Shown piece by piece: positions 1 through 64,000 of a stretch of 64,000 nucleotides of DNA. The translations under genes were made by a program, and so were the position numbers. The notes beneath the pieces are model-generated. The model saw only the letters and a list, made by a program, of their open reading frames with translations. It had not been told where the DNA came from and did no database searches. Origin of the DNA: Comamonadaceae bacterium (GTDB lineage: Bacteria > Pseudomonadota > Gammaproteobacteria > Burkholderiales > Burkholderiaceae_C); contig JAIXPL010000001.1 of the NCBI GenBank assembly GCA_027486255.1, positions 1 through 64,000 on the forward strand. Reading direction: 5' to 3'. Positions within the stretch are counted from its first letter, which is position 1. Each line of letters starts with the position of its first letter.

Positions 1-762
1 ATCCCCTGTTTGGATGTGACGGGGGGGCGGGTTGTCAAAGGCGTCAATTTTGTTGAACTGCGCGACGCCGGTGACCCGGTCGAAATCGCCGCGCGTTACA
101 ACGAGCAGGGCGCCGACGAGCTCACCTTCCTGGACATCACGGCCACCAGCGATGGCCGCGACCTGATCCTGCACATCATCGAGGCGGTGGCTTCGCAGGT
201 CTTCATTCCCTTGACCGTGGGCGGCGGCGTGCGCACGGTGGACGACGTGCGGCGCCTGCTCAACGCCGGGGCCGACAAAACCAGCTTCAATTCCGCGGCC
301 ATCGCCAATCCACAGGTGATCTCTGATGCGTCGACCAAGTACGGCGCGCAGTGCATCGTGGTGGCGATTGATGCCAAGCGCCGCAGCGACGAAGACGCCC
401 TGACCCGGGGGGCGGGCTGGGACGTCTACAGCCATGGCGGGCGCAAGAACACGGGGCTCGATGCCGTGGCCTGGGCCAGCGAGATGGCGCGGCGCGGGGC
501 GGGCGAGATTCTGCTGACCAGCATGGACCGCGACGGCACCAAGTCCGGCTTTGACCTCGCGCTCACCCGGGCCGTGAGCGATGCCGTGAGCGTGCCGGTG
601 ATTGCCTCAGGTGGCGTGGGCAATCTCGACCACCTGGCCGATGGCGTGCAGCAGGGCGGCGCCGACGCGGTGCTGGCCGCCAGCATTTTTCATTACGGCG
701 AATACACCGTCCAGCAGGCCAAGCAGCGCATGGCCGAGCGGGGCATTCCTGTCCGGCTCTGA
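1..762 (+). CDS. hisF: Imidazole glycerol phosphate synthase subunit HisF (5' end truncated by window edge)
   Basis: Frame is open from base 1 ([28 protein letters not shown]...), classic HisF TIM-barrel motifs; followed by hisI, hisE. Confidence 0.97.
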
Positions 763-821
763 CAGGCCCTTTACAGCCTGTCCACGCCTGGGGCGAGGTG
801 GCCTTCACGTAAGATGAACCC

Positions 822-1217
822 ATGAACTGGTTGGACCAAGTTAAGTGGGATGCACAAGGCCTGGTGCCTGCCATTGCCCAGGAAGCCACCTCCGGTGATG
901 TGCTGATGTTCGCCTGGATGAACCGCGAGGCCCTTGAGAAGACGGCCGAGCTGGGCAGGGCCGTGTACTTCAGCCGCTCGCGCGGCAAGCTGTGGTTCAA
1001 GGGTGAGGAATCCGGCCACGTGCAGACCGTGCACGACATCCGGCTCGATTGCGACCATGACGTGGTGCTGCTCAAGGTCACCCAGGCCGGCGAGGATCAC
1101 GCGATTGCTTGCCACACCGGCCGCCACAGCTGCTTTTTCCAGCGCTATGAAGCTGGGCAGTGGCACACCGTGGAGCCGGTGCTCAAGGACCCCGAACAGA
1201 TCTATAAGAAACCATGA
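822..1217 (+). CDS. hisI: Phosphoribosyl-AMP cyclohydrolase
   Basis: [12 protein letters not shown]...[17 protein letters not shown]...[10 protein letters not shown] motifs; his cluster context. Confidence 0.97.
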
Positions 1218-1603
1218 GCTCAAACGACTCTTCCCTGGATGCGCTGGCTCGCCTGGCCGCCGTCATCGACAGCCGCAAGCCCAGCCGGGGCGGCGATCCC
1301 GAGACCAGCTATGTCGCCCGCCTCCTGGCCAAGGGGCCGGATGCCTTTCTCAAGAAGATCGGCGAGGAAGCCACCGAGACTGTGATGGCCGCCAAGGACC
1401 TGGACCGCGAGTTCTCGCCCGCTCTGCAGGCCAAGCTCGTCGGCGAGGTGGCCGACCTCTGGTTCCACAGCATGATCGCATTGGCGCACTATGGCCTTGA
1501 GCCTGCTGATGTGGTGGCCGAACTCGAGCGCCGCGAAGGCACCAGCGGCATCGAGGAAAAAGCCTTGCGCAAGGCCGTGGCCCGCGAGGCTGCGGAAAAG
1601 TAA
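1214..1603 (+). CDS. hisE: Phosphoribosyl-ATP pyrophosphatase
   Basis: [31 protein letters not shown]...[13 protein letters not shown]; 4-nt overlap with hisI. Confidence 0.96.
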
Positions 1604-1631
1604 GCGCGCATCTAGCTGCTGGGAGCCGTCC

Positions 1632-2012
1632 ATGGAGTCCTCCACGCCTGCCCCAGACCATGCGTCCGGCGACCGCCTGCTGATGCAGATCCTCTATGGG
1701 CTGCACACCCTGGCCTGGTTTTCCGGTGGCACCTTTGCCGTCATCGCGCTGGTGATCAATTACATCCGGCGCACCGACGAGCACCGCAGCCTCTACCGGG
1801 TGCATCACAGCTACATGATCGCCACTTTCTGGTGGACCCTGCTCTGGCTGGTGGTCCTGGCCCCCCTGTGGCTGCTGTTCATCCTGCCCGGCTGGTTGGC
1901 CTATTTCCTGGTGCTGCTGTGGTACCTCTACCGATGCATCAAGGGCTGGTTGCGCATGAATGCGAATCGCCCGCCCCAGGACCTTTTCACTGACACCCCG
2001 TCCATCCCATGA
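1632..2012 (+). CDS. Small integral membrane protein
   Basis: ORF from internal ATG with three hydrophobic segments; conserved position between hisE and HIT gene. Confidence 0.75.
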   Translation: MESSTPAPDHASGDRLLMQILYGLHTLAWFSGGTFAVIALVINYIRRTDEHRSLYRVHHSYMIATFWWTLLWLVVLAPLWLLFILPGWLAYFLVLLWYLYRCIKGWLRMNANRPPQDLFTDTPSIP

Positions 2013-2380
2013 GCCAGAGCACCCACGCCCCTGACAACTGCCTCTTCTGCAAAATCGCCGCCGGCCAGATTCCCAGCCGCAAGGTCTACGAGGACGAGGA
2101 GATCTTCGCCTTCCATGACATCAAGCCCTGGGCGCCTGTGCACTTTTTGATGATTCCGCGCCAGCACATCCCGTCCATGGCCCAGGTGGGCCCCGAGCAT
2201 GCTGCCCTGCTCGGCCGCATGATGGCGCTGGCCCCCCGACTGGCCATGGAGCAGGGCTGCAATCCCTACCCAGAAGGGGGCTTTCGCCTGGTGACCAACA
2301 CGGGTGCCGAGGGTGGCCAGGAGGTGCATCATCTGCATTGGCACGTCATGGGCGGCCCCCGCCCGTGGCTGCGCGGCTGA
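2009..2380 (+). CDS. HIT family (HinT-like) nucleotide-binding protein
   Basis: NCLFCKIAAGQIPS...YEDEEIFAFHDI...HHLHWHVMGG (HIT triad). Confidence 0.94.
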   Translation: MSQSTHAPDNCLFCKIAAGQIPSRKVYEDEEIFAFHDIKPWAPVHFLMIPRQHIPSMAQVGPEHAALLGRMMALAPRLAMEQGCNPYPEGGFRLVTNTGAEGGQEVHHLHWHVMGGPRPWLRG

Positions 2381-2520
2381 GGGTTGTTCATCCGCAAAGC
2401 CCCACAAGACGACTCGTCACCAAGGACTTGCACCAGGCGCTCGGCCAGCGCCGGCAAGACCGATAGAATCCCCCCGATAGTGATACGCCCGATACCGGGC
2501 TCGAAATTCAGGAGCAAACC

Positions 2521-2772
2521 ATGGGTTCTTTTTCCATTTGGCACTGGCTGATCGTGCTGTTGATCGTGGTCATGGTGTTCGGCACCAAGAAACTCAAGAA
2601 CATCGGTTCTGACCTTGGCGGCGCCGTCAAGGGTTTTAAAGATGGCATGAAGGAAGGCGGCACCCCGCCGGCCGAGGATCCAGCGACTGCGCCTGCGGCC
2701 CAGGTCAGCAACCAGACCGCTGTGAACGCCGACAAGACCACCATCGACGTCCAGGCTCGCCCCAAATCCTGA
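2521..2772 (+). CDS. tatA: Sec-independent translocase TatA
   Basis: [39 protein letters not shown]; followed by tatB, tatC. Confidence 0.96.
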
Positions 2773-2816
2773 TCGGCTGGCCCGCATGAACGACGCGGCC
2801 CAGGCCCGAGCCCGGC

Positions 2817-3287
2817 ATGATTGACCTCGGCATCTCCAAGATCGCGCTCATCGGCGCGGTGGCGCTGATCGTCATCGGTCCCGAGAAGCTGCCGCGCGTG
2901 GCGCGTACGGTGGGTGCCCTCCTGGGCAAAGCCCAGCGCTACGTGGCCGATGTGAGGAACGAGGTCAACCGATCCATGGAGCTCGATGAGCTCAAGAAGA
3001 TGAAAGAGACCATGGAGTCGGCGGCCCACGATGTCCAGTCCTCCATGCAGTCCACGGCCGGCGAGATCGAACAGGCGCTGGAGCAGGCTACACCGGCCTT
3101 CGATGCTGGCCATGAGCTGCCCTCCATGATGGTGTTCCCCGAGTACAAGCATCCTGGCAAGAGGTGGCGCGTCAAGCAGGGTGCCATGCCGCAGTGGTAC
3201 AAGGCCCGCGCCGGCGTGCGCACCAAGGCCCTGTCGGGCGCTGCCCGGGTGGCCCGTTTCCGGCCCAGGCCCACCTCGCATGGTTGA
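2817..3287 (+). CDS. tatB: Sec-independent translocase TatB
   Basis: [43 protein letters not shown]. Confidence 0.95.
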
Positions 3288-3379
3288 TCAGCTTGCGCCC
3301 TCCCATTTGACTTTTCATCCCGCCGCCCCATTCGCTTGCTCTGGGTCTTCCAGCGCCTGACATCCACCCCACCCCACCC

Positions 3380-4183
3380 ATGAGCGACCCGAAGAACGAC
3401 CAACCCGACGAACTGGCTGGCACCGAGCAGCCTTTCGTTCAGCACCTGATGGAGCTTCGGGATCGGCTGCTCAAGGCCGTCCTGGCCATTGGCGTGGTGG
3501 CGATCGCTCTGGGCTTGTATCCCGGCCCCAGCGCGCTTTATGACCTGCTGGCCGCACCTTTGGTGGCCACGCTGCCCGAAGGTGCCACGCTGATCGCGAC
3601 CAACGTGGTCTCGCCCTTTGTGGTGCCTATCAAGATCTTGTTCATGGCCGCCTTCATGGTGGCGCTGCCCGTGGTTCTTTACCAGGTGTGGGCTTTCGTG
3701 GCGCCCGGCCTGTACTCGCATGAGAAGAAGCTGGTGATGCCGCTGGTGGTATCCAGTACGGCGCTGTTCTTCATCGGCGTGGCCTTTTCCTACTTTTTGG
3801 TCTTCGGCCAGGTGTTCAAGTTCATCCAGAGCTTTGCACCCAAATCCATCACGGCGGCCCCTGACATTGAGGCCTACCTGAGCTTCGTCATTGGCATGTT
3901 CCTGGCGTTTGGCCTGGCCTTTGAGGTGCCCGTGGCCGTCGTGCTGCTGGTGCGCATGGGTGTGCTGACCGTGGCTCAGCTGCGCGAGTGGCGCGGTTAT
4001 TTCTGGGTTTGCGCGGCCGTCGTCACCGCCATGGTGACCCCGCCAGATGCGGGCTCCATGCTGATGTTGCTCGGGGTGGTGGGGGGGCTTTATGAGGTGG
4101 GCATCATTGCCGCCCAGATTTTTGTCAGGCACACCAAGGCGCCCGAGAGCTCAGCCGATGCCGACGCCGCCGCCAAGCCCTGA
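3380..4183 (+). CDS. tatC: Sec-independent translocase TatC
   Basis: QPFVQHLMELRDRLLKAV..., multi-TM, TPPDAGS motif. Confidence 0.97.
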   Translation: MSDPKNDQPDELAGTEQPFVQHLMELRDRLLKAVLAIGVVAIALGLYPGPSALYDLLAAPLVATLPEGATLIATNVVSPFVVPIKILFMAAFMVALPVVLYQVWAFVAPGLYSHEKKLVMPLVVSSTALFFIGVAFSYFLVFGQVFKFIQSFAPKSITAAPDIEAYLSFVIGMFLAFGLAFEVPVAVVLLVRMGVLTVAQLREWRGYFWVCAAVVTAMVTPPDAGSMLMLLGVVGGLYEVGIIAAQIFVRHTKAPESSADADAAAKP

Positions 4184-4194
4184 GGGGGCGGCGG

Positions 4195-5334
<1,140 letters not shown>

Positions 5335-5426
5335 GGGTCAGGCGAGTTTTGTCTGCCTAGGCGGAAGGTCTAAGAGACCCATGAATTTTCGTCCAAATCG
5401 CTGCAGCGGCCCGGGGACATAATTCG

Positions 5427-6284
5427 TTGATGACCGTCGATCTCCGCCCCCTCGCGTCCGCAACTGGCGCTGACAGCCAAGCGGCCACGGCTCTGTCAGC
5501 GGACCTCGGCGCTGGCGTGGACCGACAGGCTCTGCTGGCCAGCTTCGATGCGCTGCTGCAGCCCGAGCGTTTCAAGGATTACGGCCCCAACGGCCTGCAG
5601 GTCGAGGGCCGGCCGCAGATTCGCCGCATCGTCTCGGGGGTGACCGCCAGCCTGGCCCTGATCGAGCAGGCCGTGGCCTGGCAGGCCGATGCCCTTTTTG
5701 TTCACCACGGGCTGTTCTGGCGCGGCCAGGACGGTCGGGTGACCGGCTGGATGAAGCAGCGCCTGGCATTGCTGCTGCGCCATGAGATCAACCTGTTTGC
5801 CTACCACCTGCCACTCGACGCCCATCCGCAGCTGGGCAACAACGCCCAACTCGGCCAGCGGCTGGGCCTGATGCCCCTGGAGGGCGAGGCCGGGCGCTTT
5901 GGGGACAGCGGCCTGGGCTTTCTGGGCCAGCGGACCGATGGCGCCAGCTTTGTCGATGCAGACGAGCTGGCCCGCCGAATTGAAGGCGTGCTGGGCCGCC
6001 CGGTGACCTGTATCCCTGGCCGACCGGGTCCCGTGCGCACCGTGGGCTGGTGCACGGGCGGTGCACAGGGCTACTTCGAGGCGGCCATCGCTGCGGGCGC
6101 GCAGGCCTTCATCACCGGTGAGATTTCCGAGCCGCAGGCCCATCTTGCCCGCGAGACCGGTGTGAGCTTCATCGCCTGCGGTCACCATGCGTCGGAGCGC
6201 TATGGAGCGCCAGCCGTGGCTGGTCATGTGGCGGCCCAGCTGGGGCTGGTCCACCAGTTCATCGAGGTTCCTAACCCCGCATGA
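5427..6284 (+). CDS. Nif3-like dinuclear metal center hexameric protein
   Basis: ALFVHHGLFWRGQ..., LFAYHLPLDAHP..., ITGEISEPQAHLARE...IACGHHASERYG. Confidence 0.93.
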   Translation: MMTVDLRPLASATGADSQAATALSADLGAGVDRQALLASFDALLQPERFKDYGPNGLQVEGRPQIRRIVSGVTASLALIEQAVAWQADALFVHHGLFWRGQDGRVTGWMKQRLALLLRHEINLFAYHLPLDAHPQLGNNAQLGQRLGLMPLEGEAGRFGDSGLGFLGQRTDGASFVDADELARRIEGVLGRPVTCIPGRPGPVRTVGWCTGGAQGYFEAAIAAGAQAFITGEISEPQAHLARETGVSFIACGHHASERYGAPAVAGHVAAQLGLVHQFIEVPNPA

Positions 6285-7339
6285 CGACCCTCTTGGTGTC
6301 CATGGGCGATGCGGCCGGCATCGGGCCTGAAATCATCCTCAAGGCCTGGTCGGCAGCGCCCCAGGAGATGGCCGGCTGCGTCGTGCTCGGCGACCTCGCC
6401 GTTCTGCGCCGTGCGCTGGCCCTGCCGGGCCTGGCCGGCCAGCCTCTGCGCGTAGTCGAGATACCTGCTCTGGAGGGTGCCTTGCCACTGCCCCTGGGCT
6501 GCGTGCCGGTCTTACAGGCCTGCAATCTGCCGCACTTGCCGGCCTTCGGGCAGGTGAGCGCCGACGCCGGACGCGCGGCTGGCCAGTGCATCGTGGCCGG
6601 GGCCCGCGCTGTGCTGGAGGGCCGGGCCGCTGCGCTGGTGACAGCCCCCATCCACAAGGAAGCCCTGTCTGCCGCCGGTTTGCCCTGGGCTGCCTTTCCG
6701 GGCCACACCGAGATGCTCCAGGCCGAGGCGGCACGCCACCTGGGCCGGCCTGTGGCCGAAGTGCCGGTGCGCATGATGCTGGCCAACCCGGAGCTGCGCA
6801 CCGTGCTGGTGAGCATCCATGTGTCCTTGCGTGAGGCGCTGGACCTGCTGACTTTGCCGCGCTTGCTCGAGACGCTGCGCATCACGCACCAGAGCCTCGG
6901 CCGCGTGCTGGGCCGCCCGCCCCGCATGGCCGTGGCAGGGCTCAACCCGCACGCGGGGGAGGGCGGTCTGTTTGGCCGAGAAGAAATCGACGTCATCCTG
7001 CCCGCCATTGAGGCGGCCCGGGCTGAAGGCATGGAGGCCAGCGGGCCCTACCCGCCAGACACCATCTTCATGCGTGCCCGGGCGCAGGCGGGCCAGCCCG
7101 AGGGCTTCGATGTGGTGGTGGCCCTCTACCACGACCAGGGTTTGATTCCGGTGAAGTACCTGGGGGTGGAGCAGGGCGTCAATGTCACCCTGGGCCTGCC
7201 CCTGCTGCGCACCAGCCCTGACCACGGCACCGCCTTCGACATCGCCGGCACCGGCCAGGCTGACCCGTCCAGTCTGCGGGCTGCCGTCAGGCTGGCCCGG
7301 CAGTGGAGCGATCGGGCGCCTGCGCCTGCCCGCCCCTGA
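6281..7339 (+). CDS. pdxA: 4-hydroxythreonine-4-phosphate dehydrogenase
   Basis: [16 protein letters not shown]..., TAPIHKEAL..., [17 protein letters not shown]..., [13 protein letters not shown]. Confidence 0.96.
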
Positions 7340-7766
7340 GGCTGTCGCGGATCTCCCGCAGCAGCCGGGTGTCCTCCGGCTCGACCGAGGCTGCTGCTGC
7401 GGCAGCTGTTTGGGGTGCTTGTCGCCGCTTGAGGCGGTTGATTTGCCGCACCATCACGAAGATCACGAAGGCCAGGATCAGGAAGTTCACCGCCACGGTG
7501 ACAAACTGCCCATAGGCCAAGACCGGCACCCCCGCTTTTTTTAGCGCATCCAGGCTGGAGGCCGTGCCTGCGGGCACTGAGCCCAGCACCCAGAAGAGGC
7601 TGGAGAAATCGATCTGGCCCGTCGCCATGGACACCAGCGGCATGATGAGATCGCCCACGACCGAATCCACCAGCTTGCCGAAGCCTGCGCCGATGATGAC
7701 GCCGACCGCCAGGTCGATCACATGGCCCTTGAGGGCGAATTCCCTGAATTCCTGAGCGATGGACAC
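7287..7766 (-). CDS. mscL: Large-conductance mechanosensitive channel
   Basis: [45 protein letters not shown] start inferred (long N-terminal ORF extension is not conserved-looking). Confidence 0.92.
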
Positions 7767-8010
7767 GGTGATCTCCTTGAGCCGGTGAGCTGCGGCAGAA
7801 AATGAATGTTCACATGAAAAAGCGGCTTTCGGGCGGCTCATCCGTGGCGCAAGCCTGGTGCCAGAAACCCCCTGTTCAATGGCGCTTTTTACCGGGGGCC
7901 ACCAGGCGACTAGGGCTCTGCCCAAGCGTCTCAACAAGGCCAGCAGGCTCCGCTACAATGCCGGGTTGTCCCCAATACGCATTTATCGAGCGAGTTTCTC
8001 AAGGATCCTC

Positions 8011-8646
8011 ATGACCCAAGCCAGCACATCTTCGAGTGCGGCCCCCGCATCCGGGGCGCCTCTTGACCAAACCAAACGGAACTGGATCATCACGACCGCC
8101 GCTGTGGGCGGGGCTGGGGCGGCTGCGGTGGCCGTTCCCTTCGTGAGCACCTTCCAACCTTCCGAGCGTGCCAAGGCCGCCGGCGCGGCGGTTGAGGTGG
8201 ATATTTCCGCCCTCAAGCCGGGTGAAAAAGTCACCGTGGAATGGCGCGGCAAGCCGGTGTGGATCATCAAACGCACACCCGAGCAGCTCGAAGCCCTGAA
8301 GAAAACCGAGTCCCAGCTGGCCGACCCGAATTCCGAGCGCAAGCCCGACGAACTCACGCCCGCCTACGCACGCAATCCTGGCCGTTCAATCAAATCGGAT
8401 GTTTTGGTGGCTGTGGGCATTTGTTCGCACCTGGGTTGCTCTCCCGTCGACAAGTTCCAGACCGGTGCCCAGCCCTCGCTGCCCGATGACTGGCAAGGCG
8501 GATTCCTGTGCCCCTGCCATGGCTCGACCTTCGACATGGCTGGCCGCGTGTTCAAGAACAAACCCGCCCCGGATAACCTGGAAGTGCCGCCCCACATGTA
8601 TCTCTCCGACACCAAGCTGGTGATCGGTGAGGACAAGAAGGCCTGA
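8011..8646 (+). CDS. petA: Ubiquinol-cytochrome c reductase Rieske iron-sulfur subunit
   Basis: Rieske motifs CSHLGC and CPCHGS; upstream of cytochrome b. Confidence 0.96.
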   Translation: MTQASTSSSAAPASGAPLDQTKRNWIITTAAVGGAGAAAVAVPFVSTFQPSERAKAAGAAVEVDISALKPGEKVTVEWRGKPVWIIKRTPEQLEALKKTESQLADPNSERKPDELTPAYARNPGRSIKSDVLVAVGICSHLGCSPVDKFQTGAQPSLPDDWQGGFLCPCHGSTFDMAGRVFKNKPAPDNLEVPPHMYLSDTKLVIGEDKKA

Positions 8647-8712
8647 GGCTCGTCAGGGCTGTCCCGCGGCCTACGGGCTTAGGACGGTCCATCAATGGAG
8701 TAGGAAAACCAA

Positions 8713-10113
8713 ATGGCAGAACTCAAAGAAATTTCCCCTGACGCGCCGGTGGGTGCCAAGCTGATGAACTGGGTGGACAACCGTTTCCCGGCCACTCAGC
8801 TCTTCAAAGAGCACATGAGCGAGTACTACGCTCCGAAAAACCTGAACATCTGGTATGTCTTCGGCGCGCTGTCCCTGCTGGTGCTGGTCATTCAGATCGT
8901 CACGGGCATTTTCCTGACGATGAACTACAAGCCCGATGCGGCACAGGCCTTTGCCTCGGTGGAGTACATCATGCGCGATGTGCCCTACGGCTGGCTGATT
9001 CGCTACATGCACTCCACGGGCGCTTCCGCCTTCTTTGTGGTGGTGTACCTGCACATGTTCCGTGGCCTTATCTACGGCAGCTACCGCAAGCCGCGTGAGC
9101 TGGTGTGGATCTTCGGTTGCGCCATCTTCCTGTGCCTGATGGCTGAAGCCTTCATGGGCTATCTGCTGCCCTGGGGTCAGATGAGCTACTGGTGCGCGCC
9201 GGTGATCGTGAATCTGTTTGCCGCCATTCCCTTCATCGGCCCTGACCTGGCGCTCCTGATCCGCGGCGACTACGTCGTGGGCGACGCCACGCTCAACCGC
9301 TTTTTTGCCTTCCACGTGATTGCTGTGCCCCTGGTCCTGCTGGGCCTGGTGGTGGCGCACATCATCGCCCTGCACGAAGTCGGCTCCAACAACCCCGACG
9401 GCGTGGACATCAAGGCCAAGAAAGATGCCAGCGGCAAGCCTTTGGACGGTATTCCTTTCCATCCCTACTACAGCGTTCACGACATCTTTGCCGTGGGCGT
9501 GTTCCTGCTGGTGTTCTCGGCCATCGTGTTCCTTGCGCCCGAGGCCGGCGGTTACTTCCTCGAATACAACAACTTCATTCCTGCCGACCCGCTGAAGACC
9601 CCTGCGCACATCGCTCCGGTCTGGTACTTCACGCCCTACTACTCCATGCTGCGCGCCATCACCTCCGAGATGATGTATGTGTTGGTGCTGTGCGTGCTGG
9701 GTGCGGCGGCCTTGACGGTGCTCAAGGGCAAGCTGGCTGGCTTTTTCAAAGCGGCTGTGCTCGGCTCGGCGGTGGCCCTGATCGCCCTGATGCTCAGCAT
9801 CGATGCCAAGTTCTGGGGTGTGGTCGTCATGGGTGGTGCCGTCATCATCCTGTTCTTCCTGCCCTGGCTGGACAACAGCGAGGTCAAGTCCATCCGCTAT
9901 CGCCCGGACTGGCACAAGTACCTGTATGCCGTCTTCGTGATCAACTTCGTCGTGTTGGGTTACCTGGGCATCAAGCCCCCATCGCCCATCAACGAACGGA
10001 TCTCCCAGATCGGCACCCTGTTTTATTTCGGCTTCTTCCTGCTGATGCCCTGGTGGAGCCGGATCGGCACCTTCAAGCCCGTGCCTGAGCGCGTGACCTT
10101 TACAGCCCATTGA
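8713..10113 (+). CDS. petB: Cytochrome b (bc1 complex)
   Basis: Multi-TM, HSTGASAFFVVVYLHMFRG..., LLPWGQMSYWCAPVIVNLFAAIP. Confidence 0.97.
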   Translation: MAELKEISPDAPVGAKLMNWVDNRFPATQLFKEHMSEYYAPKNLNIWYVFGALSLLVLVIQIVTGIFLTMNYKPDAAQAFASVEYIMRDVPYGWLIRYMHSTGASAFFVVVYLHMFRGLIYGSYRKPRELVWIFGCAIFLCLMAEAFMGYLLPWGQMSYWCAPVIVNLFAAIPFIGPDLALLIRGDYVVGDATLNRFFAFHVIAVPLVLLGLVVAHIIALHEVGSNNPDGVDIKAKKDASGKPLDGIPFHPYYSVHDIFAVGVFLLVFSAIVFLAPEAGGYFLEYNNFIPADPLKTPAHIAPVWYFTPYYSMLRAITSEMMYVLVLCVLGAAALTVLKGKLAGFFKAAVLGSAVALIALMLSIDAKFWGVVVMGGAVIILFFLPWLDNSEVKSIRYRPDWHKYLYAVFVINFVVLGYLGIKPPSPINERISQIGTLFYFGFFLLMPWWSRIGTFKPVPERVTFTAH

Positions 10114-10132
10114 TCGCTGGAGAATTCCCGAC

Positions 10133-10900
10133 ATGAAAAAAATCAAATACATCGCATGGGGATGGCTGGCGAGCCTGGCTTTCGTGACCCATGTCCACGC
10201 AGCTTCTGAAGGCATCGTCTGGGACAAAGCTCCGAATCGCACCAATGACCTGGCAGCTCTGCAAAACGGCGCCAAGCTGTTCGTCAATTACTGCTTGAAT
10301 TGCCATTCGGCAGCCTTCATGCGTTACAACCGCCTGACCGACATCGGGCTGACGGAAAAGCAGATCAAGGACAACCTCTTGTTCGCCACCGACAAGGTGG
10401 GGGAGACCATGAAGGTCAACATGGATCCCAAGCAGGCCAAGGAGTGGTTCGGTGGCAACCCGCCCGATCTGACCGTCATCGCCCGCTCCCGGGCTGCAGC
10501 GGGCAAGGGTTCGGGCCCGGATTACCTCTACACCTACCTGCGCACCTACTACCGTGACGACACCAAGGCCACGGGCTGGAACAACCTGGCCTACCCCAAC
10601 GTGGGCATGCCCCACGTGCTGTGGGAGATGCAGGGCGAGCGTCAGCCGATCTTTGAAAAAGTCAGCAGCCACGGTCAAGATGTGCAGGTCCTCAAGGGTT
10701 GGCAACAGGTCAAGCCGGGCACCATGAATGCGCGTGAATATGACTCCGCCATTGCCGACCTCGTCGGTTACATGCAATGGATGGCTGAGCCCGCACAGAA
10801 CACGCGTATTCGCATTGGTGCATGGGTCCTGCTGTTCCTGAGCCTGTTCATCCTGGTGGCCTGGCGTCTGAACGCGGCTTACTGGAAAGACATCAAGTAA
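10133..10900 (+). CDS. petC: Cytochrome c1
   Basis: CLNCHSAAFMRYNRL heme site; C-terminal TM anchor. Confidence 0.96.
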   Translation: MKKIKYIAWGWLASLAFVTHVHAASEGIVWDKAPNRTNDLAALQNGAKLFVNYCLNCHSAAFMRYNRLTDIGLTEKQIKDNLLFATDKVGETMKVNMDPKQAKEWFGGNPPDLTVIARSRAAAGKGSGPDYLYTYLRTYYRDDTKATGWNNLAYPNVGMPHVLWEMQGERQPIFEKVSSHGQDVQVLKGWQQVKPGTMNAREYDSAIADLVGYMQWMAEPAQNTRIRIGAWVLLFLSLFILVAWRLNAAYWKDIK

Positions 10901-11004
10901 TCATTGCCGCCAGGCCCAAGGGGCCCGGCTCTCTTGGGAGTGGCAGTCTCGGGGATGTGGGGTCCCCAGGCTCCCACTCCTTTGTAATCTAGGAGTTCCC
11001 CGTC

Positions 11005-11616
11005 ATGATGGTTCTGTACTCAGGCACAACCTGCCCTTTTTCGCACCGCTGCCGCTTTGTGTTGTTTGAAAAGGGCATGGACTTCGAGATCCGCGACGTG
11101 GATCTTTACAACAAGCCTGAAGACATCAATGTGATGAATCCCTATGGCCAGGTGCCCATCCTGGTCGAGCGCGATCTGATTCTTTACGAATCGAACATCA
11201 TCAACGAGTACATCGACGAGCGCTTTCCGCATCCCCAGCTGATGCCGGGCGACCCGGTGGACCGCGCGCGTGTGCGCCTGTTCCTGCTGAACTTCGAAAA
11301 AGAGCTGTTCGTTCACGTCTCCACCCTGGAGTCTCGCGCGGCCAAAGGCAACGAGAAGGCGCTGGAGAAGGCCCGTTCGCACATCCGCGACCGCCTCACC
11401 CAACTGGCGCCGGTGTTCCTCAAGAACAAGTTCATGCTGGGCGACAACTTCTCCATGCTGGACGTGGCCATCGCCCCCCTGCTCTGGCGCCTGGACTACT
11501 ACGGCATTGAGCTGTCGAAGAATGCAGCGCCTCTTCTGAAGTATGCCGAACGCATCTTCTCGCGCCCGGCCTACATCGAAGCACTCACGCCCTCCGAGAA
11601 GGTGATGCGCAAGTAA
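11005..11616 (+). CDS. sspA: Stringent starvation protein A / GST-like
   Basis: MMVLYSGTTCPFSHRCRFVLFEKGMDFEIRDVDLYNKPED; followed by sspB. Confidence 0.94.
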   Translation: MMVLYSGTTCPFSHRCRFVLFEKGMDFEIRDVDLYNKPEDINVMNPYGQVPILVERDLILYESNIINEYIDERFPHPQLMPGDPVDRARVRLFLLNFEKELFVHVSTLESRAAKGNEKALEKARSHIRDRLTQLAPVFLKNKFMLGDNFSMLDVAIAPLLWRLDYYGIELSKNAAPLLKYAERIFSRPAYIEALTPSEKVMRK

Positions 11617-11632
11617 GCGCTGGAGTCATGCC

Positions 11633-12175
11633 TTGGCTGAACTGCTGAACGGGCCCGACGCCACATCCACACGGCCCTACCTGATCAGGGCCTTGTATGA
11701 GTGGTGCACCGACAACGGCCTGACGCCCTACGTGGCCGTACTGGTCGATGAGTCGGTGCAGGTGCCGCGCGAGTTCGTGAAGAACAACGAAATCGTGCTG
11801 AACATCAGCTTTGATGCCACCAGTTCGCTCCAGCTGGGCAATGAGTTCATTGAATTCAAGGCGCGCTTTGGAGGCGTGGCCCGTGAAATCATCGTGCCGG
11901 TGGGTCGCGTGCTGGCGATTTACGCCCGCGAGAACGGGCAAGGCATGGCCTTTCCCTCCCCACCGCCGGTCGTCAGCGCCGGGCCTGCGCTGGACAGTCC
12001 TGCACCTTCCGAGCCTGGTGTGCCCAACCTGCGCGCTGCATCGCCTGCAGCCCTTGAGGGCAAGGTCATCTCACTGGGCGCAGACGCGTCCAAGACGGTC
12101 GAGGACACAGACCCGCCCACCGAGCCGCCCAAGTCACCCGCAGGCAGTCGCCCTGCGCTCAAGCGCGTGAAGTAA
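11633..12175 (+). CDS. sspB: ClpXP protease specificity-enhancing factor SspB
   Basis: RPYLIRALYEWCTDNGLTPYVAVLVDESVQVPREFVKNNEIVLNIS; TTG start as drawn. Confidence 0.93.
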   Translation: MAELLNGPDATSTRPYLIRALYEWCTDNGLTPYVAVLVDESVQVPREFVKNNEIVLNISFDATSSLQLGNEFIEFKARFGGVAREIIVPVGRVLAIYARENGQGMAFPSPPPVVSAGPALDSPAPSEPGVPNLRAASPAALEGKVISLGADASKTVEDTDPPTEPPKSPAGSRPALKRVK

Positions 12176-12195
12176 GGCGCTACACTTCTTTTTGC

Positions 12196-12271
12196 GCCGG
12201 CTTAGCTCAGTTGGTAGAGCAACCGCCTTGTAAGCGGTAGGTCATCAGTTCGAATCCGATAGCCGGCACCA
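12196..12271 (+). tRNA. tRNA-Thr (anticodon TGT)
   Basis: 76-nt cloverleaf with GCCGGC/GCCGGC acceptor, loop CTTGTAA, GGTTCGAATCC-like T arm, encoded CCA. Confidence 0.93.
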
Positions 12272-12278
12272 CCTGTGC

Positions 12279-12318
12279 ACACCCCGCCGAATCTTCGATT
12301 CTGCGGGGTGTTCTTTTT
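12279..12318 (+). terminator. Rho-independent terminator after tRNA-Thr
   Basis: CACCCCGCCGAATC-TTC-GATTCTGCGGGGTG followed by TTCTTTTT. Confidence 0.85.
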
Positions 12319-12346
12319 GGGGCGACGGATCCTGCCTGCTTGCCCG

Positions 12347-14950
12347 TCAGGCGCTGCGCTGCAATGCCTGCCGTGCCCTCTCGACGATGTGCTGGGCATC
12401 GACTTGGAAGTAAGCGCGCAGCGCAGCCCGGGTGTCGCTGCGCCCAAAGCCGTCCGTGCCCAGCGTGGCATAGCGCCGGCCCTCGGGCACGAAAGCCCGC
12501 ACGCTCTCAGGCACGGCGCGCACATAGTCCGTGGCCGCCACGATAGGCCCCTGGGTCTGCGCCAGCAGGCTGGCGACGTAGGGCGTCTGTCCAAGGGCCT
12601 CCTGCGCCATGCCGTCGCGGGCCAGCTCGCTCCAGCTGGTGATGCTCAGCACCTCCACGCCCACACCGCCCTCGGCCAGCTGCTGGGCGGCCTTGATGAC
12701 CTCGGTGAGGATGGCGCCTGAGCCCAGCAGGGTCACGCGCGCACCATCGGCCGGGCCCATGCAGGCCAAGCGGTAGCCGCCGCGCAGCACGGCCTCTGCC
12801 GCGCCTTCGGGCAGGTCGGGCTGGGCATAGTTTTCGTTCATCAGCGTGACGTAATAGAACACGTCCTGCTGCTCAATGAGCATCTCGCGCATGCCGGCAT
12901 CCAAGATGACCGCCAGCTCGCCCGCAAAGGCTGGGTCGTAGGCCTTGCAGTTCGGAATGGTGGCGGCCACCAGGTGGCTGCTGCCGTCCTGGTGTTGCAG
13001 GCCTTCGCCGCCCAGCGTGGTGCGCCCGGAGGTCGCGCCCAGCAGGAAGCCGCGCGCCCGCTGGTCGGCCGCAGCCCAGATGGCGTCGCCCACACGCTGG
13101 AAGCCGAACATGGAGTAATAAATGTAGAAGGGCAGCATGGCCAGGCCGTGCACGCTGTAGCTGGTGGCGGCGGCCGTCCAGCTGGCGATGGCGCCGGCCT
13201 CGCTGATGCCTTCCTCCAGGATCTGGCCGTCCAGGGCTTCGCGGTAGCTCAGCACCGAGCCGATGTCCTCGGGCGCGTAGCGCTGCCCCACGCTGCTGTA
13301 GATGCCCACCTGCTTGAACAGGTTGGCCATGCCGAAGGTGCGCGCCTCGTCGGCCACGATGGGCACGATGCGCGGGCCGAGCTCTTTGTCCTTGAGCAGG
13401 GTGCCCAGCATGCGCACGAAGGCCATGGTGGTGCTCATCTCCTTGCCTTCGGCCTTCAGCGCAAACTGCGCGTAGCCCTCCATGGCAGGCACCGGCACCA
13501 CATCGCAGGCCGTCTCGCGCCTTGGCAGGGCGCCGCCCAGCCGGTCGCGGTGCTCGCGCAGGTAGCGCATCTCGGGGCTGTCCTCGGCGGGCTTGAAGAA
13601 GGCCAGGCTGCGGGCCTGTTCGTCAGACAGTGGCAACTTGAAGCGGTCGCGGTAGTCGATCAGGTCGGCCTCGTCGAATTTTTTCTGGCTGTGCGTGGTC
13701 ATCTTGCCCTGGCCCGCACTGCCCATGCCGTAGCCCTTCTTGGTGTGCGCCAGGATCACGGTGGGCTGGCCCTGGTGGGCTGCGGCGGCGGCATAGGCCG
13801 CGTGGATCTTCACCAGGTCGTGTCCGCCGCGTTTGAGGCGGTCGATCTGCTCGTCGGTCATGCCCTGAGCCAGGCGGGTCAGCGCTTCGTTCTGGCCGAA
13901 GAAGTTGTCGCGGTTAAAGCGTCCATCCTTGGCCGCGAAGGTTTGCATCTGGCCATCGACGGTTTGCGCGAAGGCCCGGCTCAGGGCGCCGGTGTGATCG
14001 CTTGCGAACAGGCCGTCCCAGTCGCTGCCCCAGACCAGCTTGATCACGTTCCAGCCGGCCCCCGCGAACAGTTTTTCCAGCTCGTCAATGATGCGGCCGT
14101 TGCCCCGCACCGGGCCATCGAGGCGCTGCAGGTTGCAATTGACCACCCAGACCAGGTTGTCGAGCTTTTCCCGTGCCGCCAGGGTCAGGGCACTCATGCT
14201 TTCAGGCTCATCCATCTCGCCGTCGCCGAACACGCCCCAGACCTTGCGGCCCGAGCAGTCAAGCTGTTGGCGGTGGGTGAGGTAGCGCATGAAACGCGCG
14301 TGGTAGATCGAGCTGATTGGACCGATCCCCATGGAGCCCGTGGGGAACTGCCAGAAGTCGGGCATCAGCCAGGGATGGGGGTAGCTCGACAGGCCCCGGG
14401 CACCATGGGCCGGGGCCTCGATCTCCCGGCGGTAGTGCAGCAAGTCGGCTTCGGTGAGGCGCCCCTCCAGGAAGGCCCGGGCATACACCCCCGGTGCGCT
14501 GTGCGGCTGGAAGAAGACCAGGTCACCGCCATGTGAGCCACTGCGCGCATGGAAGAAATGGTGAAAGCCGGTTTCGAACAGGTCGGCCGCGCTGGCGTAG
14601 CTGGCGATGTGGCCGCCCAGCTCGCCATAGGCCTGGTTGGCGCGCACCACCATGGCCAGGGCATTCCAGCGCATCAGCGAGGCCAGGCGCTCCTCCATTT
14701 CGAGGTTGCCGGGGAAGGTGGGTTGGTCTTCTACCGCGATGGTGTTGATGTAAGGGGTGTTCAAGTCCGGCTGCCAGCCCAGCCGGTGGCTGCGCGCCAC
14801 GCGCACCAGTTCATCGAGCATCTGCTGCGCTCGCACCGGGCCCTCCGTGGCTGCCAGCGAAACCAGGGCGTCGCGCCATTCCTGGGTTTCGGCCGGGTCG
14901 GTGTCGAGGCTGTCTGCGTGGAGGTGGCGGGGGTCGGTCAGGGCGTTCAT
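12347..14950 (-). CDS. Homodimeric E1 2-oxoacid (pyruvate/2-oxobutyrate) dehydrogenase, AceE/MdeB-type
   Basis: AceE-like motifs VWGVFGDGEMDEPES...VVNCNLQRLDGPVRGN...; no aceF/lpd next to it; divergent Lrp gene. Start chosen at MNALTDPRHL. Confidence 0.9.
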   Translation of the reverse strand: MNALTDPRHLHADSLDTDPAETQEWRDALVSLAATEGPVRAQQMLDELVRVARSHRLGWQPDLNTPYINTIAVEDQPTFPGNLEMEERLASLMRWNALAMVVRANQAYGELGGHIASYASAADLFETGFHHFFHARSGSHGGDLVFFQPHSAPGVYARAFLEGRLTEADLLHYRREIEAPAHGARGLSSYPHPWLMPDFWQFPTGSMGIGPISSIYHARFMRYLTHRQQLDCSGRKVWGVFGDGEMDEPESMSALTLAAREKLDNLVWVVNCNLQRLDGPVRGNGRIIDELEKLFAGAGWNVIKLVWGSDWDGLFASDHTGALSRAFAQTVDGQMQTFAAKDGRFNRDNFFGQNEALTRLAQGMTDEQIDRLKRGGHDLVKIHAAYAAAAAHQGQPTVILAHTKKGYGMGSAGQGKMTTHSQKKFDEADLIDYRDRFKLPLSDEQARSLAFFKPAEDSPEMRYLREHRDRLGGALPRRETACDVVPVPAMEGYAQFALKAEGKEMSTTMAFVRMLGTLLKDKELGPRIVPIVADEARTFGMANLFKQVGIYSSVGQRYAPEDIGSVLSYREALDGQILEEGISEAGAIASWTAAATSYSVHGLAMLPFYIYYSMFGFQRVGDAIWAAADQRARGFLLGATSGRTTLGGEGLQHQDGSSHLVAATIPNCKAYDPAFAGELAVILDAGMREMLIEQQDVFYYVTLMNENYAQPDLPEGAAEAVLRGGYRLACMGPADGARVTLLGSGAILTEVIKAAQQLAEGGVGVEVLSITSWSELARDGMAQEALGQTPYVASLLAQTQGPIVAATDYVRAVPESVRAFVPEGRRYATLGTDGFGRSDTRAALRAYFQVDAQHIVERARQALQRSA

Positions 14951-15061
14951 GACATCGGGTGGACTGGGGTGATGCATGAACTGTAGGCAGGCAGCGCCCG
15001 TCAATAATGTTGAAATGAGATATGAAAGAATGCTTGAAAAGCAAGAAATGCTGAAAAAACA

Positions 15062-15544
15062 ATGAATCAAGGCATAAATGAACTCGACGCCCTCGACCTG
15101 AGGATCCTGGCCGAACTTCAGGCCGACGCCAGCCTCTCCAATGTCGAGCTGGCCCGGCGCGTGCAGCTCTCCCCCTCGCCCTGTCTGGCGCGGGTGCGGG
15201 CGCTGGAGAAGCGGGGGGTGATCCGGCAGTACGTCGCCCTGCTGGATGCGCAGAAGCTGGGGCTGCACCTGAACGTCTTCATCTCGATCAGCCTCAAGCA
15301 GCAAAGCCGCCAGGCTTTGCAGGAATTCGAAGAGCGCCTGACCTTGCGCGAGGAGGTCATGGAGTGCTACCTGATGACGGGGGATGCCGACTACCTGCTG
15401 CGCGTGGCCGTGCCCGACATGCCGGCGCTGGAGAGCTTCATCCTGGAGCAGCTCTCACCGATTGCCCAGGTCGAGAAGATCCGTTCGAGCTTCGCCCTCA
15501 AACAGGTGCGCTACAAGACCGCCTTGCCCTTGCATTCGGCCTGA
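15062..15544 (+). CDS. Lrp/AsnC family transcriptional regulator
   Basis: LDALDLRILAELQADASLSNVELARRVQLSPSPCLARVRALEKRGVI; C-terminal RAM-like domain. Confidence 0.94.
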   Translation: MNQGINELDALDLRILAELQADASLSNVELARRVQLSPSPCLARVRALEKRGVIRQYVALLDAQKLGLHLNVFISISLKQQSRQALQEFEERLTLREEVMECYLMTGDADYLLRVAVPDMPALESFILEQLSPIAQVEKIRSSFALKQVRYKTALPLHSA

Positions 15545-15558
15545 GCAGGGCTTGAGCG

Positions 15559-15867
15559 TCAGCGCTGACCCAGGATCTTGACCCGGACGGTGAGTACGTC
15601 CCAGCCGTCCTGCCGCAGCCGGGCGCGCAGAGTGGGCAGCAGTTGCCTGAGTTTGGCGGCGGCCGCGTTGCTGCTGACCATCAGGCACCAGTCCTGTCCC
15701 TCGACTGGCCCTGACTTGACCTGGCCTCGCATGCCCTCTGGAATGAGGCCCTCGACACAGCGGTACATGGCGCTGGACTGGTCGACCAGATGGGCCAGGC
15801 GTGCCAGGGCTGGGGCATGTTCAATGGCCTGGTCCAGGCGCAGCGCCGGGGGTAAGCGTCGGTACAT
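15559..15867 (-). CDS. DUF721/DciA-like protein
   Basis: ORF internal start MYRRLPPALRL; position upstream of secA and C-terminal LRQLLPTLRARLRQDGWDVLTVRVKIL. Confidence 0.7.
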   Translation of the reverse strand: MYRRLPPALRLDQAIEHAPALARLAHLVDQSSAMYRCVEGLIPEGMRGQVKSGPVEGQDWCLMVSSNAAAAKLRQLLPTLRARLRQDGWDVLTVRVKILGQR

Positions 15868-16133
15868 GGGGTGGGGGCGGGGTGCCGGAACGTTCTGGGC
15901 CGCCGGTGGGCTCAGCACGGTGGCTGTTTGGATTATGGGGCAGGGCCCCATGCTGCCAGCGTGTCTTGTCGGAGCGCCTCCGTGTGCCAAGGGGACTTTG
16001 TCGCGGGGCGTAAAATCCATCGATTGTGCGCCGCGGCGCCCCGGTCGACAGAGCGGGGCGTGCGGCTTCGTTTTGCCAAACACTCTGAAGGGTTTCTGGC
16101 TGCCCGGGCATGCGCCCGATCGGCTGATTGCGT

Positions 16134-18896
<2,763 letters not shown>

Positions 18897-18931
18897 GCAG
18901 CCGGGACCCACACACACGCAAGAGGACGCCC

Positions 18932-20161
18932 ATGCCCGTGAACCTGGTGGCGACGCCGGCCGCTGAACTTTTCCCCGTGCCCGGCGTGCGCTGGGGCATC
19001 ACCGAAGCCGGTGTGCGCAAGGCCCACCGCAAGGACCTGTCGGTCTTGCTGCTCGACGAAGGCAGCACCGTGGATGCCGTCTTCACGCAAAACCGGTTTT
19101 GCGCCGCCCCCGTGCAGGTCTGCCGCGAGCATCTGTTTCAGGGCTTTGGCATTCGCGCCATGCTCATCAACACAGGCAACGCCAATGCCGGCACCGGAGA
19201 CGACGGCTTGGTGCGCGCCCGCTCGACCTGCATTGCGCTGGCCCGCTTGCTGGAGATTGCGCCCGAGCAGGTGCTGCCCTTTTCCACCGGGGTGATCATG
19301 GAGCCCCTGCCCAGCGACCGCATCATCGCGGGCCTGCCCAAGGCACTCGACGCCGCCAAGCAAGACAGCTGGGCGCAGGCCGCCGAGGCCATCATGACCA
19401 CCGACACGGTGCCCAAGGCCTTCTCCCGGCGCGTGAGCGTGTCGGGCAAGACGGTGACCATCACCGGCATCAGCAAGGGCGCGGGCATGATCCGTCCCAA
19501 CATGGCCACCATGCTGGGTTTTATGGCCACCGATGCCTGCATCGCGCCCGCCCTGATGGCGGGCCTGGCCCGTGAGCTGGCCGAGGGCTCCTTCAACCGC
19601 GTGACGGTGGACGGCGACACCTCCACCAACGACTCCTTCGTCGTCGTCGCCACGCAGCAGGCTGGCCACGCGCCCATTACCTCATGGGCATCGGCCGAAG
19701 GCCAGGCCCTCAAGACCGCCTTGATGGAGGTGGCGCGCTTGCTGGCCCAGGCCATCGTGCGCGATGGCGAGGGTGCCACCAAGTTCATCACGGTGCGCGT
19801 AGAAGGCGGCCGCACGGCAGACGAATGCCGGCAGGTGGCTTATGCGATTGCGCATTCGCCGCTGGTCAAGACGGCTTTCTTTGCCAGCGACCCGAACCTC
19901 GGCCGCATCTTGGCGGCGGTGGGCTATGCCGGCATAGCCGACCTGGACCAGTCCCGCATCGACCTGTACCTCGACGAGGTGCTGGTGGCCAAAGACGGCG
20001 GTCGGCATCCCGGCTATGCCGAGGCCGATGGCGCGCGGGTGATGCAGCAAAGTGAGATCACAGTACGCGTGGTGCTGGGCCGCGGTGAGGCGGTCGATAC
20101 CGTCTGGACCTGCGATTTCTCCTACGACTACGTCAAGATCAACGCCGATTACCGCAGCTAA
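18932..20161 (+). CDS. argJ: Bifunctional ornithine acetyltransferase/N-acetylglutamate synthase
   Basis: [11 protein letters not shown]..., [17 protein letters not shown]..., [10 protein letters not shown]. Confidence 0.97.
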
Positions 20162-20215
20162 AGCGCCCTGCCGGGCGCTGCGCAGCGGCTGCGTGCAGAC
20201 TAAAGAAAGACCCCC

Positions 20216-21094
20216 ATGAACGACAGCATGGAGCGGCTCATCAGCCGCGTGGAAGCGCTGGTCGAGCGCATCGAGTCGGTGCTGCCCCAGGCGCTGCGTG
20301 CGCCCGACTGGTCCGAGGCCATCGCCTGGCGCTACCGCCGGCGCGCCGCCGGCCAGGGCAGCTTGGTGCCGGTGCGGCACACGGCCAGCATTCGCCTGGC
20401 AGACCTGCAGGAAATCGAGGACCAGAAAGACAAGATCCAGCGCAACACCGAGCAGTTCGTCAAGGGCCTGCCCGCCAACAACGTGCTGCTCACGGGTGCG
20501 CGCGGCACGGGCAAGTCCTCGCTGATCAAGGCCTGCCTGAACGAGTATGCGCCCCGGGGCCTGCGCCTGATCGAGATCGACAAGGACGACATCATTGATC
20601 TGCCGGACATCGTCGAGCTGGTCAGCAGCCGTCCGGAGAAGTTCATGGTCTTCTGCGATGACCTGAGCTTCGAGGACGGCGAGTCGGGCTACAAGGCGCT
20701 CAAGTCCATCCTCGATGGCTCAGTCGCCGCTTCCACGCCCAATGTGCTGATCTACGCCACCAGCAACCGCCGGCACCTGCTGCCCGAGTACATGAGCGAG
20801 AACCTCAGCTACCAGCACACGCCCGATGGCGAGGTGCATCCCGGCGAGGTGGTGGAAGAAAAGATTTCCCTCTCCGAGCGCTTTGGCCTGTGGGTGAGCT
20901 TCTACCCTTTCAGCCAGGACGAGTACCTCACCATCGTCGCGCAGTGGCTGGGTGCCTACGGCGTGCCTGCTGCCGAGATCGAGGCGGCCCGGCCGGCGGC
21001 GCTGCTCTGGTCGCTCGAGCGCGGTGGCTCGCGCAGCGGCCGCGTGGCCTACCAGTTCGCCCGCGACTACGCGGGCCAGCACGGGCGCACATGA
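20216..21094 (+). CDS. DUF815 family AAA ATPase
   Basis: NNVLLTGARGTGKSSLIKA..., FCDDLSFEDGESGYKALKSILDGS, ATSNRRHL. Confidence 0.92.
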   Translation: MNDSMERLISRVEALVERIESVLPQALRAPDWSEAIAWRYRRRAAGQGSLVPVRHTASIRLADLQEIEDQKDKIQRNTEQFVKGLPANNVLLTGARGTGKSSLIKACLNEYAPRGLRLIEIDKDDIIDLPDIVELVSSRPEKFMVFCDDLSFEDGESGYKALKSILDGSVAASTPNVLIYATSNRRHLLPEYMSENLSYQHTPDGEVHPGEVVEEKISLSERFGLWVSFYPFSQDEYLTIVAQWLGAYGVPAAEIEAARPAALLWSLERGGSRSGRVAYQFARDYAGQHGRT

Positions 21095-21567
21095 CCGCCT
21101 CTGCGGCCATCCTGGTGGCTGACGGTGACCGCCCACGCCAGGGCGGTGCGGACCGCCCCGTGGTGGATGTGGCCGTGGGCGTGCTGATTCGCCCGGACGG
21201 CCAGTTCCTGCTCACCTCCCGCCCCCCGGGCAAGGTGTACGAAGGCTACTGGGAGTTCCCCGGCGGCAAGCTCGAAGCCGGCGAGAGCGTCGAGCAGGCC
21301 TTGCGGCGCGAGTTGCAGGAGGAAATCGGCATCACCATAGGTGCGGCCCATCCCTGGCGTGTGGAGATGGTGGACTACCCGCACGCCCTGGTGCGGCTCA
21401 ATTTCTGCAAGGTCGTCGACTGGACGGGTGAGCTGCACATGAAGGAAGGCCAGCGCTTTGCCTGGCAGGGCCTGCCCGTGCAGGTGCAGCCGGTGCTGCC
21501 GGGTACCGTGCCGGTGCTGGCCTGGTTCGCCGAGGAGCGCCGCTTCGAGGGTGCCACGCACGCCTGA
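21091..21567 (+). CDS. mutT: NUDIX hydrolase, MutT-like 8-oxo-dGTP diphosphatase
   Basis: Nudix box GGKLEAGESVEQALRRELQEEIGI. Confidence 0.88.
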   Translation: MTASAAILVADGDRPRQGGADRPVVDVAVGVLIRPDGQFLLTSRPPGKVYEGYWEFPGGKLEAGESVEQALRRELQEEIGITIGAAHPWRVEMVDYPHALVRLNFCKVVDWTGELHMKEGQRFAWQGLPVQVQPVLPGTVPVLAWFAEERRFEGATHA

Positions 21568-21570
21568 GCT

Positions 21571-22245
21571 TCAGCCTGGCACATCCCAGGTGCGGCTCGC
21601 GGCCAGCACCGCTTCAGGGTAGGGCGCCTGGCCCCGTGAGCCGTTGTAGCGGCCCAGGGCCATGAAGAGCTCGCCGCGCTCCATGTCCAGGTAGTGCCTG
21701 AGGATCACGCAACCAAATCGCAGGTTCGTCTGCAGGTCAAAGAGCCGAGCCGGATCGCCGTCACCGATCAGCCGGCTCCAGAAGGGCATGACCTGCATGT
21801 AGCCGCGGGCCCCGGCGCTGCTGATGGCGTATTTGCGAAAGCCGCTTTCCACCTGGATCAGGCCCAGCACCAGCTTGCGGTCCAGGCCGGCGCGCTGAGC
21901 TTCGTACCAGACGGTTTGCAGAAACTCACGGCGGATTTGCGGCTGCGGGCTGTACCGCCCCAGACGGCTGCCTTGCCCAGCCAGCCAGCGCTCATGCGCC
22001 TGGCTCGCCGCCTGGGATGCGAATTCTGGACGGGGCGGTGCAGGGCTGGCGATGGCCGCGCTCAACACCGAGCGCACGGCATCGGCCAGGGGCTCCTCGA
22101 TCTGCCGACCTGCGTGCACAGGAGCGCTGCCCAGAAGCCACCCCAGTGCGGCGATGGATTCCAGGCTCAGCAGGAGCCAGCGTCGCCGCCCCTGCGAGGG
22201 CGGCGGCCTTGGAGAAAGGGAAACGGCGCGAGGCCGCAGGCTCAT
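21571..22245 (-). CDS. Lytic transglycosylase domain protein
   Basis: [32 protein letters not shown]...[15 protein letters not shown]. Confidence 0.92.
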
Positions 22246-23984
22246 GCCCCCAGTCTAGACCTGAGGAAGGCCAGCACGCTGTCGGCGGCCACCTTGGTGG
22301 CCTCCGTGTCGCGGCGGTGCTGGTACTCCAGCTGACCTTCTTTCAGACCGCGCTCGGAGATCACCACCCGGTGGGGCACGCCGATGAGCTCCCAATCGGC
22401 GAACATGGCGCCCGGCCGCTCATCACGGTCGTCGAGCATCACGTCCACGCCCAGGGCCTGCAGGGCGTCGTGCAGCTTTTGCGCTTGCTCGCGCACCAGC
22501 TCACTGCGGTGCGCGCCGATGGGGCAGACCACCACCGTGAAGGGCGCAATCGCGTCGGGCCAGATGATGCCGCGCTGGTCGTGGTTCTGCTCGATGGCCG
22601 CAGCCGGCAGGCGCGTGACGCCGATGCCGTAGCAGCCCATCTCCATGAGCTTGGGCTTGCCGTCCTCGTCGAGGAAGGTCGCGTTCATGGCCTTGGAATA
22701 CTTGGTGCCCAGGTAGAACACATGGCCCACTTCAATGCCGCGCTCGATGGCCAGCACGCCTTGCCCGTCGGGCGAGGCATCGCCGGCCACCACGTTGCGC
22801 AGGTCTGCCACCAGTTCAGGCTCAGGCAGATCGCGGCCCCAGTTCACACCGGTGAGGTGGGCGTCGATTTCGTTGGCGCCGCAGACCCAGTCGGCCATCA
22901 CGGCCACCTCACGGTCGGCCACCAGGCGCACCGGTTTTTTCAGGCCGATGGGGCCCAGGTAGCCCGGCTTGCAGCCGAAGTGCTCTTCGATCTCGGCCAC
23001 GGTGGCAAAGCGGAAGGCCGCCAGGCCCGGCACCTTGCCGACCTTGACTTCGTTCATGTCGTGGTCGCCGCGCAGCAAAAGCAGCCAGACCTGGGTCTTG
23101 ACGATGGCGCCTTGTTCGTTGAGCTCGTCGGTGGCCAGCACCAAAGACTTGACCGTGCGCGACAAGGGCAGGCCCAGCAGCGCCGCCACGTCGGGGCAGG
23201 TGCTCTTGCCCGGGGTAGGCGTCTTCTTCAGGGCTTCGGTGGCTGCCGGACGTGGGCCCGCCGGCGGCAGGGCCTCGGCCTTTTCCATGTTGGCGGCGTA
23301 GTCGCTCGTCGGGCAGTAGACGATGGCGTCTTCACCCGTGGCGGCAATCACCTGGAATTCTTCCGACAGGTCGCCACCAATGGCGCCCGAGTCGGCGGCC
23401 ACGGCGCGGTAGCGCAGGCCGAAGCGGTCGAAGATGCGGCGGTAGGCCTCGGCCATGACCTGGTAGCTGGCCTTGGCCGCTGTCTGGTCGCGGTCGAAGC
23501 TGTAGGCGTCCTTCATGATGAACTCGCGCCCACGCATCAGGCCAAAGCGCGGCCTGCGCTCGTCACGGAACTTGGTCTGGATCTGGTAGAAATTCTTGGG
23601 CATCTGCTTGTAGCTGCGGATGTCCTGGCGGGCGATGTCGGTGATCACCTCTTCACTGGTGGGCTGCACCACGAAGTCGCGCCCATGTCGGTCGCTGATG
23701 CGCAGCAGTTCCGGCCCCATCTTCTCGAAGCGGCCCGTCTCCTGCCAGAGCTCGGCGGGCTGGATCACGGGCATGGTCAGCTCGATCGCGCCGGCCCGGT
23801 TCATTTCCTCACGCACGATGGCCTCTACCTTGCGGATCACCCGCAGGCCCATGGGCATGTAGTTGTAGATGCCGGCACCGAGTTTTTTGATCATGCCGGC
23901 GCGCATCATCAGCTGGTGGCTGACCACCTCGGCATCGGCCGGCGCTTCCTTGAGGGTGGAAATGAGGAACTCAGACGCTTTCAT
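22242..23984 (-). CDS. proS: Prolyl-tRNA synthetase
   Basis: [49 protein letters not shown]; class II aaRS motifs. Confidence 0.97.
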
Positions 23985-24085
23985 GGGGGAGGGGGGGAGG
24001 CGGCCCGGGCTGCTCGGCAGTGCGCTTGGCGCTGCTACCGTGGCTGTGCATAATGGGCTCAATTTTGAAATTTTGAGGTTCGATT

Positions 24086-24751
24086 ATGCTCGACCGCGAT
24101 GGCTTCAGGCCCAACGTCGGCATCATTCTGCTCAACCAGAAGAGCCAGGTTTTCTGGGGCAAGCGCATCCGCACCCACTCCTGGCAGTTTCCTCAGGGTG
24201 GCATTGACCGGGGCGAGAATCCCGAGCAGGCCATGTTCCGGGAACTGCACGAGGAAATCGGTCTCATGCCGCACCATGTGCAGGTGCTTGCCCGTACCCG
24301 GGACTGGTTGCGCTACGAGGTGCCGGACCGGTACATCCGCCGCGATGCGCGCGGTCATTACAAAGGCCAGAAACAGATCTGGTTCTTGCTCCAACTGGTG
24401 GGGCACGACTGGGATCTGAACCTGCGTGCCACGGACCACCCCGAGTTCGACGCTTGGCGCTGGAACGACTACTGGGTTCCGCTGGATGTGGTGGTCGAGT
24501 TCAAGCGCGGCGTTTATGAAATGGCGCTGAGTGAGCTCGCTCGCTTTGTGCCCCGCCTCGACGGCCGCCATGAGGGTCGCCACGACCCACGCAACCGCCA
24601 CCTGCGCCCCGGATTTCGCCCACGCGATGGTGCGGAGCAGGCGGTCTCCACAAGCACGCCCACCGGCGCATCCATGGATCTGCCGCCGGGTGCAAGCTTC
24701 GATCCGGATCCGCAGACCAGCTTGCAAGCCAGCCCCGAGGCCAAGCCATGA
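24086..24751 (+). CDS. rppH: RNA pyrophosphohydrolase
   Basis: [60 protein letters not shown]. Confidence 0.95.
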
Positions 24752-25251
24752 GCATGTCTCGGGCCCTGCTCATCGTGCTGGCTTGTACCGTGATCACCGG
24801 TGCCCGGGCCCAGTCCGGGTGGCTGGACGATGGCGCCTGGAAAGAAGGCGAGGTGCCCGCACCGCCGGCTTTCAGTATGGACAGGCTGATTCGCTTTGAG
24901 GTCAACCCCAACTCGCCTCTGGTGTATGCGGTGGACCCGCAGACCATCAGCATCTCTGCGGCCGACCGGGTGTTGCGCTACGTGGTGGTGGCCCGCAGTC
25001 CTTCGGGTGGCCGCAATGTGTTCTATGAGGGGCTTCGCTGTGCCACCGCCGAGGTCAAGACCTACGCACGCCACACGGGCGAGGCCTGGGTCATGATGGC
25101 CGAGCCCCAGTGGGCGCCCATGGCATCCCGCCCTTCTCGCCACGCCTTGATGTTCGCGCGCCAGGGTGCCTGCGATAACGCAGGCACGCCTTCTCAGCCT
25201 GCCGATGTGGTGCGGGCTCTGCGGCAGTCTGCGGGCTCGGGGAATCGCTGA
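24748..25251 (+). CDS. Exported CNP1-like family protein
   Basis: Signal peptide, [13 protein letters not shown]...[22 protein letters not shown]; 4-nt overlap with rppH. Confidence 0.8.
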
Positions 25252-25257
25252 GCCGCT

Positions 25258-26394
25258 TCAGCGCGAGATGACCAGGTTGGTGCGATGCACCATCTCTGGC
25301 TCGCCCGTGTACCCCAGCAGCTTTTCAAATTCGCCGGATGCCTTGCGGCAGATCAGACGGGCTTCAGCGCTGGAATAGTTGGCCAGGCCGCGGGCGATCT
25401 CCTGCCCGCTGGGGTCGCGCACGGCGATCACATCGCCCCGGGCAAAGTCTCCTTGTACAGCGGTCATGCCGATGGGCAGCAGGCTTTTGCCCTCGTCGCG
25501 CAGCTTCGCTGCGGCGCCCTCATCCACCAGCACCGATCCGCGAAGCTGCAGGTGGTCGGCCATCCACTGCTTGCGGGCTTGGTTCTTCTGGGTTTGTGCA
25601 ATCAGGGCCGTGCCCAGGCCCTCGCCTGAGGCCAGGCGCAGCAGGGCGTCGGGTTCACGCCCCCAGGCGATAACCGTCGAGGCCCCTGATCCAGCCGCCC
25701 GCTTGGCCGCCAGGATCTTGGTGATCATGCCGCCTTTGCCGATGCTCGAGCCCGCACCACCGGCCATCGTTTCCAGAGCCGGGTCCCCGGCCTGGGCCTC
25801 GTGCACGAAGGTCGCCGTCGGATCCTTGCGGGGATCAGCGGTATAGAGGCCCTTCTGGTCGGTGAGGATGATCAGCAGGTCGGCTTCGACCAGGTTGGCC
25901 ACCAGGGCGCCCAAGGTGTCGTTGTCGCCGAACTTGATTTCGTCGGTGACCACGGTGTCGTTCTCGTTGATCACAGGCACCACCCCCAGCTGCAGCAGGG
26001 TCAGCAGGGTGGAGCGGGCGTTGAGGTAGCGTTCGCGGTCAGCCAGATCCGCATGCGTGAGCAGCACCTGGGCGCTGCCCACGCCGAGCGCTCGCAGATT
26101 GCTTTCGTACACCTGCACCAGCCCCATCTGGCCCACGGCCGCCGCAGCCTGCAGTTCATGGATGGCGCTGGGGCGACTCATCCAGCCCAGGCGCTTCATG
26201 CCCTCGGCGATGGCGCCGCTGCTGACCATGATGACCTCATGCCCGCTGCGGCTGAGCTGGGCCAGCTGACGGCACCATTGGCCAATGGCCTCGGTATCCA
26301 GGCCGCGGCCTTCGTCGGTGACCAGGCTCGAGCCCACCTTGACCACGATGCGCCTGGCCTGGCTCAGCACTTCGGAAGCAGTCCTGCTCTGCAT
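25258..26394 (-). CDS. proB: Glutamate 5-kinase
   Basis: [20 protein letters not shown]..., C-terminal PUA domain. Confidence 0.96.
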
Positions 26395-26438
26395 GTCGTT
26401 CTTCTTGTCCTTGTCGGGGTACTCGGCCCCTGTGTTCC

Positions 26439-27512
26439 TCAGGCCTCGGCGTCCGGGGGCACAAAGCGCGGGTCGATTTCCTCGGGCGGCTGCTCGGCGA
26501 CACGCACGCCCTGGATGAATTCGTAGGCGGCACGGATCAGGGGCTCGCAGCCTTCGCGGGTGAGGGCCGAAATCTCGAAGACCGGGCCCTTGAACTTGAA
26601 GCGCTTGACGAAGTCTTTCACCGTTTTGGCGCGCTGCTCGGCATCGAGCATGTCCAGCTTGTTGAGCACCAGCCAGCGGGGCTTGCGGTAGAGCTCCTCG
26701 TCGTATTTCTTGAGCTCGGCCACGATGGCCTTGGCCTGGGTCACTGGATCGATGTGCTCATCAAAGGGCGCCAGGTCCACCACGTGCAGCAGCAGCCGGG
26801 TGCGCTGCAGGTGGCGCAGGAAAAGGTGACCCAGGCCCGCACCTTCCGATGCCCCTTCGATGAGACCAGGCAGGTCGGCGATCACAAAGCTCTGTTCTGG
26901 CCCGACGCGCACGACCCCCAGATTAGGGTGCAGCGTGGTGAAGGGGTAGTCGGCGATGCGCGGCCGGGCATTGGAGACCGCCGAGATCAGCGTGGACTTG
27001 CCCGCATTGGGCAGGCCCAGCAGGCCCACGTCGGCCAGCACCTTGAGCTCGAGCTTGAGGCTTTTGCGCTCGCCTGGCCAGCCGGGGGTCTTGGTGCGCG
27101 GCGCGCGGTTGGTCGAGCTCTTGAAGCGCATGTTGCCAAAGCCGCCGTCGCCGCCCTTGGCGATCATCACTTCCTCGCCGGGCACCAACAGCTCATAGAG
27201 CACCTCGCCGGTCTCGGCATCCGTCAGGATGGAACCCACCGGCATTTTCAGGAGGATGTCGTCGCCTTTGGCGCCGAACATATCGGAGCCCTTGCCGTGC
27301 TCACCGTTGCGCGCTTCATGGCGGCGCGAGTAGCGGTAGTCGACCAGGGTGTTGAGGTTGGGGTCTGCCACCGCATAGATGTGGCCACCACGCCCACCAT
27401 CGCCGCCATTGGGCCCACCGAATTCTTTGTACTTCTCATGGCGGAAGGAGACGCAGCCACTGCCGCCATCGCCAGCGGCGATGTCAATAAATGCTTCGTC
27501 AACGAATTTCAT
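26439..27512 (-). CDS. obgE: Obg/CgtA family GTPase
   Basis: [28 protein letters not shown] glycine-rich N-term; [15 protein letters not shown]. Confidence 0.97.
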
Positions 27513-27611
27513 GGTGGGCGGTGGCTGCTGCAGCCGGTCGTTAGTTTACAAAAGGGTGTGCCGCGAAGGCCCTGCCGGCGCGACCTGCCCAGGCGTCTGG
27601 GGGGCAACAAC

Positions 27612-27640
27612 AAAAAAGCCCCGCGGACGGGGCTTTTTTG
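27612..27640. terminator. Bidirectional hairpin terminator
   Basis: AAAAAAGCCCCGCGGACGGGGCTTTTTTG. Confidence 0.85.
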
Positions 27641-27659
27641 CGGGTCGGTGTGAGCAGGC

Positions 27660-27917
27660 TCAGGCCGGGGTCACGCTGACCGTGTGCTTGTTCAGCTCGC
27701 CTTTGACCGCAAAAGACACCTGACCGTCCACCAGGGCGAACAGAGTGTGGTCCTTGCCGACGCCCACGTTGGTGCCCGCATGGAACTTGGTGCCACGCTG
27801 GCGCACGATGATGCTGCCGGCGCTGATGGCCTGACCGCCGAACGCTTTCACGCCCAGCATCTTGGGCTTGGAATCTCGCCCGTTTCGCGTAGAGCCGCCG
27901 CCTTTTTTCTGTGCCAT
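27660..27917 (-). CDS. rpmA: 50S ribosomal protein L27
   Basis: [29 protein letters not shown]. Confidence 0.98.
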
Positions 27918-27941
27918 TTCCTAGACTCCTGGTGGGGCGGC

Positions 27942-28253
27942 TCAGCCGGCGATGGCGCCGATCTGCAGCTCGGTGTAGTTCTGGCGATGCCCTTGGCGCT
28001 TCTGGTAATGCTTGCGACGGCGCATCTTGAAGATGCGAACCTTGTCGTGCCTGCCCTGGGCCACCACCGTGGCTTTGACAGTTGCGCCGGACACCAAGGG
28101 CGTGCCAACCTTGATCTCGCTGCCGTTGCCGACAGCCAGAACTTGGTCAATCACGATCTCTTGGCCTACGTCCGCAGCAATCTGTTCTACTTTAATTTCT
28201 TCGCCGGAAGCAACCTTGTATTGCTTGCCACCGGTTTTTATGACCGCGTACAT
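27942..28253 (-). CDS. rplU: 50S ribosomal protein L21
   Basis: [25 protein letters not shown]; internal start chosen. Confidence 0.97.
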
Positions 28254-28421
28254 GTAAGACCTCTCAAATGGGGGCTTCCGAGGACCCATTTCCACGGAAG
28301 CTTTCCATTATAGCCCGGCCAAACCCGGGCCGTCCAGGCCGCCCACCGCCCGGCGCTTGGAACGGGGTGGCTCAGGGGCATCTCCCTATAATCGCCCAGC
28401 TTTTTTGCATTTGGACGCCTT

Positions 28422-29405
28422 TTGTCACACCAACCTTCCAGCACGGCCGCCGCCCTGGCCCTTATCGCCCAGGACATGGCCGGCATGGATTCGGTCATTG
28501 AGCGGCGCCTGAGCTCGGATGTGCCGCTGGTGGGTCAGGTGTCCCGCTACATTGTGGCCGCCGGGGGCAAGCGGCTCAGGCCGGCTTTGCTGCTGCTGAT
28601 GAGCGGCGCCCTGGGATGCACCAGCGAGCAGCGCTTGAATTTAGCGGCCGTGGTGGAGTTCATCCACACCGCCACCTTGCTCCATGATGACGTGGTCGAT
28701 GAGTCCACCCTGCGTCGTGGCCGCGCCACGGCCAACGAGGCCTTTGGCAACCCCGCCAGTGTGCTGGTGGGCGATTTCCTGTACTCCCGCGCGTTCCAGA
28801 TGATGGTGCAGGCCCAGAACATGCGCGTGATGGAGGTGCTGGCGGAGGCCACCAATGTCATCGCGGAAGGTGAGGTGCATCAGCTGATGAACATGCATGA
28901 TGCCTCTCTCTCTGAGGAGGAGTACCTGCGCGTCATCCGCTCTAAGACGGCCAAGCTCTTCGAGGCCAGCGCACGCCTGGCAGCGATCCTGGCTCAGGCC
29001 AGCCCTGCGCTGGAAGCGGCCTGCGCGGATTACGGACAGGCCCTGGGGACCGCTTTTCAGGTCATCGACGATGTGCTGGACTACGACGGCGATGTGGCCG
29101 AGATGGGCAAGAACCTGGGCGACGACCTGCGCGAAGGCAAGGTGACCTTGCCACTCATCGTCGCCATGCAACGCGGTAGTTCTTCGCAACGGGCCCTGAT
29201 CGAGCAGGCTGTTCAAGAAGGCGATTCAGCGCAGATGGGCCAGATTCTGGCCATCGTTCAGGAGACGGGTGCACTTGATCAGACGCGTTCGCGCGCGGCG
29301 CAGGAGGCCCAGCGAGCCATCGACGCTTTGTCGCTGCTGCCGCCTAGCTCTTACCGCGACGCGCTGCACAGCCTGGCGGCCCAACTCTTGGATCGCCGCG
29401 CCTGA
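28422..29405 (+). CDS. ispB: Polyprenyl (octaprenyl) diphosphate synthase
   Basis: ALLLLMSGALG..., LLHDDVVDESTLRRGR..., FQVIDDVLDYDGD; TTG start as drawn. Confidence 0.95.
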   Translation: MSHQPSSTAAALALIAQDMAGMDSVIERRLSSDVPLVGQVSRYIVAAGGKRLRPALLLLMSGALGCTSEQRLNLAAVVEFIHTATLLHDDVVDESTLRRGRATANEAFGNPASVLVGDFLYSRAFQMMVQAQNMRVMEVLAEATNVIAEGEVHQLMNMHDASLSEEEYLRVIRSKTAKLFEASARLAAILAQASPALEAACADYGQALGTAFQVIDDVLDYDGDVAEMGKNLGDDLREGKVTLPLIVAMQRGSSSQRALIEQAVQEGDSAQMGQILAIVQETGALDQTRSRAAQEAQRAIDALSLLPPSSYRDALHSLAAQLLDRRA

Positions 29406-29439
29406 GCACGCTTCTTCCAGGCCCGCGGCCTGGATCGAT

Positions 29440-31284
29440 TTACACCTGAAAGCGTTCGACCTCGCGGCGTGTGGCGTCAGCGATGTTCGACAGCCCCTGG
29501 ATGGTGGCCGTGATTTCCTCTGACGCCGCTGCGTTGCTGCGCGCAATGTTGTCGACGTTGGACAGGTTCACGTTGATTTCCTCCATCGCCGTGCTCTGCT
29601 GCTCCAGGGCTGCCGCAATCCGCCTGAGCATGTTGTCGGTCTCCTGGGCGTCCAGTTCGATCGAGGTCATTTCCTGGTTCACCTGCGTCACCGTCGTCAC
29701 TGCCCGGTGCGCCTCATCCACGGCCTGGTTCACCAGGGCGGCGATTTCCTGGGAGCTTTCTGCGCTGTTGAGCGCCAGCTTGCCCACTTCGTCGGCCACC
29801 ACCGCGAAGCCCTTGCCGTGCTCGCCCGCGCGGGCAGCCTCGATGGCGGCGTTGAGCGCCAGCAGGTTGGTCTTGTTGGCGATCTTCTCAATCACTTCGG
29901 TGATCCGGCTGATTTTTTCGGAGTTGTGGGCGATGCTGGTGACCACCTGCACCATCTCGTCCATCCGGCGCATGCTGGCCCGCACCGACTCGAAGGACTG
30001 GCGTGAGCGCTGGCTGGCCGTTTCCGTGCTGCGCGAGACCTCGGTCACCGAGCTCACGGTCTGGCGCACAGCCATAGACACCTGGCTGATGGCATGTGTC
30101 TGGTTCTGCGCGCCGTCCGCGATCTGCCCAATCGCCTGACTGGTCTGGCTCGATGCGGCGGCCACCTGCAGGGTGTTCTGGCTGATCACATGCAACGCCT
30201 GCCCCAGCGATTCAAGGGAGGTATTCATGTTCACTTTCAGTGCTTCCAGGTCCCCGCGGGCGGCCACGCTCATGCGTTCGGCCAGCTTGCCCTGGGCCAC
30301 TGCCGACATGACATGGCTGACATCGCTGAAGAAGGCCTGCTGCGCCTCAATGCTTTGGTTGACGTGGTCCTTCAGCGCCTGCAGATCGCCGGTGGCCTGC
30401 GCCGTCACACGCTCATTGAACTGGCCCTGGGCAATGCCCCTCATCACGCGCGTGATGTCCTGGAAGACCTGCTGTTGGGCTTCGATGCTCTGGTTGATCC
30501 CCAGCTTGAGCGTATTGAGGTCGCCGCGGGCCTCCACATTGACCCGCCCTGTGAAGTTGCCTTGTGCCACGCCGTTCATCACATTGATGATGTCCTTGAG
30601 CGTGGAGTCCAGGGAGCGCTGCATCGTGATGATCTTTTGCAGCAGCGGCAGTTTCTGGTGGCTTTGGGCGCTTTCCCTGGCGGAGAAATCGCCTTCGCTG
30701 ATGCGGCCGGCCACCTCCGCCACCAGGGCGGCTTCCACGGCTTCGCGTTTGAGGATGACGGCCATGAACACCAGCATGCCGGCCTCAAACACCACGTAGG
30801 CCGCATGGACCAGGATCAGCCCTGGATTCACTTGGCCGCTGAGCACATAAAACTCACCAGTGCCGGTGGCCTGCAGGATGCCGAAACCCACATGGTGCAC
30901 AGCGATCAGGCCAGCGGCCACCACCACGGGGCGCCAGTCGCGGTAATACAGCAGGAAGGCCAGCAGGGCGAAGATGCCGAAGTGCATCTCAGTCATGCCC
31001 TGGTTTTGCTGAATCATCAGGGCCGAAGAGATCATGAGTGCACAGGCGATGGCCGTGCGCGAGACCAGCGAGCCGGGTGCGGCGCGGTAGATCATCCAAG
31101 GCACTACAAAGGCGGGCAGGCCGACGGCCAGTGCGATGTCCCAGGTGTTCGTCGCCGCACCAATGCCCAGGCAGAGCAGGGCCAGGAAAGCCAGCGTGGT
31201 CAGCATCAAGCGGTCGGCCTTGGCTCGCTGGGGCTGCAGCATGGCTTCGGTGTTCAGGGAGGCGTTCACGGTTAAGGTGCTCAT
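29440..31284 (-). CDS. Methyl-accepting chemotaxis protein with polytopic membrane sensor and repeated HAMP-like segments
   Basis: Internal start [15 protein letters not shown]; 5-6 TM N-terminus; signalling hairpin [45 protein letters not shown]. Confidence 0.94.
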
Positions 31285-31660
31285 GGTTGGAGGGCGCGGC
31301 AAATCATCTGGAATCTCAGTGGATCCGCCAGAAACCACCACACCAGACACGCGGCGCTGTAGCCCAGCCACAGGCTCAGGCCGGCCCATGCCAGGCGTTT
31401 GCTGGTGGGGGTGTTGTTCAGGGGAGGGCGGGTCAGAGGTTCAATGGCGCAGCGCATGACGCTGACGATGGCATCCACTGCGGCGCTGCAGTAGATCTCA
31501 TCATATGTTGCAAAACGTTACTTTCCTGAAAGGATCGCGCTGGCGCCTTTGCAGGGTTTTTGCATGCGTTCAACAACAGAACCGGTGCGTCGTAAATGAA
31601 GCGGGGCCCCTGAGGGACCCTGCTAAAATATTCGGTTTTGGCGCCTACAGCGCGCCATAT

Positions 31661-31737
31661 CGGGGTGTAGCTTAGCCTGGTAGAGCGCTACGTTCGGGAC
31701 GTAGAGGCCGGAGGTTCGAATCCTCTCACCCCGACCA
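31661..31737 (+). tRNA. tRNA-Pro (anticodon CGG), integration target
   Basis: CGGGGTGTAGCTTAGCCTGGTAGAGCGCTACGTTCGGGACGTAGAGGCCGGAGGTTCGAATCCTCTCACCCCGACCA; loop TTCGGGA. Confidence 0.95.
31689..31737 (+). repeat. attL direct repeat (49 bp, 3' part of tRNA-Pro)
   Basis: Identical 49-mer TACGTTCGGGACGTAGAGGCCGGAGGTTCGAATCCTCTCACCCCGACCA also at 42236-42284. Confidence 0.95.
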
Positions 31738-31781
31738 AAATCATCAATTAAATCAATAACTTGGCAAATTGGTTGCTCAAA

Positions 31782-31811
31782 TTTGTAGTTTAGTTTAAGC
31801 TAAACTACAAA
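31782..31811. repeat. Perfect 12-bp inverted repeat (TTTGTAGTTTAG-TTTAAG-CTAAACTACAAA) inside the attL end
   Basis: Read directly; arms are exact reverse complements; core TAAACTACA recurs near attR. Confidence 0.9.
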
Positions 31812-31903
31812 TGCTTGATTCACCCAATTTCGATTCTTTGGTTTCGAAAAAACACGTTGTAGAGCGTATCTGCAGCGTGTTTTTTTCTTTTGGTGTTGCA
31901 TAG

Positions 31904-33331
31904 ATGGCACGTGCAGCAGCAAAGAAGGCCGTTCTCAGCGTCGTACAAATAGACGGTGCTGTGACGAAGCATCGCACTTCTGCCCTCAACCTCACGCACG
32001 TTTCCAACTATCCGAAGAAGCTCGTCATCTATCAGCTTGCAGCGTCGCCCTTTTGGTGGGTTCGCTACTACGCTGATGGAAAAATCCTTCGTCGCAGCAC
32101 AAGGGAGACCGACAAGCGGCGTGCCATTGAGTTCGCCAAAGACTTCTACGACGAAGTCAATTTCAAGCAGCGACAAGGGCTGGTACTGAACAGCCGTGCT
32201 GACTTTGAGATGTGCGCCCAAGCTCTACTTGAACAGCAAGACGCAAAGGTGCAGCGTGGCGAGATGTCGGCAATGATGCAGCAGAACGATAGGTATCGGC
32301 TGCACAAGGAAGTGCTGCCCTACTTCCGCAGCTACGACTTGAAGAGCATCGACTACTTCATCGTTGAGAAGTTCATCAACAAGCTCAGCGCCGACAAGCT
32401 CACAGCACCCACCATCAGCAACTATTTGGGGCTTGTCCGCAAGACGATGGGCTATGCACAGCGCAGGGGCTACATCGAAGTTGTGCCGCAGTTCCCAAAA
32501 GTCAAAAAGGTGGATGCGCCGCGCGGTTGGTTCAACACGAAGGAATACCGCAAGCTGTGGAATGCAGCACGCGAGCTCAGTGGCGAGACTTGGGAGATAC
32601 GCAAGTTCGTCGATGACAACGGCAAAGAAGAAGTCTTCACAGCCAAACGCCAGCCATCAACCTACAAACCGCGTGCAGCAGCACAGAAGGCTTTGCAGCA
32701 GAAGGTAGCTTCGAGTCAACTGCTGCGCCGTGTGGTGATGACAGAGGACTTGCGGAACCTCATTGTCTTTATGGCGAACAGCTTCATCCGTCCCACCGAC
32801 ATCAAGTGGATGCAGCACAAGCACATTGAGGTCATTGAGGGCGCTCACACCTATCTCCGTATGTCGCTGCCCACAAGCAAGAAGCACGACAAGCCCATTG
32901 TGTCGATGGCTGCTGCTGTGCATTACTACCGTCGGCAGAAGGCGCTGCATTGGAGCAACGACAAACGGAAGAACAAAGCAACAGCAGATGACTACGTGTT
33001 TCTGCCCTCGTATGGACGCACTTCTGCTGCGGACGCAAGGGAACAGATTGAAAAGCGCAGGGGTGCCGCACTGACACAGCTACAGCGTCAGTTCAGTGTC
33101 GTGTTGGCGCACTGTGGGTTGGCGCAGGGGGCACGTGGGGAGGAGCGCAGCCTTTACAGCCTAAGACACACTTGCATAATGTATCGTTTGCTTTATGGCG
33201 AGGGTTTGGACTTGCTCACGCTCGCGCGTAACGCACGTACATCGACTGAAATGATTGAGCGTTTCTATGCATCGCACTTAGAGGGTGAGATGAACATTGA
33301 GATGCTGCAGAGTCGAAGAGGAAAAAAATGA
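31904..33331 (+). CDS. Tyrosine recombinase / phage-type integrase (475 aa)
   Basis: Catalytic arm NSFIRPTDIKWM..., YSLRHTCIMYRLLYGEGLDLLTLARNARTSTEMIERFYASH (R-H-R-Y pattern); adjacent to att tRNA. Confidence 0.9.
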   Translation: MARAAAKKAVLSVVQIDGAVTKHRTSALNLTHVSNYPKKLVIYQLAASPFWWVRYYADGKILRRSTRETDKRRAIEFAKDFYDEVNFKQRQGLVLNSRADFEMCAQALLEQQDAKVQRGEMSAMMQQNDRYRLHKEVLPYFRSYDLKSIDYFIVEKFINKLSADKLTAPTISNYLGLVRKTMGYAQRRGYIEVVPQFPKVKKVDAPRGWFNTKEYRKLWNAARELSGETWEIRKFVDDNGKEEVFTAKRQPSTYKPRAAAQKALQQKVASSQLLRRVVMTEDLRNLIVFMANSFIRPTDIKWMQHKHIEVIEGAHTYLRMSLPTSKKHDKPIVSMAAAVHYYRRQKALHWSNDKRKNKATADDYVFLPSYGRTSAADAREQIEKRRGAALTQLQRQFSVVLAHCGLAQGARGEERSLYSLRHTCIMYRLLYGEGLDLLTLARNARTSTEMIERFYASHLEGEMNIEMLQSRRGKK

Positions 33332-33720
33332 ACAATCAATTTATGAACATAATCTATCCTCAAATTGAGGATGAAGCATCAGCAAAGCGTGTTGCGAAAT
33401 TTGGAGCATCTATTGCACTTGTAATTGCAGCGATTTCACTCGCTATGATTGGATTAAATATATTCGAAAAAGGCACAGACAATTCAATTGATATATTTTC
33501 CGCACTGATTGGCAACGTAGCGCCAATGCTAATAATCGCATTCTTTATAAACAAAATGTCGAGAGTGGCTGCAGTAATTGCGATTTTAATAACAGCTGCA
33601 GAGATGTATATAAAATTCACCGAGCAAGGAACCGTTGGATTAACGCCGTTTTTTATTCTTGCATTCTACAATTCAGCAAGAGCAACATTTAAGTACAAAA
33701 ATATAAAATCAAAAAATTAA
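33328..33720 (+). CDS. Small multi-TM membrane protein overlapping integrase stop (ATGA)
   Basis: Hydrophobic segments ASIALVIAAISLAMIGLNIF, IFSALIGNVAPMLIIAFFI, VAAVIAILITAAEMYI; 4-nt overlap. Confidence 0.65.
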   Translation: MNNQFMNIIYPQIEDEASAKRVAKFGASIALVIAAISLAMIGLNIFEKGTDNSIDIFSALIGNVAPMLIIAFFINKMSRVAAVIAILITAAEMYIKFTEQGTVGLTPFFILAFYNSARATFKYKNIKSKN

Positions 33721-33746
33721 AAGCCCACTATTAGTGAGCTTTTTTT
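33720..33746. terminator. Hairpin plus T tract between convergent genes
   Basis: AAAGCCCACTATTAGTGAGCTTTTTTT; imperfect stem with 7 T. Confidence 0.7.
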
Positions 33747-33767
33747 AGTGTCGATTAAATTGACGCT
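33747..33767 (+). repeat. 21-bp near-palindrome copy 1 (AGTGTCGATTAAATTGACGCT)
   Basis: Matches consensus AGYGTCGATTWWWNNGAYGCT; intergenic. Confidence 0.8.
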
Positions 33768-33772
33768 ACGAA

Positions 33773-34420
33773 CTACGCTTTACGCAGTATCTCATCCATA
33801 GTCTGGTAATAACTACGATTATCCGCCTTAGCATCATAGACAGCATCCAAAGCAGCCATTAGGGCATCGTCGTCTATGCTGTAGCCCTCAGCTTCAATGA
33901 TAGCTTTGGCTCGAGGGAAGAATACGTGTGGCTCACAAGGTGGCACGGGCAGCGTTTCACAGCGGCTACGAACGCCAATATCGATTTTCCCTATCTCATT
34001 TGTAGTCATAATCGTCATATCCACCCCTCTGTACTCATCGAGCACAACACGAAAAGCATCTCTTGCTTTGGCATCAAAATTTACCTCTTCAATTACGTTG
34101 TAGTTGTAGCGTTGGTCGTTAATAGTGAATAGCTTATCGAACTGCTTATTGCGAGTGAATTGGCTGTAGATTTCTTTACTACTATTCAAGTCACAGGAGC
34201 GTACACGATTGATGAGAGGCTCAAACCCCTCAATCTTTTTGGGTATCAGTTCAGATAAGAGACTTTTGCCAGTTCCATTTGTGCCACTCAAAATCAGCGG
34301 CCGAGTTATTTCACCCGTCCCATACGCTTTCGCCGTCTCTTCAACGTGTTTGTTGGGGAAAACGAACTCATCAAGTGAACGGGGACGATATTTTCTCTCA
34401 GTGTCAATTATCTTATGCAT
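33773..34420 (-). CDS. AAA+ ATPase resembling clamp-loader small subunits (RFC / T4 gp44-like), apparently lacking the collar domain
   Basis: Start MHKIIDTERKYRPRSLDEFVFPNK; Walker A LSGTNGTGKS; Walker B-like YNVIEEVN; sensor-1 MTTNE; SRC motif VRSRCETL. Confidence 0.72.
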   Translation of the reverse strand: MHKIIDTERKYRPRSLDEFVFPNKHVEETAKAYGTGEITRPLILSGTNGTGKSLLSELIPKKIEGFEPLINRVRSCDLNSSKEIYSQFTRNKQFDKLFTINDQRYNYNVIEEVNFDAKARDAFRVVLDEYRGVDMTIMTTNEIGKIDIGVRSRCETLPVPPCEPHVFFPRAKAIIEAEGYSIDDDALMAALDAVYDAKADNRSYYQTMDEILRKA

Positions 34421-34482
34421 AGTAATATCCTTTGAATAAATTTGATACAAGGTGGAGTGCAAGGCTGCACTCCACACATTTC

Positions 34483-35310
34483 TTAAGCTACTTCCAATTC
34501 CTTAAGTGTCATCTTTGCAGCAGACTTCGCGGAAATCGACTTAACTGCCTTCTCAGTCGTCACCTTCACTTTCTGTTCGTTTGCCTCAGATCGTGTTTTG
34601 GCCAATATTTCAATCCAGTCTTTTGCAAGCTCTTTGACAGCTGCAGTCTGCATTGCCTTTGTCGATTTCGGAACGGCACGCAGCAGCTCGAAACTACCAT
34701 TGCCTACGCTGCGTGCAACGATGAAGGCGAACTCCACACCGTCGCTCAACTCGACGCTTGCGTTTGGCAGAATGACGGTGGCTGCAGCAGGCAGTGACTT
34801 CAATAAACCCATCACATCGTTGCTCGCAGCAGCAACAGCTTCAACTCGCTGCTTTGTCTCATCCTTCATCTTGTACTTCTTTTTGCACTCCTCAACCCCA
34901 TTGCTTCCTTCGATAAATGCTGCAAGGTTTTCGGGTTTGATTTCTGCATCTACAGCCGCCATCAGCGTGCTAGCATAGTTGTAGGCACGCTTTCTGTCGC
35001 TGTTAAACACAAAGCGGACGAAACAAGTAAGGGCTGGCGTGTTGCTTTGCACCTTCACGCCTCGCGCCTTCAGCAACGAACGCATTTCTTTTGCTGTTTC
35101 CTTAATGCAGCCATCTTTGACAGCCTTATTGAAGAGTGCATATACCTTTGCAAGGATGGCATACAGTGCCTTATTGCTACGTGCAAGTTCTTCCTTTTCA
35201 AAAGTTTCACGCTGTACAGACAGCTTATTTGCCTCTTCAATTACCGATTTGACATTTGCAGAGATAGCGAGTGCTGTTACAACTGCTTGAGCTTTGGAAA
35301 ATTTAGCCAT
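34483..35310 (-). CDS. Lys/Ala-rich protein of unknown function, in operon with AAA+ gene
   Basis: ORF from MAKFSKAQAVVTALAISANVK; RBS CAAAGGA; same strand and spacing as neighbours. Confidence 0.7.
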   Translation of the reverse strand: MAKFSKAQAVVTALAISANVKSVIEEANKLSVQRETFEKEELARSNKALYAILAKVYALFNKAVKDGCIKETAKEMRSLLKARGVKVQSNTPALTCFVRFVFNSDRKRAYNYASTLMAAVDAEIKPENLAAFIEGSNGVEECKKKYKMKDETKQRVEAVAAASNDVMGLLKSLPAAATVILPNASVELSDGVEFAFIVARSVGNGSFELLRAVPKSTKAMQTAAVKELAKDWIEILAKTRSEANEQKVKVTTEKAVKSISAKSAAKMTLKELEVA

Positions 35311-35326
35311 TTTTATTTCCTTTGAA

Positions 35327-35620
35327 TTAAGAAGATTCGCCAATCAATTTACTCGAATAACCACATTTCTTTTCCCTGTCATACCAGGCAACGAGAATCC
35401 CATCTTCATTTCGGTAAACGATGTATCGTGCATCTCCACAGAAGCCTACATCCCAATGCAGCGCATTGTCGAAATCCAAATCGTATTGAAATTCGCTCAA
35501 ATCACAATTGAGGTTGGGCGAATTTACTCCAACAAAGAAATGCAATTGCCACTCGTATGTTTTAATCTCTCGTGCCTTTGCACATTTGGGACACTCGCAA
35601 ACACTTTTAATCTTAGTCAT
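35327..35620 (-). CDS. Small protein with N-terminal CxCxxC zinc-ribbon-like motif
   Basis: MTKIKSVCECPKCAKAREI...; RBS AAAGG; first gene of the minus-strand operon. Confidence 0.65.
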   Translation of the reverse strand: MTKIKSVCECPKCAKAREIKTYEWQLHFFVGVNSPNLNCDLSEFQYDLDFDNALHWDVGFCGDARYIVYRNEDGILVAWYDREKKCGYSSKLIGESS

Positions 35621-35760
35621 AAATTACCTTTAAGTTAGTTAATAAAACGTGCAGATTGACTTGTTTGGCTATGTCATTCAACACAGACGTATATTATCTC
35701 AATCTGAATAAAATTCATGCATCCGACTATTGGCAACGAATTGTCTGATAACATCTAACG
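35621..35760. promoter_or_regulatory. Divergent intergenic region, probable bidirectional promoter/control region
   Basis: 140-bp AT-rich gap between divergently oriented genes 35327-35620(-) and 35761-36507(+); inferred only. Confidence 0.4.
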
Positions 35761-36507
35761 ATGCGTAAAAAATTCCTTGCAATCCATCCGTTGATTGGGA
35801 CGAAGCTCAAACCGTCACCCATACATCTGCAGCAGCGCAGCCCATACTATTGGTGGTGGGCCTATCTGCGAAAGAACGCTGATTACCTCGCTTGCTGCGA
35901 GCGTGGGGGAGTGGGCGAGCTTGCTGCTTTGTATGCAGACTTCGGCGATGTGCGTTCTGACGACTTCCGCAGTTGGTGGGGGGCGCCAAATAACAAAGGC
36001 GACTACTTGTTCGCCGAAGAACCGTTGGAGCTAAGCATCCAAAAAATCGACGCTGCAGCTGAGATGAACAAGCGTTGGGGCTGTAACGTCCTGTTTGTCG
36101 CAGTCAATATGGATTTGGGGCGTCGGCATCTGCAGAAGAAGTTCGCCGACTTGCTGCTGACGGCACACAAGGGCAAACGTGGGCGAAAGTCGTTGCAGAC
36201 AGCCGTCAGCACGGCACGCTACCCACTGCACCGTAACTTCACACAGCACAACCTGAGGGTGATGCTCGATGTCTTCGAAGCCGTTGTGGCCAACGACGCC
36301 CTACCTAAAGAACAGCGCCAGCCGTTGTGGGCGATCGGCGAAAAGCTCAAACTTGTGCTGAGGGCTATGCCCGATAAGTGGGACAACCTCTATGAAACCC
36401 GTAGAAAACACGCCACAATGACAATGACGGTGAGCAGATACGTAAAGCAAGCCCGTGCCATCATTGCCAACACTGCCAATGGGCAGTTCCCCAACAGCGA
36501 CCTGTAA
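35761..36507 (+). CDS. Hypothetical protein with YYWWWAYLR N-terminal motif
   Basis: 248-aa ORF: SPYYWWWAYLRKNADYLACCERGGVGELAALYADFGDVRSDDFRSWWG, ordered-looking composition. Confidence 0.7.
   Translation: MRKKFLAIHPLIGTKLKPSPIHLQQRSPYYWWWAYLRKNADYLACCERGGVGELAALYADFGDVRSDDFRSWWGAPNNKGDYLFAEEPLELSIQKIDAAAEMNKRWGCNVLFVAVNMDLGRRHLQKKFADLLLTAHKGKRGRKSLQTAVSTARYPLHRNFTQHNLRVMLDVFEAVVANDALPKEQRQPLWAIGEKLKLVLRAMPDKWDNLYETRRKHATMTMTVSRYVKQARAIIANTANGQFPNSDL
36034..36054 (-). repeat. 21-bp near-palindrome copy 5 (intragenic, rc AGCGTCGATTTTTTGGATGCT)
   Basis: AGCATCCAAAAAATCGACGCT on + strand; lies inside a CDS so weaker support. Confidence 0.5.
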
Positions 36508-36527
36508 GCGTCGATTTTTAGGACGCT
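36507..36527 (+). repeat. 21-bp near-palindrome copy 2 (AGCGTCGATTTTTAGGACGCT)
   Basis: Perfect 6-bp arms AGCGTC/GACGCT; lies in the 36-bp gap between two genes. Confidence 0.85.
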
Positions 36528-36543
36528 GCAGTGAGGAGACACT

Positions 36544-36882
36544 ATGAGCTTCTACTTTTCTGCGAAGGTTTGGAACGAGCAGACCGATGCGCCCAACACA
36601 TCGAAGCGTGCAAAGCCCTCGTCTCAGTTATCTATTGAAAATGCACGCGTCATCGTTGTTAAAAATGCAAGGTACAGGAGTGCGACCATCAGCGGCACTT
36701 TTCTGCTCGGCGATAAAGTCGAATTACCGTTAGCCAGCGAGGGCTGGCACATCGTTGAGGTCTATTGCTGTTGGTTTGGGCTTAGGTTGAAAACACGTGG
36801 GCTGCATTTCAAAGTCAATATGTCTGACGCCGAAGTCATTGAAAACTACACCGGATCAATTGTCTCTAATATCAATGATTGA
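36544..36882 (+). CDS. Hypothetical protein
   Basis: 112-aa ORF downstream of GAGGAGA RBS. Confidence 0.6.
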   Translation: MSFYFSAKVWNEQTDAPNTSKRAKPSSQLSIENARVIVVKNARYRSATISGTFLLGDKVELPLASEGWHIVEVYCCWFGLRLKTRGLHFKVNMSDAEVIENYTGSIVSNIND

Positions 36883-36894
36883 TAAGGGGCTTGT

Positions 36895-37527
36895 ATGTCT
36901 TCATTTGAAAATTATGAGATAGATCTACTGAAAAAGAAAAACAAGTTTTTCTCAGATATATTTGGGGAATTCGATAAGTCGGAGCTCTCAAAATACAGGA
37001 GTGCCTATAATAAATTTTGGAGCAAGCTAAACAGGTTGGCTGATTTTCAAAAAGAGATTGATGAGCTTCGCGCGGAGGGTAATTTAACTCAGAAATTCAA
37101 TCGCAAGATGCGCCTATGGTTTTTCGCATCCATAATTGTAATTTCGGCATCAAATTATTTTTTTGATAGAAGTTCAATAGAGGGTGGCTTGTTTATTTTT
37201 TCATTAATGGCATTCTTTGGGTGGATATCCATAGTTTCACACATATCAGAAACGGCTCGCATGGCTGATATTTCAAATATCAATCGATTTGTCTTGCTAT
37301 TGAGGTCGGACTTGTTCGAGTACCAATTTGTCGATTTCTATGACGCTGAGCAATACCTAAAAATTATGCAAGGTAAGGGCTTCAGTTCTGCGACGCTTAC
37401 GGAGGCAGAGCAACATACCATTTCTAAGGTAAATATTGATTTGAATATTTCAATCGCCGATAGTATGGGTTATAACATACCAACATTTTTCGATTCGTTT
37501 GATTTGGAATCAAAAAAGTCTAGCTAA
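36895..37527 (+). CDS. Two-TM membrane protein with cytosolic flanks, unknown function
   Basis: TM segments LWFFASIIVISASNYFF and GGLFIFSLMAFFGWISIVSHI. Confidence 0.65.
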   Translation: MSSFENYEIDLLKKKNKFFSDIFGEFDKSELSKYRSAYNKFWSKLNRLADFQKEIDELRAEGNLTQKFNRKMRLWFFASIIVISASNYFFDRSSIEGGLFIFSLMAFFGWISIVSHISETARMADISNINRFVLLLRSDLFEYQFVDFYDAEQYLKIMQGKGFSSATLTEAEQHTISKVNIDLNISIADSMGYNIPTFFDSFDLESKKSS

Positions 37528-38108
37528 GCTAAATCAACTGCCTTTCGCAGCATATCGTCTGATGCATCAACGTAGCCGATAGTGGTGCTGATGTTGCGGT
37601 GCCCCATTGCACGCATCAGCACACGTATGCCAATGCCCTTCGAACTGAGCACGGTGGCAAAGCTGCGTCGTCCGCTGTGGCTGCTTGCTCCGTCGATGCC
37701 CACATTTCGGTAGAGATGCAGAAAGTATTGTGTGAGCGTGTTGGCTGTAAAGCCTCGTTTGGGGTTTTTCTGCGTGTAGAACAATGCGTTCTCACTGTCT
37801 TTCATCGGATGTGCAGCGATGTAGGCTGCAAGCTCTTTGCGTAGCTTTGTGCTGACGAACACCGTTCTGCTGTGTTTGCCCTTTGTCTGCTCTGCTGACA
37901 GCTGTATTTCGTCGCGCACGCTGCCATCGCTGTTGAGCACATCGCAGTAGCGTAGTGCTGCAACTTCCCCTACTCGCATCCCTGCCCAATGCGTGAGCAG
38001 CAGCAGCGCCCTATTGCGTGCTGCGTGTTTGCGGGTAGCTATGTAGTCGAGCACACGACGAAGTTCTGTGTTGCTGAGTGTTTTTGCTTTTCCCATCTGT
38101 CGCTCCAA
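37524..38108 (-). CDS. Short tyrosine recombinase (catalytic domain only, 194 aa)
   Basis: AGMRVGEVAALR..., QTKGKHSR..., SSHSGRRSFATVLSSKGIGIRVLMRAMGHRNISTTIGYVDAS. Confidence 0.9.
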   Translation of the reverse strand: MERQMGKAKTLSNTELRRVLDYIATRKHAARNRALLLLTHWAGMRVGEVAALRYCDVLNSDGSVRDEIQLSAEQTKGKHSRTVFVSTKLRKELAAYIAAHPMKDSENALFYTQKNPKRGFTANTLTQYFLHLYRNVGIDGASSHSGRRSFATVLSSKGIGIRVLMRAMGHRNISTTIGYVDASDDMLRKAVDLA

Positions 38109-38478
38109 ATCAAATAAATACAGAGCTGCAGTTTGTTTTCTTTGTTTTCAAAGAGCAACCGAAAAAGGCACGTACAAAAACCTCAATGATTTCAACGTGT
38201 TATGCAAGAACTACAGAAAATCCTACTTTTATGTAGTTTCGAGTGGCAGCAGCGCCACACAGCAAACAAGCCCTACAAGCTATTTAGCACCCCATTCGCT
38301 ACCCAACGCTGCAAACGCCCTTAAAAGCGTGCTGTAGCGTGTTTTGCTGCGTCAGTGTGTGCTGCGTGCTTGCTGCCCGAATTGGGTTTGCAGCCCTCAA
38401 ACTTCTGTGCTGCAGTTTTTTTAGGTAGAGGGTGTTTTTTCGTCTGAGTAGGGATTTTTGCCTACACAGCTGCTTTAG

Positions 38479-39105
38479 ATGTATAAAGTGACCAACCTCA
38501 CACACCCAACGCGACGGATGATTGAGCCAAGCTTCTTTCCCCAAACACTCATTGATTACGCCCAAATCGGTAGTGCTATCGGAACGTTGGGTGCAGTTGT
38601 GGTCAGTCTTTATCTTGCGAACAGACGTCCATCGCCTTTGCTGAGGATTTCGTGCTCTCGCAAAGTCATTGTCTGGCAGCAGCAGAAGGGCAACGCACCC
38701 GAATACCTAACTTTTAACGCTGTCAATGAAGGTGAAGCGCCAGCAACAATTGTGAATGTTGCTTGGCGATTGAGCTTTCCACTAAGAAAAAAGCGATGGG
38801 CTATACAAGATGTCACTTCGTCCGACTACATTGCACGGAATCCCCCACTCCCACACAAGTTGCAACACGGCGAATCAGCGACTTTCTTTATTGGATTGCA
38901 AGGGCAATATGACTGGACAAACAACATCAGAAAGTCTGGTTTTTTCAATGAAGGTATCCGAAGTAGGAAGGACTGTGAATATTTGCGTGCTGTTATATTT
39001 ACGTCTGTTGGCAAGCCGTCTTTTTGCAAGCCGGACAAAGAGGTGCTAGATTTAATATGGCAGCTTCAGTCTATGCATCTGTCCTCAACCACTCCGAATA
39101 GTTAG
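38479..39105 (+). CDS. Single-TM-anchored protein, unknown C-terminal domain
   Basis: TM IGSAIGTLGAVVVSLYLA after a short N-terminus; internal start MIEPSFFPQ at 38518 also possible. Confidence 0.6.
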   Translation: MYKVTNLTHPTRRMIEPSFFPQTLIDYAQIGSAIGTLGAVVVSLYLANRRPSPLLRISCSRKVIVWQQQKGNAPEYLTFNAVNEGEAPATIVNVAWRLSFPLRKKRWAIQDVTSSDYIARNPPLPHKLQHGESATFFIGLQGQYDWTNNIRKSGFFNEGIRSRKDCEYLRAVIFTSVGKPSFCKPDKEVLDLIWQLQSMHLSSTTPNS

Positions 39106-39166
39106 AAGTCAAAGCGGTAGCACTACCCATCATCTGCGTGGGCTTGTGGGAACTACACAGCTAACT

Positions 39167-39694
39167 TCAGTCTGCTGCGAGTGCGACGTGTGGGATTTGC
39201 GTGTTTTGGAAATCCCACGTGTCTATGTTGCCTATTTCTGCCTCTTTGGTGATGTAGTTGAGCCAATGCGTGTTGCGGCTGCAGTCTGCAGCTTGCAGCC
39301 ATAGACTCTTTCCGCTGAGCTTTGCCTTATCAACCCAACAATGCATGAAGACCTGACGTAGCTCGTCAGTGCTGATGCAGCGTGGGACGTTGCCTATTGC
39401 GAAATTGAAGTGGATTGTGTCTTGTGTGAATGGTGATGCCTTTGCGCCTTCGATGGTTGTGATTAGTAGTGGGCTGTAGATTTCGGGTTTGCGTAGTGCC
39501 TTTGCCTGGTAGAGGAATTGACTGAATGAGCGTCGAAAAAATCGACACTGATTCTGAGCCTCGTGCTTCATTCTTTCTAGCTGCGGCGGTGTTGCTCTGT
39601 AGGTGTGAAAAGGTGTGTGTGCTACAGCCCAATGCGTGATATGTTGGCTGTGCCCATTGAGGAAATTTCGAACGTGTTCTGCTGTTAGCTTCAT
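39167..39694 (-). CDS. Putative divergent HUH/Rep-like replication protein (tentative)
   Basis: TIHFNFAIGNVP (HxH-like), TDELRQVFMHCWVDKAKL, HWLNYITKEAE (Y-xx-K-like) in Rep order; start MKLTAEHVRNF. Confidence 0.4.
   Translation of the reverse strand: MKLTAEHVRNFLNGHSQHITHWAVAHTPFHTYRATPPQLERMKHEAQNQCRFFRRSFSQFLYQAKALRKPEIYSPLLITTIEGAKASPFTQDTIHFNFAIGNVPRCISTDELRQVFMHCWVDKAKLSGKSLWLQAADCSRNTHWLNYITKEAEIGNIDTWDFQNTQIPHVALAAD
39529..39549 (-). repeat. 21-bp near-palindrome copy 3 (rc AGTGTCGATTTTTTCGACGCT)
   Basis: AGCGTCGAAAAAATCGACACT on + strand; inside the putative Rep-like ORF. Confidence 0.75.
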
Positions 39695-39834
39695 ACAGCT
39701 ATTTAGCAAAACCAAATAAAAGGAGATGAATTTTCGGTGTGAGAAAAGAGCCACACGATGCAGCCTTTGCCGGTTGTCCATCACCACACTCTGAAACTAC
39801 ATTCAATGAACAACAACTTTTTTTGGAGCACTGA

Positions 39835-40275
39835 ATGACCGCACTTACCAATTTGAAATTCGTCGTAGCTAAGCGTGCTACAGCGCAAACGCCCACACAG
39901 CAGCGTCGAAACAAACTTAGTGCAAAGCTGTTCGAGCAAATGCAGTTGGCACGAGCACAAGCAGAAGGGCGTGTTTATTCGCCTACCAAATTCAAAACAG
40001 TAAAGGACGCTGAATCGGGCGAACGCCGCAGCATTGAAACAGCAAAAAGGATCAAACAGTGGTGGTGGGCAACTACAGATGGAAAGCTCAATCTGTCAAT
40101 CCGCTATGGCGCCAAAGTCATCGAAATCAGCAAAGGCAAAAATGCCATCGAGCTGTCTTCAGTCAATGAGCTGCTGCCCACGTTGGAAATCGTCAAGCAA
40201 GCAGTGGAAGAAGGCAGCTTGGATGCACAGATTGACGCTGTCAGCAACAAGCTGCGTAGTGGCTTTAAGAAATGA
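39835..40275 (+). CDS. DUF6641-like protein
   Basis: TNLKFVVAKRA...TQQRRNKLSAKLFEQMQLA...WWWATTDGKLNLSIRYGAKVIEISKGKNAIEL...GSLDAQID. Confidence 0.65.
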   Translation: MTALTNLKFVVAKRATAQTPTQQRRNKLSAKLFEQMQLARAQAEGRVYSPTKFKTVKDAESGERRSIETAKRIKQWWWATTDGKLNLSIRYGAKVIEISKGKNAIELSSVNELLPTLEIVKQAVEEGSLDAQIDAVSNKLRSGFKK

Positions 40276-40433
40276 AGTTACAGAGCTACGCTGCCACCGT
40301 TCGTGTTCGGATAAGTGGTGGCAGCACCATCCTCGTTCGGACACAAGTGCAAGCTGAGGACATCAACAGAGCCAAATGGCTGTTAGAAGCTCAGTACGGT
40401 GTCGGCAACGTTATCAACTTGTCGAAGATGTGA
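40272..40433 (+). CDS. 53-aa small protein, translationally coupled (ATGA) to the DUF6641-like gene; absent from ORF track
   Basis: MKLQSYAATVRVRISGGSTILVRTQVQAEDINRAKWLLEAQYGVGNVINLSKM, amphipathic and non-random; 4-nt overlap. Confidence 0.7.
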   Translation: MKLQSYAATVRVRISGGSTILVRTQVQAEDINRAKWLLEAQYGVGNVINLSKM

Positions 40434-40437
40434 AAAA

Positions 40438-40710
40438 TCAATCGTCATAGCCTAAGGCTTTTCGACGCTTTTTCTCATCGTCCAAATTGACATTATTTGA
40501 TTTTCTTACTAGGAGGGCTATGGCTATAAAGAGTACGAAGATGGCTACGATGTATTCAAAATATTCAAACATAAAATAAAGTGCCGCACCGGCAGCAGCC
40601 ACTCCTAAAGCGATAACGAGAAGCCATACACTTATCGAAAAGATCTGAGGGAGAAACGCAAGCAGAATCACTCCCAAAACGATTCCGAGCGCAATTTGAA
40701 CTATTAGCAT
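40438..40710 (-). CDS. Small membrane protein, paralog A of tandem duplication
   Basis: MLIVQIALGIVLGVILLAFLPQIFSISVW...; N-terminus parallels 40849-41286. Confidence 0.7.
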   Translation of the reverse strand: MLIVQIALGIVLGVILLAFLPQIFSISVWLLVIALGVAAAGAALYFMFEYFEYIVAIFVLFIAIALLVRKSNNVNLDDEKKRRKALGYDD

Positions 40711-40786
40711 ATACCTCGTTTATTAAAACTATACTCACTAAGGATGGCGGGGGTCTGTCGCATTCAATTAAATATGCCAAAACGAG

Positions 40787-40828
40787 ATGGTGTGGGGGCT
40801 ATTGAAATTTGCAAATGCTGAAGATTAG
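40787..40828 (+). pseudogene. Degenerate duplicate of the 5' end of the 41367 gene, stopped by CAG-to-TAG at codon 14
   Basis: MVWGLLKFANAED* aligned in register with MAVRLMEIASAEDQ; nucleotide similarity continues to about 40852 (GGGGCTCATCGA vs AAGCTCATCAATG). Confidence 0.75.
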
Positions 40829-40848
40829 ATGGCACTTTTTTGGGGGGC

Positions 40849-41286
40849 TCATCGACCGCTTACAGAAATCGCTGCATCATCAGCCACCAATTTTTCTCGC
40901 TGTGCTTGCATATCTTTAATTTTCTTCCTAATATTTTGCTTGGACACAAGGGATGCTTTAAGGTCTTTGGTACTGTGATCTGTGTGCTCAATGATTGATA
41001 GCATTTGTTGGAGATTACTCAATTCGATATTCAACTCTTCAATTTTTTTGCTTCTAAGGATTGACTTCCATTTTGTCGCTGAGTAAATTAGTGCTGCCAG
41101 GTAGGATAAAATTAGGACGCCCATTATGACGGACAAGAATTCGCTAATAAAGTGAGCTGCCAATACGACTATCGCGATGGCTACAGCAGCCATTCCAATC
41201 CATATTGTCATTGACAAAATTTGAGGAAGCAGTGCGATTAATATTGCTGCTAGGACAATTCCGAGCGCAATCTGAATTATTAACAT
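40849..41286 (-). CDS. Small membrane protein with C-terminal coiled coil, paralog B
   Basis: MLIIQIALGIVLAAILIALLPQILSMTIW... then charged coiled-coil region. Confidence 0.7.
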   Translation of the reverse strand: MLIIQIALGIVLAAILIALLPQILSMTIWIGMAAVAIAIVVLAAHFISEFLSVIMGVLILSYLAALIYSATKWKSILRSKKIEELNIELSNLQQMLSIIEHTDHSTKDLKASLVSKQNIRKKIKDMQAQREKLVADDAAISVSGR

Positions 41287-41366
41287 AGTAGGCTTTCGGT
41301 GGTGACGGTTCCATCGAACTTGTTTGATTGGCGCGTCATCTCAGTTGCTAAATATAACAAAAGGAG

Positions 41367-41837
41367 ATGGCGGTGAGGCTGATGGAAATCGCAAGTGCTG
41401 AAGATCAGATGGCACTATGGAAGCTCATCAATGACAACGTGTGGGCTGCTATCAATCAGCAAGCACGTGATGAGGCAGAGCGCAAAGCTGCAGCGCAGCG
41501 TGCTGCGAAGTTTAAGGGTGGCAAGCGAAAGTCGAAGGGTGCATCGCCATCTGTTCGCCTACCCCTACCACCCCCAACCAAAAAAGCGGCACCCCCACCA
41601 CCGCAGCAGCAGAAAACGGCTGTAGGTGCTCAGCAGCTGCCCACACGTGCAGCCAACCCCCAACAGCTTGCAGCAGAGCCCACCCAACCCATCGCAGCAC
41701 AGAAGCCAATTGCGCCAACCCAACCGACAGGACTTACAGCATCGGCACAGCCTCAACCTATGCCATCAAATCCGCTCAAACCACCCAAAAAAAGTAGGTT
41801 TTCGGCGAGAGACATAGCTGCTGCAAAAAAGTGGTGA
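41367..41837 (+). CDS. Low-complexity Pro/Ala/Gln-rich protein with charged N-terminal helix
   Basis: AAGGAG RBS; EDQMALWKLINDNVWAAINQQARDEAERKAAAQRAAKFKGGKRKSKGA then PPP/QQ repeats. Confidence 0.6.
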   Translation: MAVRLMEIASAEDQMALWKLINDNVWAAINQQARDEAERKAAAQRAAKFKGGKRKSKGASPSVRLPLPPPTKKAAPPPPQQQKTAVGAQQLPTRAANPQQLAAEPTQPIAAQKPIAPTQPTGLTASAQPQPMPSNPLKPPKKSRFSARDIAAAKKW

Positions 41838-41931
41838 GTGGGGATGAGAGGCATAGTGAAAATGGTTGCAGCACCCAAAAAATTTCTGCTGCAGTTTTCG
41901 AAGGGGGTGCAGAACCTAACCCCCACCACTT

Positions 41932-42168
41932 TTAATCTAACCACCCTACAAGCTGTCGATGGCAGAGCCCTTTAACGAGGCGAGCACAGCTGTGGCAATC
42001 GACGTGCTGTAGGGCTGCTGTATGGTCGATAGAGCCCATCTGCTGTACTTCAATGACGTAGCAGCGTCCTAAAAATCGACACTGAACGTAGAGGCTTTGG
42101 TGGCACGCCGACAGACTCTTTTTCACAGGGTGAGAAGCGTCTTTTCTTTGGTTTTTAGTCAGTCCCAA
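41932..42168 (-). CDS. Possible Cys/His-rich small protein abutting the attR arm region
   Basis: 78-aa ORF: SACHQSLYVQCRFLGRCYVIEVQQMGSIDHTAALQHVDCHSCARLVKGLCHRQL; no other support. Confidence 0.35.
   Translation of the reverse strand: MGLTKNQRKDASHPVKKSLSACHQSLYVQCRFLGRCYVIEVQQMGSIDHTAALQHVDCHSCARLVKGLCHRQLVGWLD
42064..42084 (-). repeat. 21-bp near-palindrome copy 4 (rc AGTGTCGATTTTTAGGACGCT)
   Basis: AGCGTCCTAAAAATCGACACT on + strand; one base from copy 2, flanking GC also shared. Confidence 0.85.
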
Positions 42169-42169
42169 A

Positions 42170-42191
42170 TAAACTACAGACTAAACTACAA
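42170..42191. promoter_or_regulatory. Two direct TAAACTACA motifs near attR (possible integrase arm-type or Xis sites)
   Basis: TAAACTACAGACTAAACTACAA; same motif forms the attL inverted repeat. Confidence 0.5.
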
Positions 42192-42235
42192 TAGAGAAAT
42201 TACCAATAAAATCAACAGCTTGCATTATGTTTAGG

Positions 42236-42284
42236 TACGTTCGGGACGTAGAGGCCGGAGGTTCGAATCCTCTCACCCCGACCA
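42236..42284 (+). repeat. attR direct repeat (49 bp)
   Basis: Identical to 31689-31737. Confidence 0.95.
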
Positions 42285-42299
42285 GAGAAGACCCATAAA

Positions 42300-42334
42300 A
42301 ACCCACCGATTCCTCAAGGTCGGTGGTTTTTTTT
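42300..42334 (+). terminator. Probable original tRNA-Pro terminator, displaced beyond the island
   Basis: CCACCGA-TTCCTCAAGG-TCGGTGG followed by 8 T, 16 nt after attR CCA. Confidence 0.85.
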
Positions 42335-42435
42335 CGGGTCCTTGCGCCTTTAGGGGAATCCTGTAGCAGGGTTCGGTTTCGGAAATGTTCAAATTCCGTT
42401 TCCTCTTCAATATCGCCCTCAAGGAGAACCAGCCC

Positions 42436-43419
42436 ATGAAAACCCGCCGCCAGTTGATCCAAGGCGCCGCTGCAGTGAGTGTGCTCAGTCTGACTCCCCT
42501 CATTTCTCGGGCTCAGACCCGAGTGGAGTCCTTGCGCATCATTGTGGGCTTTCCGCCAGGGGGAACGACCGACGCGTTCTCGCGGCGCGTCGGTGAAAAA
42601 CTGCGTGGCACTTTCGCCAATACAGTCATCATCGACAACAAGCCGGGCGCGGGTGGACAACTCGGCGTGATGACCCTGAAGTCGGCCGCGGCTGACGGGG
42701 CCCACATTTTGTATTCGCCGGCGTCCATGATGACCATCTACCCGCACTCTTACTCTCGCCTGGGGTATGCGGTCTCCGATGTGGCGCCCATCGGCATCGG
42801 CCACTCCACCGACCACGCTTTCGTTGTCGGTCCGGCGGTGCCCGATTCGGTGAAGAACGTGCGAGATTTTGTTGAGTGGGCCAAGGCCAACCCGGGTAAA
42901 GCCAGCATCGGAAACCCGGCTGCGGGCTCCATGCCCCACCTGCTGGCCGGCCGGCTGGCCATGCTGGGCGGCTTCCAGATCACCAATGTGCCTTTTGCCG
43001 GTTCGGGTCCAGCCATCCCGCAGGTGCTGGGCGGCCAGCTCGCAGGCATGTCCTCGCCACTCGGCGACTGGGTGCAACACCACCGCGGTGGCAAGGCCCG
43101 CATCCTGGCCACTTCGGGCCCGGAGCGCTCGCCGTACACCCCGGATGTGGCCACCTACAGAGAGCAGGGTTTTGGTGAGCTCATGGTGCGGGAGTGGTTC
43201 GGCTTCTTCGCGCCAGCTGGTATCAGCGACGCGAACCGGGACAACCTGAACACCGCGCTGCGTGCGGCGATGAACCAGCCTGATATCCGCGATTTCCTCA
43301 CGCCACTGGCAGCCTATCTCGAGGCCAGCACCGTGGCCGATCACAACCGCCGCTTGGCCGCCGACTCTGACATGGCCCGCCGCCTCGTAAGCGCTCTGGG
43401 CTTCAAGGCTGATTCTTGA
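42436..43419 (+). CDS. Bug/TctC family tripartite tricarboxylate receptor-like protein
   Basis: AAGGAG RBS; RRQLIQGAAAVSVLSLTPLISRAQ signal; RIIVGFPPGGTTDAFSRRVGEKL...IIDNKPGAGGQLG. Confidence 0.92.
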   Translation: MKTRRQLIQGAAAVSVLSLTPLISRAQTRVESLRIIVGFPPGGTTDAFSRRVGEKLRGTFANTVIIDNKPGAGGQLGVMTLKSAAADGAHILYSPASMMTIYPHSYSRLGYAVSDVAPIGIGHSTDHAFVVGPAVPDSVKNVRDFVEWAKANPGKASIGNPAAGSMPHLLAGRLAMLGGFQITNVPFAGSGPAIPQVLGGQLAGMSSPLGDWVQHHRGGKARILATSGPERSPYTPDVATYREQGFGELMVREWFGFFAPAGISDANRDNLNTALRAAMNQPDIRDFLTPLAAYLEASTVADHNRRLAADSDMARRLVSALGFKADS

Positions 43420-43813
43420 TGGCATCGACCAGCGCATCCTGAATTGCGCTGGGCTGGGTCGCGAGGCCAGTTGGTTTTGCTCAGGCCGCTGCGGCGGCCT
43501 GCTTGGTCAGTGCCAGGCAGCCGCCGGCTTCGGTGTCGGCGGCAGGTGTGCCGCCGAGGGATTTGAACAAGCGGTGGTGTCGTAGCCAGGGCATTTATCT
43601 GAGCCTCAGTGCCCTCTTCACGCTATTTGTTGACAGCGTTCGCAGAAGGATCAATGGGGCCTAGCGCGCATGCCCTTGATCGGCTCGGCCAGTGCCTTAC
43701 AAGATAAACTGAGCCGTCAGTTTTAACGTCTCTTAATTTTTCAGTTCACAGAATCCGTTCCGTTTTGCAGCAGGGGCGAATTCTTGTGCATTTTTTAGCC
43801 TCAAGGACATCCA

Positions 43814-44176
43814 ATGAAATTCAACCGAAGCGCATTCGCCGGCATGGCTTTTTCGACCCTGTTTCTGGCCGCTTGCGGGCAAGGATCTGGCCCCGGCAAG
43901 ACAGCTATTGAAATGTTCGAGAAGGTCTGCAAGACCAACGATTACTCGGCCATGCTGGAGTACGTGGCACCTGAGTCGGCTGCCCTGATGGGGATCGGCG
44001 TGGGCATCATGAAGGACAAGGGCGCGGCAAACGATGCCCACTTCTGCAAAGCCCCGATCAAGGTGGTGTCCGAAAAGATCACCGACAACACCGCCGTCGT
44101 GGTGCTCAGTACCGACGAAAAGCCCATGGACTGGAAAAAAATCGACGGTAAATGGAAATACACCATCAAAAAATAA
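43814..44176 (+). CDS. Small lipoprotein
   Basis: Lipobox LFLAAC; DUF4878-like C-terminus. Confidence 0.7.
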   Translation: MKFNRSAFAGMAFSTLFLAACGQGSGPGKTAIEMFEKVCKTNDYSAMLEYVAPESAALMGIGVGIMKDKGAANDAHFCKAPIKVVSEKITDNTAVVVLSTDEKPMDWKKIDGKWKYTIKK

Positions 44177-44817
44177 GAAAGCGTTTTTTGATGGGCTCAT
44201 CGGCGCTTCTTTTGGCGTCGATGGCGTGGCTCTGGGACGCTGCAGTCCATCGAGGCGAGCTCGCCTCGGTGCGGTCTCCAGGTCCTGGCGGCCCTGAGAA
44301 TTCCCAGGCGGTTTTTTCAGTCCCTGCCCAGGGTGACCTGATTTTCCGCACGGGCAGGGGGTTTTGGACGCCGTTTTTCTCAGCAGCCAACAAAACTCAC
44401 GGGTACAGCCATGTCGGCGTGCTTGTCCTTGAGGGCCAGTCGTTCTTTGTGCTCCATGCGGAGGCCAATGACTTCACTCTGGAAGGCGGGGTGATCAAGA
44501 CGCCCCTGGAGACCTTCATGGCTGAATCTGTGAGGTACATCATCAGGCGCAACGAAATGCCCGCTGAGGTGAAGACCAGCTTTGTTTCAGCGCTTGAAGA
44601 CATGCTCCGACTCAAGATAGGCTTTGACGGCCAGTTTGAGCTCGATGACCAAGGTCAGAAGGTCTATTGCACTGAATTTATCTGGCTGGCTGCGCGCCGG
44701 GCGGGCGTGATGGATTTGGGCCAGATCGACACCCTGTCTCATAAGGCCTTTGTTTTGGTGGATTCCATTTACGCCTCTCCCCGGCTCGGAGAGAGCTACA
44801 AGCCCGGCGGGGTCTGA
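44152..44817 (+). CDS. YiiX/YebB-like permuted papain-fold (NlpC/P60-related) protein
   Basis: GDLIFRTGRG...SHVGVLV...VLHA...KVYCTEFIW; start may be the ATG at 44191. Confidence 0.75.
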   Translation: MEIHHQKIRKRFLMGSSALLLASMAWLWDAAVHRGELASVRSPGPGGPENSQAVFSVPAQGDLIFRTGRGFWTPFFSAANKTHGYSHVGVLVLEGQSFFVLHAEANDFTLEGGVIKTPLETFMAESVRYIIRRNEMPAEVKTSFVSALEDMLRLKIGFDGQFELDDQGQKVYCTEFIWLAARRAGVMDLGQIDTLSHKAFVLVDSIYASPRLGESYKPGGV

Positions 44818-44973
44818 GCCTCGCGCACAGAGCGGCCACCGCGAGCGCCCCAAGCGGCCACCCTTCGATCCCGGATCAAGTGTTGCTGGGAGGACGCGCG
44901 GCCACCGGGCCGGCGGGGCTGCGCTGCCCGATGTGCAAAACGCCCGTGGCTCCCGGCCCCGGGCGTCATCCCG

Positions 44974-45951
44974 TCAGTCGCCCCGGATGCCTTGTTGCTT
45001 GATGATGTCCGCAAAGCGACGGGTGTCGGCCGCATTGAGCGCGGTCAGTTGTGCGGGGGTCATCGGAGTCGGTTCAGCACCGAGATTGCGGATGATCTGT
45101 GTGACCGCTGGTGTGACCAGGATGCGATTGATTTCCCGGTTCAGCCGATCGACCACAGCCTGGGGAGTGCCAGCTGGCGCATAGAAGCTGTGGGTGGATC
45201 CGCCGTCATAACCTTTCAGGCCCAGTTCAGCCAGGGTAGGTGTGTCGGGGTAGAGGAAGGAGCGTTTGGTGCTGCCCACGGCAAGCAGTCGCAGCGCGCC
45301 TGAACGGATATGCGGGGTGGCGATCCCGGGGTCCATGAAGAAGTCCAGGTTGCCGGCCAGCAGGTCTTGCAGAGCGGGTGCCGAACCGCGGTAGGGAATA
45401 TGCACCGCGAAAAGGCCGGCCATGCTTTTGAGCATTTCTGCACCAATGTGCGGTGTCGAACCATTGCCCGGGCTGCCATAGCTGAGCTTGCCGGGGTTGG
45501 CCCTGGCGAACTTTTGAAGATCGGCAAAACTGTTGAACTGGGAGTTGGATCGCACCACCAGGAACAATTCAAGGCGGGCAGTGGCGGCCACTGGAACCAG
45601 ATCCTTGTTCGGGTCATAGGGCATCTTGGGCGTCAGCGTGGGCACCACCACCATGGTGCTTCCCGATGCCATGAGCAAGGTGTATCCATCACCTGGGGCT
45701 TTGGCCACCGCTTCGGCACCGACGATGCCACCCGCTCCGCTGCGGTTTTCCACCACCACGGGCACACCCAGTGCTTGTGACAGGGGCGTGGCCACCGCCC
45801 GGCCCAGCACATCGGGCGAGCTGCCTGGGGCGAAATTGATGACCAGGCGAATGGGTTTGTTGGGCCAGTCCTGAGCGGCGGCGCCCAGGGGTGCAAGCAG
45901 CATTCCGACAAGGCCAGCGGCGAGGGCCCATCGACGTTGAATTGAGAACAT
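44974..45951 (-). CDS. Bug/TctC family tripartite tricarboxylate receptor-like protein
   Basis: QDWPNKPIRLVINFAPGSSPDVLGRAVATPLSQALGVPVVVENRSGAGGIVGAEAVAKA. Confidence 0.94.
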   Translation of the reverse strand: MFSIQRRWALAAGLVGMLLAPLGAAAQDWPNKPIRLVINFAPGSSPDVLGRAVATPLSQALGVPVVVENRSGAGGIVGAEAVAKAPGDGYTLLMASGSTMVVVPTLTPKMPYDPNKDLVPVAATARLELFLVVRSNSQFNSFADLQKFARANPGKLSYGSPGNGSTPHIGAEMLKSMAGLFAVHIPYRGSAPALQDLLAGNLDFFMDPGIATPHIRSGALRLLAVGSTKRSFLYPDTPTLAELGLKGYDGGSTHSFYAPAGTPQAVVDRLNREINRILVTPAVTQIIRNLGAEPTPMTPAQLTALNAADTRRFADIIKQQGIRGD

Positions 45952-46217
45952 GGGGAGGTCTCCTGAAAACTCGTTGAAGAGGCGCTCACGCCGATTCTCA
46001 GGGTCGAGATTCGTCTAAAAACGTGGCGCCGATGTGCGAAGCGCGGAGATTTTAGAAGCGCTTTGTTCGTGGCGAGGAAAACCCAGCGCAGGGGCACACA
46101 AGTTGAAGGGTCAAGCGATGAAGCCCTCTTTTATTTCCGACGCGTATAGTTGGGCAAAATTTGATTAAATAAAATGATCAATCGCTATAATCAAATTTTT
46201 AATAACACGAGGCTCAC

Positions 46218-46523
46218 ATGGCTACTTTAAAAGATCTGCTTTCTCAAATCGAATCTCTGCAGGGCCAGGTGGCCGAAGTCCGGCAGCGGGAAGTTGGCGA
46301 AGCGATCGCCAAGGTGAGAAGTATTATTGATGAGTATCAACTCAGCATCGCGGATGTGTTTCCCAATAACCGGGCGCCCAAGGCGACCACGGCCAAGAAG
46401 GCTGGTGGCAAGGTCGCAGCCAAATACCGCGACCCGCTTAGCGGAAAAACCTGGAGCGGGCGCGGCCTTGCACCTAAATGGCTGGCCGGCAAAAACAAGG
46501 ATGATTATTTGATTAAAGGCTGA
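46218..46523 (+). CDS. H-NS family nucleoid-associated protein
   Basis: C-terminal YRDPLSGKTWSGRGLAPKWLAGKNKDDYLI. Confidence 0.94.
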   Translation: MATLKDLLSQIESLQGQVAEVRQREVGEAIAKVRSIIDEYQLSIADVFPNNRAPKATTAKKAGGKVAAKYRDPLSGKTWSGRGLAPKWLAGKNKDDYLIKG

Positions 46524-46561
46524 TGCCTCAACTCAGCAGTTATTCGTCGCCAGTTATCCCA

Positions 46562-46584
46562 CAGCCCGCCATCGCGGGCTTTTT
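46562..46584 (+). terminator. Hairpin terminator after hns-like gene
   Basis: AGCCCGCC-ATC-GCGGGCTTTTTAA. Confidence 0.8.
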
Positions 46585-46698
46585 AATGCCTGCTTTCTAA
46601 AGATGGGGGCTGGCTTGTATATATTTAATAAGAAGTCAATTGAGGTGGCCCCTCTGAATTCCTAGACTGCATTTCTTGTTGCGTCGTGGGAGTCTGAT

Positions 46699-47946
46699 AT
46701 GCCACCTGCATTTCCCAGCCTGTCTGCCGCCAGACCTGAGGCGGATGCCGACCCGTGGGTCCTGTCCCAGGGCGGGAGCGAAGAGGGCCAGGTCATCCGA
46801 TTCCTGGATCGCTTGCTGTGGCATGCCCACCGCATGAGGGCCTCCGACCTTCATTTCGAACCCTACGAGGATCTGTATCGCATCCGCATGAGGGTCGATG
46901 GGCAATTGAGGGAGGTCAGCAGGCCCCCCTTGGCGGTCAAAGACCGGATCGCCTCGCGCATCAAGGTGCTTGCCAAGCTCGATATTTCGGAAAAGCGTTT
47001 GCCGCAGGACGGGCGCATGCGCCACAACGTGGCTACCCAGCAGACGGCAGACTTTCGGGTCAGCACCCTGCCCACGCTCTTCGGAGAAAAGGTGGTACTG
47101 CGCCTGCTTGACGCCGGCCCGGCCCATCTCGACCTCGATGTCCTGGGCTACGAAGACGCCCAGAAAGCCGCACTCCTGGAGGCCATCCACCGCCCATGGG
47201 GCATGGTGCTGGTCACCGGCCCCACCGGCTCGGGCAAGACCTTGTCGCTCTACAGTGCCTTGCGCGTGCTCAATGGCACGGGCCTGAACATTTCCACCGC
47301 GGAAGACCCTTCAGAGATCAACCTGCCGGGCGTGAACCAGGTGAATGTCAACGAGAAGGCGGGCCTGAGCTTTGCTGTGGCCCTGCGCGCTTTTTTGCGG
47401 CAAGACCCCGACGTGGTCATGATCGGTGAAATCCGTGACCTCGAGACCGCGGACATGGCCCTGAAGGCCGCGCAAACGGGGCATCTCGTCTTGTCCACGT
47501 TGCACACCAACGATGCACCCTCCAGTCTGGCCCGCCTGCGGCACATGGGCGTGGCGGCCCACAACATTGCAGCCAGTGTGGGCCTGGTGACGGCGCAGCG
47601 CCTGGTGCGCAGGCTGTGCCCTGCCTGCCGGCAGCCCTGCGAACTCCACCCCGCCGTCTTGCTCAACGCCGGCTTCAAGTCCGAGGCACTCGATGGAAGT
47701 TGGATACCTTACCGAGCCGTCGGTTGCGCCGATTGCCACCAGGGCTACTTGGGCCGCATCGGCGTCTTTCAGGTCATGCCGGTCAGCCAGGCCATGCAGG
47801 AGCTCATCTTGCAGGAATGCAGCGCCGCCGAGATGGCCCGCCAGGCCGCTCGCGAAGGCGTTCTGAGCTTGCGTGAGGCGGGCTTGCGCAAAGTTAAACT
47901 GGGCCTGACTTCTGTCGAAGAGATCATCGACCAAACCAATGCCTAG
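46699..47946 (+). CDS. pilB: GspE/PilB-family ATPase lacking the usual long N-terminal domain
   Basis: ASDLHFEPYEDLYRIRMRVDG..., GPTGSGKTLSLYSAL, QVNVNEKAGLSFAVALRAFLRQDPDVVMIGEIRD, CPAC...CADC zinc site. Confidence 0.9.
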   Translation: MPPAFPSLSAARPEADADPWVLSQGGSEEGQVIRFLDRLLWHAHRMRASDLHFEPYEDLYRIRMRVDGQLREVSRPPLAVKDRIASRIKVLAKLDISEKRLPQDGRMRHNVATQQTADFRVSTLPTLFGEKVVLRLLDAGPAHLDLDVLGYEDAQKAALLEAIHRPWGMVLVTGPTGSGKTLSLYSALRVLNGTGLNISTAEDPSEINLPGVNQVNVNEKAGLSFAVALRAFLRQDPDVVMIGEIRDLETADMALKAAQTGHLVLSTLHTNDAPSSLARLRHMGVAAHNIAASVGLVTAQRLVRRLCPACRQPCELHPAVLLNAGFKSEALDGSWIPYRAVGCADCHQGYLGRIGVFQVMPVSQAMQELILQECSAAEMARQAAREGVLSLREAGLRKVKLGLTSVEEIIDQTNA

Positions 47947-49210
47947 GCCCAGCCTGACGTCGACATCCCCCCGCAGCCCCGAGGTGGCCGGTGTCTGGAG
48001 GTTCTGGCGCCAAGGGCGGGTTCTTCGGACCTACGCATGGACGGCCCGGCATCCGCAAGGCCGCCTGATGCAGGGCAGTTTGCAGGCCTATGGAATGCAT
48101 CAGGTTCGGGCACAGCTGCGGCGCCAAGGCCTGCATCCGCTCAGCGTCAAGCCAGCGGCCGTGCCGCGGCGGCGGGCCGTGCAGTCCCGGGACGTGGTGC
48201 TGTTCACGCGTCAACTGGCCACCCTGCTCGGGGCGGGCATTGCACTGTTGCAGAGCCTGCAGGTCATCCGCCAGGGTCTGCGCCACACGGGCATGGCTGC
48301 GCTGGTGGACCAACTGCATGCCGACCTGGAGGCGGGCCTGGCCCTGAGCACGGCCTTGCGCAAGCACCCCCGCGCTTTCCCCCCGCTGTACGCCCACCTC
48401 GTGGAGGCCGGCGAAGCCTCGGGCCAGCTGGATGCCTTGCTCGCGCGCATGGCCACCGACCTTGAAAAATCCCAAGCCTTGCAATCGAAGGTGCGATCAG
48501 CGCTGGCCTATCCGGCCCTGGTGTTGGGCGTGGCGGTGCTCGTCGTGGCCGTGGTCATGGTGGCGGTGGTGCCTTCGTTCGAAGGGGTGTTTGCCTCGTT
48601 CGGCTCGCAGCTTCCAGCGCCCACGCGCTTGGTCATGGCCATCAGCCGTGGCCTGGCCGAGCAGGGGCCTGTCTGGCTGATCCTGGGCCTGGCGCTGCTG
48701 CTGGCCGGTGTTCATCGCTGGCGACATAGCGAGCCGTTTCGCCGTCGCATCGAGGGTGTTCTGCTGGGCCTGCCGCAGCTGGGCTCCTTGATGCACGAAG
48801 CGGCCGTGGCGCGGTGGAGCCGCACCCTGTCAGGGCTGCTGGCGGCCGGCCTGCCGCTGGTCGATGCCATGTCGGCGGTCCGGGGCGCGGCGGGCCCGTA
48901 CCTGTACGCCGATGCCTGCGGGCGTCTGCGCGAAGAACTGTCCCGGGGCAGCAGCTTGCATGTGGCCATGGCCGACACCGGACTTTTTTCACCCATGGTG
49001 CTGCAGATGTGCGCCATCGGTGAGGAGTCCGGCGCGCTCGAGGGCATGCTCGCCAAGGTGGCCGAGTTCCATGAACGCGAAGTCGACGAGCGCGTCAGCC
49101 GCTTATCCAGCCTGCTGGAGCCCGCCATCATCTTGCTGCTGGGTGTGGTGATCGGCGGCCTGGTGGTCGCGCTGTACCTGCCCATTTTCCAAATGGGGCA
49201 GATCACCTGA
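47939..49210 (+). CDS. pilC: Type II secretion/type IV pilus inner-membrane protein (PilC/GspF)
   Basis: GspF repeats RDVVLFTRQLATLLGAGIALLQSLQ... Confidence 0.93.
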   Translation: MPRPSLTSTSPRSPEVAGVWRFWRQGRVLRTYAWTARHPQGRLMQGSLQAYGMHQVRAQLRRQGLHPLSVKPAAVPRRRAVQSRDVVLFTRQLATLLGAGIALLQSLQVIRQGLRHTGMAALVDQLHADLEAGLALSTALRKHPRAFPPLYAHLVEAGEASGQLDALLARMATDLEKSQALQSKVRSALAYPALVLGVAVLVVAVVMVAVVPSFEGVFASFGSQLPAPTRLVMAISRGLAEQGPVWLILGLALLLAGVHRWRHSEPFRRRIEGVLLGLPQLGSLMHEAAVARWSRTLSGLLAAGLPLVDAMSAVRGAAGPYLYADACGRLREELSRGSSLHVAMADTGLFSPMVLQMCAIGEESGALEGMLAKVAEFHEREVDERVSRLSSLLEPAIILLLGVVIGGLVVALYLPIFQMGQIT

Positions 49211-50085
49211 TGACGAGCTCGGCGCTCTTGATTGCAACGGGTCTGGGTCTGGGCCTGATCGTGGGTAGTTTTCTCAACGTGGTGATCCACCGCCTGCCGC
49301 GCATGATGGAGCGGCAATGGGCCCAGGAGCTGGCTCAATGGCAAGCGCAGCAGAAAGTCTGCGGCCCAGCATCACAGGCCTTGCCCGCCGAAGGGGTGCA
49401 CGCACATCCCTACCACCTGGCTCGACCCGGCTCCCATTGCCCCTCGTGTGGCCATGCGCTGGCCTGGCACGAGAACATCCCCCTGCTGAGCTTCGTCTTC
49501 CTGCGCGGGCGCTGCGCGGCCTGCAGCGCTGCCATCAGCTGGCGTTACCCCGCGGTCGAGCTGGCCACGGCCGGGCTTTTTGCCTGGTGTTTTTGGCGCT
49601 GGGGGTTCAGCCCCGCAGGCTGGCTTTGGTGTGGTTTCTCCGGCAGCTTGCTGACGCTGGCGTGCATCGATTGGGACACCCAACTGCTGCCCGACGACAT
49701 CACCTTGCCTCTTTTGTGGAGCGGCCTGGTGGCTGCTGCCCTGGGCTGGAACCCTTGGACCGGCCTGCACGATGCAGTGTGGGGGGCGGCGGGGGGCTAC
49801 CTCTGCCTGTGGCTGGTCTACCACCTCTTTAAGGGGGTGACCGGTCAGGAGGGCATGGGTCATGGCGACTTCAAGCTGCTGGCCGCCCTGGGTGCCTGGT
49901 TCGGTTGGGCCGCCTTGTTGCCCGTGGTGCTCGTGGCCTCTTTCGCCGGGGCGGCCGTCGGCCTGAGCCTGCGTGGCCTGGGTCGCCTGCAGGCCGGCCA
50001 GCCCATGCCCTTCGGACCTTTCCTGGCCCTGGCCGGATTTCTGGCGATGCTGCTGGGCCCGGACTACTGGTGGCCTTACCTATGA
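49210..50085 (+). CDS. pilD: Prepilin peptidase / methyltransferase
   Basis: GSFLNVVIHRLP..., CPSCGHAL...CAAC, MGHGDFKLLAALGAWFG. Confidence 0.95.
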   Translation: MTSSALLIATGLGLGLIVGSFLNVVIHRLPRMMERQWAQELAQWQAQQKVCGPASQALPAEGVHAHPYHLARPGSHCPSCGHALAWHENIPLLSFVFLRGRCAACSAAISWRYPAVELATAGLFAWCFWRWGFSPAGWLWCGFSGSLLTLACIDWDTQLLPDDITLPLLWSGLVAAALGWNPWTGLHDAVWGAAGGYLCLWLVYHLFKGVTGQEGMGHGDFKLLAALGAWFGWAALLPVVLVASFAGAAVGLSLRGLGRLQAGQPMPFGPFLALAGFLAMLLGPDYWWPYL

Positions 50086-50095
50086 TGGCTTCTTC

Positions 50096-50713
50096 ATGAT
50101 GAACCACCACTCACCCTGGCGCTTGGGCTTGACCGGGGGCATCGGCAGCGGCAAAAGCACCGTCGCGGCCATGCTGGCCCGGCGTGGCGCCGCTGTTGTG
50201 GATGCCGATGCGATTTCACGCAGCCTCACCCAACCCGGCGGGGCGGCCATGCCGGCCATTGCCAGCGCCTTCGGTCCCTCCTTCTTGTCGCGGGACGGTG
50301 CCCTGGACCGAGACGCCATGCGGCAACGGGTGTTCAGCGAACCGGCGGCCCGAGCCAGGCTGGAGGCCATCATCCATCCGCTGGTGGCCCAGGAGACGGC
50401 CTTGCGCACGGCACAGGCTCAACGCAGCGGTGTGGCCTGCGTGGTGTTTGATGTGCCCCTGCTCGTCGAGTCGGGCCGCTGGCGCTCGCAGCTTGACGCC
50501 GTGCTGGTGGTCGATTGCAGCGTGGAGCAACAGGTGCAGCGCGTCATGCAGCGCAGCGGCTGGAGCCGGGAGTCCGTCGAGAAGGTCATCGCCAGCCAGG
50601 CCAGCCGGTCCATGCGGCTGGCCGCGGCCGATGTCTGTTTGTGCAACCAGGCAGTGGGACTCGAAGAACTCGACGCGCTGGTGGCCCAGGCCTGGGAATG
50701 CTTCGGGCTATGA
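50096..50713 (+). CDS. coaE: Dephospho-CoA kinase
   Basis: LGLTGGIGSGKSTVAAMLARRGAAVVDADAISR. Confidence 0.95.
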   Translation: MMNHHSPWRLGLTGGIGSGKSTVAAMLARRGAAVVDADAISRSLTQPGGAAMPAIASAFGPSFLSRDGALDRDAMRQRVFSEPAARARLEAIIHPLVAQETALRTAQAQRSGVACVVFDVPLLVESGRWRSQLDAVLVVDCSVEQQVQRVMQRSGWSRESVEKVIASQASRSMRLAAADVCLCNQAVGLEELDALVAQAWECFGL

Positions 50714-50758
50714 TGCGCTGGCTTTGGCCTCTCTAGCGGTTTAAAAAAAGACAACGCC

Positions 50759-51514
50759 GTGATTCTTTACGAGTATCCATTCAACGAACGCATCCGCACG
50801 TATCTGCGACTGGAGCACCTTTTTGCCCGCTTGGGCGAGCTGGCCGCGCGCAGCAGCGCCACTGATCATCACTACGCGATCACCACCATCTTCGAGGTCA
50901 TGGAGGTCGCTGGTCGCCCTGAGCTCAAGACCGACGTCCTCAAGGACCTCGAAAAGCAAAAACACCTGCTTAACAGCTACCGGGGCAATCCCGCGATTTC
51001 CGAGGCGGCCCTGGACCAGGTGGTCGGCCAGTTGGAAACCCGCTTTGCAGCCCTCAACGAGATGCACGGTAAGACGGGTCTGCCCCTGACCGAGATTGAG
51101 TGGCTCATGGGTGTGCGCAGCCGCGCCAGCATCCCAGGGGGTACCTGCGAATTCGACCTGCCGGCCTATCACGCCTGGCAGCACTTTGATGCCGACCGCC
51201 GCCGTGCCGACCTGCATGGTTGGATGGCCAGCCTCTTGCCCCTGGCCGAGGCCACGGACATCCTGCTCAAGCTCGTGCGCGATGCGGGCTCGCCCCAGAA
51301 GGTCATGGGCAGCGGCGGACATTTCCAGCAAAGCCTGCCGCAGGGGCGCAGCTTTCAGCTGCTGCGTCTGCGCATCGATCCGCAGCTCGGGCTCATTCCG
51401 GAGATCAGCGCCAACCGCCTAATGGTGTCGGTGCGCTTCGTCCGCTTCACCGAGGCGCAACGCTTGCAATCGGTGAGCGAAGACGCACAATTCGAGCTCA
51501 CCTACTGCGCCTGA
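50759..51514 (+). CDS. zapD: Cell division protein ZapD (DUF1342)
   Basis: ILYEYPFNERIRTYLRLEHLF; GTG start. Confidence 0.95.
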   Translation: MILYEYPFNERIRTYLRLEHLFARLGELAARSSATDHHYAITTIFEVMEVAGRPELKTDVLKDLEKQKHLLNSYRGNPAISEAALDQVVGQLETRFAALNEMHGKTGLPLTEIEWLMGVRSRASIPGGTCEFDLPAYHAWQHFDADRRRADLHGWMASLLPLAEATDILLKLVRDAGSPQKVMGSGGHFQQSLPQGRSFQLLRLRIDPQLGLIPEISANRLMVSVRFVRFTEAQRLQSVSEDAQFELTYCA

Positions 51515-51547
51515 GTGCTGCGCATGCAGCGGCCGGGCACGAGCATC

Positions 51548-51754
51548 ATGCGTTCTGCCTCTCACACCTCCCGCCTTGTGAATTGCCCTGCCTGTGGGGG
51601 CCCCAGCGTCTACGGTCCGGAAAACTCTTTTCGTCCTTTTTGCTGCGCGCGCTGCAAGAGCGTCGACTTCGGCGCCTGGGCCAGTGAGGGCTTCCGTGTT
51701 CCTGCCGAAGCCCCGCCTGACGACCAGGCTTTCGGCGACCCCCGGCTGCAGTAA
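51548..51754 (+). CDS. yacG: DNA gyrase inhibitor YacG
   Basis: VNCPACGGPSVYGPENSFRPFCCARCKSVDFGAWASEGFRVP. Confidence 0.94.
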   Translation: MRSASHTSRLVNCPACGGPSVYGPENSFRPFCCARCKSVDFGAWASEGFRVPAEAPPDDQAFGDPRLQ

Positions 51755-51765
51755 GCACCCGATCG

Positions 51766-52044
51766 ATGAGACGCCTGCTCCTGCTTATCGCTTTGCTCCA
51801 AGTAGCAGGTTTTATGGCTGCACCTGTCCATGCAGCCGAGCGGGCGGACACGCCTGCGGCCGATGCCGGAGCGGCCAAGAAAGAACCAAAGCAGGCGCCA
51901 AAACAGGCGCCCAAGCAGGCGGCGGCACCTCGGGCGAATGCAGCGGGGGGATCGGGTGAGACCACCGCCGAACGCCAGGCCCGCTTGCGGCGCGAATGCA
52001 AGGGCCGCCCCAATGCGGGCGCCTGCACCGGCTATACCGACTGA
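51766..52044 (+). CDS. Small exported Ala/Lys-rich protein
   Basis: Signal peptide then low-complexity KKEPKQAPKQAPKQAAA. Confidence 0.65.
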   Translation: MRRLLLLIALLQVAGFMAAPVHAAERADTPAADAGAAKKEPKQAPKQAPKQAAAPRANAAGGSGETTAERQARLRRECKGRPNAGACTGYTD

Positions 52045-52121
52045 GCTGCCCACATCAAAAAGCCGCGCTGGCCTTGAGGCCCTGCGCGGCTTGTGTTCAA
52101 AGCGCCCGAACGGGCGTTGGT

Positions 52122-52442
52122 TCAGGCGGGCGGGTTGCCAAGCAGCTGCTGCAGCTCGCCGTTTTCGTACATCTCCATCATGATGTCCGAGCCACCCACG
52201 AACTCCCCCTTGATGTAGAGCTGAGGAATGGTCGGCCACTGGCTGTATTCCTTGATGCCTTGGCGCACGGCCTCATCTTCCAGCACATTGACCGTGGCGG
52301 GCTTGGCCACGCCGCAGGCCTTGAGGATCTGGATGGCGCGGCCCGAAAAGCCGCACATGGGGAACTGGGCGGTGCCTTTCATGAAAAGCACCACGTCGCT
52401 GGATTTGACGATCTGGTCGATTCGCTGCTGGGTATCGTGCAT
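52122..52442 (-). CDS. grxD: Monothiol glutaredoxin Grx4 family
   Basis: [24 protein letters not shown]..., [24 protein letters not shown]. Confidence 0.96.
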
Positions 52443-52476
52443 GGTCTGGGGTCTTTCAACAAAGATGCCTTAATTA

Positions 52477-53322
52477 TCAGCCTTGGGTCAAGGGCTTGTT
52501 GTCCATGGGGCTGGGCAGGCGAGCGCCGGTGCAGCGGACGATGCCCGCCAGGTCCTGGCGGCTGCATACCTGGGCTAAGCCAGCCGCCTTAAGCAGGGTG
52601 TGCACCGCGGCCGATTGGTCGTGCCCATGCTCGAGCAGCAGCCAGCCGCCGGGCACGAGCCGGGTGGTGGCCTGCCCGATGATCTTGCGCAGGTCATCGA
52701 GCCCGTCCCTGCCTGAGACAAGCGCGCTCTGCGGCTCATGGCGCAGCGCGGGCAGGTGGTCATAGCCCTCGGCGATGTAGGGCGGGTTGCTGACGATCAA
52801 GTCAAAGGGGCCGGGCAGGCTGCTCAGCCAATCGCCCTGATGGAAACGGACGGGCAGGGCCAGTTGTGTGGCATTGGTCCTGGCCACCGTCAGGGCTTGC
52901 GCGCTGGCGTCGACCGCCCACACCTCCCAGGCCGGGCGTGCATGCTGGAGGGCCAGGGCGATGGCGCCGCTGCCGGTGCCCAGGTCAACCGCTTTCAGCG
53001 GGGCCGGGCCATGCAGTTCGAGCGCCCATTCCACCAGGGTCTCGGTGTCCGGCCGGGGCACCAGCACGCGCGCATCGACAGCCAGGGGCAGGCCAAAGAA
53101 TTCCTTGCGGCCCACCAGGTAGGCCACTGGCTCACCGGCCAGCCGGCGACGGCACAGCTCTTGCCATGCTGGGGCCACGCTGGGGGGGAGTGCATCGGTG
53201 TCGTGCGCGCGCAGCCAGGCGCGGTCATCCGCGCGCCCGAGCAGGTGCAAGAGCAGCAGTTGCGCATCCAATGCGTCCAGGCCCATGTGGCGCGCCTGCG
53301 CCAAGGCGTCGGCCAGGCTCAT
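52477..53322 (-). CDS. prmC: Release factor glutamine methyltransferase
   Basis: [16 protein letters not shown]..., [24 protein letters not shown]. Confidence 0.95.
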
Positions 53323-54434
53323 GCGCCCTGGCTTTCGAGATCGGCCAGCTGCTCAGCGCCGCGCGCCACCAGCAAGGCCGTGACCACATCGCCCAGCTCG
53401 CCTTCCATGATGTGGCTGAGTTTGTAGAGCGTGAGGTTGATGCGGTGGTCGGTCAGGCGGCCCTGCGGAAAGTTGTAGGTGCGGATGCGGTCGCTGCGGT
53501 CGCCACTGCCGATCAGGCCTTTGCGCAGGGCCGCGTCCTTGGCAGCGCGCTCGCTGCGGTCTTTTTCCTGGATGCGGGCGGCCAGCACCTGCAGTGCCTT
53601 GGCCTTGTTGCGGTGCTGGCTGCGGTCGTCCTGGCACTCGGCCACGATACCGGTGGGCAGGTGCGTGATGCGCACGGCCGAATCGGTTTTGTTGATGTGC
53701 TGCCCGCCCGCCCCGCTGGCTCGGAAGGTGTCGATGCGCAGCTCAGACGGGTTGATCTGCACCGCCTGGGCCTCGTCGGGCTCGGGCAGTACCGCCACGG
53801 TGCAGGCGCTGGTGTGGATGCGGCCCTGGGTCTCGGTGGCCGGCACGCGCTGCACCCGGTGGCCGCCCGACTCGAAGCGCAGCTTGCCGTAGACGCCCAC
53901 CCCCCGTTCGTCAGGCTCGCCCTCCATGCGCAGCACCACCTCTTTGTAGCCCCCTAGCTCAGAGGGCGACTCGCTGATGAGCTCGCAGCGCCAGCCGCAG
54001 CCTTCTGCAAAGCGGGTGTACATGCGCAGCAGATCGCCGGCAAAGAGCGCCGACTCGTCGCCGCCCGTGCCGGCGCGGATTTCCAGGAAAGCGGGCCGCA
54101 CGTCGTCCGGGTCTTTCGGAATGAGCATCAGCTGCAGGGCCTGGTCCAGGGCCAACACGTCGGCTTCGGCCGAGGCGATTTCTTCCTCCGCCAGTTGGAC
54201 CATGTCGGCGTCGTCTGTGGCCTCGGCACGCATGGCCCGGGCGCTGGCCAGATCCGCTTCGCGCTGGGTCAGGTGCCGGTACTGCTCGGCCAGGCCGCTG
54301 GCCTCGGCATGTTCGCGCGTGAGCCGGCGAAAGCGGTCCAGATCGCTCACCACGTCTGGCGCCGACAGCAGTGCGTCCAGCTCGTGCAAACGGATGAGCT
54401 GGCGTTCCAGGGTCTGGCGGAGGAAAGGTTTCAT
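53319..54434 (-). CDS. prfA: Peptide chain release factor 1
   Basis: [44 protein letters not shown] (GGQ). Confidence 0.97.
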
Positions 54435-54533
54435 GTCACCGGGGGAGCATTCAGGGCTGGCACCGCCGTGGGGCCGTGCGCTAGGGGCAGACCGCCAGGC
54501 CCGGCAGGGCGGCGGTGGAGCAGGTTGCCCGCG

Positions 54534-55814
54534 CTAGTGTCCGTGCGGGTCCTGGGGCGGATTGCCGCGCAGGAAAAGCCGCGATACGGCCCGTGCCGTG
54601 CTTTCACGGTTCTCGGTGTCGCTGGTATGCAGTTCGGCCATGGCGCCGTGCAGCATTTTCTGCGTCAGGCCCCGCGACAGGGCTTCCAGCACCGCTTCCA
54701 CGGGCTCGCCCTTGGCCAGCAGTTTGCGTGCCCTGGCCAATTCCAGCGTGCGCCATTCGTCGGCCTGGGCATTGAGCTGCTGGATCAGCGGCACCGTGGA
54801 GCGCTGATTGAGCCAGTGCATGAAGTTCTGCACCCCGGCGTTGATGATGACCTCGGCCTCGGCCACCGCGGCTTGCCGGCTGTCCTTGCCGGTTTGCACG
54901 ACTTTGGCCAGGTCGTCCACCGTGTAGAGGTAGACATCGGGCAAGGCTTTGACTTCTGGCTCGATGTCGCGCGGGACGGCCAGATCGACCATGAACATGG
55001 GGCGGCGCCGGCGCAGCTTGATGGCGCGCTCCACCGCCCCCAGGCCAATGATGGGCAAGGTGCTTGCCGTGCAGCTGATCACCGCGTCGAACTCGTGCAG
55101 GCGGGCGGGCAGGTCGCCCAGGGGCATGACCTCGGCACCGAAGCGGCTGGCGAGCTTTTCGCCCCGCTCCAGCGTGCGGTTGGCAATCGCCAGGGCCTTG
55201 GGGTTCTTGGCGGCGAAGTGGGTGGCCGCCAGGTCGATCATCTCGCCGGCTCCCACGAAAAGGACACGGATCTTTCCGAGGTCCTCGAAGATCTGACCGG
55301 CCAGGCGCACCCCCGCGGCCGCCATGCTGATGCTCTGAGAACCCACCTCGGTACTTGTTCGCACCTCCTTGGCCACGGCAAAGGAGCGCTGGAACAGTTG
55401 GTGCAGGGTGGTGCCCAGGGCGCCAGCCTGTTCGGCTGCACGCACCGCGTCCTTCATCTGGCCCAGGATCTGAGGCTCTCCCAGCACCATGGAATCGAGG
55501 CCGCTGGCCACGCGGAAGGCGTGGCGTGCTGCGTCTCCATCTCGCAGGGTGTAGGTGTGGTCTCGCAGCACCTCGGGTGCCACGCCGCCGCTGTGGGCCA
55601 GCCACTTCAGCGTGTGGTCGACCTCGGCCTGCTCGCCAGCGCAATACACCTCGGTGCGGTTGCAGGTGGACAGCAGGGTGGCTTCCGGCTGGCGCGTCAT
55701 GGCCGCTCGCAGGCCCTGCAGGGTGGGCGCGATCTGGTCAACGGCAAAAGCAAACCTGCCCCGCAGGTCCAGCGGTGCCGTGTGGTGATTCAGCCCGAGG
55801 GCCCAGACTGGCAT
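54534..55814 (-). CDS. hemA: Glutamyl-tRNA reductase
   Basis: [20 protein letters not shown]..., [24 protein letters not shown]. Confidence 0.97.
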
Positions 55815-55953
55815 GGTCGTGATTATAAATTCCACACCCCACCAAAAGTCTATTTTTTTAGACACAAACAACTGTCTATTTAAATCTACATATGGGTTAA
55901 CCCTAGTTTTGGGTGCAAGCAAGGATGTAGCGAAGGCCGCCGGCTCCTAATAG

Positions 55954-56262
55954 ATGGGCTCTAATACGGCCGGGATGACGGCTTACCTGCTTTTTCTGCA
56001 CCTGCTCAACCTGGCTTTGCCAGCCGTCGCGCTGGCCGGGCTGATGGTGGCCATGGGCGGCTGGGTGGCCGCCCCGCGCGGGGCACGGCCCTGGGTGGCC
56101 AGCTGGTTCGCCCGCCTGGCCTTGACGGCAGGACTGAACCTGCTGGTGCTCACGGCCTCGCTGCTCTGGTTCGGTGCCGACGGCAAGATGGTCAGCTACG
56201 GTGCCATGGTGCTGGCATCGGCGCTGGCGCAGTTGGTCATGTGGCGCAGCTGGCGACCTTGA
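55954..56262 (+). CDS. Small membrane protein
   Basis: 102-aa ORF with three hydrophobic segments. Confidence 0.7.
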   Translation: MGSNTAGMTAYLLFLHLLNLALPAVALAGLMVAMGGWVAAPRGARPWVASWFARLALTAGLNLLVLTASLLWFGADGKMVSYGAMVLASALAQLVMWRSWRP

Positions 56263-56396
56263 GTTGCGGCATCCCGTGCCCCCCGAGGGGCATGCTGCCG
56301 CCGAAGGCCAGAAACAGGCTGCTGCGGTAACATCTTTAGTCAACTCGGTGGTCCTCGCGGACGCTTCCGAGCCGACCCGCGCACCTGAATCTCCCG

Positions 56397-59300
56397 ATGA
56401 ACGCTCCCAGCTCCCCCCAAGAAATGCATGCCATGGCCTCGCCGGGCGGTCTTGCCGAGGCAGCAGAGCCTTCTCGCATCCGTGAGATTCCCTACAACTA
56501 CACCTCCTTCTCCGACCGTGAGGTGGTCATCCGCGTGCTGGGTCCCCGGGCCTGGGACCTGCTGAACCAGCTGCGTGACGAGCGCCGCACCGGTCGCTCG
56601 GCCCGCATGCTTTATGAGGTGCTGGGGGACATCTGGGTCGTGCAGCGAAATCCCTATTTGCAAGACGACTTGCTGGATAACGCAGGTCGCCGCCGTCTTT
56701 TGGTCGAGGCGCTGGAACACCGGCTCGCCGAGGTGCAGAAGCGCCGCACGCCCGAACTGGATGCTGGCCGCGACGCCATCGTGGGTGAACTCCTGACCCT
56801 GGTTCAAGCCGCGGTGCGCGGCTTTGCCAAGTCCTTTGACGACATGGCTGCGCTGCGCCGTCAGACCGAGCGCAAGCTGCGCAAGTACACCGAAAAAGAC
56901 AACATCAAGTTCGACGGCCTGTCCCGCGTGGCGCACGTGACGGATGCCACCGACTGGCGTGTCGAGTACCCCTTCGTGGTGCTCACCCCCGACACCGAAG
57001 CCGAGATGGCCGGTCTGGTCAAGGGCTGCATCGAACTGGGCCTGACCATCGTGCCCCGGGGCGGCGGCACGGGCTACACGGGCGGCGCCATCCCGCTGAC
57101 TTGGAAGTCGGCGGTCATCAATACCGAGAAGCTCGAGGCCATGACGGCCGTCGAGCATCTGACGCTGCCAGGCCTGCCCGAGCCCGTGCCCACCATCTGG
57201 ACCGAGGCCGGCGTGGTCACCCAGCGCGTGGCTGACGCGGCCGACCGGGCCGGTTTGGTGTTCGCCGTGGACCCCACCTCGGCGGAGGCCTCCTGCATTG
57301 GCGGCAACATCGCGATGAACGCCGGTGGCAAGAAAGCCGTGCTCTGGGGCACGGCCCTGGACAACCTGGTCTCTTGGCGCATGGTCACCCCCGAAGCCCA
57401 GTGGCTGGAGGTGGTGCGCATCGGTCACAACCTGGGCAAGATCCACGATGCCGAGAACGTGCGCTTCGAGCTCCGCTACTTTGAGGCCGACGGCAAGACG
57501 CCCATCCGCACGGAGGTGTTGGACATCGCCGGCAAGACCTTCCGCAAGGAGGGTCTGGGCAAGGACGTCACTGACAAGTTCCTCTCGGGCCTGCCGGGCA
57601 TCCAAAAAGAGGGCTGCGACGGCCTGATCACCAGCGCGCGCTGGGTGCTGCACCGCATGCCCGAACACACCCGCACGGTGTGCCTGGAGTTCTTCGGCAA
57701 TGCCAAGGACGCGGTGCCCAGCATTGTCGAGATCAAAGACTTCATGTTCGCCGAGCAGCGCCGCGGCGGCGCCATTTTGGCGGGCCTGGAGCACCTGGAT
57801 GACCGCTATCTCAAGGCCGTGGGCTACACCACCAAGAGCAAGCGCGGCGGCCTGCCCAAGATGGTGCTGGTCGGCGACATTGCCGGCGACGATGCCGACG
57901 TGGTGGCCCGCGCCACCTCGGAGGTGGTGCGTCTGGCCAATTCGCGCAGCGGCGAAGGCTTCATCGCCATCAGCGCCGAGGCCCGCAAGAAGTTCTGGCT
58001 CGACCGCAAGCGCACTGCCGCGATCTCACGCCACACCAACGCCTTCAAGATCAACGAGGATGTGGTGATTCCCCTGCCGCGCATGGCCGAGTACACGGAC
58101 GGCATCGAGCGCATCAATATCGAGCTGTCGCTGCAAAACAAGCTCAAGCTCTGCGATGCGTTGGAGGCCTTCTTCGATCGCGGCAACCTGCCCCTGGGCA
58201 AGTCGGACGATGCCAGCGAGCTACCCTCAGCCGAGCTGCTGGAAGACCGCGTGGCCCAGGCCCTGACCCTGGTGCGCGAGGTCCGCAGCCTCTGGGGAGG
58301 TTGGCTGACCGACGTGGACGCCCTGTTTGCACAGTTGCAGGACCATTCCCTGCGGGCCAGCTGGAAGACCCAGCTGCGTGCCCCGCTGCAGGACATCTTC
58401 TCGGGCGCCGTGTTCCAGCCCATCTTGCAGGAATGCGTGGCCATCCACCAGCGCGTGCTCAAGGGCCGCGTTTGGGTGGCGCTGCATGCGCACGCCGGTG
58501 ACGGCAATGTGCACACCAACATTCCCGTCAACAGCGACGATTACGCGATGCTGCAGACCGCACACGAGTCCGTGGCCCGCATCATGCAGCTGGCCCGCTC
58601 GCTCGATGGCGTGATCTCCGGCGAGCACGGTATCGGCATCACCAAGATGGATTTCTTGAGCGACGCCGAGCTGCAACCTTTTGCCGACTACAAAAAGCGC
58701 GTGGACCCCGAGGGCCGCTTCAACAAGGGCAAGCTTCTGCGCGATGCGGCGCTGCCCTCGGACCTCACCAACGCCTACACCCCGAGCTTCGGCCTGATGG
58801 GGCACGAGTCGCTGATCATGCAGCAGTCCGACATCGGTGCCATCGCCAGCTCGGTCAAGGATTGCCTGCGCTGCGGCAAGTGCAAGCCCGTGTGCGCGAC
58901 CCATGTGCCGCGCGCCAATCTGCTGTACAGCCCGCGCAACAAGATCTTGGCCACCTCGCTGCTCGCCGAGGCCTTCCTCTACGAAGAGCAGACGCGCCGT
59001 GGCATCTCCATCAAGCACTGGGAGGAATTTGAGGACGTGGCCGACCACTGCACGGTCTGCCACAAGTGCCTCACCCCCTGCCCCGTGAACATCGACTTCG
59101 GCGAGGTGTCGATGAACATGCGCAACCTGCTGCGCAAGATGGGCCAGAAGTCTTTCCGCCCGGGCAATGCGGCGGCCATGTTCTTCCTCAATGCCACGCA
59201 GCCCGAGACCATCAAGTTCATGAGGAGCGCCATGGTCGATGTGGGCTTCAAGGCCCAGCGCCTGGCCAACGACCTGTTGGGCAAGTTCGCCCGCAAGCAG

Positions 59301-60275
59301 ACGGCCAAGCCGCCGGCGTCGGTGGGTACGGCGCCCATCAAGCAGCAGGTGATCCACTTCGTGAACAAGAAAATGCCTGGCGGCCTGCCCAAGAAAACGG
59401 CCCGGGCGCTGCTGGACATCGAGAACCAGGACTACGTCCCAATCATTCGCAACCCCCAGGCCACCAGCGCCGACTCCGAAGCCGTGTTCTATTTCCCCGG
59501 TTGCGGCTCGGAGCGCCTGTTTTCTCAGGTGGGCCTGGCCACGCAGGCCATGCTCTGGCATGCGGGCGTGCAAACCGTGCTGCCGCCGGGTTACCTGTGC
59601 TGCGGCTACCCGCAAAAAGGCAGTGGCCAGTTCGACAAGGCCGACAAGATCATCACCGACAACCGGGTGCTGTTCCACCGCGTGGCCAACACGCTCAACT
59701 ACCTGGACATCAAGACCGTGGTGGTGAGCTGTGGAACCTGCTACGACCAGTTGCAGGGCTATGAGTTCGACAAGATCTTCCCCGGCTGCCGCATCGTCGA
59801 CATCCACGAGTACCTGCTGGAAAAGGGCATCACGCTGCCCGGCGGCCAGGGCTATCTTTACCACGACCCCTGCCACAGCCCCATGAAGTTGCAGGACCCC
59901 ATGAAGACGGTCAAGGCCTTGGTGGGCCCGAACGTGCTCAAGAGCGAGCGCTGCTGCGGCGAGTCCGGCACCCTGGGCGTGACCCGCCCCGACATTGCCA
60001 CGCAGATCCGCTTCCGCAAAGAAGAAGAACTGCTCAAGGACGAGACGGCGCTGCGCGCCACGGGAGCGGTGCAGGCACAGGGCCCGGTCAAGATCCTGAC
60101 CAGCTGCCCCAGCTGCCTACAAGGCCTGTCGCGTTACGGCAACGACCTGCAAAACGGCCTGTTGGAGGCCGACTACATCGTGGTCGAGATGGCCGAACAG
60201 CTTCTCGGTGCGGACTGGATGGCCTCCTACGTCGATGCTGCCAACCGCGGCGGCATTGAGCGTGTGCTCGTCTGA
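56397..60275 (+). CDS. Large FAD/FMN-binding oxidoreductase with Fe-S and cysteine-rich (CCG-type) domains, DUF3683-type N-terminus
   Basis: [17 protein letters not shown]..., [58 protein letters not shown]. Confidence 0.92.
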
Positions 60276-60313
60276 CCCTTCTTTTTTTTGCTCACTGAGC
60301 CCAAGGACGTCCC

Positions 60314-60727
60314 ATGGCAGGTCTTCAAGCCGGCGCCCCCACGCCCACCGCATTGACGGTGCATGGCCAATCCCGTGTCTTGGAAGTCGGGTTTTCCGAC
60401 GGCGCGGTCTTTCGCCTTCCCTTCGAGCTGATGCGCGTTTACTCCCCTTCTGCCGAGGTGCAGGGCCATGGTCCCGGCCAGGAGGTCCTGCAGACCGGCA
60501 AGCGCGAGGTAGACCTGATCAACCTGGAGCCCGTGGGCAACTATGCGGTCAAGCCCACCTTCTCCGACGGCCATGATTCGGGCCTGTTTTCTTGGGATTA
60601 CCTCTATTTCCTGGGCCGTGATCAGGAGCGGCTCTGGTCTGATTACTTCAAGCGGCTTGAAGCGGCGGGGGTGGAGCGCGACGCGCCCATGCAGGCTGCC
60701 GCCGGCCATGCCTGCGGCAGTCATTAA
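60314..60727 (+). CDS. DUF971 domain protein
   Basis: LTVHGQSRVLEVGFSDGAVFRLPFELMRVYSPSAEVQGHG...YFLGRDQERLWSDYFKRLE. Confidence 0.9.
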   Translation: MAGLQAGAPTPTALTVHGQSRVLEVGFSDGAVFRLPFELMRVYSPSAEVQGHGPGQEVLQTGKREVDLINLEPVGNYAVKPTFSDGHDSGLFSWDYLYFLGRDQERLWSDYFKRLEAAGVERDAPMQAAAGHACGSH

Positions 60728-60777
60728 AGCTGCCTGCCTAGAATCGAATCAACCTACTTTCTCTGAATTCCTCTCAC

Positions 60778-61509
60778 ATGAACCGCACCCACTTTGGATT
60801 CGAGACGGTTGACGAGCGCGAGAAGGCCAGCCGCGTGCGTGGTGTGTTCGACTCCGTCGCGCCCAAGTACGACCTCATGAACGACCTCATGTCGGCGGGA
60901 CTGCACCGGGCCTGGAAGGCCTACACGGTGATGGTGGCCAATGTGCGCGAAGGCCAGTCGGTGCTGGACATTGCCGGTGGCACGGGCGATCTGTCCCTGG
61001 CTTTTGCCCCCAAGGTCGGCCAAACCGGCCGCGTGGTGCACACCGACATCAACGAGGCCATGCTGCGCGAGGGCCGCAATCGCCTGCTCGATGCTGGCGT
61101 GTCCTTGCCCACCCTGGTCTGCGATGCGGAGTTCCTGCCCTTTCCGGACGCCAGCTTCGACCTGGTCACTGTCGCGTTTGGTCTGCGCAACATGACGCAC
61201 AAGGACCAGGCTCTGGCCGAGATGAACCGGGTACTCAAGCCCATGGGCAAGCTGCTGGTGCTGGAGTTCTCCAAGGTAGCCAAGCCCCTCGAAAAAATCT
61301 ACGATTGGTACTCATTCCAGGTTCTGCCCCGCTTGGGCAAGCTGGTGGCTGGCGACGACACCAGTTACCGCTATCTGGCTGAATCGATCCGCATGCACCC
61401 CGATCAAGACACGCTGAAGACCATGATGCAACAAGGCGGTTTCGGTCATGTGGACTATCACAACCTCACTGGGGGTGTGGTTGCATTGCATGTTGGAATC
61501 AAGTGCTGA
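60778..61509 (+). CDS. ubiE: Ubiquinone/menaquinone C-methyltransferase
   Basis: [36 protein letters not shown]. Confidence 0.97.
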
Positions 61510-61588
61510 AACAATAGACTGTGTTTAAGGTGCCGGAGTTGTGGCTGGACATCCCAGTTATCCTCTGGCCCGAATGAAAGGAGACAGC

Positions 61589-62572
61589 ATGAAGATCTGG
61601 TCCGCCCTGCTCGCCGCCGCCATGACCCTGACGGTGGCCCTGGGTTCCGCTGATGCCGAGGCCAAGCGCCTGGGTGGTGGCAAGTCCACGGGCAAACAAT
61701 CGTCCAACGTCACTCAGCGTGAGGCCACGCCGGCTGCGCCTGCCTCACCCGCGGTGCAGCAAGCCCCCGCCTCCAAACCCAGTCCTGCCGCCGCTCCTGC
61801 AGCTGGCAAACCCTGGGGTGCCATGCTGGGTGGCCTGGCCGCTGGCCTGGGTCTGGCCTGGCTGGCCCACAGTCTGGGCATGGGTGAAGGTTTTGCCCAG
61901 TTCATGATGTTTGCCTTGTTGGCCCTGGTGATCATGGTCGTGGTCGGTTTTGTGATGCGCAAGCTGCGCGCCGGCCGCGAAGCTGCCCCCCAGTCCTCGC
62001 CTTTTGCCTTTGAGGGCGCGGGCGCACCTGCCACGCCCCGTCAATACAGCCCGAACAACGTGGGCAATGATGCCTCTGCCCGGCCCTGGGAGCAGCAGGC
62101 CACCCGCTTCGACGGCAGTGCCCCGGCCACGTCCACCGGTTCCATGATCGGTTCGGCCCTGTCTGGTCCGCAATCGTCTTGGGATGTGCCTGCCGACTTT
62201 GACGTCCAGGGCTTCCTGACAGCCGCCCGCGCCAATTTCACCTCGCTGCAGGATGCCTGGGACCGCTCGGACATCCCGGCCCTTCGGGTGATGATGACCG
62301 ACGACATGCTCGAGCAGATCAAGACGCAGCTGGCCGAACGCGAATCACACACAGGCGGTGTCGTCAACAAGACCGACGTGCTGCAGCTTGACGCCCAGTT
62401 GCTGGGCATCGAGGAACTGGACGACGTGTACATGGCCAGCGTGGAGTTCTCCGGCATGATTCGCGAGGATCAGTCGGCCGGTCCTAGCCCCTTCCGCGAA
62501 GTCTGGAACATGACCAAGCCCCGCCACCGCGCCGGCGGCTGGCTGGTGGCGGGCGTGCAGGCCCTCCAGTAA
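61589..62572 (+). CDS. Tim44-like domain membrane protein
   Basis: AAAGGAG RBS; signal, GGLAAGLGLAWLAHSLGMGEGFAQFMMFALLALVIMVVVGFVM; C-terminal Tim44-like domain. Confidence 0.92.
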   Translation: MKIWSALLAAAMTLTVALGSADAEAKRLGGGKSTGKQSSNVTQREATPAAPASPAVQQAPASKPSPAAAPAAGKPWGAMLGGLAAGLGLAWLAHSLGMGEGFAQFMMFALLALVIMVVVGFVMRKLRAGREAAPQSSPFAFEGAGAPATPRQYSPNNVGNDASARPWEQQATRFDGSAPATSTGSMIGSALSGPQSSWDVPADFDVQGFLTAARANFTSLQDAWDRSDIPALRVMMTDDMLEQIKTQLAERESHTGGVVNKTDVLQLDAQLLGIEELDDVYMASVEFSGMIREDQSAGPSPFREVWNMTKPRHRAGGWLVAGVQALQ

Positions 62573-62636
62573 GCCAGAGGGATTCCGCCGGGCCCCCTGC
62601 GGTCCGTTGGGATTTATCCGTCAAAATCGGGGACGT

Positions 62637-63197
62637 ATGACCAACACGTCCCCGATTTCATTTCTGCACTCGCTTTGGCAGTCCACCGCAGGGCGTATGC
62701 AAGCGCCGGCCTGGTTGGTCGAAGAGGGGCAGCACCGCCTGGTGCTGCTGCTCAATCATGTGCTCATGCAGGAAAAAGAAGCCCAGGCTCGCCTGGCCCG
62801 CCGCAAGGGCAGCGTGGTCCAGCTGCGCTGGGGCACCTGGTCCCTGGCCCTGGAGCTCACGCCTGCGGGCCTGACATCACGGGCTGCCACCGAGCGCGCA
62901 GCAGACCTGGTCCTCTGCCTGGAAAGCGAGCCGCCTTGGGCCATGGCACGCCAGCTCTTGGAGGGTCAGCGGCCGCCGGTGCAAATCGAAGGCGATGTGC
63001 AGCTGGCCGCCGAGATCGCCTGGTTGGCCGACCACCTGCGCTGGGACGTGGAAGAAGACCTGGCTCGCCTGATGGGTGACGTGCCCGCCCATGCTCTGGC
63101 CGATGCGGCGCGCAAGCTCTTGGCCGCCCTGCGGCCTCTGCTGGCCCGCATGGGCGAGGCCGCCGGCCGCATGGCGCCCACGGCCGCCGCATCATGA
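62637..63197 (+). CDS. ubiJ: Ubiquinone biosynthesis accessory factor UbiJ (SCP2 domain)
   Basis: Position between ubiE and ubi[34 protein letters not shown]. Confidence 0.92.
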
Positions 63198-64000
63198 CGC
63201 GCCTGTTCCGGGGGGCCTTCATTCTCTGGACCGTACTGCGCTACGGTCTGGACGAGCTGGTGCTGTCCAGCTTCGAACGGCCGGGTCTGCGCCTGCTCAC
63301 GCGCATCATTTCCTTTGGTCGCAACCTGCGCCAGCCCCGGGGCGAGCGCCTTCGCCTGGCCCTGGAGAGCCTGGGCCCCATCTTCGTGAAGTTCGGCCAG
63401 GTGCTGTCCACCCGGCGCGACCTCATGCCGTCCGACATTGCTGACCAGCTGGCCCTGCTGCAGGACCGGGTGCCCCCTTTCCCATCGCAGCAGGCGGTGT
63501 CCATCATCGAGCAGGCTTTCGGCCGACCGATCGATCGCATCTTCGCGAGTTTCGAGCGCCAGCCGGTGGCCAGCGCATCGATCGCGCAGGTGCACTTCGC
63601 CACCCTGCCCGAGGGCCGAGAGGTGGCTGTCAAGGTGCTTCGGCCGGGCATGCTGCCGCTCATCGAGAAAGACCTGGCCCTCATGCACATGATGGCCGGC
63701 TGGGTGGAAAAGCTCTCCGCCGACGGCAAGCGCCTCAAACCCCGCGAAGTGGTGGCCGAGTTCGACACCTACCTGCATGACGAGCTCGACCTGCTGCGTG
63801 AGGCGGCCAATGCCGCCCAGCTGCGGCGCAACATGCAGGGCCTGGATCTGGTGATGATCCCCGAGATCGTCTGGGACTACTGCATGACCGACGTGATGGT
63901 CATGCAGCGCATGGATGGCATCCCCATCAGCCAGGTCCAGCGCCTGCGCGAGGCGGGCGTGGACATCAAGAAGCTGGCCCGTGATGGCGTCACCATCTTC
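63194..64000 (+). CDS. ubiB: UbiB family kinase-like protein (3' truncated by window edge)
   Basis: Open frame from ATG 63194 to window end: [39 protein letters not shown]...[20 protein letters not shown]; not in ORF track. Confidence 0.95.

Follow-up and report, generated by a model that had tools for sequence, protein, structure and literature searches.

A collarless relative of clamp-loader ATPases and its obligate partner in tRNA-targeting islands of freshwater Burkholderiales

The window analyzed here, a 64,000-nucleotide stretch of Comamonadaceae DNA (contig JAIXPL010000001.1, positions 1 to 64,000), contains a small integrative island that encodes a member of the clamp-loader clade of AAA+ ATPases, yet one that fails three features of a functional clamp-loader subunit: the C-terminal collar, the canonical DExD box and a sliding clamp encoded nearby. 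Its gene is coupled to that of a partner protein throughout a family of related islands. The reading that we favor, tentatively and somewhat short of calling it probable, is that of a clamp-loader motor that does without a collar, would be built up on its partner and directed by it, and would serve the maintenance of the island DNA. The original prediction of a repurposed loader, made from the letters of the window, stands in this form.

The reading frame of the AAA+ protein starts with an ATG at position 34420, behind a good leader (TTCAAAGGATATTACT), and all of the motifs quoted in the original prediction are present in its product. The protein has the Walker A sequence GTNGTGKS, an altered DExD box (EEVN), sensor-1 TTN and the arginine finger SRC; the sensor-2 arginine is R202. 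The assignment to the clamp loaders, likewise predicted, holds at the level of sequence, profile and predicted fold, which all point to RFC and gp44. PHROG 168 ("clamp loader of DNA polymerase") matched almost the full length of the protein (E 1.1e-17), the single sequence matched an archaeal RFC small subunit in the PDB (E 2.7e-9), and the NCBIfam model of the RFC small subunit gave 3.5e-13, well under that model's cut-off. A profile built from 33 AAA+ members of the island family matched RFC subunit 5 at E 5.6e-25 and ranked the known families in the order RFC, T4 gp44, DnaX, then RarA and others. The similarity extends over both the AAA+ and lid domains. The AlphaFold2 model (pLDDT 89) retrieved domains 1 and 2 of RFC as its top Foldseek match (E 5.9e-13), and the matches listed were all RFC, gamma/tau or T4 loader chains. 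The resemblance is far above chance, and the structure search places the protein in the RFC/gp44 clade rather than in the IstB/DnaC or MoxR clades, which the original prediction had named as contrary outcomes. Identity with an IstB/DnaC helicase loader was ruled out, the DnaC-like PHROG 3277 reaching only E 0.025.

The window frame stops after the lid domain. The missing collar, first noted for this one protein, proved to be a property of the whole family: the 39 intact ORFs measure 219-270 aa, although these lengths were taken from the first possible start, versus 303-344 aa for 77 intact viral clamp-loader ORFs obtained from IMG/VR with the same profile. One additional family ORF, of 172 aa, is truncated. 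The collar of clamp loaders is responsible for their oligomerization (PMC8121543). Residues of the ATP site and those acting in trans are nevertheless conserved across the family, the Walker A lysine, Walker B glutamate, sensor-1 asparagine and arginine finger being invariant in all 40 AAA+ proteins and the sensor-2 arginine in all 39 that have the region. Oligomers are still expected despite the loss of the collar, given the invariant arginine finger (S/D/N-R-C/S across the family) and the presence of K or R at the position of T4 Arg122 in 39 of the 40 proteins.

In most members the DExD box is canonical (DEVD) and the residue corresponding to T4 Gln118 is Q, M or H. A non-canonical set of 11 of the 40, which includes the window protein, has EEVN, NEIN or NEVD instead, with R, A or S at the Gln118 position, and forms a single branch (UFboot 89). 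In the T4 clamp loader, the change of Asp107 to Glu lowers phage output at least 200-fold, position 110 accepts only Asp or Glu, and Gln118 can be replaced only by His (PMC8121543). The EEVN box and the lack of a Gln118 equivalent thus make an ordinary DNA-triggered clamp-loading ATPase unlikely for the window copy, which, by the T4 mutational yardstick, would be a poor conventional loader. The loaders of phages, archaea and eukaryotes share Gln118, and those of bacteria lack it (PMC8121543); the equivalent residue is Gln in 19 of the 40 island proteins, which points to an origin of the gp44/RFC type rather than the DnaX type. In a tree without a resolved root, confined to the island AAA+ proteins and sampled viral gp44 and bacterial DnaX sequences, the island proteins were monophyletic (UFboot 100).

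The partner protein had no match in Pfam, among PDB sequences or folds, or among the viral folds of BFVD. AlphaFold2 (pLDDT 77) predicts a long helix (coiled coil) at the N terminus, a core of helices spanning residues 69-172, a minor beta portion and a helix at the C terminus, the placement of these domains being uncertain at a pTM of 0.47. The core is basic, with a mean net charge of +6. The partner ORF precedes the AAA+ ORF on the same strand in 40 of 40 cases, with a gap of -4 to 83 nt in all but one, where it is 243 nt. The two proteins have also diversified together: their mirror-tree correlation (rho 0.73) was reached in none of 500 permutations, as compared with values for the AAA+ protein of 0.10 with the small recombinase, 0.15 with the DUF6641 protein, 0.23 with the integrase and 0.29 with F6, and the non-partner values among divergent pairs were 0.06-0.14 or below. 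The divergence of the AAA+ protein tracks the partner and none of these other island proteins, so that the two form a module passed between islands as a unit. Such co-diversification shows a functional pair, and not what the job of the pair might be. Purifying selection on the AAA+ gene is strong (dN/dS 0.038 between the window and its sister island), and the dN/dS values supporting the pair are 0.038 and 0.083.

The original prediction had described a three-gene operon that included a CxCxxC mini-protein. The co-occurrence check proposed with it revealed a strongly conserved neighborhood for the partner and AAA+ genes, whereas the CxCxxC gene is not part of the unit: it is absent from the corresponding place in the sister island, and none of the ORFs in the 86 loci is homologous to it. 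The matched leaders that had been described are indeed present, with TTCAAAGGA before both the AAA+ and partner genes and CTTAAAGGT before that of the mini-protein.

The island itself (positions 31689-42284, 10.5 kb) is a tyrosine-recombinase element inside a tRNA-Pro(CGG) gene. Its integrase lies by the tRNA gene, its perfect att repeats are 10,547 bp apart from start to start, and the GC content falls from about 65% outside to 45-47% inside, all of which shows that the predicted island is real and of the integrative kind. The features are listed in Table 1. The small recombinase comprises the catalytic domain only and is highly conserved beside the separate large integrase, which is 93% identical to its counterpart in the sister island. 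F6 belongs to no family of known function in Pfam or PHROG. The F8 protein, also without a match in these two collections, carries the family motifs H[FYL][HN] (HFN in the window) and YITK, and is possibly a Rep or relaxase-type nuclease. Two membrane-type genes at 40438-40710 and 40849-41286 (reverse strand) share nearly identical first 25 residues (MLI[VI]QIALGIVL...), the mark of a recent duplication; a relative occurs in locus L134 (7738-8223). A search for an iteron-like origin between F6 and the partner gene yielded nothing convincing.

Table 1. Features of the island in the window (positions refer to the 64,000-nucleotide stretch).
Feature	Position	Strand	Evidence and occurrence
tRNA-Pro(CGG), integration target	31661..31737	+	ARAGORN
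att repeat, tRNA side, 49 bp	31689..31737		perfect direct repeat, tRNA-Pro 3' end
Large tyrosine recombinase/integrase, 475 aa	31904..33331	+	Pfam Phage_int_SAM_5 9e-5; PHROG 1 3e-16
Membrane-type protein, 130 aa, variable cargo	33328..33720	+	without match in sister island
Collarless clamp-loader-like AAA+ ATPase, 215 aa	33773..34420	-	profile, fold and motif evidence
Obligate partner, 275 aa, no known family	34483..35310	-	adjacent in 40/40 loci; AlphaFold2
CxCxxC mini-protein, 97 aa, outside conserved module	35327..35620	-	unique to window among 86 loci
F6 family protein, 248 aa	35761..36507	+	38 loci; head-to-head with partner/AAA+ pair
F9 family protein, 112 aa	36544..36882	+	13 loci
Small tyrosine recombinase, about 190 aa, island hallmark	37524..38093	-	Pfam Phage_integrase 3.7e-27; 85 loci
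208-aa protein	38479..39105	+	also in sister island, 81% identity
F8 family protein, 206 aa, HUH-endonuclease-like motifs	39167..39787	-	motif scan; 16 loci
DUF6641 protein, island hallmark	39835..40275	+	Pfam DUF6641 2.8e-16; 62 loci
att repeat, distal side, 49 bp	42236..42284		perfect direct repeat

The non-viral nature of the island, as originally claimed, is supported by IMG/VR, in which no relatives of the partner, the small recombinase or the DUF6641 protein were found. A scan of the same database with the single AAA+ sequence gave nothing, and the profile scan gave full-length viral clamp loaders only. Neither the AAA+ protein nor the partner was found in PLSDB; INPHARED yielded distant clamp loaders only (22-28% identity) and no partner. 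A prophage or phage satellite was ruled out, no structural or packaging family being detected among the window island proteins tested, while 69 non-core proteins of related islands gave one weak match to a terminase small subunit and one to a tail lysin. The lack of a sliding clamp and polymerase remarked on for the island was confirmed and extends to the related AAA+-bearing islands; no sliding clamp occurs in the window island or among the 69 non-core proteins.

Related islands were collected with the small recombinase as bait, so that the census covers islands that carry this gene: 80 loci came from GTDB genomes and four more from whole-genome searches, and the search for homologues of the mini-protein ran over 86 related loci. 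These islands encode the AAA+ protein in 40 ORFs (34 of them distinct among named genomes, with the window in addition) and the partner in 43. Most hosts belong to Polynucleobacter, Limnohabitans or further freshwater lineages of the Burkholderiales; one locus (L126) comes from a MAG labeled Legionellaceae. When 399 proteobacterial genomes were searched independently with a profile, the short family (E < 1e-57, open frames of 222-250 aa) stood apart from frames resembling DnaX (E of 7.6e-25 or weaker, mostly 500-800 aa), and one genome outside the window's class, G1116, was added with the same architecture. In the same kind of island in a proteobacterium outside that class (L227:9349-14298), the integrase and the partner are each split into two ORFs, but the AAA+ ORF is intact. 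A large protein of 393-590 aa, with frames of 894 aa elsewhere, occurs in L129 (3223-4782) and four other loci and weakly resembles Druantia DruA (E 0.006).

Among 51 islands that possess the integrase, the small recombinase and the DUF6641 protein, the AAA+ gene is present in 30 and the partner in 34. The AAA+ gene is missing from the other 21, 13 of which have no recognized alternative; it is therefore not required for the existence of an island and could be cargo. The sister island (L031, the same locus as L125) comes from Limnohabitans radicicola JUR4 and is lodged in the equivalent tRNA gene there; the 49-bp att sequence recurs identically in its tRNA-Pro. Island segments of the two are 82-91% identical, as compared with 66-82% for the flanking matches, which suggests exchange after the divergence of the hosts, and the uneven dS between genes (0.27 to 1.34) is a sign of mosaic islands. 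In the literature found, drawn mostly from outside subscription journals such that absence is not proof, no paper describes the partner/AAA+ pair, DUF6641 or the island family, and none combines a clamp loader with a genomic island. This suggests that the family was previously undescribed.

The pair stands head-to-head with the conserved F6 gene in about 30 loci, and the slot opposite F6 can be occupied by other genes. In L134 and L140 it is held by a different AAA+ protein (phrog_1250) followed by an HTH-type protein; the same combination occurs opposite F6 in L145, whose copy matched phrog_1250 at E 1.8e-52. That an unrelated ATPase and DNA-binding protein can take over this slot supports, circumstantially, an ATPase-plus-adaptor job on DNA. 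In L135 the slot is filled by F47, which is found between the recombinase and the integrase in L169 and L172, both of which lack the pair. F47 is not recognizable as a homologue of the partner (hhalign probability 0.5%).

One of the closest known systems is the clamp loader of T4-type phages. The island AAA+ proteins share with gp44 (PHROG 168) the AAA+ and lid fold, an N-terminal KYRP..LDE motif, the SRC arginine finger, the sensor residues and, in about half of the family, the Gln118 equivalent; moreover, the gp44-gp62 gene neighborhood is analogous to the island pair. In contrast, the island proteins lack the collar, are not encoded close to a gp45 clamp, a polymerase or gp62, reside on an island rather than a phage, and are accompanied by a partner that is unrelated in sequence or fold; the window copy has EEVN where gp44 has DEFD. 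The small subunit of archaeal and eukaryotic RFC (2chg, 2chq, 9uiq, 6vvo) gives the strongest matches by profile and by structure, covering domains 1 and 2, but RFC subunits possess a collar and serve to load PCNA, and PCNA is absent from the island. Bacterial DnaX (tau/gamma) is of the same AAA+ clade but has a long C-terminal part and a zinc module, and forms a separate clade in the tree (UFboot 100). As to the element, tycheposons and other tRNA-targeting islands, compared by description, resemble it in tRNA integration, tyrosine recombinase, variable cargo and aquatic hosts and differ in that the present family has two tyrosine recombinases and DUF6641; clamp-loader genes are unmentioned in the literature found on such islands.

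Several other roles for the pair were weighed. Defense against phages or other elements, in which the pair, as island cargo, would sense or poison phage replication, for instance by mixing with a T4-type loader, would suit a gp44-like origin, an accessory gene pair (30 of 51 islands) exchanged between islands, and the other cargo of the family, which includes toxin-antitoxin genes, type I restriction-like genes and O-antigen acyltransferases. We consider it unlikely, however: PADLOC gave no match for ten island proteins, no effector domain is recognizable, and the place of the pair beside F6 is steadier than that of cargo would be. It is rather unlikely that, along the lines of the original prediction, the AAA+ protein, with its partner, joins host clamp-loader subunits or opens host DnaN and so draws the host polymerase to the excised island. 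The intact Walker A, sensors and arginine finger of a clamp-loader-clade protein would allow this, and any loader activity would have to use the host's clamp and polymerase since the island has none of its own; but there is no collar with which to join DnaX-type pentamers, and weak evidence speaks against the use of DnaN: a bacterial clamp-binding motif is found in none of the 40 AAA+ proteins and, as a single weak match, among 36 partners, and the window branch lacks the equivalents of Asp107/Asp110 and Gln118, where substitutions are severe in T4 (PMC8121543).

The repeated company of two tyrosine recombinases, and the replacement of the pair by another AAA+ and a DNA-binding protein, could also indicate an ATP-dependent target or assembly factor that regulates integration or excision in the manner of MuB or TnsC. 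This seems improbable, as the AAA+ protein has diversified independently of both recombinases (rho 0.10 and 0.23) and many islands have both recombinases without the pair; nor is such a factor known to be required by tyrosine recombinases. Retention by chance of an inactive phage clamp-loader remnant, to which the altered DExD box and missing collar of the window copy might be ascribed, was rejected as extremely improbable: it is largely refuted by the dN/dS of 0.038, and the ATP-site residues are invariant and the 40 copies always paired.

According to the favored reading of a collar-free motor on its partner, a clamp-loader subunit of the gp44 or archaeal RFC type would have lost its collar and been repurposed by the island family. 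The AAA+ protein would then act not as a conventional loader working alone, but as an ATP-driven ring or spiral in a physical complex with its own partner, whose coiled coil and basic helical core would substitute for the collar as an assembly platform and, as a DNA adaptor, bring the ATPase to DNA. The DNA on which the complex acts would be that of the island itself, and its likeliest task would be to replicate or maintain the circle after excision. ATP is probably hydrolyzed slowly, or in response to a different trigger, in the window branch, so that ATP binding may be the switch there.

Clamp loaders are regarded as pentamers that are held together by their collars. The movement of the pair as a unit through islands suggests a replication motor put to new use. 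That this two-gene DNA machine, a collarless motor on a coiled-coil partner, is the replication or partition motor of an exchangeable island family is possible, and is proposed with more reserve. The pair is short and exchangeable between islands and thus directly testable. If true, a widespread and strongly selected collar-free relative with a partner would mean that rewiring can fit the clamp-loader motor to a different task, and it would offer an entry into the self-maintenance of small non-viral islands in abundant freshwater bacteria.
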